A stretch of DNA of 64,000 bases from Pomphorhynchus laevis (Eukaryota; Acanthocephala; Palaeacanthocephala; Echinorhynchida; Pomphorhynchidae): the NCBI GenBank assembly GCA_012934845.2, contig WNNJ02000666.1, forward strand, positions 27,955 to 91,954, in the 5' to 3' direction. The translations under genes and the position numbers were made by a program. The notes under the pieces are model-generated. The model worked only from the letters and a program-made list of their open reading frames with translations. It did not search any database and was not told the origin of the DNA. This document shows positions 1-64,000 of this stretch, one piece after another (the stretch's first letter is position 1; each line of letters starts with the position of its first letter).

Positions 1-1818
1 AGAAAAATAGACATAAACGATAATCTATTTGTGTTGGATACTGTGCTTTATATATTTCATCATTTTAATATAAAATGATGCCAATATTGAATCAATTAAT
101 AATGGACAATAAAGAGCGGATACTGTGTTTGAAGGATGGGAAGGTGGCGGTTGAGCAGATGGCAGGATGTAGTTTATACCAGTATAGATTAATTTGTTTG
201 CAATAAAAATGGAACGGCGGCTACAGTGTGAGAAAAATGACGGAACATGGAGTAGAATAGACTCAGATGAACAAAAATTTATGGAGGTGAGGCGGGATTT
301 AGTAAGTGTAAGAATATGCATATAAGAAGACGAGTTTGAGGAAAGGAGTCGAAAAGTGTGGGAGCGCGTGGGATAGTTTTAAAGAGTTAGAATAATTGTC
401 TCTACATTAGAGACATTGATCCAGATTATAAAATGGTATGTATTATTTATAATTATTTATCTTTATTTTTATTAAATTATATAAAATAGGTAAACTAAGT
501 TAGCTGATCTGAAATGGAAAATTGAGCTGATTATTTAAAGATAAGTTTCTGCCTGATTGGACATTGTCACAGTTCAATCAGTCTAATCTATTTTGTCTAT
601 TTTCAAATTGATATCTTTATCAAATGTTAAATAATTATTATACAATAAATTGAACAACGTAAAAAATGCTTACAATATTTTAGAATAAACTAATATATTA
701 AGACTCCATGAAACAATAAGTTTATCATTTAAAATTAATTTAAAATTAGAAATCACGACAAAATAGCCAGTATTATATGTATATTATAATGTATATTGTA
801 ACGCATTATATAATGTGTTTTAATACATTATAATGCTTCTTTAATATATTATTTATAATGTATTCTAAAACATTGTATAGTTGCATTTAAAATAATGTCT
901 ATGAATTTTTGATCTCTTGATAAAAGCCAAATTTTACCTCGTATATAATTGGTTGTTTATTTTCTAAATATTTGCATATTTAAATATTAAATATATTTGT
1001 ATTTTGAGTTTAGATTACCTATAGAAAATACACCATCCATTTATATATAAAAATTATACATTTTATATTAAAATTTTATATTTATTTTCGATGCAAAGTA
1101 TTAGCTTTGACTCTAATTTCGATAATAATTACAAATACGTTTACTAGTATCTTTTGAATAAGTTTAGGTAAATTTCAGAATATAATTAACAACCTCTTAA
1201 GGCTGCAAAGAAATTGCGTATAGACATTTTTAATTAAAAAAATATTTAGACATTTAGATAAAGTTCAATGAAACCTAATTAAATTAGCCAGTATACCAAT
1301 ATATTTTATGAAGATGTATGAAGCTGATGCATCTGAGATATTTTTGAAATATATATTTTTTGTAATTATCATTAATTAATAATAAAAAAAGGAATATTTC
1401 TTTCATTTGTGTTTATAAATATCACGTAATTTTTTTGTACACCTTAGAAATTTATATTTAATAAGACACGCTAATCGTTTCCTCCTTGAATGTAAAATAT
1501 TTCCCTGAATCGACTTTGTAGAATATAATCCTTCGTTTGAAATTTATTTTTCACTTAATATCTATCAATTCATGTTTATCGAGCAATTGTATAAAGTAAC
1601 ATTATAATGGTAAAAACGAGAGTAAATGATAGTTTATTTGTTAGAAACTTGCTATATTAATATATTTTCCTAAATGAGTCGAAATAACCTGACAATTAAA
1701 ATCTGTACACTGTGAAGCGTGCTACTTGACAAAAGTGAAGTTATGAATATATATAGAGAGATAGTTGTATTTGAAAATACAAATTTATATACTGAAATAA
1801 CAAAGTTTTATCGATCAT
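1..1818. other. AT-rich upstream region, no gene recognised
   Basis: This stretch precedes the first coding exon of the phosphorylase gene. It is very AT-rich with short A/T runs. Weak open frames exist (for example on the minus strand at 25-321) but match no family I recognise. A PLE-tail-like segment with the words gttagctgatctga lies near 495. The phosphorylase promoter must lie here, but no clear core promoter motif stands out. Confidence 0.5.
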
Positions 1819-2049
1819 ATGACGAATTTGGAACGCAAAAGGCAAATAAGTGTAAAGGGGATAGCTTTGGTTGAAGATGTAAAGGAACTTATCGACTCTT
1901 TCAATAGACATTTGCATTTTACGAATGTCAAAGACCGAGATGAAGCAACAGATAGAGATTTCTATCAATCATTCTCCAATACAGTGTGGGACGTGATGTG
2001 CGCCAAATGGATTAGAACAAGACAGTTTTATAAAGATACGAATCCAAAG
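1819..2049 (+). CDS. PYG: Phosphorylase exon 1 (residues 1-77)
   Basis: Encodes the N-terminal regulatory segment: [17 protein letters not shown], then the RHLHFT and WIRTRQFY blocks. Ser11 corresponds to the phosphorylase-kinase target. The position aligned to AMP-stacking Tyr75 is Lys. The donor is AAG|gtaatc, phase 0. Confidence 0.95.
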
Positions 2050-5000
2050 GTAATCATATAAATCTAATTATACCATATGCAGAATGTTATTAATTAAATG
2101 TAATGTATTATTTAAAATTTTAAATTTTTTAAATATTCAAAAAAAATTAGTCTGCGTTTTAATGGGCATTTTCCTTATCAGCATCATACTATTTGCAATT
2201 CAAATTTATCTTTCAATTCGATAACATATAAACAACTTCTTTCTTACAAATATTAGTAATTGTTTCCGGATAATTATTTATTTATCTATTGATAAATAAA
2301 TAATTTATTAATGAATATTTTTTATAGATCGATTTATTAATTTTTTAACTGGCTCATGCAAACAGGCCGCTTACAAGCCCGCTGAACTAAACAAAAATTA
2401 AAAAAATGATGTGACTGAAGTCCATACCACGTAGCTAACGTTAAACGATGAAAAATTCGGATCTCATTGCTAGCTAAGCTGCAGGGCCTGTCTACTCAGT
2501 AGAAAGGTGCTAAGCATGGATTTAAAGATAACGAGGTTAGGTTGGTAACGAAGTATAATAGGGATATAATTCTAAATGAAAGACAGAAATGAAATAGGAA
2601 CGCAGGCCAAATTTTGACTAATGACGAGGAATGTGTAGCAGAAACTGATTGTTTGAGCGAAGTGCTCTGGATGACGAATGTTCAGCACCGTGCTATTCAA
2701 AGTGGAAATACGGATGAAATGATAAAGTAAACGAAAAGCAAGAACATTAGAGTAATATAAAACTCGATTTTGTACATTGAGGCAATGAAGGTTGATAAGT
2801 TTATTGGAGTTGGGATCAAAACGCCGGCGTCGAAGAAGTATGCATGCTGCAGTGTCAATAAAGGGATACAGAGGGTCAGTAACACAAGATGGGGAGTTTG
2901 ATAAAAGTGAGATGTAATAGTCAAGATGATGTTTCAGGAGGGAGGACATTAGAGTATTGAAATAGAAAAATTGATGGGTTTGCGAATGCAGCGAATTCAA
3001 CATATAATAGGATAACAGGAACGAACATTTTTTAGCGCAAATGACGAGAACGATAGAGAGGAGTATATAATTACCCCGAGAAACTTTAGCGAATCTATGA
3101 AAGGAAGGCGATGACCATTGATAAAAGAGCAGGATAAAATTGAATCTGCATGCGGGAAGGGTGGATCCAACCAACACCAGATTTCGTTGGATTTACCACT
3201 ATTCTAATGTATGAAAAGTGGTGAGATAAGAATTCTAGTCAGAATAAACCCGAAGCGAGGAGAGTAGTAAAGGATGAATTAAGTGCGGACGAATTGATAA
3301 GGATGTTATTTGCATATTGCATGGCATAACATTTGAACGTTAAGCAAAGTGGACTGAGATCTCCAAGAAGCAGGAAGAACAAGATATGGCTGAGTACAGA
3401 AGTTTGTGGTACACCACTGATTATAGCGAACTGTGTACTAACTGCATTGCCGTATGATATAGTTGCAGATCAACCAGTTAGTTATGACGATAACCATTTA
3501 AGTGGATATAAGCCATAACGATGCCGGAGCAGCCGAAGGATAATAGAGTGATCTGTTCAAAACAAATTTGAAATTTTTCTGATCGAATGTACCGCGTATT
3601 CAATGCCCTATCTATTTCCGACACAAATGTGGTTTTCCTATCATTCTAATAAGTTGCTGTTTAATTTTTCTCATCAAGACTCTGTCAACGATTCGTCTCA
3701 TTATCTGACCGCCACCAATTGAGCGAACGCCTGAACATTCGCTAGAAACATAATATAGGAACTTTTTACTGCTCTTGTTTGCAATATTTTTTTCAATATT
3801 TTTTTGTTCTAAAAAAAATTTATTTGTTTACTCAGCTCTAGATTAATTTTTTAGAATTCTAAAAAATATATATTGTATGTATAATATATATAATAGTATA
3901 CCTGCTCTTGATATTGCATCGTGTAAATCCAATAAATATTAATATATTGGATAATAATACATTAAATATTATATAATAGTAATATTTCCATTTATTTGGA
4001 AATATTCCTCCTGTATTTGAAGTATACATTCTTAATGAATATCAATAAAATATAAAATATATATTTTTAAAATATGCATATTTTTTAGTAATGCAAAAGA
4101 AACTAGCTAATACTAAAATAATACGACCGTACTACAGTATAACGACAATCGGTTGAATTAACCTAATCTCTAAATGGTATTTAGAGGGTGTATTATCTTT
4201 CACTTGAGTACTATCTTGGCCGCTCTTTAACAAATATGGTTATCAATAACGGAATTGTTAGCGCGTTCGAGGATGCCGTTTATCAGGTTTTAATTAGATA
4301 ACAATTTTAATTTAATCGATTGTTTCTATAGTTAGGATTAGATCTGGAAGATATTCAGTCGATGGAAGAAGACGCTGGCTTGGGAAACGGCGGACTTGGA
4401 CGACTTGCAGCTTGTTTTCTTGATTCTATGGCTACACTAGGAATACCAGCTTATGGCTATGGAATTAGATATGATTACGGCATTTTCACACAAACCGTTC
4501 AAAATGGATGGCAGGTATTTTAGTTATTAAATTTACACAGATAATTTTTAAACAGCTTTAGAAAGAAAATCCAGACGACTGGCTGCGTTATGGAAACCCA
4601 TGGGAGATCGACCGACCAGAATTTTTACATCCTGTTCAATTTTACGGTCATACTATAGAAACAAATAACGGGACAGAATGGGTCAACACCCAAGTAAGTA
4701 ACTTTTAATTGGTCATGAAGGATCAAGTATCATTTTTTGTTTAGTCTTAAAATATTAGATAAATACTGTACCAACCAGCATATTAATGTAATTACCAGCA
4801 AATAAAACTTAAGGAATTTTTGCGTTAAAACATGTTTCTCAAAATATATATCCATCTAATAATTTGAAAATCATTATACACTGCACAATAATCATCTAAC
4901 ATTTTAATACCCACTCTAATGAGGAAGTCTTATGGAGCTGGAGTCTTCTGGAAGTCTCTCAGGAACCCACATGTAAATTAAGAAAAAATATTAAAATTTT

Positions 5001-8000
5001 TAAAACAAAATTTTAATAAGTTACATTTTAAAACAAAAAATTATTTTTATATTTAAATATATTATTTTAAAATATATTATTATTTTTAAATATCATCTAG
5101 AATAATAACAACTATTTAGAAGTTTACATGTAAGCATTAATCTATCTGATTTTAACTTGTGAACTACTTATTTTTTTAAAGTAGTTCACAAGCAAAACTA
5201 GCTGTTTTTTTAACAAGCAATAGGTTTGCTAAATACTTCTCTCTAAATAGACTATATATGCGATGCCCTATGACACTCCAGTACCAGGATATAAGAACAA
5301 TGTTGTAAATACCCTGAGGCTATGGTCAGCCAAAGCCGGTCAAAGCTTCAACCTTTCATTCTGTAAGTTAATGTTTATACTTACCACCTTCTATATAAAT
5401 TTATACCATAGTCAACGACGGAGATTACATAAAGGCGATTGAGCAGAGCAGTGTAGCCGAAAACATTTCAAGGGTACTTTACCCAAATGACAATGTTGTA
5501 TCTAAACGGGGTTTATTTAAATCTAATTGATAAAATTTTTAGATTATTGAAGGAAAGGAACTGAGACTAAAACAGGAGTACTTTATGGTATCAGCAACAA
5601 TTCAAGACATAATTGCTAGATTTAAGCGTACAGAAAGCTACGATTCGAAACAATCTTCATATAAAAACTTTGCAAAATTACCGGATAAGGTTTTATCGAT
5701 TTATTACTTTTAGTTTAAGTGATAATTTTCTTAGGTTGCTATTCAATTAAATGATACTCATCCGGCACTTGCTGTACCTGAGTTGATGAGAATTTTAATA
5801 GATTTAGAAAGACTTAGTTTTCAGGAAGCTTTCGAAATAACTAAAGCGACATGCGCATACACAAATCATACCCTGTTACCGGAGGCATTAGAAAGATGGC
5901 CAGTTTCTATGATGCAGCACTTATTACCGAGACATCTACAAATAATATATTTGCTTAACATGCAGCATATTGAAGTAAGTAATATTAAATATTTTAACTC
6001 AATATTTTTTATTATTATATAAATAATAAAAATTAAAGAAATAATATATTTATTATTTTTATTAAAAATAATAATAATCATAATTTAAAGTTATGAACTT
6101 TAAAAACATATAAACGTAACTTCCGTTTGATTCATTTGTTTTTAATTTATTCTCTAATTACATTCCAAATTTATTTAATATGAATAAATAACATATTTTT
6201 GTTTTTTTAACATATTTTTGCATGAACATTAGAGCGTTGTAAAATTATTTAAATAATTTATAATATATAATATACTTTATATTTAAGTACATTAAAAGTA
6301 TATTAAAGTATACTTATATAGTATACTTTATATTATATTACTACTACTTTATAAAGTTGTATAATATATATACTACTATTAATTTATATCGTAAAGATGA
6401 CATATTTAAATTTACAAGAAACATATTTTTTTGTAATATCACCTTTTAAGTAAAAGGTGTTCCAATGGGTGGTAATAGTAGCCCAATTATAGCTGACTTG
6501 TTTTTAAGCTTTATAGAATATGAATTTGTTCATAACTGTGTAAAAACTAAATCTAAACAATATAAATATATGTTTCGATACATTGATGATATATGTGTAT
6601 TTAATTCTAATAATTTTTATTCAATTAGTGAGCACATTTATCCAGAAAGCCTTATTCTTAACAAAACCAATATTAATGATAAAGAAGGTGTATATCTAGA
6701 TATGAACATTAAATTAACATTAACTAAAACTACTATTAATTTATATCGTAAAGATGACATATTTAAATTTACAAGAAACATATTTTTGCATGAGCATTCA
6801 TGCATACCATATAATATAAAATATAATACATTAAATAATGAAATTTTAAGAATTGCAACAATATGTAATGATATTGGCTTTCTTCAAAATCATTTAAATA
6901 ATTTAATAGATACATATTTTAAACTAGGTTACTATAAAAATAACATCAAGCAGAAAATAGTAAAATATATAAATCAACACAATAATATAAAGAATAAATT
7001 TAAACTCTTAAGTGGCAAATTTTTATGGATGGATAATAAATAATATACTTTGTATTAGAATAAGATACTAGATAGTTTTATCAGAGGAAATACATCATTA
7101 GCATGTATTTGGCCCCGCTGCTATGTTGGGTAGATGAGTTAGGGGCCGAAACCTGATAGCATAGCAGTTCCTCCTGATGACCTCTAATTCTTATTCTGAT
7201 ACAACGTCTGTTATTTATTAGTCAATTCATAAAAATGAAGTTTATTTTAAATTTCAATTTTTTATTTTAACTTGATTTAAATTATAGAAAATCTAAAAGC
7301 AATTATTTATTTTAGTATTTAATTATTAAATGTTGATTTAGCATTATTATGTGTTGTTTATTTTATAATTATATATAATACGTAGACTCAGTTAGCTGAT
7401 TTGATTTAATATTTTGATATCAACTATTATAATTTATATTATAATAAGCGAATAATTGCAACAAATAAATATAATATAAATATAATATAATATAAATATA
7501 TTAATAATAAATATAATAAATATATATGTATTAGAATAAGATACACTATATAATCAAATTTTATCGGAGGAAATACGTCATTAGCATGTATAAGGTCGAG
7601 GAATAGGAGATTTGAAATTATTGATAATTATTCATATAATAAATATAATTATATAATTATATTAATAATATAATATATATGCTATATGGTAGGATTTATC
7701 TCAACGCGATTTTAAACAGCTCGATAGTTGCCAGTGGCGTTTTGTTAAGCACATTGTTAGTGTTTCTTTTAAAACATCATCCAGAGCAGTAGCGGCGTTG
7801 TCAGCACTTACTCATTGCTCCCTCTATATACAACAGCACCTTAATCTTCCGATTACTTGGAATTTCACACACCACAGAGATACACTCGCTATCAAATACA
7901 AGCAGCTAGATCCGGACTTATTTTTGACTCTTGCATACTTACAAACAGCGTGTCGCAATTCATGCTCTATCAAACGACCTATGGTCTGGCATATTTCCCT

Positions 8001-11000
8001 TGATGGTTATCACAATAAATTTTGTTCAATTCTTCCCATTCACGATATAGGAAGCAACTGCCGATGTCGATTCTGTAATTCTTCATGTTCTTACCTTTTA
8101 CAATGTGTTTGAATGCTCTTATTTGTCTAAGCTCAGTTCGGCGTCAATTGATAATCTTCATTTATTACTTTCTCATTTCTTTTTTTATTTTTCTATTTAA
8201 ATTTTTTTATACATCTTGTAACTAACTGTTTTATTAGCCATCGTCGAGAGGCGGCAGTGATAAAATAAAATCTCTCATTATAGAATATAATATTAATTAT
8301 TAATTAATATTATTAATAATAATTTATTATTAATTAATTATTAATTATTATTAGCAATAAATTATTAATTATATATTATTAATTATTTGTTATTTTTTGA
8401 TAAATAACTTAATAATCACTCAATAGCTTAAGTAATTCTTAATAACTAATTAAATTTAAGAGTTTTAATTATTAACTTAATTAAATAAGTCTTAGCTCTT
8501 AACAATTCTAAAGTTTTAGAATAAATTCAACTCTTAAGGTTTAGAATAAATTATTTTATTCTAATAATAAACTCTTAAGAATTTAAATTTAAAAATTTAA
8601 ATTCTAAATTTAAACTCTTAAGTATTAGAATAAGATACATTATAATTAAATTTTATCAGAGTTAAAAAAATACATATTAATTATTATTTATAATTTTAAT
8701 TACAAATAGTTATTAATATAATATAATAATGTTGAGATTTATTAAGATCACTTTGCCTTTCAGCTTGGGTAATATAATAATATAATATGAGAGACATTTA
8801 TTTTTGAAAAGTTATTTCGACATTAACAGTCGAAATAAGTTACAAACAAGTGGATCAATTAGACCTTCTATGACGGGCCGTTTTCAGCTAGACAATGGGA
8901 TAAGCATGTTCATATAATGTAATCAAACATGCTCATATACTAATGCTTATTATAATTATAATAATTTATTGTTATTAATATATTATTATATATTATATAT
9001 AATATTAATATATAATATATTATATCATTTATCAATTCTGGCAATTTTTAAAATTTTAAAATATATGGTATAATATACCATATATTGTTTCTTGTAAATT
9101 TAAATATGTCATCTTTAAAATATAAATTAAAAGTAGTTTTAATTGATGTTAATTTACTGTTCAATTTCTAGATATATACCTTTACCATCAATATTGGTTT
9201 TATTAAGAATGATGCTACCTGGATAAATTTGTTCAATTATCGAATAACAATTATTAGAGTTAAATACTAATTCATCATCAATATATCGGAACATGTATTT
9301 CATATATTTATATAATTTAGATTTATTTTTTAAACAGTTATGAACAAATTCATATTCTATAAAGCTTAAAAATTAGTCAGCTATAATTGGGTTACTATTA
9401 GCTCCCATTGGAACACCTTTTACTTGTCTAAATATAGATGTCCCTACCTTTAAATAATTTTGATTTATTAAAATATTTAAAGATTTTATTAAAATCAATG
9501 TAATCCATATATTTATATTTACTTGATGGTTTAATTTTTGTTAGATATGCCATTATATGTGTATCTTTTTCAGAATATAAGATTAATGCTCATATCAAGA
9601 TATATACTTTCTTTATCATTAATATTGGTTTTATTAAAAATGAGGCTACCTAGATAAATTTGTTAGAGTTAAATACACATATAATCAATGTATCGAAACA
9701 TATGTTTCATATCTTTATATAATCTAGATTTATTTTTTAAACAGCTATGAACAAATTCATATTCTATAAAGCTTAAAAATAAGTCAGCTATAATTGAGCT
9801 ACTATTACCTCCTATTGGAACACCTTTTATTTGTCTAAATGTAGATGTCCCTACCTACTATATATAAATGTATGTATCTGATATAAACGTACGTCCCTAC
9901 GTACTTTATACTATATATAAATAAAAATAAAGATAAATAAATATAAATTATAAATAATTATATAAGATTTTATACAATTTATATTTATATAACGATAAAT
10001 AATTAAGTAATAAATAATTAACTATAAATAATTAATAATAATTAAGTAAATAGCAAATGTTTTACTACCTGAACATAATATTTATAGTCACTACATATTT
10101 AATATATTTAATAGTCACTATATGAACATGATATTTAATTTCGAACGTAAATTATTTTAATGCATAATGAATATTTGAGTTTAATATTGATTTAATAGTT
10201 TTTATTTGATTAAAAATTAGAATCAAATTTACGCTTTTAGGCTATTTCGATTCACTTTCCAGGAGATTTAGACAAAATACGACGAATGTCTTTAGTTGAA
10301 GAAGACGGTGACAAACGTGTAAATATGGCATTTCTGGCAATAGTAGGTTCACATGCTGTGAATGGAGTTGCAGAATTGCATTCTAAACTACTGAAGACAT
10401 TCTTGTGAGTTAGTGGCATATTCATATTCGCTCTTAAATTCAACGCGATCCGAGTTTTTTGAAAAAAGTTAAATAACATTTACTCATATAAATATAAAGG
10501 TTTGGTTATAAATTAAATAAATTACTGTTTAATACTTTTGATTAAAACGTTCAATTTTACAATAAATTGCTTGCGTTAATAAATTGCTTATATCAGTGAG
10601 GTAAATAATTTATTACTTGTTTATTAGTAATAAAAAGTGGCAGAACATGATACCGAATGATAGTAAATGAACATTAACTGCTTCGCTTTCGTGATAATTT
10701 ACTAATTTAAATAAATGTCAAATTTCTTGGAAATAAAGTGAAATACTTTTTCTTTAAACTAAAGTATATTACTATTTAGATATTACTATTATAGATAAAT
10801 TTACTATCTTGTCGACATATCATTTTGATCGATTTGAACCTAATTTTCTAAATTTAGTTTGCAACAACCCCAATAATTTTCAACGTAATAAATGAACCTC
10901 CAAATATTTATTAAGGTTTTTTTAAATTTAAATAATATAAATGTATATTGAATTTATTAAATGTATATTTTATTAAACGAATTCTTAAAAATCTTATTTG

Positions 11001-14000
11001 ACAAGAGAAAATGAGTCTTAGTGTGCACAAACTTCACTTTGAAAGTTGCTGCAATGCGAAGAGAACATTTAATTTAATCAATTGTTAAAATGCTTGATGA
11101 TCAATTTTGTTTTTTACATTATGGCTTTTTAGATTAACAAAAATACAAATAAAAAATTAACTTATTGAAATATTAATATTAGTAATATTATAATATTAAT
11201 TATATTAAATATTATTAATTATTAAACTTATTACTTATTAATGTATTCTGTTAATATTAAATTGTTATTTTTATCGTTAATATTAAATCAGTAATTTAAT
11301 AATATGTGAACTTCGATAAACTTCTAAATAAAAAACTTTAATGAGCTGTTGGCTTTGAATAAATATTTTACGTCACAGGCCTATTTTATTAGACTTACTT
11401 TATAATAACCGTGTGCTTAAGCTTCTCAAATTGAAATTAATATATATTTAGTTAATAATTATACAGATACCATTTACAATGACTTTATCTATTATTTTTA
11501 AGAATAAATTAATTCTATACATAATAGATTCAATATTAATATTTAACTTACTTTTATATACTTACATTTATACGTGCTTTAGTTGGTTAAAAGACATTCC
11601 ATGATCCGTTAAGTCTTTGTTCAAGTAAAATTTATTTGTCAAATATTCAAAACAAATCATAATAAACAGTCGCCATAAAACACAAGTTTACGTATAGTTT
11701 ATTTATAGTTTATTATAGAAAAATAATTTTTATAATATTTTCGTTAAGTTTCTGATGATTAAATTTATAAAAAGCAGATAATACACAAAATAGGACTATT
11801 TTCGGTAAATTCGTTGTAGATATTCGGTGAATATTTTTATTGAATTCTAAATATTGCATACACAACATATATTAAATAAAATATTATGCTGTCATACGCT
11901 GTCAAAATGCGTTAATTTTGTGATTAATTTTCATAATTAGCTTATGACCTATAATTTCCGTTGTGACAGATTTAAAGACTTCTATGAGCTATATCCTGAG
12001 AGATTTCAAAACAAAACAAACGGTATTACGCCTAGAAGATGGTTGCTCATGTGCAATCCGGATTTGGCTTACACAATATCATCGGTATTGTCAGTGTTTC
12101 TCACGTGATCTCTCCAAAATCATATTTTCAGAAAATAGGTGAAGCTTGGACAACGAACCTTAGTCAATTAAGGCAGATTCTGCCGTTAGTCAATAGCCTA
12201 GATTTTGTTAATAGTATTATCCGAATTAAAATGGTAAAATATCATTTATTAGCATAAAAAAATCAAAGAAGTTTTTTAACTAGGAGAATAAATTAAAATG
12301 GTCAAAGTGGGTCAAAGACAATATGGATGTAGATATCGATCCAAATGCAATGTTTGATGTTCATGTGAAAAGAATTCACGAGTACAAACGGCAGCTTCTT
12401 AATGTTCTTCATGTAATTACTTTATACAATCGAATGAAAGCAAATCCGAATTTAAAGGCGTCATCTAGAGTAGTAATGATAGGAGGGAAGGTAATATTAA
12501 TATTAATTATGATAGTCAATTAATAGTTATTAATTTATTATTTTAGGCAGCACCTGGTTACGCAACAGCTAAAAAGATAATAAAGCTTATCAACAGTGTT
12601 GCCAAAGTAATCAACAACGACCCGGCTATTGGAAAAAGACTAAGGCTTCTGTTTATTCCAAATTATAGAGTTACAATAGCAGAACAAATAATTCCCGCAA
12701 CTGATTTAAGCGAGCAAATTTCATTAGCCGGTTTAGAAGCTTCGGGGACTGGCAATATGAAGTTTATGGTATTTAATGTCTTTCTGCTTAACTATTTTAG
12801 TGATGAGCGATAATTTATGCTAGATTTTTATCTCGCTGTTTATCTAATCACTAGCAGCATAAAGAAATCAAACAAGTTTTTTAAATTAGTTTTGATGTTT
12901 TTCAAATTGATAAAGTCCAAGTACGAAACGTTTTTTGAATGTGAGTGGTACTAATTATCATTTAGATTATAAATATAATAAGATTGTCGATATAACCGTC
13001 TTCCGGGGTCCATTTTTATTAGGATACATGTATTTAGATGAATAAAAATAAAAATATTTATATTTATAAACAGAAAAATTGAAAAAATTGAAAATTAAAG
13101 GTAGCACCTCCAATTACCAACGCAGATTTAATTTTAGGAAATTAAATTAGGAAATTTACCTTAAAATTAGGAAACAAACTATAGATGACTAGTTTGATGA
13201 TAGTAATTATTAGAAGAAATATGTAGGTTTTCAAATTGAAGGTACAAACTTCCCCTACCAAGGCTGATTTAATTTGAAATCAGGAATGATTTCAATTAAA
13301 TTGGCAAAATGTTATACGAAGGTCTTTCATTCAATCTAAAATGCCAATAAAAGCAGACGAGTTGAGTGATCGTCAGCTAACACTAAAAGGATCGAAACGA
13401 GAAACGTAAATATTGTATCAGAAGCTGATGAGGTTCACCATAACTGAAATGTAGCGTACTGCTGTTAGCGTATAGATAGAATTAAAGTAGCGTACAGAAT
13501 TAAAAAATAGTCATCAAAATTTCAATGGTAGGAAATCTTTCCTAATTTCAATTAGGAAATCTCAGAGCAAACAAAATCGACATTAGAATTTTTGAGGATT
13601 TGAACATTTTATATAAAATAATTGTAAATAAAGCAGACGAATCGAGTGATCGTCGCTTACATTTAAAGGAATGAAACGTGTGTATTGGATTAGTAGCTGA
13701 TTTTGTTCACCTATAAGGAAATGCAGAGTACTGCTGTTGGCTTATAAATATAGGATTAAAGTAGCTTGCGGAATGAAAATAGTCATCAAAATTTCTTAGC
13801 AACAATAACTGCACATGTATATCAACATAAGCTAAATATGTATATTTATAAACAGAAAACTTATTGTTATAATTAGTTACTAATATTTATAATAACTAAA
13901 TTAATTACTAATATTTACTATTAGTTAGTTACTAATTTGTTTAGTTTTGGTTTTGTTTAGTTCTAATTATTGAGTCCCAAATTTTCTTTTTGTATTTTAT

Positions 14001-17000
14001 TTAACATGCATAAAATGCAATACTTACCATACTTGTGCGTTTTAGTAAACGTTGAACAAGCTCTTTCATGATTAAACCAAGTCATATAAAGACGTATAAA
14101 GACGAGCGGACCTTGTCCGTGACAGGGTTCGCTCGTCTAACTTAATTCTCCGTGACATCCGCCGTATCCGCCCCTTATCGACTTCCGTTCTTGTATGTAT
14201 CTTCTTTCATCGCTTCTTTTCCCTAAAATCGATTACTGCCTTAGCCTTTTCGCCTATTCTCCAAAATCCATCATCCTACCCCTACAACGAATAATCAACA
14301 CCGCCGTTCGAGTGCTCTTTCGTCTCCTGGCCCACCATCCACATCCGCATCAAACTCCGCCTTCTTCTCGTTACCTTTCGTCTCATAGCTGTCGGCTCCC
14401 CATCGTTCATCAACCATCCTTTCTTAGACGATACTCGCCCCGCTTCTCTATCACTGTGTTCCCATCATACCCTCTTACTCCACGTTCTCAATTACTCCAA
14501 CAACTATGGTCTCCGATCCTTCCTCGTCGCCGCTTCATTCGCCTGAATCAACTCCATCTCGATGTCCGCCGCGCTCCCTCCTTTATCACATTCAAACACC
14601 TCCTCCATTCACACCTTTTCGACACCTGATTCACAGTTTTGTTTTGTTGTGGTCATGTAAGCGTGCGCTGGAACGCATTTGCCACGTTAAATAAATCTGT
14701 TTTTTATAAAAATGATTTTAGAAATCGTATTAACGATTATAGTAGTTTGTTTTCAGAACATGTTAAAAACAATAATAATTTGTAATGAAATTATACTAAT
14801 TATAGTATAAATATTAATTATTATTGAATAAAAGCAATTTATTAACAATTTAATAACCAAATTCATAATTAAATAACTCACTCAATTTGTTCTCTTAACT
14901 AAAAGTATAATCTAAAGAGCATTTTAGCTGAATGGAGCATTAACTATTGGCACAATGGACGGTGCCAATGTGGAAATGGCTGAAGAAGCAGGTGAAGAAA
15001 ATCTTTTCATTTTTGGTTTAAGAACACACCAGGTTGATGAATTACGTCATAAGGGGTAACAATGACTTTATACAAGCAAATTTGGTTCTAAACATTACAA
15101 TTTTAAGTTACAATCCATGGGAATACTACAATAAGAATGCAGAACTAAAAATGGCGATAGATCAAATTGCCAATGGCTTCTTTTCACCTGAAGATATACA
15201 TATGTTTCAAGATCTAGTTGATAACCTGCTAAAATACGGTGATTGGTAATAAAAGATTATTATTTTATTACGTTTTCAAAATTATTTGTTTGCTGTCACA
15301 CAAAACGCGAATTCGGCAAATCAGTTGTAAAGAATATTATTTAATGGATAAGTTTATTTACATTCATCAAGAAAATAAACTTTTTTACGTCAGAGGATGT
15401 TATCATTTGTATCCCTCTCTCTATAAATACCTTACTGTTATAATTACTGGATAATCACTATTTTCAGGATATTGAAGTTTTGAGAAACTAAATGGTTTAT
15501 TAAGAATAAGCGGAGTTCCAGGAACGTAATAAGTTATATTATAATTAAGATAATTAAGGCAATTAAAACTCAACGGCATCAACAACCATGCTTATTCGAC
15601 TCCGTCAAATTCTTTAAATGATCCAAGCCATAAATTATGTCGCATTGACGTACTTTTCTCATTTAATAGTTTTTTAACTTGGATAGCTCCATTTAGTTTT
15701 GCGTAGTTAAGTAATGTCAATTGTTCAAAATCTATACGATTCATATCATATCCCGATATAATTAGAAACTCAACTATTTCTGCATAATCTCCCATTGTTG
15801 CAAGGTGTATCACAGCTTGACCACCTGTATTTGATAGCTTGCATTATATTCAATCAGAAGTCGAAGATGCGGAATACTACAAATACGAGCAGCCAAAAGT
15901 AAAAGCGTACTGTGGCTATCTTCATTGTTGCACAAATTTGGATTTAGTCCATATTGTAATAGGTACTTGAGAAGATTTATATTATACATCTGTACTTAAT
16001 AAGAGTTATATTATAAGTAACTAACAAAGCATTTATTTTATGCGTATAAGATACAGAGGAAATTACCCTTCTAAGTTCAAAAGGAATCTGTCTTTGCTAC
16101 AAATTATGTATATTTATCTAATCGCCCAATATTTTTATCGCAGAAACGTACCTGGAATTTTACATTAAAGTAATTAATAATTATTTGTGCTCTTGGTTAC
16201 GTAATATCAAAGACGAAAGAATTTTAATACAACTTTTTTAATTAACACGATCAGGAAATTATAAGCCTGTATGCTTTTTTACAACCTTCGTCGGGAAGCT
16301 TAACCCGGAATGCGCCTAGCCCCCAACGAGGCGTTTCGACCTTAGTCTACTCATCACTTCAGGGTAGTATCATCAATGTGGCTCTGTAGCTACACAACTT
16401 CGGAGGAGGAGCGCACGCTCCTCCACCGGTGACCAGCCTTACATCTGGTAGGGTTTGCTAAAGCAGTGGCTTCACAGGGCAGTACGTGTGCTGTCGTTCT
16501 TTCCATCGTATTTAATAATTAAATACGATGAATAATTTTTTAATAAATAATTTTTAATAGAGGAACGTGCTTTTTCCAAAGGACTACATAATGTTGTTTA
16601 AAAGCATAACAAAAGTTTTTTGGTGTTATATCTAGTATAATTTCGATTACCTTAAACCAAACTTTAATGACATCGTCACTATCGTTCTCCTGATGAGGAC
16701 AGTCTGTTGTCGAAAATTTGCTTAAAGATAAATCGTGTTCTGTCTTTGTACTTTGGTTGGAGAAACTTATAATGACCGGCTAGAAATTCAACCGAATTCT
16801 AATAAGCGTATGCGTTTGTTACATGATGTTTGCGTGTTTTTTAGTAATTTCTATAGATTTACTAACTCGGCATTTCGATTTCGTAATGAGATATAACATA
16901 ACGCATTTATATTATATATTGTTAAATAATATTTTTTATTTAATTTTTAATCTTGTTTCCAACTATTTAGCTATATGCTGTGTGCTGATTATGAGAGTTT

Positions 17001-20000
17001 TATAGAGGCACAGGATAAAGCAGACAAAGTGTTCCAGGTGCGCTTTACGTGACTTATTGAAAAAATACTTAACTGTATTTATTAGAATAATATTAGCAAT
17101 TTAGGAACCTTTTAATTCACATATTTTAAGCAAAGAAACACCCTTTCAATGACCGATATAATTTTAAGAAGGGCAATTAAAATATAGTTTATCAATTTAC
17201 CGTGTAGCATTAAAATTTTCAAAGATATTTTTCAGTTATGCTGTCATTTTCCAAATGTGAAGTACATTTCCATACACAATTTGTGTGTATACAAAAATTG
17301 CAGATTCCAAATATACAAATTCCAAATATACAGTACATTTCCAAAGAAATATTTGCCTCGCCTATTTTCTGTCCAGATTTTTGGTTACCCGGGCAACCAA
17401 AACGACTGGTTTTGGTTGCCCGGGGTACTCATTGGTCGTCTAGAAGTGGCATGGTGCCTGAAAGTCGTGAATCAAAGTTCAATCTAACAAGCAACAGAAT
17501 TTTGTATAAATGCCGTATTTCGCAAGAAATCCTTGACCGTTGTCTACTCAGCACATCCGTGCACTACTATTATATATATTTATATATAAGATTTATTAAT
17601 AATGACTGATCGTCGTTCTACTTCCAGAACGACGATCATATATATACTATATATACGATCTGAGTATCCAGCACTCAGGCATCAGGGAATATAAATAGCA
17701 AAAGCAGAAAGGTTTTTACTTTTTGATTTTCGCAGATCTTTAAATTGAAGTACTTATAATCAAGACAATTTTTGGCTGGTAAAAAAATTTCTTGGTTACT
17801 GTTTCAGCACTCCACTCCTGTCACACATGCTCCAAACTATCTTAATTCTTCGCTTAGCACCCCTGTCATTCCTACGTTTACCTGCTCTTCTGCCTCTACT
17901 CCTCCCAGATCTGTTCATCCACCACTTCCACGTAATCGTTTCCCTTCGCGCGATCGATGCATTATCATATCTAACTTAAAGCTTCCCGAATCTGCTTCTC
18001 CTCAATGTCGCATCGATGATAATGTATTTGCTTTCAGGTCTATCCTCTCAACCATTCTTCCTGATGATAATCCATATTTTTCAATAATATCGCTCCTGTA
18101 TCTTTTATCCGTTTAAACAAATCCACTAAATCCAATTATCTGTCTTACACTCCTAAAAATCGTCTTCGGATATAGTTCACATGCATCTTTGGTACTCCTC
18201 CAACGTTTTAAACTTCTTACCACTACATCTACTTGTCGAATCTTTCCTGACCGCTCCCTTCTGATATTGCCTAGCTCAATTTAGCTCGCATTGAGAAACA
18301 TCGACGTGAAACAAACGACGAGTCCTCCTTATCTATACGTAAAATCAACGGAAATTTTCACGTTCTTCACACAAGGCCAAAAATCCGACGGCGTCTCATC
18401 TCTGCCCCTTGTCTCCGATCAATTATCTATCGCTCCTGAGCATACTTTTCGTCTTAGTCTATTCAACACTCGTTTTATTCTTCATAAAGCTAATATGCTC
18501 CTTGATATCTTCGATCAATTATCTATCGATATTCTTTGCATTAACGAATCCTGTCACTCTGACTCCGACGATCTTGCTACTCGTCGTCTAAGTCGCTCTG
18601 GTTGTTCTCTATTTAAATCACCTCGTCCAATTGTCTCTCATACATCTACTGCTTCTAACCATGGCAGTATTGTTGATATTGCTCGTCACCCAATGTCTCT
18701 ACGTAAAATTAACATTATCATCCGTTACACTTCGATCGAATTACTCATATGCAGATTATCAACTCCTTTCCCACTGGAACTTGTGATTGTATACATTCCA
18801 TGTTCAGTTGACCCCTCACGTATGTTTTTAACTACCTTGCAAATCTTATGTCTCACTGTTCATTGTCTTATACTCCTTCTTTTGTTCTCGGTGACTTTAA
18901 CATTCGTCTTGATCGCCCGGCTGACTCTGACTCTATCACTTTAACTAATCGTTTTTCTGATTTTAACTATAAATTACTTTCAACAAGCCCAACTCATATT
19001 CTCGGCGGTGCTCTCGACATCATTGCTGTCCCAATCTGCTTCAATGACTATACTTCCTTGTCAATTACTGATCCCGGTTTGTCCGATCATTTCCTTGTCA
19101 CTCTTACTCTTACTCGTCCTCATCCTCCTCCGCCTCCACCAATATCCCCACCAAGTCGACCCTGGAAACTTCTCGATATCCCTATTCTCTGCACAGCCTT
19201 ACTCAATTCTTCACTCTTTTCACTTCCTCTTAACTATCTCTCTCCCGATGATCTCTGCATTCTGTTTGATTCTGAACTTACGTCGATCGTCAATAACCTT
19301 CTACCTAGTCGACTCCGACGTTCTCAGCGCTTGCGCCATGCTCCCTGGTTCGATTCTGACTGTAGTCTTACTAAGCGTCGACTCCGTCACTATTTTCGTG
19401 TGTATAATCGCTTTCTTAAACGTTCTTTCAACTCACTCCAAATCTTCGTGATTCCTACTTTTCTCAACGCCGTTCACATCTCATTCTTATACGTACTAAA
19501 CGTACTCTCTTTTGGAGAAATCAACTCGAGTCATCTTACAACTCTAAATCTCATTGGAAAATCTTGAACTCAATTATTTCACGATCATCTACCCCTTGCA
19601 ACAAAGTCCTGATGAATTTTCTTTTTATCTGCAATCTAAACTATCTAATTTAATTTCCGTTCTACCCAAATGCCCCTTGTATCATCTCTTCTCTTTAAAT
19701 ACTTCCTTCCCAGAGCTATTCCATCTTCTTCCCGTTTCGTCTGACGAATTTTCTTCGGTTCTTCTGTCATTACCTTAAAACACCTCTTTTTCTGACCCAA
19801 TTCCAACCCACTTGCTTAAAAAAATGTGCTCATCTATCTTACCCTTCCTAACCACATTGTTCAACTCGTCCATCCGTAGCCGTACATTTCCTTCCATCTG
19901 GAAATGCGCCACTGTTCGTCCTCTCATCAAAAAGCAATCTCTCGATTCTTCACTACCATCTTCGTACCGTCATATCTCACTTCTACCAACTCTCTAAACT

Positions 20001-21638
20001 CCTTGAGCGTCTCGTTCTTAAGCAAGAACGAGACGCTCAATATATATCTCTTTTCCTCTAACTTATTTCCTCCCTTCCAAGCCGCTTTTCGCTCTAATTA
20101 CTCAACCGAAATTGCATGTCTTAAAGTTTATAACGACTTACACATATCTCGCGATCATAAATTATGTAGTGTCATAGTTTCTCTTGATCTATCGTCTGCT
20201 TTTAACATCGTCGATCACTCGATTCTTCTCCATCGCCTTCGTCATGATTTTGGCTTATCTTTACCCACTGTATCATGGTTTTCTTCATATCTATCAAACC
20301 GTACATTTCGCTTCTATTCTAACTCTTCTCTCTTCCAGCTTTCGTCCATTCCGTCCGGTGTTCCACAAGGCTCCGTATTAGGCCCTATGCTTTTCTCTCT
20401 TCTTCTCGGTGATTTGTCTTCTATTTCTTATACATTTAATTTTCATGTTATGCAATATGCTGATAACATTCTCATCTATGCTCACGCACATGCTTATCGC
20501 ATTCATGATCTTAGTGTTTCTGCTTCCAACTGTCTTGCCTCAATTTTCAATCATCTTTCTTTTCTTCGTCTTTCTTTGAGTCCTAATAAATCAAAAATAA
20601 TGTGGATCCTTCCTCGACGCTTCGTCATTGAACCTCCCTCCGTATAATTAAATTCTACAATTCTTCCTATCGTAGGCAATCTCGTTTTCCTAGGCTACCA
20701 TTTCGACAATATACTTTCAATTAAACATTTCTATAGAGACAAAGTACGCTCATCTACCTTGATTCTCCGCAACCTTCGTCAAATTTGTAGATTGATCGAT
20801 TTCCCTTCTTGTATGGCTCTCATATCTTCTCTCATTTTCTCAAGACTCAATTACTGTCTAAGTCTATATTCCAACTCACCTAAATCCACTCTTCTTCCTT
20901 TACAACGCATCATCAACGCAGCCGTCCGAGTTCTTCGCCTTCGTCGTTTTGATCACACATCCCACCATCTTGTTTCTCTCGATTGGCCTACCATTTATTA
21001 TCGTGTTCAAATTCGTCTTATTATCATTGCTTTCCGCCTTATAACTGTTCATACCCGTTCATTTCTCAACCTTCCTTTTCTTGACAATTCTCGTCCTGTT
21101 TACTGTTCCTTACGTTCCCGTAATTCTCTTCTTTTAAATGTCCCAAACTACTCTACCTCTTTTGGCTTCCGCTCCTTCGTCTTGGCTGTTCCTCTCTCGT
21201 GGAATCATCTGCCCATTCATATCCGCCAATCAACATCAATGCCGTGCTTCAATCGCCAAATCCAATTCCATTTCAACAATTAACTAATTAATCCGTGACT
21301 TTTGCTGTTATTTTTTTGTTAGTGGTCATGTGAACGTGCAGTTGACACGCATTTGCCACTTAAATAAATTGTTATTATAAGTATTTACAATTTGAAGATC
21401 TGGATGATCAAAACGTAAAACCTTTCTGCTCTTCTGCTAGTTTTCAATATAAGCAAATTGAAATACTGTATTCGATATTTATTGATCATAGCCAACTGTT
21501 TGTGTATGTAACATGCGGCCTGAAAGTCGTGAATCAAAGTTCAATCTAATAATCAACATCATTTATATAGACCATGCATATATAACATATTATTTTTAAC
21601 ATGATTTCATTTAACATGTATCATTTAACATTTTATAT

Positions 21639-21719
<81 letters not shown>

Positions 21720-22287
21720 ACCTGCGAAATCAACGAAACCTATGAAATCAAGGTCAAACTGATATCTAAGAGCTACCCGATAGCATTAATATTTCATCAG
21801 ATCGAATTTTGTACTTTAATGAAAATGAAATTGATGAGATGTGTATAACACATTTAAAATCGATTATTTATTTTCGTAGAAAAAATAAAATTTCTTGCAC
21901 AATTCGTTCTTGATATCACCTAGTCGTAATACAATATTAGTTGATTTTCATCTACCTAAACAAGCGCTGTTTATGTAGAGATATTATTTTTTGAATTTTT
22001 GTAATTTTTAAATTCTAATATTTTAAATATTAAAATTTTTCGATGATTTATATTCGTCGCTATTTGTTGAACGAACATTGTGAACTAGTTATACAAAAAG
22101 TTGTCATTTCCTTATTTCTCTTTAGAACCAGTCATTGTGGGCAAATATGGTTATAAAAAATATCGGAACAGTTGGAAAATTTTCATCTGATCGATCAATA
22201 ATGGAATATGCTAAAGACATATGGGGTGTACCGATACGAAGGGAAGCACTTCCAGCTCCAAAACAAGGTCGACTAAAAGCAAAGTGA
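1819..22287 (+). CDS. PYG: Glycogen phosphorylase, complete gene in 17 exons
   Basis: PLP-dependent cytosolic enzyme (GT35) that releases glucose-1-phosphate from glycogen. Exons: 1819-2049, 4185-4286, 4332-4514, 4562-4693, 5251-5362, 5412-5494, 5543-5689, 5735-5974, 10241-10404, 11970-12084, 12132-12233, 12284-12490, 12547-12768, 14928-15055, 15108-15245, 16971-17037, 22126-22287. They sum to 2535 nt, 844 residues plus TGA, close to the 842-residue vertebrate muscle enzyme. All junctions are GT-AG and keep phase without a stop. The start ATG at 1819 gives the N-terminal regulatory segment with KRQIS, so Ser11 matches the phosphorylated Ser14 of rabbit. Also present are the NDN loop (exon 6), DTHP (exon 8), [11 protein letters not shown] (exon 12) and the PLP motif GTGNMKFM with Lys678 (exon 13). 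Tyr75 and Arg309 of the AMP site appear replaced by Lys and Ala. The donor of exon 6 is uncertain by 3 nt (5494 or 5497). Seven introns are enlarged, mostly by mobile DNA. No lesion was seen, so the gene is probably functional. Confidence 0.97.
2050..4184 (+). other. Phosphorylase intron 1, expanded by a LINE fragment
   Basis: 2135-bp intron. It contains a minus-strand LINE fragment (about 2336-3545). The remainder is AT-rich with no further coding potential seen. Confidence 0.85.
2336..3545 (-). mobile_element. LINE fragment (CR1-like, RT C-terminus and 3' UTR)
   Basis: Read on the minus strand, about 3240-3530 translates to a damaged RT core with GVPQ.SVLS..LF and [10 protein letters not shown], where the YADD box has become YANN. 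Positions 3177-2572 give the C-terminal domain with [17 protein letters not shown], closely parallel to [18 protein letters not shown] of the LINE in intron 16. A 3' UTR follows to about 2336 (gcttgtaagcggcctgtttg). It is 5'-truncated and carries frameshifts, so it is dead. The same family appears in introns 13 and 16 and at 53446-53900. Confidence 0.8.
4185..4286 (+). CDS. PYG: Phosphorylase exon 2 (residues 78-111)
   Basis: Short 34-codon exon encoding [15 protein letters not shown] and ending DAVYQ, the conserved YYLSLEF.MGR segment near the active site. Acceptor atttag, donor CAG|gtttta. Confidence 0.93.
4332..4514 (+). CDS. PYG: Phosphorylase exon 3 (residues 112-172)
   Basis: Encodes LGLDLEDIQ, then the hallmark [18 protein letters not shown] and the [11 protein letters not shown] block, part of the PLP and substrate phosphate pocket. 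It is preceded by a 45-bp intron. Confidence 0.95.
4562..4693 (+). CDS. PYG: Phosphorylase exon 4 (residues 173-216)
   Basis: Encodes [15 protein letters not shown] and [10 protein letters not shown], ending EWVNTQ. Donor CAA|gtaagt. Confidence 0.95.
5156..5192. repeat. Perfect 14-bp hairpin in intron 4
   Basis: cttgtgaactactt (5156-5169) and its exact reverse complement (5179-5192) are separated by 9 nt inside the 557-bp intron 4 (4694-5250). It is one of several small-loop perfect inverted repeats in the window. Confidence 0.85.
5251..5362 (+). CDS. PYG: Phosphorylase exon 5 (residues 217-253)
   Basis: Encodes [20 protein letters not shown] and TLRLWSAKA, ending in phase 1. Donor T|gtaagt. 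Confidence 0.95.
5412..5494 (+). CDS. PYG: Phosphorylase exon 6 (residues 254-281)
   Basis: Encodes [20 protein letters not shown] and then RVLYPNDN, the start of the active-site gate loop. The donor is AAT|gttgta by alignment length. GTT|gtatct, 3 nt later, is the alternative and would add one Val. Confidence 0.88.
5543..5689 (+). CDS. PYG: Phosphorylase exon 7 (residues 282-330)
   Basis: Encodes [29 protein letters not shown], and ends KLPDK. The IIARFK stretch aligns with IIRRFK of rabbit muscle phosphorylase, so Arg309 of the AMP site is Ala here. Confidence 0.94.
5735..5974 (+). CDS. PYG: Phosphorylase exon 8 (residues 331-410)
   Basis: Encodes [36 protein letters not shown] and [10 protein letters not shown], the core of the catalytic cleft. 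Donor GAA|gtaagt opens the 4.3-kb intron 8. Confidence 0.96.
6372..7410 (+). mobile_element. Penelope-like element (RT part plus terminal region)
   Basis: The element consists of an RT open frame (6465-7043) followed by a terminal region with the self-complementary ctgctatg / catagcag stem (around 7110-7172) and a tail containing gactcagttagctgattt near 7385. The first about 60 bp (6372-6432) duplicate a stretch inside the ORF (about 6731-6791), so the 5' part is rearranged or truncated. The same terminal words recur at 7528, 48905, 50760 and 54416. Confidence 0.75.
6465..7043 (+). CDS. Penelope-like reverse transcriptase, N-terminally truncated
   Basis: 192-residue open frame. Residues 1-13 have [13 protein letters not shown] (PLE RT motif B region), about 35-44 have [10 protein letters not shown] with the catalytic IDD, and about 73-80 have GVYLDMNI. 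These are typical of PLE-type RT. The finger domain and motif A are missing upstream because of truncation. The frame stops after KFLWMDNK, and a second copy at 50899 stops at the same residues, so this is the natural end and there is no C-terminal GIY-YIG nuclease. An N-terminal GIY-YIG (Naiad/Chlamys arrangement) could have been lost here. Confidence 0.75.
   Translation: MGGNSSPIIADLFLSFIEYEFVHNCVKTKSKQYKYMFRYIDDICVFNSNNFYSISEHIYPESLILNKTNINDKEGVYLDMNIKLTLTKTTINLYRKDDIFKFTRNIFLHEHSCIPYNIKYNTLNNEILRIATICNDIGFLQNHLNNLIDTYFKLGYYKNNIKQKIVKYINQHNNIKNKFKLLSGKFLWMDNK
7528..7620 (+). mobile_element. Penelope-like element terminal fragment
   Basis: Repeats the terminal words tattagaataagatac, ggaggaaatacgtcatta and gaggaataggag found at the ends of the other PLE copies. 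It is non-coding. Confidence 0.6.
7690..8280 (+). mobile_element. LINE 3' end fragment
   Basis: An open frame (7741-8112 when extended upstream) ends in a cysteine-rich stretch, [16 protein letters not shown], which resembles the CCHC-like zinc motif after the RT in R1/I-type LINEs. Next come a C/T-rich 3' UTR and a terminal hairpin-like word (tcgtcgagaggcggcagtga) before aaaataaaat. Everything upstream of the C-terminal domain is missing. Family assignment is tentative. Confidence 0.5.
9085..9870 (-). mobile_element. Two overlapping minus-strand Penelope-like RT fragments
   Basis: The minus strand shows two successive degraded copies of the PLE RT: about 9600-9085 and about 9870-9590. Both contain the words for the GANSNP/GGNSS region, the YMFRYID region and SLIL(N). 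Frames are broken in both. This is a head-to-tail partial duplication of the same element type as at 6372. Confidence 0.65.
10241..10404 (+). CDS. PYG: Phosphorylase exon 9 (residues 411-464)
   Basis: Encodes [20 protein letters not shown] and [18 protein letters not shown]. Acceptor cttttag, donor CTT|gtgagt, phase 2. Confidence 0.96.
10405..11969 (+). other. Phosphorylase intron 9, nothing recognised
   Basis: 1565 bp of A/T-rich DNA. No open frame, RNA gene or transposon end recognised on either strand. Confidence 0.6.
11970..12084 (+). CDS. PYG: Phosphorylase exon 10 (residues 465-503)
   Basis: Encodes [20 protein letters not shown] and [13 protein letters not shown]. Donor TCG|gtattg, 47-bp intron after it. 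Confidence 0.96.
12132..12233 (+). CDS. PYG: Phosphorylase exon 11 (residues 504-537)
   Basis: Encodes [20 protein letters not shown] and ends RIKM. Matches the IGE....DL.QLRKL segment of the family. Confidence 0.94.
12284..12490 (+). CDS. PYG: Phosphorylase exon 12 (residues 538-606)
   Basis: Starts [13 protein letters not shown] after a 50-bp intron and encodes [20 protein letters not shown], with the Lys-Arg pair that contacts substrate phosphate, then RVVMIGGK. Confidence 0.96.
12547..12768 (+). CDS. PYG: Phosphorylase exon 13 (residues 607-680, PLP lysine)
   Basis: Encodes [35 protein letters not shown] and [11 protein letters not shown]. Lys678 is the Schiff-base lysine for PLP. Confidence 0.97.
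12769..14927 (+). other. Phosphorylase intron 13 with a LINE fragment
   Basis: 2159 bp. A LINE C-terminal fragment lies at about 14100-14700. The part 12769-14090 contains partly repeated words: the gtcgtc/cttaca segments near 13350-13480 and 13630-13790 look like a diverged direct duplication about 275 bp apart. No gene was seen there. Confidence 0.7.
14100..14700 (+). mobile_element. LINE C-terminal fragment with 3' UTR
   Basis: The open frame 14195-14629 encodes [20 protein letters not shown] and [19 protein letters not shown], the C-terminal domain of the same CR1-like family as 17760-21370. It ends with the family's 3' terminal sequence (gtggtcatgtaagcgtgcgc, then cgcatttgccac) before aaataaatctg. 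It is 5'-truncated and contains internal frameshifts. Confidence 0.8.
14928..15055 (+). CDS. PYG: Phosphorylase exon 14 (residues 681-722)
   Basis: Encodes [20 protein letters not shown] and [12 protein letters not shown]. The donor is GG|gtaaca, phase 2. Confidence 0.97.
15108..15245 (+). CDS. PYG: Phosphorylase exon 15 (residues 723-768)
   Basis: Encodes [20 protein letters not shown] and [13 protein letters not shown]. The split codon TG|C joins exon 16. Confidence 0.95.
15592..15989 (-). pseudogene. Ankyrin-repeat protein fragment, antisense in intron 15
   Basis: On the minus strand, 15989 to about 15840 reads [20 protein letters not shown] and [20 protein letters not shown]. After a one-base frame change near 15833-15846, the reading continues [20 protein letters not shown] and then [12 protein letters not shown]...VKKLL, stopping at 15592. 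The pattern ([23 protein letters not shown]) is that of about three ankyrin repeats. An acceptor-like tacag precedes 15989. It may be the last exon of a nested gene or a transposed fragment. The frame change argues for a pseudogene unless it hides a sequencing error. Confidence 0.65.
16262..16500 (-). repeat. GC-rich SINE-like dispersed element
   Basis: This block is much richer in G+C than its surroundings. On the minus strand it contains ggtcgaaacgcc followed by ggggctaggcgcat. Both words recur, in the same order and spacing class, on the plus strand at 28567-28597. A strong hairpin ggaggagcg...cgctcctcc lies near 16402-16422. No protein is encoded. A SINE-like origin is an inference. Confidence 0.45.
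16504..16530. repeat. 13-bp perfect hairpin with 1-nt loop
   Basis: catcgtatttaat (16504-16516) and its exact complement (16518-16530). Confidence 0.85.
16690..16715 (+). other. Hammerhead-like core remnant
   Basis: CTGATGA at 16690-16696 and GAAA at 16712-16715 are separated by a stem-II-like gacagtctgttgtc. I could not find matching stems I and III, so this is at best a relic, perhaps of a PLE terminal ribozyme. Confidence 0.35.
16971..17037 (+). CDS. PYG: Phosphorylase exon 16 (residues 769-791)
   Basis: Small exon encoding [20 protein letters not shown], which matches FADYE.Y..CQ of the family. Acceptor atttag, donor CAG|gtgcgc, which opens the 5.1-kb last intron. Confidence 0.92.
17386..17427. 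repeat. Near-perfect hairpin, about 18-bp arms
   Basis: tacccgggcaaccaaaac and gttttggttgcccggggta flank a five-base loop, with one extra base in the right arm. Confidence 0.8.
17607..17638. repeat. 13-bp perfect hairpin
   Basis: tgatcgtcgttct (17607-17619) and agaacgacgatca (17626-17638) with loop acttcc. Confidence 0.9.
17760..21370 (+). mobile_element. CR1-like LINE, degraded but nearly full length
   Basis: Plus-strand non-LTR retrotransposon in intron 16. About 18430-19130 encodes pieces of an APE-type endonuclease ([40 protein letters not shown]). About 19900-20640 encodes RT with [35 protein letters not shown] and [10 protein letters not shown], where the YADD box is YADN. Positions 20759-21283 encode the C-terminal domain. 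The 3' end at about 21320-21370 is gtggtcatgtgaacgtgcag...cgcatttgccac, shared with copies at 14640 and 53446-53740. Multiple frameshifts make it inactive. Confidence 0.85.
20003..20040. repeat. 17-bp perfect hairpin inside the LINE RT region
   Basis: ttgagcgtctcgttctt (20003-20019) and its exact complement (20024-20040) with a four-base loop aagc. The hairpin lies inside former coding sequence, so it probably arose after insertion. Confidence 0.9.
21642..21715. repeat. (AT)n microsatellite, about 74 bp
   Basis: Uninterrupted AT dinucleotide run in the last intron. Confidence 0.97.
22126..22287 (+). CDS. PYG: Phosphorylase exon 17 (residues 792-844 and stop)
   Basis: Last exon, encoding [36 protein letters not shown], and a short tail ending KAK before TGA at 22285-22287. 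The family usually ends shortly after IWGV(E/P)PS, as here. Confidence 0.96.
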
Positions 22288-23302
22288 TATTTGGGTGGAC
22301 GCTAACTAGAAGATAATTTTAATATCATTTAGAAAGCTCAAACTTATTTTACATAGCTAAACAGTTCTCATTTTAAATTCTTGTCTTGTTTGATGATGTA
22401 TTTAAAAATATTGCTTTAAAATAAGATGTAGATTAACTTAAGAACGATATAAAATTAAATTTATCTGTGAATATAAAATATCGACGATGCTTATTGTTGT
22501 AGAATCATATTCGACATAAAAATTATGACAATTGAATAATAAAAATTAAAATTAAAAATTAAAATATAATAAATTAAATAAATTAAATTATAACAATTAA
22601 ATAATAAAAATTAAAATATGATAAATTAAATAAATTAAATCATGATAAATTAAATAAATTAAATTATGATAATTAAATAAAAATTAAAATTAAAAATTAA
22701 AATTAAAATTTAAATAAAAATTAAAAATTATGCCTAATATTTATCGCATATGCAATTCCATTAATTCCACTACTTTCAAATATTAATTCAAATATTAAAT
22801 AATCCTGATATTACTTAATACTAAATATACATCCAAGTTCCCTATTGCCTAGTAGAATTAGTATCAACCCTAAATATGCAAGCCATCAAAACAACAAGCT
22901 ATACGAGGCTATGATGATAAATTTATCTGTATTTAAAATTCATTTATCAAATAATTCATTTATTATTAAATTATAATTGAAATTAGCTATTATAAATTAA
23001 TAATAAACAACTGATATGACATTTTTTAATTAAAATAAGCTTGATAATTCGGTGACATAGGTGACTAGTAATCATTTTCATATAAATAAGGCTTTATCAA
23101 AATTAAGTTTTGATCTAAATTCAGTGTATAATGTGATATATCGCTCCTAACATATTAACTCGTCTCATGTTATATTTGTGAGTGCGATACGTTTAATAAA
23201 CCCCAGACTAATCTTAATCATAACTTTCTTAGTTCATAAAAAGTATGCAAAATATTAATTAAAAAATTAATAAATTATAAAAAATAACTTCATTAACATT
23301 AT
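22288..23302. other. Phosphorylase 3' flank, AT-rich, no gene
   Basis: Contains several aataaa words (first near 22534) that could serve as poly(A) signals. It also holds a low-complexity tract of short aattaaataa-type repeats at about 22530-22735. Nothing else recognised. Confidence 0.6.
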
Positions 23303-23315
23303 TATAATAATTTTA
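23303..23315 (+). repeat. Left target site duplication of the ribozyme array
   Basis: tataataatttta, identical to 24894-24906 on the other side of the array. Confidence 0.8.
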
Positions 23316-23374
23316 AGGAGAGTGAGACCATTCCGCGTGAATTTATTGTAAAACATGTAAGCCAGACGCGAAAT
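23316..23374 (-). repeat. Inverted fragment of the ribozyme repeat unit
   Basis: About 59 bp that is the reverse complement of the unit segment beginning tttcgcgtctggctt and ending ctcactctcctt. It carries the acgcgg variant and the cttaaa edge of the 304-bp unit type, not those of the 306-bp type. It forms a near-perfect hairpin with 23399-23458. This matches an inversion made during target-primed reverse transcription. Confidence 0.8.
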
Positions 23375-23616
23375 AATGACGAAACGGCATTCGTCATTCT
23401 TTCGCGTCTGGCTTACACGTTTTACAATAAATTCATGCGGAATGAAATCACTCTCCTTCATGATAAAAGATAGCCTATACTAAAGAGACCTGCGCTGGCA
23501 TTTGCCAGTGTTTTTGCTAATGATCCTTTTTGGTGAAGCTATAGTACTGATTTAGTACTCTATGATGTTACTAGAAAATTTTCTAGTACATCATTCACAT
23601 TGATTCATTCATTGAT

Positions 23617-23695
23617 TGCCGTCTGCCAGTCCTCCTCTGCATCCAGTAGTGGGAGGGATCTGGCACTGATGAGTCATTGTAATGACGAAACGGCA
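23617..23695 (+). ncRNA. Type III hammerhead ribozyme, copy 1
   Basis: Stem III tgccgt (23617-23622) pairs with acggca (23690-23695). Predicted cleavage is after C23623 (GUC). Stem I is tgccag (23624-23629) with ctggca (23660-23665), extended by cctcc (23631-23635) with ggagg (23652-23656) across a small internal loop. The core is CTGATGA (23666-23672). Stem II is gtcat/atgac with loop tgta. The second core strand is GAAA (23687-23690). All invariant core bases are present. Because stem III is open, this is topology III. Confidence 0.9.
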
Positions 23696-23920
23696 TTCGT
23701 CATTCTTTCGCGTCTGGCTTACACGTTTTACAATAAATTCACGCGGAATGGTCTCACTCTCCTTAAATAAAAGTTATCCGATATTAAAGAGACCTGCGCT
23801 GGCATTTGCCAGTGCTTTTGCTAATGATCCTTTTTGGTGAAGCTGTAGTACTGATTTAATACATTATGATGTTACTAGAAAATTTTCTAGTACATCATTC
23901 ACATTGATTCATTCATTGAT

Positions 23921-23999
23921 TGCCGTCTGCCAGTCCTCCTCTGCATCCAGTAGTGGGAGGGATCTGGCACTGATGAGTCATTGTGATGACGAAACGGCA
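23921..23999 (+). ncRNA. Type III hammerhead ribozyme, copy 2
   Basis: Same fold as copy 1: tgccgt at 23921, cleavage after C23927, CTGATGA at 23970-23976, stem II gtcat/atgac with loop tgtg, GAAA at 23991-23994. Intact. Confidence 0.9.
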
Positions 24000-24226
24000 T
24001 TCGTCATTCTTTCGCGTCTGGCTTACACGTTTTACAATAAATTCATGCGGAATGGTCTCACTCTCCTTCATGATAAAAGATAGCCTATATTAAAGAGACC
24101 TGCGCTGGCATTTGCCAGTGCTTTTGCTAATGATCCTTTTTGGTGAAGCTATAGTACTGATTTAGTACACTATGATGTTACTAGAAAATTTTCTAGTACA
24201 TCATTCACATTGATTCATTCATTGAT

Positions 24227-24305
24227 TGCCGTCTGCCAGTCCTCCTCTGCATCCAGTAGTGGGAGGGATCTGGCACTGATGAGTCATTGTGATGACGAAA
24301 CGGCA
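24227..24305 (+). ncRNA. Type III hammerhead ribozyme, copy 3
   Basis: Same sequence as copy 2 in all helices and core bases. Predicted cleavage is after C24233. Intact. Confidence 0.9.
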
Positions 24306-24530
24306 TTCGTCATTCTTTCGCGTCTGGCTTACACGTTTTACAATAAATTCACGCGGAATGGTCTCACTCTCCTTAAATAAAAGTTATCCGATATTAAAGA
24401 GACCTGCGCTGGCATTTGCCAGTGCTTTTGCTAATGATCCTTTTTGGTGAAGCTATAGTACTGATTTAGTACACTATGATGTTACTAGAAAATTTTCTAG
24501 TACATCATTCACATTGATTCATTCATTGAT

Positions 24531-24609
24531 TGCCGTCTGCCAGTCCTCCTCTGCATCCAGTAGTGGGAGGGATCTGGCACTGATGAGTCATTGTGATGAC
24601 GAAACGGCA
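24531..24609 (+). ncRNA. Type III hammerhead ribozyme, copy 4
   Basis: Same fold. Predicted cleavage is after C24537. Intact. Confidence 0.9.
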
Positions 24610-24836
24610 TTCGTCATTCTTTCGCGTCTGGCTTACACGTTTTACAATAAATTCATGCGGAATGGTCTCACTCTCCTTCATGATAAAAGATAGCCGATAT
24701 TAAAGAGACCTGCGCTGGCATTTGCCAGTGCTTTTGCTAATGATCCTTTTTGGTGAAGCTATAGTACTGATTTAGTACACTATGATGTTACTAGAAAATT
24801 TTCTAGTACATCATTCACATTGATTCATTCATTGAT

Positions 24837-24893
24837 TGCCGTCTGCCAGTCCTCCTCTGCATCCAGTAGTGGGAGGGATCTGGCACTGATGAG
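24837..24893 (+). ncRNA. Hammerhead ribozyme 5' part at the right array edge
   Basis: Stem III 5' strand, cleavage triplet (C24843), complete stem I and CTGATGAG are present. The unit then stops at the right target site duplication, so stem II and GAAA are missing. The complementary 3' part (atgacgaaacggca) sits at the left edge, 23376-23389. Confidence 0.85.
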
Positions 24894-24906
24894 TATAATA
24901 ATTTTA
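24894..24906 (+). repeat. Right target site duplication of the ribozyme array
   Basis: tataataatttta, identical to 23303-23315. Confidence 0.8.
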
Positions 24907-25893
24907 TCTTTCAATATTATTTTTAATATTGAAAGATATCTGTTAGCGGAATAATTTATAAAATAGATTATTGAAAGCCAAGTACCGTGTTCATTGATAA
25001 ATCTAAAACACATTTTAATGCACATCGAAATATATATTCATTATTTTTATATCTAAATAAAGAAATAAAAAATTATCTTTATAAAACAATTATATAAAAA
25101 AAATATTTAATATATAATATGAAAATATATATTATATAACATATTGATAAGGTCATTTAATTACTCACAAATCTTTAGCAGTTATCAAATATTAAATGTA
25201 TAAAACGTTAATTATTATAAATTAATTTTTAAATAAATAATACCTTGTTGTACCTTGTAATTCGATAACACAAAATTTAACAATAAATCGTTTAAATTTA
25301 ATTTGCAATTTATAAATTGTTTAAAGTAATCATTTTCCAAATCTAAAAAAGAATACCAGTTTTGTTTAAAATCTTTTAAATATCAACTAAGCTAATTTAA
25401 AGTAGTTAATTTTTTAAATTTTTAATAATTGTTGAAACATTAAGAAGTACAAAGAAACTTTAACTTCTATAGCATGCCGATTCGATATTATAAATTAATT
25501 TAAATAAAAATCAGTTAAAATTAAACTGACGTGCTAAATAATTATAATGAATTATGGAATATAAAAAATGTACCCATATACTAAATCATTAAAGATAAGA
25601 GTAGAGAGAATTGTTGTTTCATCAAACATTTCATGGCTTAATTTGCAATTTAAACATTTTGAATAAAAATTAGAAATGAATTACAAATTTACTTGAAAAA
25701 TCGATAGAAAAATAACAAGTTTTATTTGCAATGTAAACGGATTTGATATAAAAGTCAATTTTCACAATAGTGTTTGGTTTCTAAATTAAAAAAAACTGCT
25801 CATACGATTGAAAAATAATTAAAAATTCTCTATAAATGGTTAATGATTACAAACATAATACATTTTAAAATAGCAATTATTTTGATACATGCA
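24907..25893. other. AT-rich stretch, nothing recognised
   Basis: No open frame, RNA gene or element end recognised. A short hairpin, ctttcaatatt / aatattgaaag, lies at 24908-24940. Confidence 0.6.
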
Positions 25894-26012
25894 TCACAAT
25901 GCGCATTCATGCGTTTGATGTGGTTGTTGCGTTGCTTGTGTAGACCGATTCAACATCTCCTCTACCTTACGTATCAACTCGCGGGTGTATTCAATAGATT
26001 TTTCAGCTTGAG
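25894..26012 (-). CDS. Candidate last exon of a small unknown gene
   Basis: On the minus strand an acceptor (gtttttag) is followed by a frame reading QAEKSIEYTRELIRKVEEML, NRSTQATQQPHQTHECAL and stop TGA. The first 22 residues look like an amphipathic helix or coiled coil. The exon starts with two bases (CT) that complete the codon left by the exon at 33099-33198, so the two join in phase as a 72-residue protein. The family is not recognised. The intron would be 7.1 kb, and intervening exons cannot be excluded. Confidence 0.35.
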
Positions 26013-26166
26013 CTAAAAACAACAGTGAAGATGATTTTACTTAAATAAATTATTCTAATTTTAATGCAACGCTTATTTGTAAATACTAATAATATTAGAT
26101 CATATTAATATTTTGTGTTAACGCATAATAAATTATCCACACTAGAAAAATTCTTTATATAAATTT

Positions 26167-26205
26167 TACAACGTTTCGGTCATGAACAGTGACCCTTTTA
26201 AGATA
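26167..26205 (-). other. Hammerhead-like core remnant
   Basis: On the minus strand: cttaaaag, then a perfect stem ggtca...tgacc, then GAAACGTTG. This is the stem II-GAAAC pattern of hammerhead relics found at PLE ends, but the CTGATGA strand is eroded. Confidence 0.35.
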
Positions 26206-26511
26206 GTACTTGTTTACAAAACAAAATTTGCTTTATATATCATGAATACGGAAGAATACAAAGTATTTTTATCATATGCTTGTAGGTGTTTGATCTTTAA
26301 TATCGTGTTTATCTGTACAATAAAGTTTTTATCATTTGAACATTTTTTATTCTTTTAAAATTACATTCATGTGACATCTAATCCTGTGGTAAGGCATAAT
26401 ATCCAAACATGAAAAATGTGTATAACTATAGTTTTGGATTTTATTTTTTCCTTGATTTTAAACAATTAAAAATATTGGTATATAAAAAATGTAGAAAAAT
26501 GTTTTATATCC

Positions 26512-26620
26512 ATGCAAAATCAAATTAACATTGAAGATATGGAGGAAGCGATTATAAAAATGAGCGAAGAGAGATTTCAATGGGCATTCGATAACAAAAT
26601 ATTTTCAAATGTCGGATCAA
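26512..26620 (+). CDS. Possible exon of an unknown gene
   Basis: ATG at 26512 opens a frame, MQNQINIEDMEEAIIKMSEE then RFQWAFDNKIFSNVGS. A donor-like A|gtaatt follows at 26621 (phase 1). The composition is protein-like, but no partner exon was found. Low confidence. Confidence 0.2.
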
Positions 26621-26920
26621 GTAATTATATTAAATAAAAAAAATTTATATATTAAATTAAATATAATTATACTAAATAAATTCTTTATTAATGTGCTGGC
26701 ATTTATTTTTCCTTAATGCTTATTTGGCATTATTTTTTCCTTGATCCATAGTTTACATTCTGTGGATAATTATTGTCTTCTACTGATGAGCCTCAACATA
26801 GCGAAGCAACAACATATGTCACATATATCAATAAAATAAATTAAATTTAAATATAAATATCGATTTTTAAATATCCAGGAATTATCAGGTATAGTTAAAC
26901 GACAACAAAAATTATTTTAA

Positions 26921-26998
26921 TATTTCGCTTGTAACTACTAGCATCTTTAGAAATTAACCTTTTAATTTCTGAAGATGCTAGTAGTTTCTAGCGAAATA
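26921..26998. mobile_element. Palindromic MITE-like repeat
   Basis: Arms of about 37 bp (26921-26957 and 26962-26998) with few mismatches, containing actactagcatctt / aagatgctagtagt. A half copy occurs at about 27235-27270, and related words occur at 34755-34795 and 50156-50235. Confidence 0.7.
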
Positions 26999-27075
26999 TC
27001 AAAAGAACAAATAAGTATATTTGCAAAAAACTAAATAAGTATAGGTGTTTAATACATGAGTCTATGACAGAGGAG

Positions 27076-27142
27076 AAATGATGCATGGTAAATGATGCAT
27101 GGTAAATGATGCATGGTAAATGATGCATGGTAAATGATGCAT
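27076..27142 (+). repeat. 14-bp tandem repeat, about 4.8 copies
   Basis: aaatgatgcatggt repeated without change. Confidence 0.95.
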
Positions 27143-27830
27143 ACTATCACATTGATAGTATGGACTAAGAAAATTTCTTCATTTTCTTCCGTATTCATAA
27201 ACAGCTAATTAAAATAGTTAATAAAAAAGTTAATTTTTGAAGAGGCTAGTAGTTTCTAGCAAAATATCAAAATAAGTTTTGTTCCTGGATATTTCAAAAT
27301 TTAAAATACAGATCAGGATGGATATATTTCTAATAAATATCGATATTGTCATCATAATTTAGATTTAGATCAAAACCTTGACAGTTAAGATCGATGCATT
27401 TTGAAAACTGTAGATTGTTTTTACAAGATAGGAAAATCTATGGGGATTTAATCTATTAAATCTAATAGATTTAAAATCTTTAAATCAATTTTAAACTTTG
27501 AACATTATATTTTTAAGAAAGGTAACCTCAATTATTAAGATATCAAAATAGCTTTAATAAAGTAATTATTTTTAAGCTGGGTGCCTAATTGCTTTAATTA
27601 CTCCGGTATTACATTATCAGATAATTAAATATCTAAAATTTAGTTTTTTAAAGATATGCATTTTTAGTTCGATCATTAAATATGAAAACGAAAATAGTGA
27701 GACTAGAATAATTGAAAAATGCACACTGCTTGAAATATACTATTTCGAGCAGTATAGATTATTTTGATTGTTTTGAACTAAATTTCTAAATTATGATTTA
27801 TAATTAATTTTAAAATATTAATAATATATA

Positions 27831-28037
27831 GTTATTACAGGAACGAAGAAGTAGAAAATATCCTTCATTTAACAAAAATTCTATATTTCGATAGCTCCTG
27901 CTATCGAAATATTTTATTGTAATCATGAATTTTGTGAAGCATTTTATTGTAATCCCGATGATGATAGCAGGAGCTATCGAAATATAGAATTTTTATCAAA
28001 TAAAGGATAATTTCTGCTTCTTCGTTTCTGTAATAAC
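27831..28037. mobile_element. MITE with long terminal inverted repeats, TA target
   Basis: 207-bp element beginning gttattacaggaacgaagaa and ending in its complement. The inverted repeats extend about 85 bp inwards (through tctatatttcgatagc). It is flanked by ta on both sides, as for Tc1/mariner-type MITEs. Non-coding. Confidence 0.75.
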
Positions 28038-28566
28038 TATATATTTGAAATTGAAGAGGATTATGGGTTGAGTATTTATTATATTAATAATCTATTAATA
28101 TCCTTGATGGGTTGTATGTATCATATTACGTATGTACTTTAAATTAATTTGCGCTTTTGCAGAACGATTTTATTTGCGGTAAATAGTATTTGAATTAAAG
28201 GAATATGTAATTAAAGTAATTTATAGTAATTTAATCTTTTCATAAATTTTGATGTGTCGGTATTGTTACATATTAGAGTTTGTCAAAATGAATTAGATTA
28301 GTGAACTGAGTCTATTTATGCTGTACTTTAATAAAATAAAAATTTTATATGAAACCTTCTAGAAAATTTAAAAGTTCTATTGCAGAACGATTTTATTTGC
28401 GGTAAATAGTACTTGTCGAATTACTAAAGGTGTTTAAGCTGTGTTTGATTTGTATTATAAGTTTTAAAACTAATTATATTGCCAAATACTTTAAATATAT
28501 GTATTTAACAAAATAACACCAATTGCTTACACTGATAAGAGCACAGTGTAGTCATGAGTATATAAA

Positions 28567-28597
28567 GGTCGAAACGAACCTCTGGGGCTAGGCGCAT
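28567..28597 (+). repeat. Second copy of the GC-rich dispersed words
   Basis: ggtcgaaac (28567-28575) and ggggctaggcgcat (28584-28597) match the minus strand of 16310-16341. Confidence 0.45.
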
Positions 28598-29032
28598 CTG
28601 GTAGACGGCGCTTGCGTTTTAAACATCCTAAAGTATACGGTATTTAATTTCTGATCGCTGTAACTAAAAATGTGATATTTTTATATTTTTGCGAAGTTAC
28701 TCTGTGCGAGTTGTGAATCTTTCTTAGCCAAATGCATGGATGAAAAAAAATATTAAATGTTTATTTTGTTTAAAGCATTTGTAAATGGCCAGTATTATAT
28801 ATTTGATTCATCTAGTTTCTAAAAAAGTTTAGGGTTACTAAACTTTTCATATAAATAAGGTTACTATCTATAAATAGTGTAACCTATTGTCCAATAGTAG
28901 CCTATTGGATAATTTAATAGCTTAAAAAGATATTTTTTTATCAAAAATAATATTGTATTATTTTTCTGCGTTTGAATTAATTGATCGAATTTAAATAGCT
29001 ATCTTGATTCAAATGCTATTTTTTCGTTTAAG

Positions 29033-29201
29033 ATATGTACTTGAGCAGTTTCATCGTTTGTCATGGCTCGTTCTAGACGAAGAGCATCAAGACCGTCATT
29101 CCTGCCTACCTGTGAATATGGATATTCTTCTGCAACTGTACAGATCACTCGAAGCCCTTTCAACAACAATTAATAATAGCAGTTCCAATGAAACTGAATA
29201 A
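29033..29201 (+). CDS. Candidate last exon of an unknown gene
   Basis: An acceptor-like cgtttaag precedes a frame (phase 2 entry) reading [55 protein letters not shown] and stop. Codon use and composition look like protein, with no repeat signature. The family is not recognised, and no in-phase upstream exon was found. Confidence 0.35.
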
Positions 29202-29489
29202 ATTTGCATATGCATTTGATGTACATTTGATGTAAATACAATTGGATGCAAAGTTGTTCATTCTGATAACTTTAAATAGAAGTATTAATCTCCTGTCAAT
29301 TTTACTACTTTAGCGTGTGTACTCCATTTAAATTATAAATACAATTTTATCTCTATTATAAATCAATAATATCTCTATTATAAATCAATAATCAATTATC
29401 TACTGAACGTAGGCCTTAATTATATAGGAAGTGTAAATAAGTGTTTATTATTAAAAGCGAAGTCAAGCCTCAGTCGGTTTTAACAAAAT

Positions 29490-29519
29490 TTTGACGCTCA
29501 ACATTCCTTGAGCGTCAAA
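29490..29519. repeat. 12-bp perfect hairpin
   Basis: tttgacgctcaa and ttgagcgtcaaa with a six-base loop. Confidence 0.85.
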
Positions 29520-30418
29520 GGATTTTGATAAGAAAATGTCATGTTTCCGATGTTAATAACTAAAGATCCGCGGATAAATAAAAATACAAATAAATAATTT
29601 TAAGATTTAGGCATCACTAATTCAGAATTCAAAATGTTTTCTGTCTGTAAATATTTCATTGGTAAACCATATTTTTGAATTAAGTTGCTTCAATTTTATT
29701 GCTTCTGCAAATGCTAGAATTATTAAATATAAATTATTACTTTAAATAATTTAAACTTTTTTATTTTTTAAATAATTATTTTTATACAACAAATAAAGCT
29801 TTTGAATTCTTCTGGTGAAATTTCTTCTGCGAAGTTTCAATATATCTGCCATAAGTAAAGTTTATTTTAGATTAATAACAATAATATAATGTTGAACAAT
29901 ATAGATGCTCTCAATTTTGTTTGATGAACAAAATTGATGAACAATTTTATATAATGTTGATCTCAAAATAGATGAACAATTTTGTTGCTTTAGTTTCCAT
30001 TTCCTTCACTCAACAGATTTTTGAATCAAATCCCTACACAATTTGTTTTTGAACTGAAAATTACTTCGCAACAATATATCGCAACAATATATTGGGGTCT
30101 CTACCCCATTTGTGGTTGCGTTATATCAAAATTGGGTCGCGGTATATTGTTTAAAAATGTTATTCAAAGAATATCAAAGTAATTTATTTATAAAACCATG
30201 TTCTTTTGCATTCCCAAAAGAACAGTTGCTATTCTTTAATACATAAAGAACAGCTTGTTTTCAAGAAGACATTTCTAAACCTCATGAGGTTTTATTCAAA
30301 TCACGTCGATGGCTAATGTTGTAAAAATTCAAGCTTTTAATACAAGACCAAGATTTTATGTATAGAAATAGATTTCGCGAGTAAAGTTTTATTACAGATG
30401 GGATAAAACTTCATACAG

Positions 30419-30637
30419 ATAGAGTATGCAATATTTCATACATATGTACGATGGCTATCTCGAAGAAAGGTCTTAAAGCGAGACATAGAACTTAAAGAAG
30501 AACTTCGAATGCTTCTTAGGGACAATCCGAACTCTCCTTTATTCTCCACAATGCAGAATGAATGTGTTTTGCTGCTTCTTCAACGGACTCTTTTTGGAAA
30601 AGTAGATGAACCAAATTTATCATTTCAAGAAAAATAA
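30419..30637 (+). CDS. Candidate last exon of an unknown gene
   Basis: After acceptor tcatacag the frame reads IEYAIFHTYVRWLSRRKVLK, RDIELKEELRMLLRDNPNSP, LFSTMQNECVLLLLQRTLFG, ending FQEK and TAA (73 codons). Charged and leucine-rich helical composition suggests real protein. Not recognised. It enters in phase 0, so it is not compatible with the exon candidate at 26512-26620 (phase 1). Confidence 0.35.
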   Translation: MEYAIFHTYVRWLSRRKVLKRDIELKEELRMLLRDNPNSPLFSTMQNECVLLLLQRTLFGKVDEPNLSFQEK

Positions 30638-33098
30638 AGTAAAATATTAATAATTAATAATGAATATTTAATAATTAATATTTGATCAAAATATATTATT
30701 CAGGGACTATTGAAGTATTCCATGTTTGAACGAATATCTTGCCAACAAGAGGAATCTTTTGCAAAAAATTGTGCTTAAACATCAAGTTTTTTTTTCTAAC
30801 ATTTTCGGACTTAACGAGTCCTCCAAATTTTCGATAAGAAGAAAAATATATTTTATCACAACAAATGAATCAGATCAGATAACTGAGTCAAAGTATTTTA
30901 TACGATATAAATATAAAAATAAAGATAAATAATAAATAATAAATAATTATATATTATTTTATTTTATTTTTTTATATCAAGATTAAATTTAAAATTCACT
31001 TTAAAAATTCGGTCGAATTTTTAAAGTAAATTTTTTTTTACAATAAGTCACTATAGAAGGAGTTAAAGTGGCATTTGCCACCAACGCACTACAACTATTT
31101 TCTTAATAAAGATAGATGCTGACGCGTTTTTGTAATTAGACAAAATTTGAATACGGTCGAATTTTTAAAGAGTGAAATATTTGCTTGACAGCGTAAATAA
31201 ACTTTTTGAGTGAGATTCTTGCTTTCGCATTGAGTGCTTCACAAAATCAAGCGTGTAGATAAACTAAGGATGTAACATTTTATAAAATAATTTTATTTTA
31301 GGGTTTCATGTTTGTTTGCATTATTTTAGATCATTTTACATCTTTGTATATTCTTTTAAAAAATTCTACAGACTTGATTAATATATTTGATTTTATTTTA
31401 ATTGCAGATAAAATATTGTTCACAAGCGAATTGAAATTTGAACGGAATGATGTCGAATATAAATCGAAATAAATTGCAGGTATGAATTCACACTATTTCA
31501 TAGTTTGCCGTTTTTAGATATGCCTGATAAAGTGATAACATATTCACGCTTATTAAATTTATTTAATTAGGCAGTTTGACAGTTCAAAATTGAAAGCTAG
31601 AAATGATTATTACGCTTTTATAATTTCTTAATCTATTAATTTTATATCTTTGTAATATTATTTTGAAAAGAATTTACAGCAATAATATTTAAAAATAATA
31701 ATAAATGAGTCAGATAAGAAAGCTGAGTCTATATATTTTTTACTAGATATAAATAAAGATAAATAATTAATGATTATACAAGATTTTAAACAATTTAAAT
31801 TTACATCTATTTAAAATTTTGAAAAAAAATAATGAGTCAGATAAGAAAACTGAGTCTATGTATTTTATTGTATATAAATCAAAAATAAATAATAAATAAT
31901 TGTTATATAAGATTTTATATAATATATATCAAGTTAAAATTTTAAATAAAAGTCAATTTCTATGAATTGACTAATAAATAACATACGACGAATCAGAATA
32001 AGGATTATCATCATTATTATTGATGTCGTATGCGACTACAAACTGTAAAACAGATTTTTCTTTGCTCTTGATAATAAAAATAAGCAAATCATGTATTTCA
32101 ATGAAAACGTTGGAAGATGTTTTCAAAGGTTTATTTCTGATATTGAATCCGATATTGATTTGTTGTTAAAAACTTCAAATGTATCCGTCTTATTAAATAT
32201 TTAATAAACGTTTGAGCTAATATTTTATGGAATCATTCGAATTCTAGATTATTTAAAATATTTTGTTTAGTCGATTAATAAAAATTATTAGTTTATTCTA
32301 TGTTGTGGTCTCGGTTATCTGGGTAGTTAATTTTTGGGTTCCGACGTAAATCGTTTGAGCAATACTGATGTGGACAATCATAAGTTATAAATAACTTAAT
32401 CTTTTATAATTATTATTAGTTATAACTTAAGTATAACTGACATCCAGCTGTAATTTATCCGTTTCATTCAACGAGGGAGCCTCCAACACAGTTTATTCAA
32501 GTGCATATTATTTTCGTTAACTATGCAAAATGATAAAAAATATCTTTTTAACAGATTTTGTAAACTTTTCTTGTAATTGATTTTACTTGTTGAAATACTT
32601 GTAAACTTTACTTGATAAGCTTGAGTAAAAACTATTTGAATATTCAAATATAAATGGTAGTTATCGGCCTACACATATCGAACCCCAAAGCCTATTGATT
32701 AATAAATCAGTAGGCTTTCAGTTAATCATAATAGAAATTATAAATTAAAATTAATATTTTCTTATAAATAAAAAAATTATTAAAAATTATTATATAATAA
32801 AAAATATTTTTTGTTATTTTAATTTTACAGATGATTATGTGTGATGGCTCTATTGATATAAAGATGAGTGATACTTTAAATATCAAGAAATTTTATAATG
32901 TTAATAGCATAAATTGTATTCATCGAAAATGTAAAAATCCAATATTTCAATGACTCTATTAAATTAATTCTATTAAATTTCTTTAATGTTCTATTTATGT
33001 TCAGTAAATTGTAAATTTTACAGATATTGTTATTGATAAATGCGATAAGTTCTTAATTATTTTAGTCGTGTCACTTAAAGGTTCATCAGATGGCTTAC
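30638..33098. other. AT-rich region with Penelope-like tail relics
   Basis: Three copies of a gagtcagataagaaa...ctgagtcta tail motif occur near 30866, 31704 and 31833. The last one (about 31833-31995) continues to gaattgactaataaataac and gaatcagaataagg, matching the terminal region of the PLE copies at 7190-7240 (reverse) and 50530-50750. No gene seen. Confidence 0.5.
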
Positions 33099-33198
33099 AT
33101 TCAAAATAATTGTTGATGTAGATGTTTATTCTTATGAACGATATACTGTCATACTGTACTTCAAGTCTTCTCGTGGTTTGTTGAATTAAACAAGTCAT
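33099..33198 (-). CDS. Candidate first exon of a small unknown gene
   Basis: Minus-strand ATG at 33198-33196 opens MTCLIQQTTRRLEVQYDSIS and FIRINIYINNYFE. The exon ends T|gtaagc, a good donor. It joins in phase to 25894-26012. The combined 72-residue product is helical and basic or acidic, without a family I recognise. Confidence 0.3.
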
Positions 33199-33858
33199 GG
33201 TTTAATTTATCGGCGTAATTTAGCAATTGCCTCGATCGTAGCAATATTTGATCATTCAAATCTGACTTACCCAATACCCGCAAATAGCAACTTGGTTGTA
33301 TGAGATAATAAATGCGGTAAGTACACTGTGAACAGATATAAACAATTTACATTAATGTTAAATTATATATTAATTTACATTAATATTAAATTATATATTA
33401 ATTTACATAAGAAATACATAAGCGTAATTGTTTTTTAAGATCAGCAAAGGAATTTCAGGTATGTTAGGTAATTCCCCATTTGTACAGAGGAAGGTTGATA
33501 AGTAAACGAGAAACATGTAAATTATTTATTTGTTTCCAATTACTTAATAATTTATTAATTATTATTCAGCTTTTGATGATAAATTTTATTTGTATATAAA
33601 GGAAAGATCCACGTTGTTATGCAAGATTTACAATTTAATTAGAATAATTTAAGTAAGCAGATGGACCACAAGATAATCTTGTAAAAATGTCGTCAAAACA
33701 ACTTTCAATTAGAGAATAATTTAAAACTGTTAATTAACTTGACACGTTGTTCGTCCCTAATTTATGATAATTACAGCATGTTGCTTTTGTAAATAGCTAT
33801 ATTGCTAGTGTTGACAATGTTGGCTATAGTTGTGTTCTATAATCGCAATAGCCAAAGG
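33199..33858. other. AT-rich stretch, nothing recognised
   Basis: Contains a small direct duplication (attaatttacattaat near 33350-33410). No gene seen. Confidence 0.55.
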
Positions 33859-36195
33859 TAAAAATAATAATATTAAAAGCCAAAGGTCAAAATTTCATAA
33901 AAATAATGTAATTACTGATTATCTCGCAAGTCAAAAATAATACAAATTTCGCTAAACATTCTGTTGCAAATGATTTGTTAATCAACTAACGCATTCCTGA
34001 GAGTTTAATAGCAAAATTGATTCCAAATTTGCATTATTGATCTGATACGAAAATGATAATAAAACCGATGAGAATTAAAATATATAATAAATTCAATGTT
34101 GATAAATAATAAATTCAATGGGATTAAATAAATAATAAATGAAGTGATATACTACAAATCCGAAAGTTCAGTCACTATATATAAGTTACTAACATTAAAA
34201 TTTACAAAAATATTTACTAAACTTTAAAATTAAAATTTGTTTAACATTAAACAAATAATTTAAATTTACAAATATATTCGCATTATTTAATTTAAAACTA
34301 AACTTTAAAACATATCCAAATTAATTTTTTACAAAATGAACGCAGTTTCAAAATGAAACTACTTTGAAACAGTTTCAAAAAATTCAGTCATCTTGTAGAT
34401 ATTTTACGAATATTTAATTTTATGTATTTAAGTATGTAATCAATACTTAATTTTAGATTATATAAATAATATAAAATAATAATTTAATTTTAGATTAATT
34501 TTAGATTAATTTTTATTTTTTAATTTTTTTGAAAAATAAAAATTAATAAAAATCAATTAATTTTTAATTAATAAAAATTAAATATTTTGAATTTAATTTT
34601 AGATTATACTGTATTAATAATATAAAATAATATTTTTAATAGTTGATACTAATCCATTATTGATAAAGAATTATTGGAGCTGGATCTAAGAAAAGACGAA
34701 ATTATTTTTGATATTTCAAAAATAATTATTTCATTTTTTTTGATATTTCATTTTTTTGACATTTTCTGAAGATGCTAACAGAGGTTAGCGAAATATCAAT
34801 AAAAACGTTTCCTCTTTTCTTTTCTTTAACGATCGATTAATTAACTAGCGAATTTTAAAGAGTCCAAATTTGAATTATTGATTTTATATGAGTAAAAGTT
34901 CCGTAAATTTTAATTTTTTAGAAATAATTAGAAAATTAACTTTACAACCTTGTTATACTTAAAAATCAAAAAGGTATTAAAATAAAAATTAAAATATCAT
35001 AGAATCTACATTGCAAGTTTGTTCTAGAACATAAAATAGTTTATATAAAAACCATAAAACGTTATATAATTACAGATCGATGCAAACGTTTGTTTCTCGG
35101 AATCGTGTTGTGCATTTGAAAAAAATTAAAGCGTCCTAACTTGATTTGAAGACATTGAATGAATTTTCGTTTTCATCAGTTACATGATGCTAATTTTCAT
35201 TAAGCAACTCGATGATAATAGTTTTGTAATATTAGTTTATAGTTTTATTACAAAATAGAAATATTTTAATTTCTTAATCAAAGAATACATTATTTCTCCG
35301 AATGTTATATATCGACGATAGCTTAGTTCAAACATATTTTATATAAAATTGAATATTGTTGAATCCGCAAGAGCGAGACCTGAAATATTAAAGTATTTTC
35401 TAAAATATAATTTAAGTTGTTGGTCTAATTACATTTTTTATATATAATGTAATGCAACTATTGAGCTATGCTTGAATTGTGTCTTGTATAATAATTAGTT
35501 TTTAAATATCATAAATTTTATTGCAAGTTTTTGAAATTTATTGACTTTTTCAAGTTAGCACAAGACACAAGACTTTCAATTTTATAAATCGATCAATTTA
35601 ATATCGACGATAATTTCGTTCAAACATTAAAAATTTAGATACATTTATGTTCATATTATGTAAATTTACCGCTAGGAAAATTTACCTAGGGTTATCCAAG
35701 ATTAAAGTCTATAATAACCTAATTGTATAGTATGCACTAAAATGTTGATGTTTTATATACTTCATTAAATTTATATTATTTAGATTGAATTATAAACAAT
35801 TAAATTTTAAAATTTATAAAGATATATTGATATATTCCTATACTAAAAGTCGAATTCTGGAAATATATGATATTATTTAGTAGCTAAATGACTAGTACTA
35901 GGTATAGATGTATGCCTCATCAAATATGCTTCACACGCTATTTTTATTAAGTTATTAGAGATCAATTGTATCTTTAAAATTTGTGTAAAAATTTAACAAG
36001 CTACGTGAATAATATCATAATTTATTAGAGATAACTTGCCATATTTCATCAAAGTCCTGTTTTGATCATTGAGTTACTCGGAGCGTAACTTAAAGATCAA
36101 CAGAGCAGGTCTACACTGATAATTCAATTGAATTATTACACTTTATTACACGATTAACCACATACGATTGTTTAAGTCGCACTTAAGACGGTATG
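33859..36195 (+). repeat. Left arm of a large inverted repeat
   Basis: About 2.34 kb that is the reverse complement, at high identity with some indels, of 46549-48706. Matching checkpoints: cttaagacggtatg (36181-36195) with cataccgtcttaag (46549 on), gatcgatgcaaacg (about 35083) with the complement at about 47660, and ttaaaagccaaaggtc (about 33873) with the complement at about 48680. It includes a diverged MITE copy (about 34665-34830, attattggagctggatc). No protein is encoded. Confidence 0.85.
35657..35830 (+). repeat. Direct repeat inside the arm, copy 1
   Basis: About 170 bp beginning atgtaaatttaccgctagga. It is repeated at 36193-36366 with few differences. Confidence 0.8.
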
Positions 36196-36366
36196 TAAAT
36201 TTACCGCTAGGAAAATTTACCTAGGGTTATCCTAGATTAAAGTATATAATAACCTAGTTGTATAGTATGCACTAAAATGTTGATGTTTTATATACTTCAT
36301 TAAATATATATTATTTAGATTTAATTATAAACAATTAAATTTTAAATTTTATAAAGATATATTGAT
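36193..36366 (+). repeat. Direct repeat at the inner edge, copy 2
   Basis: Second copy of 35657-35830. It lies just inside the left arm and has no counterpart next to the inner edge of the right arm. Confidence 0.8.
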
Positions 36367-37632
36367 ATAAAAAACTCAACTTAATTTATACAACATGAAA
36401 TTGTCACTGCTAATAGACATCTAAAAACAGCATAAAATAGACAAAATGTTCTGTCTATCAAGAACTATAAAATAGTTCTTGATTTGACAAGTCATCGAAG
36501 CCGAAAGCATGCAATTTTCTCAGTGCGTGATGATCACTAAGCGTGCATATATACTGTATATGGGCATTTGTGGAAGGATACGAAATTTTCGTGGACCTCA
36601 AAGCGTTCAAGTTAAGCCACTGTATTGCACTGATATTAACTTTACTTATTTTATTTCTAGATGCTTTGAATAAAGCCTCTGTATTTACTTCTACATTTTT
36701 AAAAATGAAGAATTCCAATTAACAAGATATCTTGCTCCTTATACATGAGTCGGCACGGCTGAAGATCATCAGACCACACTAAGCTTCGATGACATAAACT
36801 ATTGCAGACAGCAGGTTCGTAATGAAATCAACTAACAAGTCCAAGAAACTGAAAATACTTGTATAGAACCAAAAATCAACAAGCAATCAACAGTAGAATT
36901 TCAAAGTAGAGCATTATCGCCTATAGAAGCTGGCTCACCCGATAAGTCTTTTATCACAGAAGTGTGAACGTGCAAAGTCAAATTTTTAAAAAACGTTTTT
37001 GTGCTATTGAAAACAAAAAATAATGATTTTTTAAATAAAAAAAAACACAAAATTCATATATATTTTCGTTTTTTTTCTGACTTTTTCGACCCCAGCCAAG
37101 TATGGAGCCCCAGTCGAGTTTCCTTTCTTTTTTCTTTCTTTTTGCAGGTTTCGATTGAGATTTCTTTGGTTGGATAAGAATTTTAAACAAAAATTCAAAA
37201 TGATAAACTGCTAAAATTCAATTTTAAAAAATAAAAATTCAAATTCATCATAAAAAACAGAATTTGGATAAAATTGATATTACCAATAAAATAAAAAATA
37301 TTTTGTAACATTATCTTAAAATTATTTGAACAATGACAAAAAAATGAAGATATAATACATTTAATTATACTTTTCTTAATTTCTCTGACAAGGCACTTGT
37401 AGGCAAGCGCACTATAAAATTAATATATACATCCAATTTTAGAAAAATAATCAAACAAATTTCAAACAAGATAAACAAAAAATTATTCAAAACATTTGAT
37501 TTTTAAATTGTAAAATAAAACATATTTTTTAATTAATTTATTTTTAATTTCAATTTCATTCATAAAAAATTTATTTATTAAAATTAATAATCGTTTTAAA
37601 AATAGATATCGTTGTTCTGGAGGGCGATTGTT
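36367..37632. other. Interval between inverted-repeat arm and LINE, no clear gene
   Basis: An 86-codon minus-strand frame (36458-36718) is open but unrecognised. Its 36636-36700 part resembles plus-strand 45025-45085 (words tattatttctagat, tatttacttct), suggesting a shared repeat. The rest is A-rich. Confidence 0.4.
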
Positions 37633-39228
37633 TTAGTAAAAGTACAATCCGCTCAATACAAACGCATTGAGCACAATTACACATCTACCCAAACCGGCAT
37701 TTAATCGTCTCGCTCTTTCAAACACACGTAGCCCTTTTCTAACTAATTTGAAACACCTGGCCATATCTGACTTGGGATGCAAACGTGGTTCGAAAACGGA
37801 TCCCAGAATGCGCACCCGACGCTTTCGATTCCCTGGAAGAGAATCGAGGAGACGAGTGTGCTTTCCAGGACGCCGAAATCTGTAATGAACAAAATTGCTG
37901 TTCGCTGGGTTCAAAGACAAGCCAAACTTCGCTAAGCGATGAGCAACAATGTCCATTACAGACTTCATTCGCCTTTCAAACCTTGCATCCGACAGAGTAT
38001 TTCTCTTAAATGCGATCAAGATGTCGTCCGCATAAATGATGGCGTGGGTGTTCCTATCCAAAAGACCCTCCAGAACTCCCCTCGTCACTATCATATAAAT
38101 GATAGGAGACAGAGGTGAGCCCTGGGGAAGTCCTTTGTTGAGATGATAGTACTTACCCCCGTCATCATCCAAGTAGAAAGTTCTTGCTTTTAATATACCC
38201 AGGACACGATGCAACAAATTACTCGGTATACCATCACTGGTTAACGTTGTAACTATTGCATCATGTCCCAAGTTGTCGAAGGCCGCCGACACATCCAGCG
38301 AATAGAGAACTGCAGGTTGTCTATCGCTGGTGAGAAAACTCTGCATGGACCTTACTACCTTAACAATTCCCCTTCCTCTACGAAATCCGTGAATGTGGTC
38401 TCCCAACATATCACGATCTTCGTAGAATCGGGAAAGGATCCTAGCAAGAGCTCTCTCATACACCATAACAATATTATTAGATATTGTTATGGGTCTTGTG
38501 TCTTTAGCATTCGACACCCATCTTCCCTTCGCAAGGAACACCACTTTTCCGACCGCAATATCACACCAAGATGCTAATGGTACTCCTAGCATCTTGGCAG
38601 CAATATCCGTTCGAACCCTATCGACGATCAATTTGGTCGCAGCAGTACATGCCGAAGACCCGTTAGATGAAGTCTTTGACACGACTGGCCACGCACTCAA
38701 AATGCCCTCGATAGTGATGTCTTCTTGCGAATTGTCGATGGTCGAAAACAAGAGTTCCATACGGATCTTCATCATTTTCCTCTCTGTCCATCCTTCAGCA
38801 TTGGCTAGGTGTTTCATTTTCATTTCATGAAGTACATTCCCAAAACCCTTAGAGGATATCCACTTAGAAGCCGCTGCCCTCCAAGAACGGAAGGTGGTTC
38901 GCCTAATGGTTTGCCACCATTCCTTTGAAAAATTCTTGTAAGACAGCAACTTTTTAGCGTCTACCCTCTGCTCCAACTCTTGAATATCATTCTTGAGCAG
39001 AGCCATTTGAGCGATTCTCTGAGACGAAGGATTCGCATCCGTTCGTAAACCCCAGAGAATACGTTTCAAATGAAGAGCTTTAGGAGTGTACTTGATGTTG
39101 GGCGGTCGTTTAGTAGTTAAAAATTTATTTGCATTACTAAAAATTTCATTATTTAAAATTAATAGAGAATTTGATTCTTTTAATTTATTTGTAAAATTTG
39201 TCAAAAACGTCTCATCTAAAATATTCAA
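37633..39228 (-). CDS. Non-LTR reverse transcriptase (531 residues)
   Basis: RT domain spans residues about 230-470: RPITISNNIVMVYERALARI, YSLDVSAAFDN (motif A Asp), GLPQGSPLSPIIYMIV (motif B), and AIIYADDILIAF (catalytic YADD). Residues 1-220 are a basic linker typical of the region between endonuclease and RT. The frame ends VLSGLYFY without the usual C-terminal zinc motif. The catalytic boxes are intact, so loss of activity is probably recent or due to the separated endonuclease frame. Confidence 0.88.
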   Translation of the reverse strand: MNILDETFLTNFTNKLKESNSLLILNNEIFSNANKFLTTKRPPNIKYTPKALHLKRILWGLRTDANPSSQRIAQMALLKNDIQELEQRVDAKKLLSYKNFSKEWWQTIRRTTFRSWRAAASKWISSKGFGNVLHEMKMKHLANAEGWTERKMMKIRMELLFSTIDNSQEDITIEGILSAWPVVSKTSSNGSSACTAATKLIVDRVRTDIAAKMLGVPLASWCDIAVGKVVFLAKGRWVSNAKDTRPITISNNIVMVYERALARILSRFYEDRDMLGDHIHGFRRGRGIVKVVRSMQSFLTSDRQPAVLYSLDVSAAFDNLGHDAIVTTLTSDGIPSNLLHRVLGILKARTFYLDDDGGKYYHLNKGLPQGSPLSPIIYMIVTRGVLEGLLDRNTHAIIYADDILIAFKRNTLSDARFERRMKSVMDIVAHRLAKFGLSLNPANSNFVHYRFRRPGKHTRLLDSLPGNRKRRVRILGSVFEPRLHPKSDMARCFKLVRKGLRVFERARRLNAGLGRCVIVLNAFVLSGLYFY

Positions 39229-39592
39229 ACAATCGAAAAAATTAAAATTTTTTATTTATTATAAAATTATTATTGCAAATACTAAAATTTATTATTTCAT
39301 TAAAAGTATTTTTTAAAATAGTACAAAAAATATTTTTATTATTTAAATTTATCATTACTTCCCTTATTGATCTATTAAAAGCTTGTATACCGGCCCGTGT
39401 CGGTTGGAATCTTATCTTGAAAACTAGTTCCTCCTTCCACGAATAATATACAAGCTTATGCCCATCATTAAAAGTATCTGGCAGCAAATTCAGCTGCCAT
39501 TTAATTTTAAAATTTTTATTTTTGTTTTGCATAGCAAAATCTAACGTGGAGCAATATCCATTGCGACGACGGATAAATGTCCCTTCCGGGGG

Positions 39593-40054
39593 TCATATGA
39601 CCTCCCATGCTGCAGCGATCATGCTGTACACCCGAGACGCACCGTCGTCGTTGAAATCTCCAATTAAAAATTGACCACCCAAATTGAAGATCTTCAACAG
39701 CATTGATCGAATCTCTCTCCTCCCCTTTTTCGAACTCCAGTCCCCGGGCTTAATGTAACAATTTGCTACATAAACTGGGCGTCTAGAGATGAAAAACTGG
39801 AGGAGTTGGAATGAACCTACTTCGCTAGTGCCATGTGATAGTAAAGATGCGCAAAAACGCTTCTTTACCACCGACACTAGGAAGAGTTCCATCCTGAGAC
39901 CTTCTGCTGACACAAATGTGTCGCAGTCGTCGATCTTGCTGCTAAAAATCTTCAATTGATCGGATGATCTTGCTTCCTGCAAGAGAAGCATATCTACCGG
40001 TATGAGACTGAAATACTGTATTAGGTTCTTAACATAACCTATATTCCAACTCAT
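39593..40054 (-). pseudogene. LINE endonuclease fragment
   Basis: 153 residues: SWNIGYVKNLIQYFSL at the start (N-terminal strand of APE-like nucleases), LLLQEARSSDQ with the catalytic Glu region, and GQFLIGDFNDDG (GDFN motif). The SDH motif downstream is missing, because the frame is lost before the RT ORF. Confidence 0.75.
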
Positions 40055-40433
40055 TAGGCAGATGTCTTCAAGCGAAGAATATTCAATTCTTCGTTCTTTT
40101 TTCTTGCATTCGAAGCTTTGTGCCAGGATCTGCCCCTCCGACTCGACGCCACCTGAAGTGATTCAGGTAACATTAGCATCTTTATAGCAGTCCCTGGCGC
40201 TTTAATCGAAAGACCCTCAGAATCAATTGATACAACGGAACAATAGTTCATATTATTGTCTTCATTCTGAGGGCTTTGTATTTGTGACAAATCGTTGAAA
40301 CGATTGAAAGTAGTCACTGAAATCGATGACTTGTCTTTCTCCTGTTGCAACGATTTGTATTTGCGTAATGTTGCTGCGTTCAACTTCGATTTGAATTTCT
40401 TTAAATCGGATTCGTGGACTACAGCATCTCATT

Positions 40434-41099
40434 TTAATTTTCCTGCCTTAAGGCAGCCATTTCTTTTTCAAGAGTAAGTACTCTCTCGATCAATATCGCT
40501 GCTTGTCTAGCATGTTGATCCAGAGAGTGACTTTTGGCTGCCCTAAGGTAGGACTGAGCTTCCTCACAAGCCTTCTTGTTCCCACCGTTTACCCAGGCAA
40601 AGTAAGACGTGAACTCTGGACAAACGTGTGAGTACGCCTTGTGAGGTTGCTTACAGTTTGCACATGTCGGCCTATTTTTATTTCCACATGTTTGGGTTTC
40701 GTGTTCTTCTCCGCAGTGGACGCAACGCGGTGACACTTCTCGACACATTTTCGAAAAATGTCCCCAGCGCTGACATCTGTAACACTGCGGATACCGAAAG
40801 GCAGCATCGTCTTCGTCGAATATCTTTACAGATATTCGATGTCCGCAGATGCTGCCTCCATCTTCTTTCAATTTTTTAAAACTACATATAGTTCCCTTTA
40901 AAAGAAAGGAACTATATGATTGATTGTATGATTTGTATGTTTTCAGAATCCTTACATCATATTGATGTAAGAATTCTTCAACATCTTCTTTCTCCGCAAA
41001 TGACGGCACATCCCTAAGGATGGCCGTCACTTGTGGAGAAATGTCGATAATTTCTATGCCCTCTTCTCCAACTAAAGCCGCTTTGAATTTATCCTTCAA
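40434..41099 (-). CDS. LINE ORF1 protein with three CCHC zinc knuckles
   Basis: 221 residues. Residues about 105-165 contain CYRCQRWGHFSKMC, CVHCGEEHETQTC and CANCKQPHKAYSHVC, the gag-like nucleic-acid binding arrangement of I/Jockey-type LINEs. The N-terminal part (ITAILRDVPSFAEKEDVEEF, then a VKIF segment) resembles an RRM-like fold. The C-terminal end is a helical, Glu-rich segment. An inverted repeat around 40810-40857 (ggcagcatc...gatgctgcc) lies within the coding sequence. Confidence 0.85.
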   Translation of the reverse strand: MKDKFKAALVGEEGIEIIDISPQVTAILRDVPSFAEKEDVEEFLHQYDVRILKTYKSYNQSYSSFLLKGTICSFKKLKEDGGSICGHRISVKIFDEDDAAFRYPQCYRCQRWGHFSKMCREVSPRCVHCGEEHETQTCGNKNRPTCANCKQPHKAYSHVCPEFTSYFAWVNGGNKKACEEAQSYLRAAKSHSLDQHARQAAILIERVLTLEKEMAALRQEN

Positions 41100-41247
41100 A
41101 GCTAAGCTTTTGAAGGAGATTCGGTAAAAATTATCTCTTTTGAAAAACCGTTCGAAGATTTCTCCTCAAACAGTTTTTCTTATTTCCCTTTCTATCTCTC
41201 TTATTTTTTGTTGAGATTATTGTTCTCTTTGCATATTATTTTAAGTG

Positions 41248-41288
41248 CAAAAGAGTCTTGCTTTATAGGCAAGAGCCTCTTTTGCACT
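41248..41288. repeat. Hairpin with about 17-bp arms
   Basis: gtgcaaaagagtcttgc pairs with gcaagagcctcttttgcac apart from a two-base bulge. Confidence 0.75.
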
Positions 41289-41522
41289 GAAGATTCTTTT
41301 TTTATATTTTTTAAATTTTCCTCGAGCTGGCAAGAAGATTTTTTCCAACTGGCTTATGACAACTAATTCCTTCCAACTGAACTTATGTACTTATGTTAGA
41401 TGTATATATATGAATAAATAAATAAAAACAAAAAACAAAAAGCAAATACAACGAACAAAAATAAAAAAAATAAAAAATAAATAAACTAAACTATATCAAA
41501 AGCAACAACTCACCTCTCAGCT

Positions 41523-41630
41523 ACCAATATAGCTCTTGATTCCGAAAACTTGAACACCAATATAGCTCTTGATTTTAAAAACTTGAACACCAATATAGCT
41601 CTTGATTCCGAAAACTTGAACACCAATATG
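41523..41630 (+). repeat. 33-bp tandem repeat, about 3.3 copies
   Basis: accaatatagctcttgatt begins at 41523, 41556 and 41589, and a partial copy begins at 41622. It lies just upstream of the damaged LINE at 41920 and could be its 5' repeat. Confidence 0.9.
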
Positions 41631-41919
41631 ATTGAAAACAACAGAAAAACGAGTGTTTTATACACATATCAAGCAAAGTAACAATCTGACAGAAAACGAT
41701 GAACGTTTCATCTGTGAATTGACAGCCGCTTTGCATTCACCAACACTTGAAAGTAATGACTTACGACGAGTCACAACAATGCTATCGACAATGCATTGAC
41801 TTCACCGCCATCAACCATTGCATTGTGATTTAACATAATAGTCGCTCGATTCGAAAATAAAGTCAGTGGCATAATTTTCGAAAAAATAAACTTTTGAAAA
41901 AAAAACTTTCGAAAAAATT

Positions 41920-44810
41920 ATGTCAGTGGCAATTATCGGAGGATCAAAGCGCTCAATGGAAACAATTATTCCTGCTACAGATAAAAAGGTAAGTGGTGTT
42001 TCTTCTCAGTTTTTGGTTTTGAGCACGGAAGGAAGACTACTTCCTGTGCCAAACAAAATTGGTCAACCTTGTTATGGTGAAACTTCTACAACCTTTCGAA
42101 AGACAGAACCTTTTTAATAAGTTCCTGAGAGAGTTCACTGTTGCTTGCAAAAATAGAATTTTATTCAATTCAATGAGATATTTTGAGTCTGAGGTTCGCA
42201 TTTCCTTCTGCACCTCAGATATCGCGGAAGCCTTTTCGAGAAGAACTTAACAGATTACGGAACGACAACTTTCAAGCCTATTCAGGCTTATTTAAAAATA
42301 AACAATTTTCCGTTCTTCATGTCAAAGGAATATGTAAGGGCTCTAGAATCTACTGATAAAGTACATAATATACGTTCTATCACGGGCAGAAACGGCATAC
42401 CATTACCAACTGCGTTTTGCACAACGTCGGTTGGCTATGCTGAATGTCTATCAAACAGTACATGTAACCCCTTTCTGGTGTACAATTTGTCATTCACACT
42501 TATAGACTCTGATCACCTGACGTACCCCTAATGTAATGGATGTCATCAATAGGGGCATTGGGCTTCTAATTGCGAGCGGACTCGGACATGTAGGGTCTGC
42601 GGATCATCTGATATTCATTCGGGGAAGTATGTATTGCCTGCCCATTGTTCTAACTGCGACGATGAATATCCTTCTTGGTCCAAAAAATGTAGCTATTTTA
42701 AATACTACAAGAAGCGGCATTGTGAATCATCCTGCAAGACGGCCAACTTCGCTGATGCCTGCTCGGCCAATAGATCTACCGATATTACAATGATAAACTC
42801 AGATATCATTAAGCTTATTGATGCTAGACACCAGGCAAATATGAACAAGTTGCGAACTTTAACTCAATACCTTGTGGCTAAGTTTGAAAAGTTACGTTCT
42901 CCTATCACGACGAATATTACGACGTACTCAAAGAAAGCCCCGTCTGTAAAATCGAAATGCTTCTAAATAGCTGGGATGTAGCGACAACCTCCTTGGGAAA
43001 TGAAGATAAATCCGGTGGGCAAATGACTTCCTCTACTTTGGCCGGTTGTGGGAAGGGCAGCCTTCCCGCCTCTGGTCCGGGCTAGAAGGGGCATCCCACT
43101 CTAGCTGACGTAACACAATGCAAAGTAATCAAGAACCATTTTCACTGAATATTCTTCAGTGGAATTCTGGAGGTGCTTCCGCTTATAGCCTTCTATCTGG
43201 TAGAGATGCAAATGTTATAGTCATTCAGAAGGCAGGGCCTATCCGTCTCCCCCAGCACATTATTCAATTTATCCCCAAGCACATTTTCATCCACTTTACT
43301 CCTTACATAACCCCTCCTCACTCATCTTCATCTCACGGTCTTTTAACCCTAGTTAAATGCTCTTACGATCGTCCATCCTTTTAAACTATTATTGTCTACT
43401 CTTGTCCAGCCCTATCTTGTTTAGCAATATCACTTTGTAAGAACGATAAACGTATCAGTATAGCCAATATCTATATTTGGGCAGAGGAAATTCACAAAAA
43501 CCGTGAGCTCCTGGACTGTATTTTAGGCAGTGGTTATGACATGTTACTTGGTGACTGCAACGACAGAACTGGTCGTTGGATTAATGCAGCATTCCGCAGA
43601 GCCAGGAACGACTACCTTATACAAAAACCACCGTCCCCACCTTTAATTGCTCAACAACTAATTCACTCCTCGACATATTACTGCTTCATAAGATGTGGTC
43701 GTTGAAACCCATCTGTACTGAGCGGTCGCGCCAAAAACATACCACCTCTCATGACCTAATTCGTTGGCGGATGTACCCATTTTCATGGGTACGTAAAAGA
43801 TCGATCGGTCTATACAGCAATAGGTGAAGTACACCAGTTTTGTCAAGACGACAGTCATCAGCTTGAAGTGGCTGTTTTTCCTGACTTTTCTGCTGAAGAA
43901 GATACGTTGTTTAGAAGTAGGTTTCACTTTTACCCATCAGAGTGGCTTTCTTTCAGGCAGCTATGCAACTCTTCCCCAGAATTGGTAATGAGAGTTTGAC
44001 CGAATTTAATTCCTACCTCTCATTGCAAGCTACCGCGTTTCTTTCGACTACTTATATGAAGACGACCCTGATGCACGTCATTTCTACCCTATTACAGGTG
44101 TGACTCAAGGTTCTCCACTTTCTCCAATCCTGTATCTTGCTGCCTCCATTGTAGAATTGCTGCCACCATTCAAGAATTTTAAACGTGATCAACATATAGT
44201 GGTATACGCTGATAATACCACAGCCCTGTTCTCTGGACGCAGGTGGTAAGATTTAATCTCTAACATCAGCCGTTTCTTTCTAAGATTAAAAGATCAGTTA
44301 TCCATATCCAATCTTATTTTAAACATCTCTAAATCGCAGGTGGTTGTCTTTCATGGCGCTCCTGCGGCAAAGAAAAATAAAGAGACTATCACTCTCAGCT
44401 CTTTCTTCTATATTGACTAATCAACCACTCCCTACATTCACAAGTCGAGTAAAATACATGGGGTTCACCATTACGGTGAACTGGTCAGCGAAAGCTGACC
44501 TGGATAGACTCAAACGTATTCTGATAAGAGCTAGGTGAGCGCTGAAACGGTCTCAGCATCTGTCATTGAATGGGAAAACTCAAGTGCGCCTCTGGGGAAC
44601 TTAAGCTATCTCGGGATTAGTCTTCTTTTCAAGAGGACGTCCCCAGGGCAAAGACTAAGGTTTCTCAAGCTCCTAATCTCGCGATTACCGAGCATTGTTC
44701 GCCTCGATTGGACTCTTTGGGGGGTGAAAGCCTATGGGTGGTTCAGTCCGAGAGCGGCGTGTTGGATTGGCTGGAAGGCTCAGATCCTGCTGGACCTAAG
44801 GCCGTGACAA
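41920..44810 (+). mobile_element. I/Jockey-type LINE, plus strand, heavily damaged
   Basis: About 42500-42780 encodes CCHC-like knuckles (HCSNCDDEYPSWSKKC). Positions 43118-43700 encode endonuclease pieces (SLNILQWNSGG, MLLGDCNDRTGRW). About 44090-44240 encodes RT motifs B and C (GVTQGSPLSPILYLAAS, VVYADNTTALF, with YADN for YADD). It ends near 44810 (LLDLRP). Frames change many times and a large piece between endonuclease and RT is missing. It resembles the minus-strand LINE at 37633-41099 in domain order. Confidence 0.8.
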
Positions 44811-46061
44811 TATCGTGAATACTAAACATTTTATTTTTCGTTATTGATCTTGAACTGTTGTTTTTCAACTGCCTTTTTTAGTATTTTTAGTGGTTCTTAA
44901 GTTATTTATTTAAGAAATTCCTTATTATTAGTCGCCCGATTAGAAACAGAAGTCCTCCAGGATATATACGGATTATGTAACTTGATATATTTTGTGGAGG
45001 AGATGATTATACAGATATTAACTCCACTTATATTATTTCTAGATATTTTAATAAATCCTATGTATTCACTTCTCTTAAATTTTGGTAATCAGAGTTTATT
45101 TTGTTAACGCTGTTAGGAGTTACCAGACCAAGAAAGGTGCCTTTAAACACTTTATTTTATTACTAAAATACCTCAAAATATTTTGAGGTATTTTTCCGGT
45201 GGTGCAGCTTGATAAATTTGTATTTAGTTAATCAAAAAGCTAAATTAATTAATTAGTCTGCAACTTAATACCAATAACGTATTTTACTGAGGTTTATTTC
45301 TTTAAAGTTTATTACCTTTTTGTTTTCATATGTAGTTATATTTTCCAATACAAATAATATAGGCACGATATTTTTTATATCCTTTCTATAGAACCACTCT
45401 GAACGTATACACAGTAAATCGTCTTTGAAATAACTACAGGTTATGTTGTAATTCCAATTCGGTAACGTCCATATGAGCTAAACGTAAAGTATACCTCTTT
45501 AATAAAGTCGAAATGAATACAGACAAAATGGTTGTAAATGACAAAATGTCACAATACTTCAATTTACGACAAATATTATCAAATATATTTAATATTAAAG
45601 TTATATCCATCTATTATCACATCATGGCTTAACTGTTTTCTTAATATTTGCTTTACGAAAAACCTCTAAAAATACTAGAATACTATCAACGGACTATCGA
45701 TGATATTATCGAGTAAGGATCTTTAAAAGTAAAAGACAATACTTTTGAATGTATTAGGATTTTAACGATATTCCAGCTACCTATATATTGACTCAAGTTT
45801 CAATGGTCGGAAAGTAGTTGATAAATTTAAATTCCAAAATTCCAATATTGGAATATAGTTTTATAATAATTTGTTTATGTAGCAGTAGTTCCCTTTAGCA
45901 CAACATATACTCTGTATTTTAAGGAATTCTATGAAGTTTATTTCATTGAATCTATTTCATAGAAATTATATCAATTTTAAGGAATTTTCTATCTGTCATT
46001 TTATATATTCATTCCTGTTTTGGTTAGATTCAGCATTTTGATTTGTTTCAAAGACCATAAA
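44811..46061. other. AT-rich stretch without gene
   Basis: Includes a 30-bp perfect palindrome (45165-45194). Nothing else recognised. Confidence 0.5.
45165..45194. repeat. 30-bp perfect palindrome
   Basis: aaaatacctcaaaat followed at once by its complement. Confidence 0.9.
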
Positions 46062-46195
46062 GATATCATTCACTGATATCCACTAGATATCAGTGAATGA
46101 TAGGTTAGGCAAACTAACCTATCATTATCAGTAGATATCTAGTGGATATCTACTGATATCCACTAGATATCAGTGAACGTAGGTTAGGCAAACTA
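46062..46195. repeat. Clustered palindromes
   Basis: The word cactagatatcagtg and its complement alternate, and aggttaggcaaacta appears twice. The whole is a nested set of inverted and direct repeats. Confidence 0.8.
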
Positions 46196-46548
46196 TCATA
46201 TACGTCTGATTTAATTTCGTTGTACATAAGTTAGCTAAAATAGGTCCAAGTTGAGATCCCATTGCTATATATTCAATTTGATCAAATACAGTTTTCTCCA
46301 GGGTGAACCTTGATTTTGCTATAACAATAGTTCTGTTCATTCCGATTTGTTCACTTTTGAATTTTTACATTAGCTTTATATAAGTTTGGCGATCGAAAAT
46401 TGTAAATAACAAAATCATATGAGCTGTTGCAAAAAAACTCATATTATATTATTGACATCAGAAGAGCTTTGTAAATAATGAAACATCCTTAATCACTCAC
46501 ATAATATGAAGATTGGGAATTTCTATAGCATTAAGATTTACGCTTTCT

Positions 46549-48706
46549 CATACCGTCTTAAGTGCGATTTAAACAATCGTATGTGGTTAATCGTGTAATA
46601 AAGTGTAATAATTCAATTGAATTATCAGTGTAGACCTGCTCTGTGGATCTTTAAGTTACGCTCCGAGTAACTCAATGATCAAAACAGGACTTTGATGAAA
46701 TATGGCAAGTTATCTCTAATAAATTATGATATTATTCACGTAGCTTGTTAAATTTTTACACAAATTTTAAAGATACAATTGATCTCTAATAATTTAATAA
46801 AAATAGCATGTGAAGCATATTTGATGAGGCATACATCTATACCTAGTACTAGTCGTATAGCTACTAAATAATATCATATATTTCCAGAATTCGACTTTTA
46901 GTATAGGAATATATCAATATATCTTTATAAATTTTAAAATTTAATTGTTTATAATTCAATCTAAATAATATATATTTAATGAAGTATATAAAACATCAAC
47001 ATTTTAGTGCATACTATACAATTAGGTTATTATAGACTTTAATCTTGGATAACCCTAGGTAAATTTTCCTAGCGGTAAATTTACATAATATGGACATAAA
47101 TGTACCTAAATTTTTAATGTTTGAACGAAATTATCGTCGATATTAAATTGATCGATTTATAAAATTGAAAGTCGTGTGTCTAATGCTAACTTGAAAAAGT
47201 CAATAAATTTCAAAAACTTGCAATAAAATTTATGATATTTAAAAACTAATTATTATACAAGACACAATTCAAGCATAGCTCAATAGTTGCATTACATTAT
47301 ATATAAAAAATGTAATTAGACCAACAACTTAAATTATATTTTAGAAAATACTTTAATATTTCAGGTCTCGCTCTTGCGGATTCAACAATATTCAATTTTA
47401 TATAAAATATGTTTGAACTAAGCTATCGTCGATATATAACATTCGGAGAAATAATGTATTCTTTGATTAAGAAATTAAAATATTTCTATTTTGTAATAAA
47501 ACTATAAACTAATATTACAAAACTATTATCATCGAGTTGCTTAATGAAAATTAGCATCATGTAACTGATGAAAACGAAAATTCATTCAATGTCTTCAAAT
47601 CAAGTTAGGACGCGTTAAATTTTTTTCAAATGCACAACACGATTCCGAGAAACAAACGTTTGTATCGATCTGTAATTATATAACGTTTTATGGTTTTTAT
47701 ATAAACTATTTTATGTTCTAGAACAAACTTGCAATGCAGATTCTATGATATTCAATTTTTATTTTAATACCTTTTTGATTTTTAAGTATAACAAGGTTGT
47801 AAAGTTAATTTTCTAATTATTTCTAAAAAATTAAAATTTACGGAACTTTTACTCATATAAAATCAATAATTCAAATTTGGACTCTTTAAAATTCGCTAGC
47901 TAATTAATCGATCGTTTAAACCCGAATATTTAGCGAATTGGATTATTGTAATATTAGCGAACATTTTTATGTATTGCGAGATAATCGGTAATTATATTAT
48001 TATATAATATTATTTTTTAAAGAATTATTAAAACTCGATCAAATAAAAGAGGAAATAAAAAATTCTTTTTAGAATATAAAAAAATGTAAAATTTCCACTT
48101 TTCTTTGATCCAGCTCCAATAATTCTTTATCAATAATGGATTAGTATCAACTATTTAAAATATTATTTTATATTATTAATATAGTATAATCTAAAATTAA
48201 GTATTTATTAAATACTTAAATACATAAAATTAAATATAAAATATATAAAATATATATAATATATATAAAATTTAAATATATTTGTAAATTTAAATTATTT
48301 GTTATATGTTGAACAAATTTTAATTTTAATTTTAAAGTTTAGTAAATATTTTTGCAAATTTTAATGTTAGTAACTTATATATAGTGACTGAACTTTCGGA
48401 TTTGTAGTATATCACTTCATTTATTATTTATTTTATTCCATTGAATTTATTATTTATTATTTATCAACATTGAATTTATTATATATTTTAATTCTCATCG
48501 GTTTTATTATCATTTTCGTATCAGATCAATAATGCAAATTTGGAATCAATTTGCTTATTATTAAACACTCAGGAATGCGTTAGTTAATTAACAAATCATT
48601 TGCAACAGAATATTTAGCGAAATTTGTATTATTTTTGACTTGCGAGATAATCAGTTTACATTATTTTCATGAAATTTTGACCTTTGGCTTTTAATATTAT
48701 TTTTAA
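46549..48706 (-). repeat. Right arm of the large inverted repeat
   Basis: Reverse complement of 33859-36195. About 190 bp of it (from aattcgctagctaattaatc, about 47890-48080) are repeated directly just outside the arm at about 48708-48900. No gene within. Confidence 0.85.
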
Positions 48707-48904
48707 AATTCGCTAGCTAATTAATCGATCGTTTAAACCCGAATATTTGGCGAATTGGATTATTGTAATATTAGCGACCATTTTTATGTATTGCGAGATA
48801 ATCGGTAATAATATTATTATATAATATTATTTTTTAAAGAATTATTAAAACTCGATCAAATAAAAGAGGAAATAAAAAATTCTTTTTAGAATAGGAAATT
48901 TTAA

Positions 48905-48985
48905 AATTTATTTTAAAACCTGATAGCATAGCAGTTCCTCCAGATGACATATAATCCTTATTCTGATACAACGTTTGTTATTTAT
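48905..48985 (+). mobile_element. Penelope-like element terminal fragment
   Basis: cctgatagcatagcagttcc, then ccttattctgatacaacg and ttatttatt, as at the 3' side of the PLE at 7140-7215. Confidence 0.65.
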
Positions 48986-49450
48986 TTTAAAAATTATTCC
49001 TTTAAAAGGAATAATTTATTATTCCTTTAATAATTCATTAAAAGGAATAATGTTATTCCTTTTAATTTTTTAAATTAAAAATTTATTTTTAAAAGGAATA
49101 TTAATTTCTTTTTTAATAGGCAATAAAAAATTACGGAACCTTTACTCGTGTCAAATCAATACTTCAAATTAATACTCCAAAACTATTATCATCGAGTTGA
49201 TTAATAGAATAACCAACGAGTTGTCATAATCATCGAGTTGATTAACTCGATGTTGTTATCATCGAGTTGGTCGAAGTTTAGCCAAAAAACTAATTGATTG
49301 TGATAAATTTCGAATAAGTACTTAAGATGTTTTCAAAAATATCTTTAAAAATGCTGTCTCAAATTTCGCAAAAAAATATTATATTTCCTGGACTATTCTG
49401 CAAGTTTTTCCATGGAATTTACTTACCTCAGATAATTTAGAATTAAGATA
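48986..49450. other. AT-rich stretch with short inverted words
   Basis: Repeated aaaggaataat / attattccttt between 48995 and 49105, and repeated atcgagttg words at 49190-49280. No gene. Confidence 0.5.
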
Positions 49451-49455
49451 TTTTT

Positions 49456-49960
49456 GTGCATCGTTTATTTCGTTTTGCATTTTCTGTAAATATAAAATCT
49501 CGTTTTGTTTATGGCAACGAAACTGCGTTGCTATGTTACTCATTTTTGTTTAGAACAACAGAAATGCGAAGAATTTCTGAACATGTTTTGAACCATACGA
49601 AATTTGAACATACCAGCTTGTCTTACTTTATCTTTTATCTATTTGGGCAATGACTCACGGATTGATAGGTAACCCTTCTATATTTGTGTGTCTTCGACAA
49701 TCCGACTTGCGTGGGCACAGTTGGACTCTATATAAACGTTCACATAGTCGGTTGGCTAGATTGTAGGGGTTATTTCACAGAATTTTAAATATTTGGAATT
49801 CTTTGCCAGAGGAAATTGCTGCTCTCTTTCAAACTATAATATGTTCAAACTAAAAGTTCGTTATTGGATAATAGATACGACCAACAGATTGCGCTTTTTG
49901 TGATCTCAATTGAAATGATATGTTCTTTAATATTTTTATCTGTATTTTATCCGTTTATGT
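49456..49960 (+). mobile_element. CR1-like LINE 3' fragment
   Basis: About 49660-49850 translates to LRGHSWTLYKRSHSRLA and ILNIWNSLPEEI, matching the tail LRGHGLTLRRERIRKSRA... VVSLWNRLGES of the LINE at 59631-63620. Strongly 5'-truncated. Confidence 0.7.
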
Positions 49961-50103
49961 ACTCTTCTGAACTGTCTCAAAATCCCTAAGGCTAAGACAT
50001 GGTGTGAATAATACGGAGTTAAATATAAAGTGCGCAGTTAATTTGTAGCTTGGTTAGTCACAAGAAATCATATAACTTTATAAAGTTGAACTGTTACATA
50101 TAA

Positions 50104-50280
50104 TAAAGAATTATTGGAGCTAAATCAAAATAAAAGAGAAAAGTATTTTTTATATTTCGCTAACTTCTGTTGGCATCTCTAGAAAATTATCTGTAATGTT
50201 CTGAAAATGCTAACAGAGGTTAGCGAAATATCAAATAAAACTTTCCTCCTTTATTTTGATTTAGCTCCAATAATTCTTTA
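50104..50280. mobile_element. MITE with 31-bp terminal inverted repeats
   Basis: Begins taaagaattattggagctaa and ends in its complement. The centre contains the internal inverted words ttcgctaac...gttagcgaa. Diverged copies lie in both arms of the large inverted repeat (about 34665 and about 48100). Confidence 0.8.
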
Positions 50281-50323
50281 TCGATAATGAATCATTATCA
50301 ACTATTTAAAAACTTTACATATT

Positions 50324-50743
50324 ATCAAATCAGCTAACTGAGACTACGTATTTAATATAATTTTAAAATAAACAAAACATAATAATGCTAAATCAAAATT
50401 TAATAATTAAATAATAAAATTAATAATTGTTTTTAGATTTTCTATAATTTAAATCAAGTTAAAATAAAGAATTAAAATTTAAAATAAACTTCATTTTTAT
50501 GAATTGACTAGTAAATAACAGACGTTGTATTAGTCAAATCAGCTAACTGAGACCACGTATTTAATATAATTATAAAATAAACAAAACATAATAATGCTAA
50601 ATCAAAATTTAATAATTAAATAATAAAATTAATAATTGTTTTTAGATTTTCTATAATCTATATCAAGTTAAAATAAAAAATTGAAATTTAAAATTAAAGT
50701 TATTTTTATGAATTGACTAATAAATAACAGACGTTGTATCAGA
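50324..50743 (-). repeat. Tandem duplication of the Penelope-like tail (210 bp x 2)
   Basis: tcaaatcagctaactgagac starts at 50324 and 50534. The two 210-bp copies are nearly identical and match the reverse of 7210-7410. Confidence 0.8.
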
Positions 50744-51920
50744 ATAAGGATTAGATGTCATCTGGAGGAACTGCTATGTTATCTGGTTTCAGCCACTATT
50801 CCTCAACCCAACATAGCAGCGGGGTCAAATACGTGTTAAGGACGTATTTCCTCTGATGAAATTTGATTATATATTATCTTATTCTAATACAAAGTATATT
50901 ATTTATTATCCATCCATAAAAATTTGGCACTTAAGAGTTTAAATTTATTCTTTATATTATTGTGTTGATTTATATATTTTACTATTTTCAGTTTGATGTT
51001 ATTTTTATAGTAACCCAGTTTAAAATATGTATCTATTAAATTATTTAAATGATTTTGAAGAAAGCCAATATCATTACATATTGTTGCAATTCTTAAAATT
51101 TCATTATTTAATGTATTATATTTTATATTATATGGTATGCATGAATGATCATGCAAAAATGAACATATATAAATGTTCATTTTATATCCAAAAATGAATA
51201 TGGGAATATTATCATATAATATAAGTAGTTATAAAACTACTTTTATCATCATTAAAAGATAATTTTATGTTCATATGAACATTGTGTATTTAATGGTCAT
51301 ATCAAATATTTAATGTTCATTAATATTACTTTTATTAAGAATAAGTCTACCTGGATAAATTTGTTCGCTTATTGAATAAAAATTGCTAGAATTAAGTACA
51401 CATATATCATTAATATATCGAAACATATATTTCATATATTTATACAATTTAGATGTAGTTTTTACACAGTTATGATCAAATTCATATTCTATAAGGCTTA
51501 AAAAGAAGTCAACTATAATTGGGCTACTATTACCACCCATTGGAAGACCTTTTACTTGTCTAAATATAGATGTTCCCTACCTTTAAATAATTTTGATTTA
51601 TCAAAATATTTAAGGATTCTATTAATTCAATTTTATCCATATATTTATATTTATTTGATGGTTTAATTTTTGTTAGATAGGCGTTATAGTTATTATAACA
51701 TATATATGTATATCTTTTTCCGAATATAAGATTAATTAATTTTACTAATGCTTCTTTAATATCTACTAAATCTAGATTTGTATAAAGCGTACTAAAATCG
51801 TATGTATTTATATTTTGAAAATTTATTCCTTTTGTCTGTTCTAAAAATTCTTTTGTAGAATTAATACTGAAATAGTGTTTTATACCAGTATTAATTTCGA
51901 TACCAGTATTATTTTTATAC
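50744..51920 (-). mobile_element. Penelope-like element, minus strand, frameshifted
   Basis: The minus strand carries a PLE RT in pieces: about 51900-51545 (N-terminal part), 51540-51310 ([30 protein letters not shown] with the catalytic Asp changed to Asn), and 51180-50899 (thumb, ending KFLWMDNK). The terminal region at 50890-50744 contains ctgctatgtt / aacatagcag stems. It is inactive because of frame breaks and the IND change. Confidence 0.8.
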
Positions 51921-52179
51921 CAGTATTAATATTATTTAAATAAGATCACTTGACTTATGCTAATATTTTCAACCAATCGAGCAATTTAACTTATTACTCA
52001 ACGCAACATTTGCTCAACATATATCAATAGAATGCGTGGTCCGAACGTGACTAGTTGTGATTAGGTTCGAATGTGATTAGGTTTTCTACATAGTAGTAAA
52101 AAATAAATCATTTTGAAATGTTTTAACTTAAAATAAGTCTTTAATGTCGTCTAAAAGTTTTTCAATGAAAATTAAACTA
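51921..52179. other. AT-rich spacer, nothing recognised
   Basis: No coding or repeat signature recognised. Confidence 0.5.
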
Positions 52180-52800
52180 TCCACGATGGAATTTCGCCTC
52201 CAAGCATATTTGCCAAAATAAATGTTTCTTTATATTTGACCAACTCAATTTGCTGAGTATAGCATTCTAGAAATTTAGTTAACATCTTAATGAATCGTTC
52301 GTACCTAAGATTGGATCCACAATATTTTGTGAATGGTTAACTAAGTGGTTGTAATCAGTCTTCTAATTTGATAAAACCTTTTTAGCAATCGCTGTGAATG
52401 ATACTTCCTGGATGAATAAGTTTCATTAATCTTGGCTTTTGCAATATATATTGATCATTACCTGGTTTAACATGTTTTCTGATTAATGGGATTAGAGTAT
52501 CAGCATCGCAGGGATTATTCATGCATATCTCGAGTCTTTAATAATAAATAATAAAGATAGAAACATAATTATCTACCTGATATCTACAGCCTCACTAATC
52601 ATACCCAAAATCTACGTTCCTTCCAGCATACGACCTTCGTCGTGTTCTCTTTTGCTTTTTTTAGCTTCGTCCACATGGATTATTACGACATCCTACCGAT
52701 TAGCGATTTATCTTGCTTTTTGTGAACCATTTCTAACTTGACATCGGGGCAGTAATTCCGCCAATCGGCGACTTCAGCAGAGGATAACGTTGTGTCATCA
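52180..52800 (-). pseudogene. Merlin / ISXO2-like DDE transposase relic
   Basis: Minus strand, in changing frames: LSSAEVADWRNYCPDVKLEM (about 52790-52725), VIIHVDEAKKSKREHDEGRM (about 52690-52625, first catalytic Asp), DADTLIPLIRKHVKPG (about 52520-52465), GSIIHSD (about 52412-52392, second Asp), and NHLVNHSQNIVDPILGTN (about 52355-52303). This is the order and spacing of the ISXO2-like transposase domain of Merlin transposons. An insertion separates HVKPG from GSIIHSD. The third acidic residue was not seen. Stops and frame shifts make it dead. Confidence 0.75.
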
Positions 52801-53280
52801 CAGACAGACGGTACTCATTTTGGGTCGTATTCACATCAAAACCATTTGCGAAACAATATGTAAACTAAATATGACAATAAAATACTGAAATTCAATAAAG
52901 TTATACCAAAACAGCTTTGCCCAATTAAATATGACAATTTTCAAACCAAACGCTCTTGAATGCCGAAATATAGTGTCTGCTTTCTTTGTTTCTATTTCCA
53001 GGACACCGTGTGCACATTTAAATGCACTTTACATTATGTTTCCTTTTTATGGGTATTACAAAATAAGTTTATCTTCTTGAGACCTTCAAATCCAAATAAA
53101 AATATAAAAAGAAGGGAAGCGCCATTTTCACTAGTATCTTTAAGCCACTAAATGCAGACATCTTAGTTTTTGCATGACCCATACACTAGAGTGAAAATAT
53201 TTAAGGGCATATTAATATGAGCAGTAAGTAACGAGATGTATATCGAATTAACTCTATGCTTTAAATGGACTATTTTTTCT
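52801..53280. other. Interval without recognised gene
   Basis: A 63-codon plus frame (52960-53151) is present, but nothing supports it as a gene. Confidence 0.45.
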
Positions 53281-53446
53281 ATCACCTTCCGTAACACTCC
53301 TGCACCTTCCACTTTCTATTATTCCCTTCATTCCCTTTATCCCACCTTCTCCCTTTTCCCTGTCCCCATTCTCCGATCTCCATTTCCACCTTCCCCATTC
53401 CTCAATCTCCGCATTGTCTTTTCCCCATTCTCCAATTCCACCATAA
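53281..53446 (+). repeat. Polypyrimidine tract (C/T-rich, about 165 bp)
   Basis: Dominated by ccttcc, cccattc and tctcc words. It directly abuts the reverse-oriented LINE 3' ends. Confidence 0.8.
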
Positions 53447-53900
53447 AAAAGATTTTTTTACGTAGCAAATGCGTGCCAGAGCACGCTTACATGACCACAC
53501 AAAAAAAAACAAAAATTTAAATCATGTGTCGAATACCACGGAGGTGGTATTTGAATGTGATAAAGGAGGGAGCGCGACGGACGTCGAGATTTAAAAAATA
53601 TTTTTTACGTAGCAAATGCGTGCCGGAGTACGCTTACATGACCACACACAAAAAAAAACAAAAATTTAAATAATGTGTCAAATACCACGGAGATGGTATT
53701 TGAATGTGATAAAGGAGGGAGCGCGACGGACGTCGAGATATAGCTGATTTATGGCGAGTGGGGATGCGATGAGGAAGGATCGGAGACCGTAGTTGTTGGA
53801 GTAATTGGGAACGTTGAGTAAAATGGAATGTCGGAAACGCAGTGATAGAGAGGTGGGGAGAGTGACGTCTAAGAAAGGGAGGTTGAGGGACGATGGGGAG
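53446..53900 (-). mobile_element. LINE 3' ends, tandemly duplicated (147-bp period)
   Basis: acgtagcaaatgcgtgcc occurs at 53460 and 53607. Each copy is the complement of the 3' terminus of the intron-16 LINE family (cgcatttgccac... gtggtcatgt). The second copy continues on the minus strand to about 53900 through the C-terminal coding region, as at 14340-14600. Confidence 0.8.
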
Positions 53901-54415
53901 CCAACTTTATTTATTTTTATTTTTATTTTTTTTATTTAAGGCGGTATTTAATTAAAATTACCCAATTATTGCAAAAAATAACTCTTTTAACGCCGTGTAT
54001 TACATTATTCGCCATAGACAAAAATTCTGTAGAAAGGAAAACAGCTTTTGAAGAATAGATGACAACATCAGAAAAATTATCGATTGAATTTATCGTTTGA
54101 GTTATCAATTGCATCTATCGACTGAGTTAGATCTGAACAGCACGTAGCTGTTAAGAAACCTCCAAAAGAATTGTCGAGATTGCAAATGAGGCATAAAAAA
54201 TTATAAAATTTATGATTCAGGATAATGTTATAAATTTCTTTGAAATAGCCCAAACATTTTATAAATTATTTATATTTACGTATATAATGGATCAGTATCA
54301 ACTATTTAAAATATATAATTAATGTTGTGAACAAAAATTAATAATACATAAATTACTGGTTAAAAACCAAAATTCGTAAAATTTTTCGGAAAAGACAATT
54401 ACACAAATCAGATTA
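53901..54415. other. AT-rich stretch, nothing convincing
   Basis: A 60-codon minus frame (53932-54114) is open but unrecognised. Confidence 0.45.
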
Positions 54416-54495
54416 TTGAGGAATAGGAGGCCGAAACCTGATAACATTACAGTTCCTCCTGATAAAATCTAATCCTAATTCTGATACATCGATCC
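54416..54495 (+). mobile_element. Penelope-like element terminal fragment
   Basis: gaggaataggaggccgaaac, then cagttcctcctgat and taattctgataca, as at the other PLE ends. Confidence 0.65.
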
Positions 54496-54499
54496 TTAA

Positions 54500-57480
54500 T
54501 CGACCTCTAATAGCTTTGTTAACAACAGCTAACAAAGCTTTGTTAGCAACAGCTTCTATCCCAAAAGAAGGTTTAACATACCAGTCAATTTCGAAAGAAA
54601 TAAAAAATGAGGTAAGAGGAGAGAATATAATAATTTTAGGAATTGCTCCCACGATTAACAACGCTGAAATATATCAAGATATATGTAAGCAATTGAATAT
54701 TGTAGTTCCTACTACAACAAAATATATAACGCTAATAATTGGGAAATTAAATAAAGACGACAGCCCGCAGGATGACAATCCGTAGTCTTGTTGCCCAATA
54801 TACAGAGCTAAAATATGTTGTCTTGAAAAATGAGTGTGATGTCTTCTGCATTTGTGAATCTTGGCTGCATCCAAATAAATCCAGCGACGTTGTTCGGATT
54901 CTCCAACTACAATTTGCTACGTTCTGATCGTCAATCTGGTAGACGAGGATGTTTTGTAGCCGCGTACGGTGTGTCTGATATACTTACTTTTTCGGATTCA
55001 ATTAACTCTTCTTTTGAAGATTTTTCGTTCCGCATTGTTCGAGGTAGGGTCAAAATTTATATCTGTGTATTATATCGTTCCCTTTCAGACTTTTTGGTAT
55101 TGAACTTGATGAGACCATATCTATGTCGTCTATGATCCTCTACTCGATTTTTACTGGTCGATGACTTTAACCTTCCCAGCATTTATTGGGAAGGTCAGAG
55201 TTTGCTATCATGCCTTCGACTTGAAAATGAACTCGTTAGTTTCCTTCTTTTCGACTTGATGCTGGTCCAACATGTTTGTCATCCTAAGTGCATCTTATCT
55301 CGGTCTATTCTTGACTTAGTTTTTACAAAAGTTATTGGTGATATTTCTAACATCTGCTATCATTCACTAGTAGGCAACAGTGATCACTGTTTACTGTCAT
55401 GGTATGTACCTTACCACGACTATCTGCCTTCACACTTCACTCAGATCATGAAAAGAAATTGGGCTAAAGTTGACATTAAGCAACTCTAAATGGCATTTCC
55501 TACCGAAATCAATACGTATGACTCTTCTGCTCCAGAAAGTTATGAACACTTGTTAGCCCGCATATTGCGAACGTACAATGTTTTTGCTCTATTGCGGCTA
55601 CCTAAATCGGGTATCTTGCGCCATCCTTATTTCAATTATCAGGTCCTGTCAGCCCTGAAAGTTCGAAACAGATCATGGCGTTGGTCGAGAACAGATCCGT
55701 CTTTTCGTATTAAGTACATTGCTTCTAGAAATCTTTATAACGGCTAAAATTAAAAAATATCAAAACAACATCGCGATGTGTATTTCTCATGATCCGAAGA
55801 GATTCTGGTCATACGTTCGTAGTTTCCGAAACGTAAAGGAGGAAATTAATTCTATTTACTCATCGGATGGAGTTCTGACAGGGGAACCCCGGATTGTAAC
55901 TCTACGGTAGACTATACGGTAGACTACGTAGAGTTAAGTCTACCGTAGAGTTTCCTATGTAACTATACGGTAGACTTTAATCAGTTCGTATGGCGGGAGG
56001 TTCTTGTTTCTATCCGGGATCGCACGATAGAGATTGAAGTAGATGATATTTACATTGAATTAATGGCGTTAGGCAATTTGGCTCTCCGGGCCCATGACAT
56101 TGCACCTTTTCAGGTTCGTTCTTTAGATTGTTCTCTCTGTCAGCATCTAACTTCAATTTTTTGACACAGCCTCAACTTTCCTGGATTCCTAACATTTGGA
56201 AGCGTACCATTGTAATCTCGAACCCCAGAAGCATCCACCTGTTAGTTCGTCAGACTTTCGTCCTATTAGCCTTACTTGCGTGTTTTCCAAAATTCTCGAA
56301 AGGCTAGTCTCGAAGGTTATTTGACTTCATCTTAAGAAAACAGTATTCTCTCGGACTCACAAAACGGAGTTATGCTGGGTGGTTCTTGGTTAACCAATTT
56401 AATAACAGCTCGTGAAAGATCGACGGCTCCTTGAATTCTGGCTATGCTATCGACTCTGTCTTTTGGACTTTTCTAAGGCCTTTTTTATTTTCAGACCATT
56501 CAGTGGATTGTTAATTTCATATCTTTGCGGTTATTCCAAGTAAGAGTTGGTGGTGTTCTTTTAAAGAGCTCTATTAAAGTTCTTTTAAAGAGCCCTTTAA
56601 AGAGGTGCTTTCCGTTGTACCTCAAAGATCTGTTATACGCCCATTTCTTTTTGTCCTATTTCTTAATGACCTGCTCCTACGTTTAAATAAGCCTGTTTTA
56701 GCGTATGCTGATGATTTAAAATCTGGACTATTGTTCGTACTCCTAATGATTGTCAGTCACTACAGGACGACCTGGACCGCCTTACTGAATGATGTGAAGT
56801 CACTGGACTAGTGTTAAACGTTGATAGATGTGGTTTGATGAGAATGAGGAAGACTACCTCGTTGTTCCAGTACCGCATGGTTAGTGCGTTATTGAATGAA
56901 CTTGAACATCATAAGGACTTAGGTGTAATAATTTATCGCTCTCTTAAGACACGATTGTATAGTGAGCGCTCAAGGATAAAATCAACTAGGGCATTGTACT
57001 ACATCAAAAATTCATTTCTCAGTATGTCACCTCCAATACTTAGTATCTTATTTTCACTATTTCGCCCTCATCTGGAGTACTGTATCCCTGCATTCTTTCC
57101 TACTACTAAGCAAGAATTGCTCGACTATGATTCGGTACTGAAGAGAGGTTCAAGAATGTGCTTTAGGGCTGGAACGTTTTATCGCATGCGGCTGTGTGCG
57201 CTAGGGATAAGCTCGATTCACGACAGATTTGTCTTAAATAGACTTGTCTGCCTATGGGGGATTACAATGATATCTTCCACTGATATCAGTGGACTTCCAT
57301 TGATATCTTGAATCCTGCGAGTTCAAATGATCTTGATGTGGACAATAGTTACCTTATATTAATTTGTAAACTTTATGTTTGTTTCTTTCTTATTTTCTAT
57401 TTTTTTAAAGGCAAAACAGCTTTTCAGCTAACGCCTTGTATGTCATAATTTAATTTATTTTTTATACTTAAGGTCTATAG
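54500..57480 (+). mobile_element. CR1/Jockey-type LINE, heavily damaged
   Basis: 54516-54785 may be an ORF1 piece (NIIILGIAPTINNAEIYQDI). About 54785-55430 is endonuclease (NECDVFCICESWLHPN, LVGNSDHCLLSWY with the SDH box). 55490-55910 is the linker. About 56600-56740 is RT (SVVPQRSVIRPFLFVLFLNDL, VLAYADDLKS with YADD). 56811-57311 is the C-terminal part (HHKDLGVIIYRSL). Frames break repeatedly. Confidence 0.8.
55898..55952. repeat. 16-bp perfect hairpin within repeated words
   Basis: aactctacggtagact (55898-55913) and its complement (55937-55952). The word ctatacggtagact occurs three times nearby. Confidence 0.85.
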
Positions 57481-57693
57481 CCAGATGACTGTTTTTACTG
57501 CTCACGGATCAAAAACACAAAGATAAGATAAAAATATACAATCTATAGTAATCTTCATCACATAAACGATTAATACCACGAGTAAATCACCAGCAAAGTA
57601 GTACGTACGCAACTCATCCAACTCATAAATTGTACTTTGAATGATTTAGCATAAAATCATTTAAAACATAAAACAAGTGTTGTCCTCAAATAG

Positions 57694-57887
57694 GCGTTAT
57701 GAAATTCTTATATAAAATTAATCCAAATTATTATCTTGAATTATTATTACCAATGACAACCGGGTTGTTTATTCCAGACCGGGCATATCGCATGTACATT
57801 GATGATACTTTTGCTAGCGAAAACCGATTCTGCTTTTTAAACAGTGAATGCAATCATTGTATAGAAGTGAACATCAAGACGCCTTTA
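57694..57887 (+). CDS. Possible exon of an unknown gene
   Basis: Acceptor-like tcaaatag before 57694, ATG at 57699, a 63-codon frame (MKFLYKINPNYYLELLLPMT, IPDRAYRMYIDDTFASENRF, SECNHCIEVNIKTPL), and a good donor TTA|gtaaga at 57888. The balanced amino-acid content suggests a real exon. The family is not recognised and no partner exon was found. Confidence 0.3.
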
Positions 57888-58043
57888 GTAAGATTTGTAA
57901 TTTTTCATTAAGTTATTGATCATACCTTTATATCATGACTATATATAGTTCTAGATCTTTTTAGAGTTATATATTATAACTTTTTATTATATTGTATTGG
58001 ATCACAATTTTTATCCTTTTTATATTTTCGTGTATTTGATATC

Positions 58044-58159
58044 ATATGCTCAGATATCGATGTACAATCGGAGTTCTATTACATGTTACGTATACTGGGA
58101 AGATGATATGCTCGGATATCGATGTACAATCAGAGTTCTATTACATGTTACGTATATTA
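58044..58159 (+). repeat. 62-bp tandem duplication upstream of the tRNA gene
   Basis: atatgctc(a/g)gatatcgatg starts at 58044 and 58106. The second copy is slightly truncated and ends about 20 bp before the tRNA gene. Confidence 0.9.
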
Positions 58160-58180
58160 TCAAATTATTGCAAACATTCC

Positions 58181-58251
58181 GCATTGGTGGTTTAGTGGTA
58201 GAATACTCGCCTGCCACGCGGGTGACCCGGGTTCGATTCCCGGCCAATGCA
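58181..58251 (+). tRNA. tRNA-Gly (GCC anticodon)
   Basis: The cloverleaf is complete: acceptor gcattgg (58181-58187) with ccaatgc (58244-58250) and discriminator A. The anticodon stem is ctcgc/gcggg with loop ctgccac, anticodon GCC at 58213-58215. The T arm is ccggg-ttcgatt-cccgg. Internal promoter boxes A (tggtttagtgg) and B (gttcgattcc) are intact. No CCA is encoded and there is no intron. A T run at 58261-58264 can end Pol III transcription. Looks functional. Confidence 0.97.
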
Positions 58252-58261
58252 GTGAAATAGT

Positions 58262-58758
58262 TTTGTTATCTTTTATCTTGAATATTTCAAAAGTAAATTA
58301 TCATTTAATATTTATCTGATGTAGCATATATTTACAAAATATCAATTTTTATCTTGTAGATTTCAAGATAAAAGATAACTTATATCCAAATACTTTATAT
58401 TCTTAACAATTTAAGTGTCATTTTATTATTATCTATATATCTATAATATATAATAATATAACAATATATTATATTATTATATATTACATTTTAATATATA
58501 ATGTAATATATACATATATACAGGCAAATATTTTTGAAGAAGGCTTACAAGCCGAAACGTTAACAAACATTATTTTGTTTAATACTCGTACCGTTCTCTG
58601 TTTCAAAATTAACAATATATATATTTATAGTAGCGAACAAATAAAGAAAATTTATAAATGTTCTAGCAAATTACAATTGACGTCGCTCTGCAGCAAATTA
58701 CAATGCGAAATCAAGAAAATTGAAACAATTCTGGATTAGTCAACTCAATCCTTATTGA
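58262..58758. other. Spacer between tRNA and LINE 5' repeats
   Basis: AT-rich. Contains the hammerhead-like remnant at 58533-58560. No gene seen. Confidence 0.5.
58533..58560 (+). other. Hammerhead-like core remnant
   Basis: ttgaagaa, then ggctt-aca-agcc, then GAAACGTT. The stem II-GAAAC pattern is intact, but the CTGATGA strand is changed (TTGAAGA). Similar to 26167-26205. Confidence 0.35.
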
Positions 58759-59536
58759 AATTTAACTTGAATGCATCTGTGAGCTGAAATTCTTCGGGTT
58801 GTGGCACAATATTATCCTCACAGGTATTGTTCCTATTCTTGATACAGCAGGACGCTACTAATCAGTCTAGGTGGGTCTCATCAGCTGCTGACCCAGACCT
58901 ACATTTCACGTTTCGACCCTTATTATCTGCTTTCTCCGTATACTGATGCTGATCGGATTTGAACTCAGGACGTCTGTATCTTGATTACACGCTACATCTA
59001 CTTGTCTGGCTGCTCCAGTTGTGTAGATATACATTGTTGTATATTACATTCAGTAGGGGATCGTATTCTAACGATCAATTAGAAACCTACCTAATTGTGT
59101 GATCCGCTAGCCGGATCACTGTTTTTCATGCTGCCACTTGCAATGAATGTTTTTAATTTAACTTGAATGCATCTGTGAGCTGAAATTCTTCGGGTTGTGG
59201 CACAATATTATCCTCACAGGTATTGTTCCTATTCTTGATACAGCAGGACGCTACTAATCAGTCTGGGTGGGTCTCATCTGCTGCTGACCCAGACCTACAT
59301 TTCACGTTTCGACCCTTATTATCTGCTTTCTCCGTATACTGATGCTGATCGGATTTGAACTCAGGACGTCTGTATCTTGATTCAACGCTACATCTACTTG
59401 TCTGGCTGCTCCAGTTGTGTAGATATACATTGTTGTATATTACTTTCAGTAGGGGATCGTATTCTAACGATCAATTAGAAACCTACCTAATTGTGTGATC
59501 CGCTAGCCGGATCACTGTTTTTCATGCTGCCACTTG
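58759..59536 (+). repeat. Two 396-bp tandem repeats upstream of a LINE
   Basis: aatttaacttgaatgcatct starts at 58759 and 59155. The copies are nearly identical and run up to the 5' leader of the LINE (ORF1 at 59631), like promoter monomers of some LINEs. On the minus strand each unit has a Pol III B-box-like word gagttcaaatcc (58955-58966, 59351-59362), so a tRNA-derived SINE is an alternative reading. It also carries gggtc-gaaa and ctgatga-gaccc words (58873-58919), the second copy having one core change. Confidence 0.85.
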
Positions 59537-59630
59537 AAATCTTTATTGAAAAAGATTTATTGGACACAATCTTTATTGAAATCTACACGAGAGACTTTAC
59601 TCTGATAAAGTCTGAATATACATACATATA

Positions 59631-60791
59631 ATGGTCAAACAGAGGAAGACTACAAAGCGAGGTGATGCTGCCAAGTTCGTGGATTATCAGGTTCGGTGTT
59701 CAAGTGAAGATTGTCATGTGTGGACAAGTGTTTCAGTTCCCGGGGAAAAGAAAACAGCTCTGTCTAATGCATCTTTCTACTGCGGGTACTGCTGCGCATC
59801 TTTGATAAATGATTTGAAGATGGAATCTACCCCCTTGGTTGTCGGTCAGTCGAGTTGTAATTCTCTTGGACCCATATCAGCTCCACCAATTCCAAAAAGC
59901 ATAAGTGCCGGTCAAAGTAAGGAAGTTCTTATTTCCAAATCTACTAAGAATGTTGAAAATTCCAGTCATAGTGATGGAAGCTATTCTAACTCTATATATC
60001 CCTCCTCAAGTCTTAACTCTATATATCCCTCCTCAAGTCTTGCAAATAATCCAATGAATATAGATTTAACTGTAGAGGGTGAGACTGTAGCCATGGATGT
60101 TCCAGTGCATTTACCTGATGTTACTAATGATGAAAATACATATTGTCAGGTTTTGAATCATGGTCATATGTCTGATAATGGGACTGTCAAAAAGAAGGAA
60201 CAAGCGTCAACGATAAGTCAACATACACTATCCGCAGTGTCACGTGACAGTCTCGAATTGCAAATTGGTAATAATAGGAAACACACCGCTGATCGATGTA
60301 GATCTGTTATTCTGGCCAATGTAAGAGAATCTTTATTTGAGAACGCACAAGTACGTCTTAACGAGGACGTCCAGAGTGTGAGATTTATATTGACGCAGGT
60401 ACTTGGTTCTTGCAATGTGGATATTGTCAAACGTGTTAAACTCGTTACATTATTTCGACTGGGTAAGCGTGATACACTTAGTAATAGGCCGCGTTTACTC
60501 AAGGCCGTATTTAGAGAGCAGTCACATGCTGAGTTAATTCTTCGGAATTCATATCGTTTAAAAGGATCCCACGTTAGTCTCTTAAAAGATCTTGACGCTC
60601 TTCAAAGGGAGAAATTGTCTCAAGCTAAGAAAGAACTTGCATCTCGTGTTGCACTTGGTGAGAGCAATCTATGTGTGCAAAATTTTCAAGTAGTGAGGCG
60701 ACGCATTCGAATCAGTTGGTCCCCATTAGATGTATCGCCTCTCATGAATGTGGAGGGTTTTGGCAAGGTCTTACAGCATATAAGTGCCTAG
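59631..60791 (+). CDS. CR1-like LINE ORF1 protein
   Basis: 386 residues, intact. Residues 23-55 have CSSEDCHVW and YCGYCC, a Cys-rich putative zinc finger. Residues about 115-135 contain a duplicated NSIYPSSSL segment (21-bp repeat in DNA). The C-terminal 170 residues (RSVILANVRESLF, VKRVKLVTLFRLGKRD, HVSLLKDLDALQREKLSQAK) match the nucleic-acid binding ORF1 domain of CR1-type elements. It overlaps the start of ORF2 by about 120 bp in another frame. Confidence 0.85.
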   Translation: MVKQRKTTKRGDAAKFVDYQVRCSSEDCHVWTSVSVPGEKKTALSNASFYCGYCCASLINDLKMESTPLVVGQSSCNSLGPISAPPIPKSISAGQSKEVLISKSTKNVENSSHSDGSYSNSIYPSSSLNSIYPSSSLANNPMNIDLTVEGETVAMDVPVHLPDVTNDENTYCQVLNHGHMSDNGTVKKKEQASTISQHTLSAVSRDSLELQIGNNRKHTADRCRSVILANVRESLFENAQVRLNEDVQSVRFILTQVLGSCNVDIVKRVKLVTLFRLGKRDTLSNRPRLLKAVFREQSHAELILRNSYRLKGSHVSLLKDLDALQREKLSQAKKELASRVALGESNLCVQNFQVVRRRIRISWSPLDVSPLMNVEGFGKVLQHISA

Positions 60792-63620
60792 CTGATTTGG
60801 GATCTGAAGTGTGTCAGATTGCTAGAGATGATATTATTACTCGCTCTGGTGTGAATAAAAGTCATAGTATATTTTATTGTAATGTTCGGAGCTTGTTACA
60901 GAAAGTCGATGAGCTAAAGTTTAGGATCGAGTCTGTTAATCCAATTATAGTTGGTATTACAGAATCTTGGCTTAATTGTGATGTATCCGATGCTGAGGTA
61001 TCCATCCCAGGCTATTCTTTGTTCCGTAGTGATCGGATAGGGGGTAGGGGTGGTGGCGTAGCTCTCTTTATGAGAGACGAAGTTAAGGTGCGCGTTTTGA
61101 GTAAGTCGTCTATTGATAGAGTTGAGAGTTTGTGGTGTCAGGTGAAGTTTGATAACAGCTCACCCATCATACTGGGTCTTGTGTATCGTGCTCCTAAGGC
61201 AATATCTAAGAAACTCATTGAAGAGATAGAGTTGTATACGCGAGGAGATTGTGATACTGTGATAATTGGGGATCTGAATATGCCAGATGTTGAATAAACT
61301 TCGAATACGGTTCTTCCTACTTGTGATAGTGAATCTTGTGACCTTATGGAGTGTTTTGCTTATTGTGGTCTTGCTCAATTTGTTGATTTACATACTCGCT
61401 TTTCAAGTTGTAGTTCTTCCCTTCTTGATCTTTGCCTATCGACAAACAGTCAATTAATCAGTAGTATCCAATATGATTCTCCTGTTGGTTTGTTTGATCA
61501 CTGTGTAGTTAAAGTTTTGCTAAATTTACAATGTTTTTCGGGCGAACTGTGATGCTATTACATCAAAGCTGCATAGAGTAAGTTGGCCTGATCCGGCTGT
61601 TGTCGGAGTTGACGAGGCCTGGGATCATTTTCGCGTGACGCTTTATTCTCTAATGGTAAAATTCTCACCTTTGAAGTCTAATACTAGTCGGAAAAGCGCT
61701 CGTTGGTTTGCTACTGAGCTGGCTACTGCGATGAAGGCTCGTGACTTCAGTTTCAAATGCTTTAAGGGTGGGTTTTGTGAATATGGTGTTTATAAGCAGG
61801 CGAGAAATTTCTTCAATTCTTTAAAGCGACATAAGCGCTATTTATTTGAAAATGGTCTAGCTCATAGTTGTAGACATGATCCCAAAGCTCTCTTTCTATA
61901 TGTGAATAGTAGTAGGAACGCTAATAAAACAATTGGCCAATATTTTGATAGCGTTATTGAAGACGACCTTGCTGAGATGTTCTCAAGGCATTTTTACTTG
62001 TACAAAGAGACTACAAACGAGTATTCTGAACCTATCCAGAACAGTGAAACGATAAGAGGTGCTAGTGTTTCATATCCTAGTTCAGACATAGCTAATTTGA
62101 TAACTCCCGAGAAAGTTTTAGCTGAACTGCATCGTCTTAAAGAGACAAACTCCAAAGGTGCTGATTTGTTACCTTCGATATATCTTCGTCGAATAGCAGA
62201 CTCAATATATACACCACTTTGTAACATATTTCGACAATCTATTATTGATACGAATCTTCCAAAAGAGTGGAAACAATCGATCATTCACCCCATCTTCAAA
62301 AAGGGTGATAGATCTTCAGTAGACAATTATAGACCAGTAAGTATTACTTGCTTATGTTGTAGAATGTTAGAGCGAATTATACATGGTTATATGGTCAAGT
62401 TTTATAGTGAGAATAATGTAATAGCTTCTGAGCAACATGGTTTCCGTAAGGGTTATTCGACAGTTACTAATCTACTCGCTGCCCATCTTGATTGGTCAGC
62501 TAATAAAGCCGTATCAATTGCTACTGACATCATATTCTTCGATTTCTCTAAGGCATTTGACAGCGTAGACCATAGACTCCTCCTAAATAAACTAGAGAAA
62601 AGTGGCATTCCATTCTTGCTTGTTAGATGGATTGAATCGTTTTTAAGCAATCGTAGTTATTGTGTGCATGTAGATAATTTTTACTCTTCTTCGCGGCCAT
62701 GTAATATAGGGGTGCCTCAAGGTTCAGTATTGGGTCCATTGTTATTTAGTGTCTACATCAACGATATCCCGGAATTTATTGATTCTCGGATGCTTTTATA
62801 TGCAGACGATTTGAAAATCTGGCGGGCAATTCGTTCACCCAATGATATAGTCAAACTGCAACGGGATATCGATGAAGTCGAAAATTGGGCTCTGCTCAAT
62901 AGGTTGATTGTAAATATATCAAAATGCAAACATTTACGTGTTCGTGGCGGAAATGCTCAATCTTTAGTTAATTATAGCTTTCAAAGCAGTGATATAGAAC
63001 GAGTGAACAAATATAAGGACTTGGGAGTGTGGATAAACAGTGATTTGAGTACCGTCACACATACTGAACATGCTTGTTCAAATGCGTTGGGGATAATCGG
63101 TCAACTTCGACGCACCTTCATTGCACTTAATCAATTTGCCCTACGTCCGCTAATCTTTGCTCATGTGTTGAGCCGTCTTCTATATGCTGCGCCGTGTGTG
63201 TATCCCCGAAATTCAAAAGAACATATTAGTTCAGAGAGGGTACTTCATAGAGCTACCAAGCTAGCACCGCAACTGAAATTTTTGTCGTACCCTGATTGAT
63301 TAAAAGCACTTAGACTTGAGACTGTCACGTGGACCCGCCGGTACATCGATATGAGTATGGTCTGGCAAATTCTTAATGATTTGGATCATCCACTTCGAGA
63401 TTGTCTTCATTTGCGCTCATCCAATATCCTCCGAGGCCATGGTTTAACCCTGCGACGTGAAAGGATAAGAAAATCACGAGCTGTCCAATTTGATCGGCGA
63501 GTTGTATCTCTGTGGAATAGGCTTGGAGAGTCAACAGTGTGCAGTAGCAATATCAACGAATTCAAAAAGAAATTACGGATGGAGAATGCCATGGGGAAAG
63601 CTGCTTTTCCGTATTTGTGA
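60671..63620 (+). pseudogene. CR1-like LINE ORF2 (endonuclease-RT), three lesions
   Basis: Endonuclease: [117 protein letters not shown]-terminal: HKDLGVW-type block (YKDLGVWINSDL) and LRGHGLTLRRERIRKSR. The frame is broken by TAA at 61295-61297, a one-base shift in a T run near 61533-61540, and TGA at 63297-63299. The catalytic boxes are intact, so the copy is young. Confidence 0.88.
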
Positions 63621-63696
63621 TACTTTTATTATATTTTCTTTTTTTCTGCAGTGAACCAGCCAATTAAGCCATGCTTTTATGTGCTGTTGAAACATT

Positions 63697-63698
<2 letters not shown>

Positions 63699-63745
<47 letters not shown>
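63699..63745. repeat. (AT)n microsatellite after the LINE 3' UTR
   Basis: About 47 bp of AT repeats starting about 80 bp after the LINE stop. It may be the element's own tail. Confidence 0.9.
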
Positions 63746-63747
<2 letters not shown>

Positions 63748-63877
63748 GAGCCAAATTGTATGTTTATCAGAATCCAAATTTTTTTTTTTTTAAGAAAAAA
63801 AAAATTTGGATTCTGATAAAAAATTTGGATTCACCTTAAAAAAATTTGGATTCTGATAAACATACAATTTGGCTCGG
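63746..63877. mobile_element. Long hairpin element with about 37-bp inverted ends
   Basis: ccgagccaaattgtatgttt (63746 on) has its exact complement ending at 63877. The inner word aaatttggattctgat is repeated three times. It is flanked on the left by an AT repeat. MITE-like, non-coding. Confidence 0.75.
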
Positions 63878-63953
63878 TTAGTTAATATCTACATTTATAT
63901 ATGGAAAGAATTGATTTTATCAATCCTGAGTCACACCGATTAGAATATGCCGT

Positions 63954-63958
<5 letters not shown>

Positions 63959-64000
<42 letters not shown>
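63959..64000. repeat. (AT)n microsatellite at the window end
   Basis: Uninterrupted AT run reaching the last base. Confidence 0.95.

Follow-up and report, generated by a model that had tools for sequence, protein, structure and literature searches.

Type III hammerhead arrays in Pomphorhynchus laevis: candidate retrozymes with Penelope-like insertion ends

A tandem array of type III hammerhead motifs lies within a 64,000-nt stretch of the Pomphorhynchus laevis genome (contig WNNJ02000666.1, positions 27,955 to 91,954; hereafter the window), and we consider it likely that this array arose by insertion of a type III retrozyme that is non-autonomous and is moved by a Penelope-like reverse transcriptase. 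The case is built on sequence, namely the motif, its covariation, the copy ends and the duplications. The array is an inserted element at 23316-24894 bounded by 12-bp target duplications (Table 1). A first-pass annotation of the window had described a retrozyme-sized array, and this description holds, while the insertion itself, its inverted left arm, its target duplications and its Penelope-like ends had gone unnoticed. What appears to be new here is the occurrence of type III metazoan retrozymes with Penelope-like insertion ends. That the host is an animal, as had been supposed, is borne out by a Wnt gene in the assembly (three exon matches on one contig, best E 3.7e-59). The cuticle family PF00379, which is typical of arthropods, yielded no candidate, although such a negative does not by itself establish absence.

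The hammerhead array and its sister families

A descriptor for the type III hammerhead (stem III of at least 5 bp, UH at the cleavage site, stem I of at least 5 bp, CUGANGA, stem II of at least 4 bp, and GAAA) finds exactly four complete hammerheads in the window, with H17 at 23623, 23927, 24233 and 24537. Successive motifs are 304, 306 and 304 nt apart, so that the four intact hammerheads first reported from this DNA are all where they were said to be. Neither the minus strand of the window nor 150 dinucleotide shuffles, scanned on both strands, gave any descriptor match. The invariant core (CUGANGA...GAAA, with UH at the cleavage site) and the three helices, also part of the original description, are present in all four copies, with stems I and III of 6 bp each; stem III is open, and stems I and II are closed by loops, as in the type III topology. 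Folded without constraints, the 79-nt motif has the hammerhead as its minimum-energy structure (-34 kcal/mol), and the z-scores for two motif copies are -3.57 and -2.95, with 1 and 2 of 200 shuffles folding equally well. The irregularity that had been pointed out in stem I is present, but RNAfold draws it as a U-G pair plus an AU bulge, not as U against GAU.

Table 1. Coordinates of the inserted element, its hammerheads and its boundaries in the window
Feature	Position	Strand	Remarks
Target-site duplication ATAATAATTTTA, left copy	23304..23315	.	Exact match to 24895-24906
Target-site duplication ATAATAATTTTA, right copy	24895..24906	.	Exact match to 23304-23315
Inverted left arm, head-to-head partial unit	23316..23375	-	Outer end is site A (after CTCTCCTT)
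Tandem array, about 5 units of 304/306 nt	23376..24894	+	TRF, BLAST; 41% GC; no long ORF
Type III hammerhead 1	23617..23695	+	Predicted cleavage after C23623; descriptor; held-out covariance model 43.3 bits, E 2.1e-8
9-bp inverted repeat AATGACGAA-ACGGCA-TTCGTCATT	23681..23704	+	Predicted rival of stems II and III after transcription
33 nt between sites B (after TTTTAC) and A (after CTCTCCTT), one unit	23732..23764	+	3' ends, 39 loci and window
Type III hammerhead 2	23921..23999	+	Predicted cleavage after C23927; descriptor; held-out model 42.6 bits, E 3e-8
Type III hammerhead 3	24227..24305	+	Predicted cleavage after C24233; descriptor; held-out model 42.6 bits
Type III hammerhead 4	24531..24609	+	Predicted cleavage after C24537; descriptor; held-out model 42.6 bits
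Hammerhead 5, cut off	24837..24894	+	GUC at 24843; array stops within stem II; right outer end is site C

One feature of the unit counts against our reading, in that a hairpin downstream of the ribozyme is predicted to beat the ribozyme fold. When the second copy is folded with 16 more downstream bases (95 nt), the optimum shifts to the AATGACGAA/TTCGTCATT hairpin at -37.1 kcal/mol. Any cleavage is therefore probably cotranscriptional.

Within the window, no hammerhead reaches the Rfam gathering scores, and the Rfam type III covariance scan that had been proposed as a check did not deliver the hit expected of it: RF00008 scores 20.5-21.3 bits (E 0.19-0.33 in 1.8 kb), under its gathering score of 48.5. 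A held-out covariance model was made from two other families of the same genome, L095 (C46) and L094 (C19), which were aligned with the structure supplied by hand, and it contains no sequence of the 304-nt family. In the window, this model picks out just the four sites, at 42.6-43.3 bits with rough E-values of 2-3e-8, and its next best match there has 15.8 bits (E 0.15). Applied to 30 of the 96 genome loci (L001-L096), it gives copies of the 304-nt family up to 46.6 bits and six type I loci (L082-L085, L092, L093) at most 20.7 bits. L094 aligns to the whole of RF00008 at 39.5 bits (E 2.8e-6), which also falls short of the gathering score, and neither L095, which represents a 369-nt family, nor L096 has any Rfam match at E<=1.

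Both L094 and L095 fit the type III topology, L094 being drawable also as type I with a 3-bp stem I; their helices were picked by hand after a descriptor scan, and unconstrained folds agree in outline. Across the three families, 14 helix positions give 42 cells, every one of them Watson-Crick, and nine of the positions show two-sided change. By eye, loop 1 has ATCCAG..GT in common among the three families, and the longer form ATCCAG..GTGGG, which served as a search pattern, occurs in the 304- and 369-nt families and is absent from L094.

The genome searched comprises 249 Mb in 3,242 contigs. Here the core pattern of the 304-nt family matches 1,121 times (571+550), with a reversed-pattern control of 0, and a second type III pattern, from which the 304-nt family was excluded, matches 65+47 times (control 0), in arrays at 369-nt spacing. 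A looser core pattern without the 304-nt family gives 971+961 matches (control 1). Five small pieces from these looser-pattern families include two of type I (L092, L093), the two that fit type III (L094, L095), and L096, which fits neither and is probably a shortened piece. Viral contigs gave three pattern matches, which were taken as chance from the surrounding sequence. Type I hammerheads coexist in this genome, both as at least 65 matches to RF00163, 62 of them above the cut-off (best 73 of 40,608 candidates scored), and as arrays with 296-nt units. We observe that this 296-nt tandem family (L082-L089) lies head-to-head at some loci and has recurrent 3' ends near unit 153 (few loci), and that another type I family, L092 (C13), has 351-nt spacing, with matches across about 12 kb of a 32-kb contig.

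Insertion anatomy and recurrent copy ends

TRF resolves 5.0 copies of 304 nt at 23376-24894 with 96% matches. The first array unit is without its 5' half, with a partial motif, GAAACGGCA, at 23381. BLAST of the unit places the left arm at 23312-23383 on the minus strand (unit 15-86, 97%), where its ends overlap the duplication and the hairpin, and the head-to-head junction falls inside the hairpin. No ORF lying fully within the array exceeds 59 aa, and reverse transcriptase or GIY-YIG endonuclease coding is absent from the element, which is therefore at most a non-autonomous passenger. The interval 23316-24894 also contains no purine run of 12 and no TGGTATCAGA, which we take to be the tRNA primer-site motif. 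With units of 304/306 nt, 41% GC and its 1,121 core matches, the family lies within the range expected of metazoan retrozymes, which have tandem units of 150-450 bp, a GC content under 50% and numerous copies.

Junctions were sampled at 39 loci (L009-L047) and the window, the 40 best-matching of 1,794 candidates, and the sample is probably biased to young copies because only best-matching candidates were covered. The 39 loci lie on 39 other contigs and their arms are mostly short. L009 nearly duplicates the window locus (99.6% in a 2.6-kb alignment including the left flank, with six units versus five) and is not counted as independent. A flank word of at least 8 nt is common to both sides in 26 of 39 records (25 of 38 without L009) versus 12% of mismatched pairs, in a comparison in which the shared word need not abut the junction and L017 was left out.

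The outer 3' ends of these copies recur at two sites, whose exact boundaries are our reading of the end listing by hand. Site A, read as after CTCTCCTT (unit 83), takes 31 outer ends (BLAST ends 82-97), and site B, read as after TTTTAC (unit 50), takes 26 (BLAST ends 49-60), one-arm loci included in both; the two are about 33 nt apart. Among 25 independent two-arm loci, 19 combine A with B, two combine A with C (the window and L043), three have A with another end and one has neither, and there are no A/A and no B/B pairs. Had each end been chosen independently, 19 mixed pairs in 19 would have a probability of 1.9e-6. Thus 19 of the 25 loci have their arms head to head and a tail at just one end, while the window copy itself has A at left and C (GATGAGT) at right, not B. 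Close opposite-strand pairs, judged by eye among the matches listed, are all head-to-head in the 304-nt family (8/8; 1,121 matches in total) and in the 369-nt family (8/8; 112 in total). Together, the A/B ends and the duplications read as Penelope-like hallmarks.

Unit 247 is the first base past the predicted cut (C246|U247), and 12 of 63 scored arm 5' ends fall at unit 246-248, where 0.6 would be expected (P 1e-12); excluded from these counts are L042 and nine fragments from the listing, one of them L017, whose sequence begins at a contig end, and the BLAST end positions are uncertain by a few nucleotides owing to chance matches. Widening the interval to unit 246-261 takes in 27 of the 63 ends (3.3 expected, P 2e-18, a descriptive value for an interval chosen post hoc), with the other 36 falling outside it and none at unit 231-245. 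Counted per locus, ends at 246-248 occur in 8 of 37 and ends at 246-261 in 19 of 37, and the 12 exact ends stem from those eight loci, four from L045 alone and two from L028. From the 246-261 cluster, 21 arms run to A or B, spanning 0, 1, 2, 6 or 7 whole units plus a fixed end piece. The window arms start at unit 15 and unit 1, neither at the cleavage site.

The natural reading of this cluster would be that copying runs off at an RNA 5' end made by the ribozyme. Stalling at the stem I hairpin should leave ends on that hairpin's other side, and an unrelated transcription start exactly at unit 247 may be an alternative source of the 5' ends. The insertion ends suggest that the ribozyme cuts in vivo and sets the 5' end of the template. 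Multi-unit arms that start at the cleavage site would be explained by partly cut linear multimers no less well than by circles.

Known retrozymes and Penelope-like elements

The window element has much in common with metazoan retrozymes of the non-LTR kind (PMC7229834; Cervera and de la Pena 2020). These too are described as multi-copy tandem repeats with a single hammerhead in each unit of about 170-400 nt, a GC content under 45%, duplications exceeding 4 bp, and neither LTR, PBS nor PPT. However, these retrozymes are described as type I (PMC7229834, PMC7761336, PMC11722881), in agreement with the earlier remark that hammerheads of animal repeats are mostly type I, and circular RNA has been demonstrated for them (PMC7229834), whereas the window element has type III hammerheads. 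With type III in place of the published type I hammerhead, it is a variant and not a strict member of the metazoan retrozymes. The 304-nt family offers a type III retrozyme case in an animal. Plant LTR retrozymes (Cervera et al. 2016, PMC4918200) share the type III hammerhead and a non-autonomous nature with the window element, but they are described (PMC7229834, PMC7761336, PMC11722881) as 600-1000 nt long with LTRs, PBS, PPT and 4-bp duplications, none of which we find here: the duplication is 12 bp, and there is neither a purine run of 12 nor a primer site. It seems to us an evenly balanced proposition that two or more families of this lineage (304 and 369 nt) have type III topology and that plant and animal retrozymes cannot be told apart by the topology of their ribozymes.

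Animals were already known to have hammerheads of type III, which are reported from termite (as isolated motifs), dipteran and Drosophila pseudoobscura genomes (PMC7936874), and insect elements that carry them are mentioned without detail in PMC7761336. The openly accessible article texts that formed our scope yielded no type III tandem retrozyme in an animal. The first-pass view that such an array would be unusual in an animal genome stands for the retrozyme-sized array and not for the hammerhead type. The hammerheads of termites and dipterans, and those of the HDV-like RNAs of toad and termite, are described with a long, interrupted stem I, as here (PMC7936874). Yet the termite motifs are isolated and have a GCCR/YGGC loop pairing (PMC7936874), unlike the tandem mobile arrays found here and the loop-1 ATCCAG..GTGGG of the 304- and 369-nt families.

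The insertion ends link the family to Penelope-like integration. Like the window element, Penelope-like elements (PLEs; PMC3846280, PMC11167929) are described as having inverted arms set head to head, a pair of 3' start sites some 30-40 bp from each other, targets rich in AT, short duplications and a hammerhead in the repeat. They differ in that the window element has no long ORF, and in that PLE hammerheads are described as minimal type I (PMC7761336) where those of the window element are type III. PLEs are reported to have inverted head-to-head pLTRs, a 31-bp 'tail' that is optional at one 3' end, and duplications of 8-10 bp (PMC3846280). In a lizard PLE this tail is the stretch between two reverse transcriptase start sites, a signature that its authors regard as exclusive to PLEs, and cutting and extension take place on both target strands (PMC11167929). 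Sites A and B, about 33 nt apart, match this closely, and the stretch between them (Table 1) would be the counterpart of the tail. The A/B end rule also bears on the origin of inverted Penelope copies, and it is checkable in other genomes by sequence. Against our reading count some findings from the lizard PLE, as reported in PMC11167929: the start site is the same for both target strands, hammerhead cleavage is dispensable for insertion in vitro, and no RNA-seq read is reported to start or stop at the cleavage site.

Proposed mobilisation, its alternatives and the search for a helper

The mechanism that we infer takes in catalysis, the polymerase, dual-strand priming and any circular RNA intermediate. 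Transcripts of tandem copies would self-cut after the GUC of every unit, and the cut RNA would be taken up by a Penelope-like reverse transcriptase. An AT-rich target would be nicked on both strands with a stagger of about 12 nt, whereupon the first target strand would prime at RNA site A and the opposite strand at site B, about 33 nt upstream. Each cDNA would extend to the ribozyme-made RNA 5' end or halt early, and the two cDNAs would be joined head to head, with target duplications on either side.

Self-priming, in which the cDNA would fold back at its 3' end on a hairpin and serve as its own template, a route proposed for Penelope palindromes (PMC3846280), is fairly unlikely in our view. 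The head-to-head junction of the window copy does sit in the AATGACGAA/TTCGTCATT hairpin, and palindromes at PLE junctions have been published (PMC3846280). Yet self-priming predicts no fixed arm end, and the occurrence of one A and one B outer end in 19 of the 25 independent two-arm loci instead suggests a second priming event at a defined RNA site; this constant pairing favours two separate priming events. Who mobilises animal retrozymes is left open in print as 'LINEs or PLEs', with no proven helper named in the accounts cited (PMC7229834, PMC7761336, PMC11722881), and the window holds RVT_1 reverse transcriptase ORFs at 37633-39228 and 61635-63299. Target-primed reverse transcription of the LINE type, by an enzyme other than a PLE's, would be in keeping with these ORFs, with the proposal of LINEs as possible helpers (PMC7229834, PMC11722881) and with the 6 of 26 B ends (hand count) that lead into at least five A's. 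It nevertheless strikes us as quite unlikely, given paired internal start sites, the signature termed unique to PLEs (PMC11167929), and 31 A ends that show no common A run or simple repeat.

Ordinary satellite DNA, its units spread by unequal crossing over and the hammerhead a passenger or relic, would suit the varying unit number of the arrays (five here versus six in the near-identical L009, and a run of about 12 at C516) and a ribozyme conserved no more than the rest of the unit. Among 70 aligned units the 79 nt show no excess conservation of the kind that selection on the ribozyme would leave, with a variation of 0.031 in the hammerhead versus 0.026 elsewhere. We regard this explanation as very unlikely all the same: the sampled loci are spread over 39 other contigs, most with short arms and with flanks sharing words, and unequal exchange accounts for neither the recurrent 3' ends nor the 5' ends at the cleavage site. 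That the array derives from a viroid-like or delta-like circular RNA, integrated or exogenous, and is not a retrozyme is extremely improbable, with hammerheads confined to one strand, a longest ORF within the array of 59 aa, and genomic copies as numerous as the 1,121 core matches.

A Penelope-type fragment at window 6465-7043 (+) led us to a family of ORFs reaching 908 aa (L052-L081, L091) that is Penelope-type by eye and very abundant, with 24,426 first-look candidates and many at 99-100% identity among the best 150 scored; in L091, the ORF has an N-terminal GIY-YIG-like stretch (by eye). We take this abundant element to be the one named 'Naiad'. Pfam gives no family for a 695-aa piece of the ORF. 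No helper element with matching ends was found; the abundant Penelope-type element ends in unrelated sequence, and its 3' end shows no likeness to site A or B. The top GIY-YIG family match (at least 75 matches, best 150 of 795 candidates) lies on a contig, L090, that we read as bacterial.

Several observations stand apart from the array. L090 (C1660) carries UvrC-like and glutathione-synthesis-like ORFs by eye and could come from a symbiont or a contaminant. The 3' UTR of the Penelope-type element has a structured-looking region with CTGATGA that matches no Rfam family at E<=1, and two tandem 209-nt copies at window 50320-50739 resemble, by eye, the reverse complement of this element's 3' end. 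A COX1 search gave at least 12 matches (18 candidates scored), with internal stops in the standard code in the rows listed, and three of these loci look decayed when read with the invertebrate mitochondrial code; several such decayed-looking copies (L048-L051) are probably nuclear mitochondrial insertions. Finally, a 396-bp unit is present in two tandem copies, with 98% matches, at window 58759-59540.
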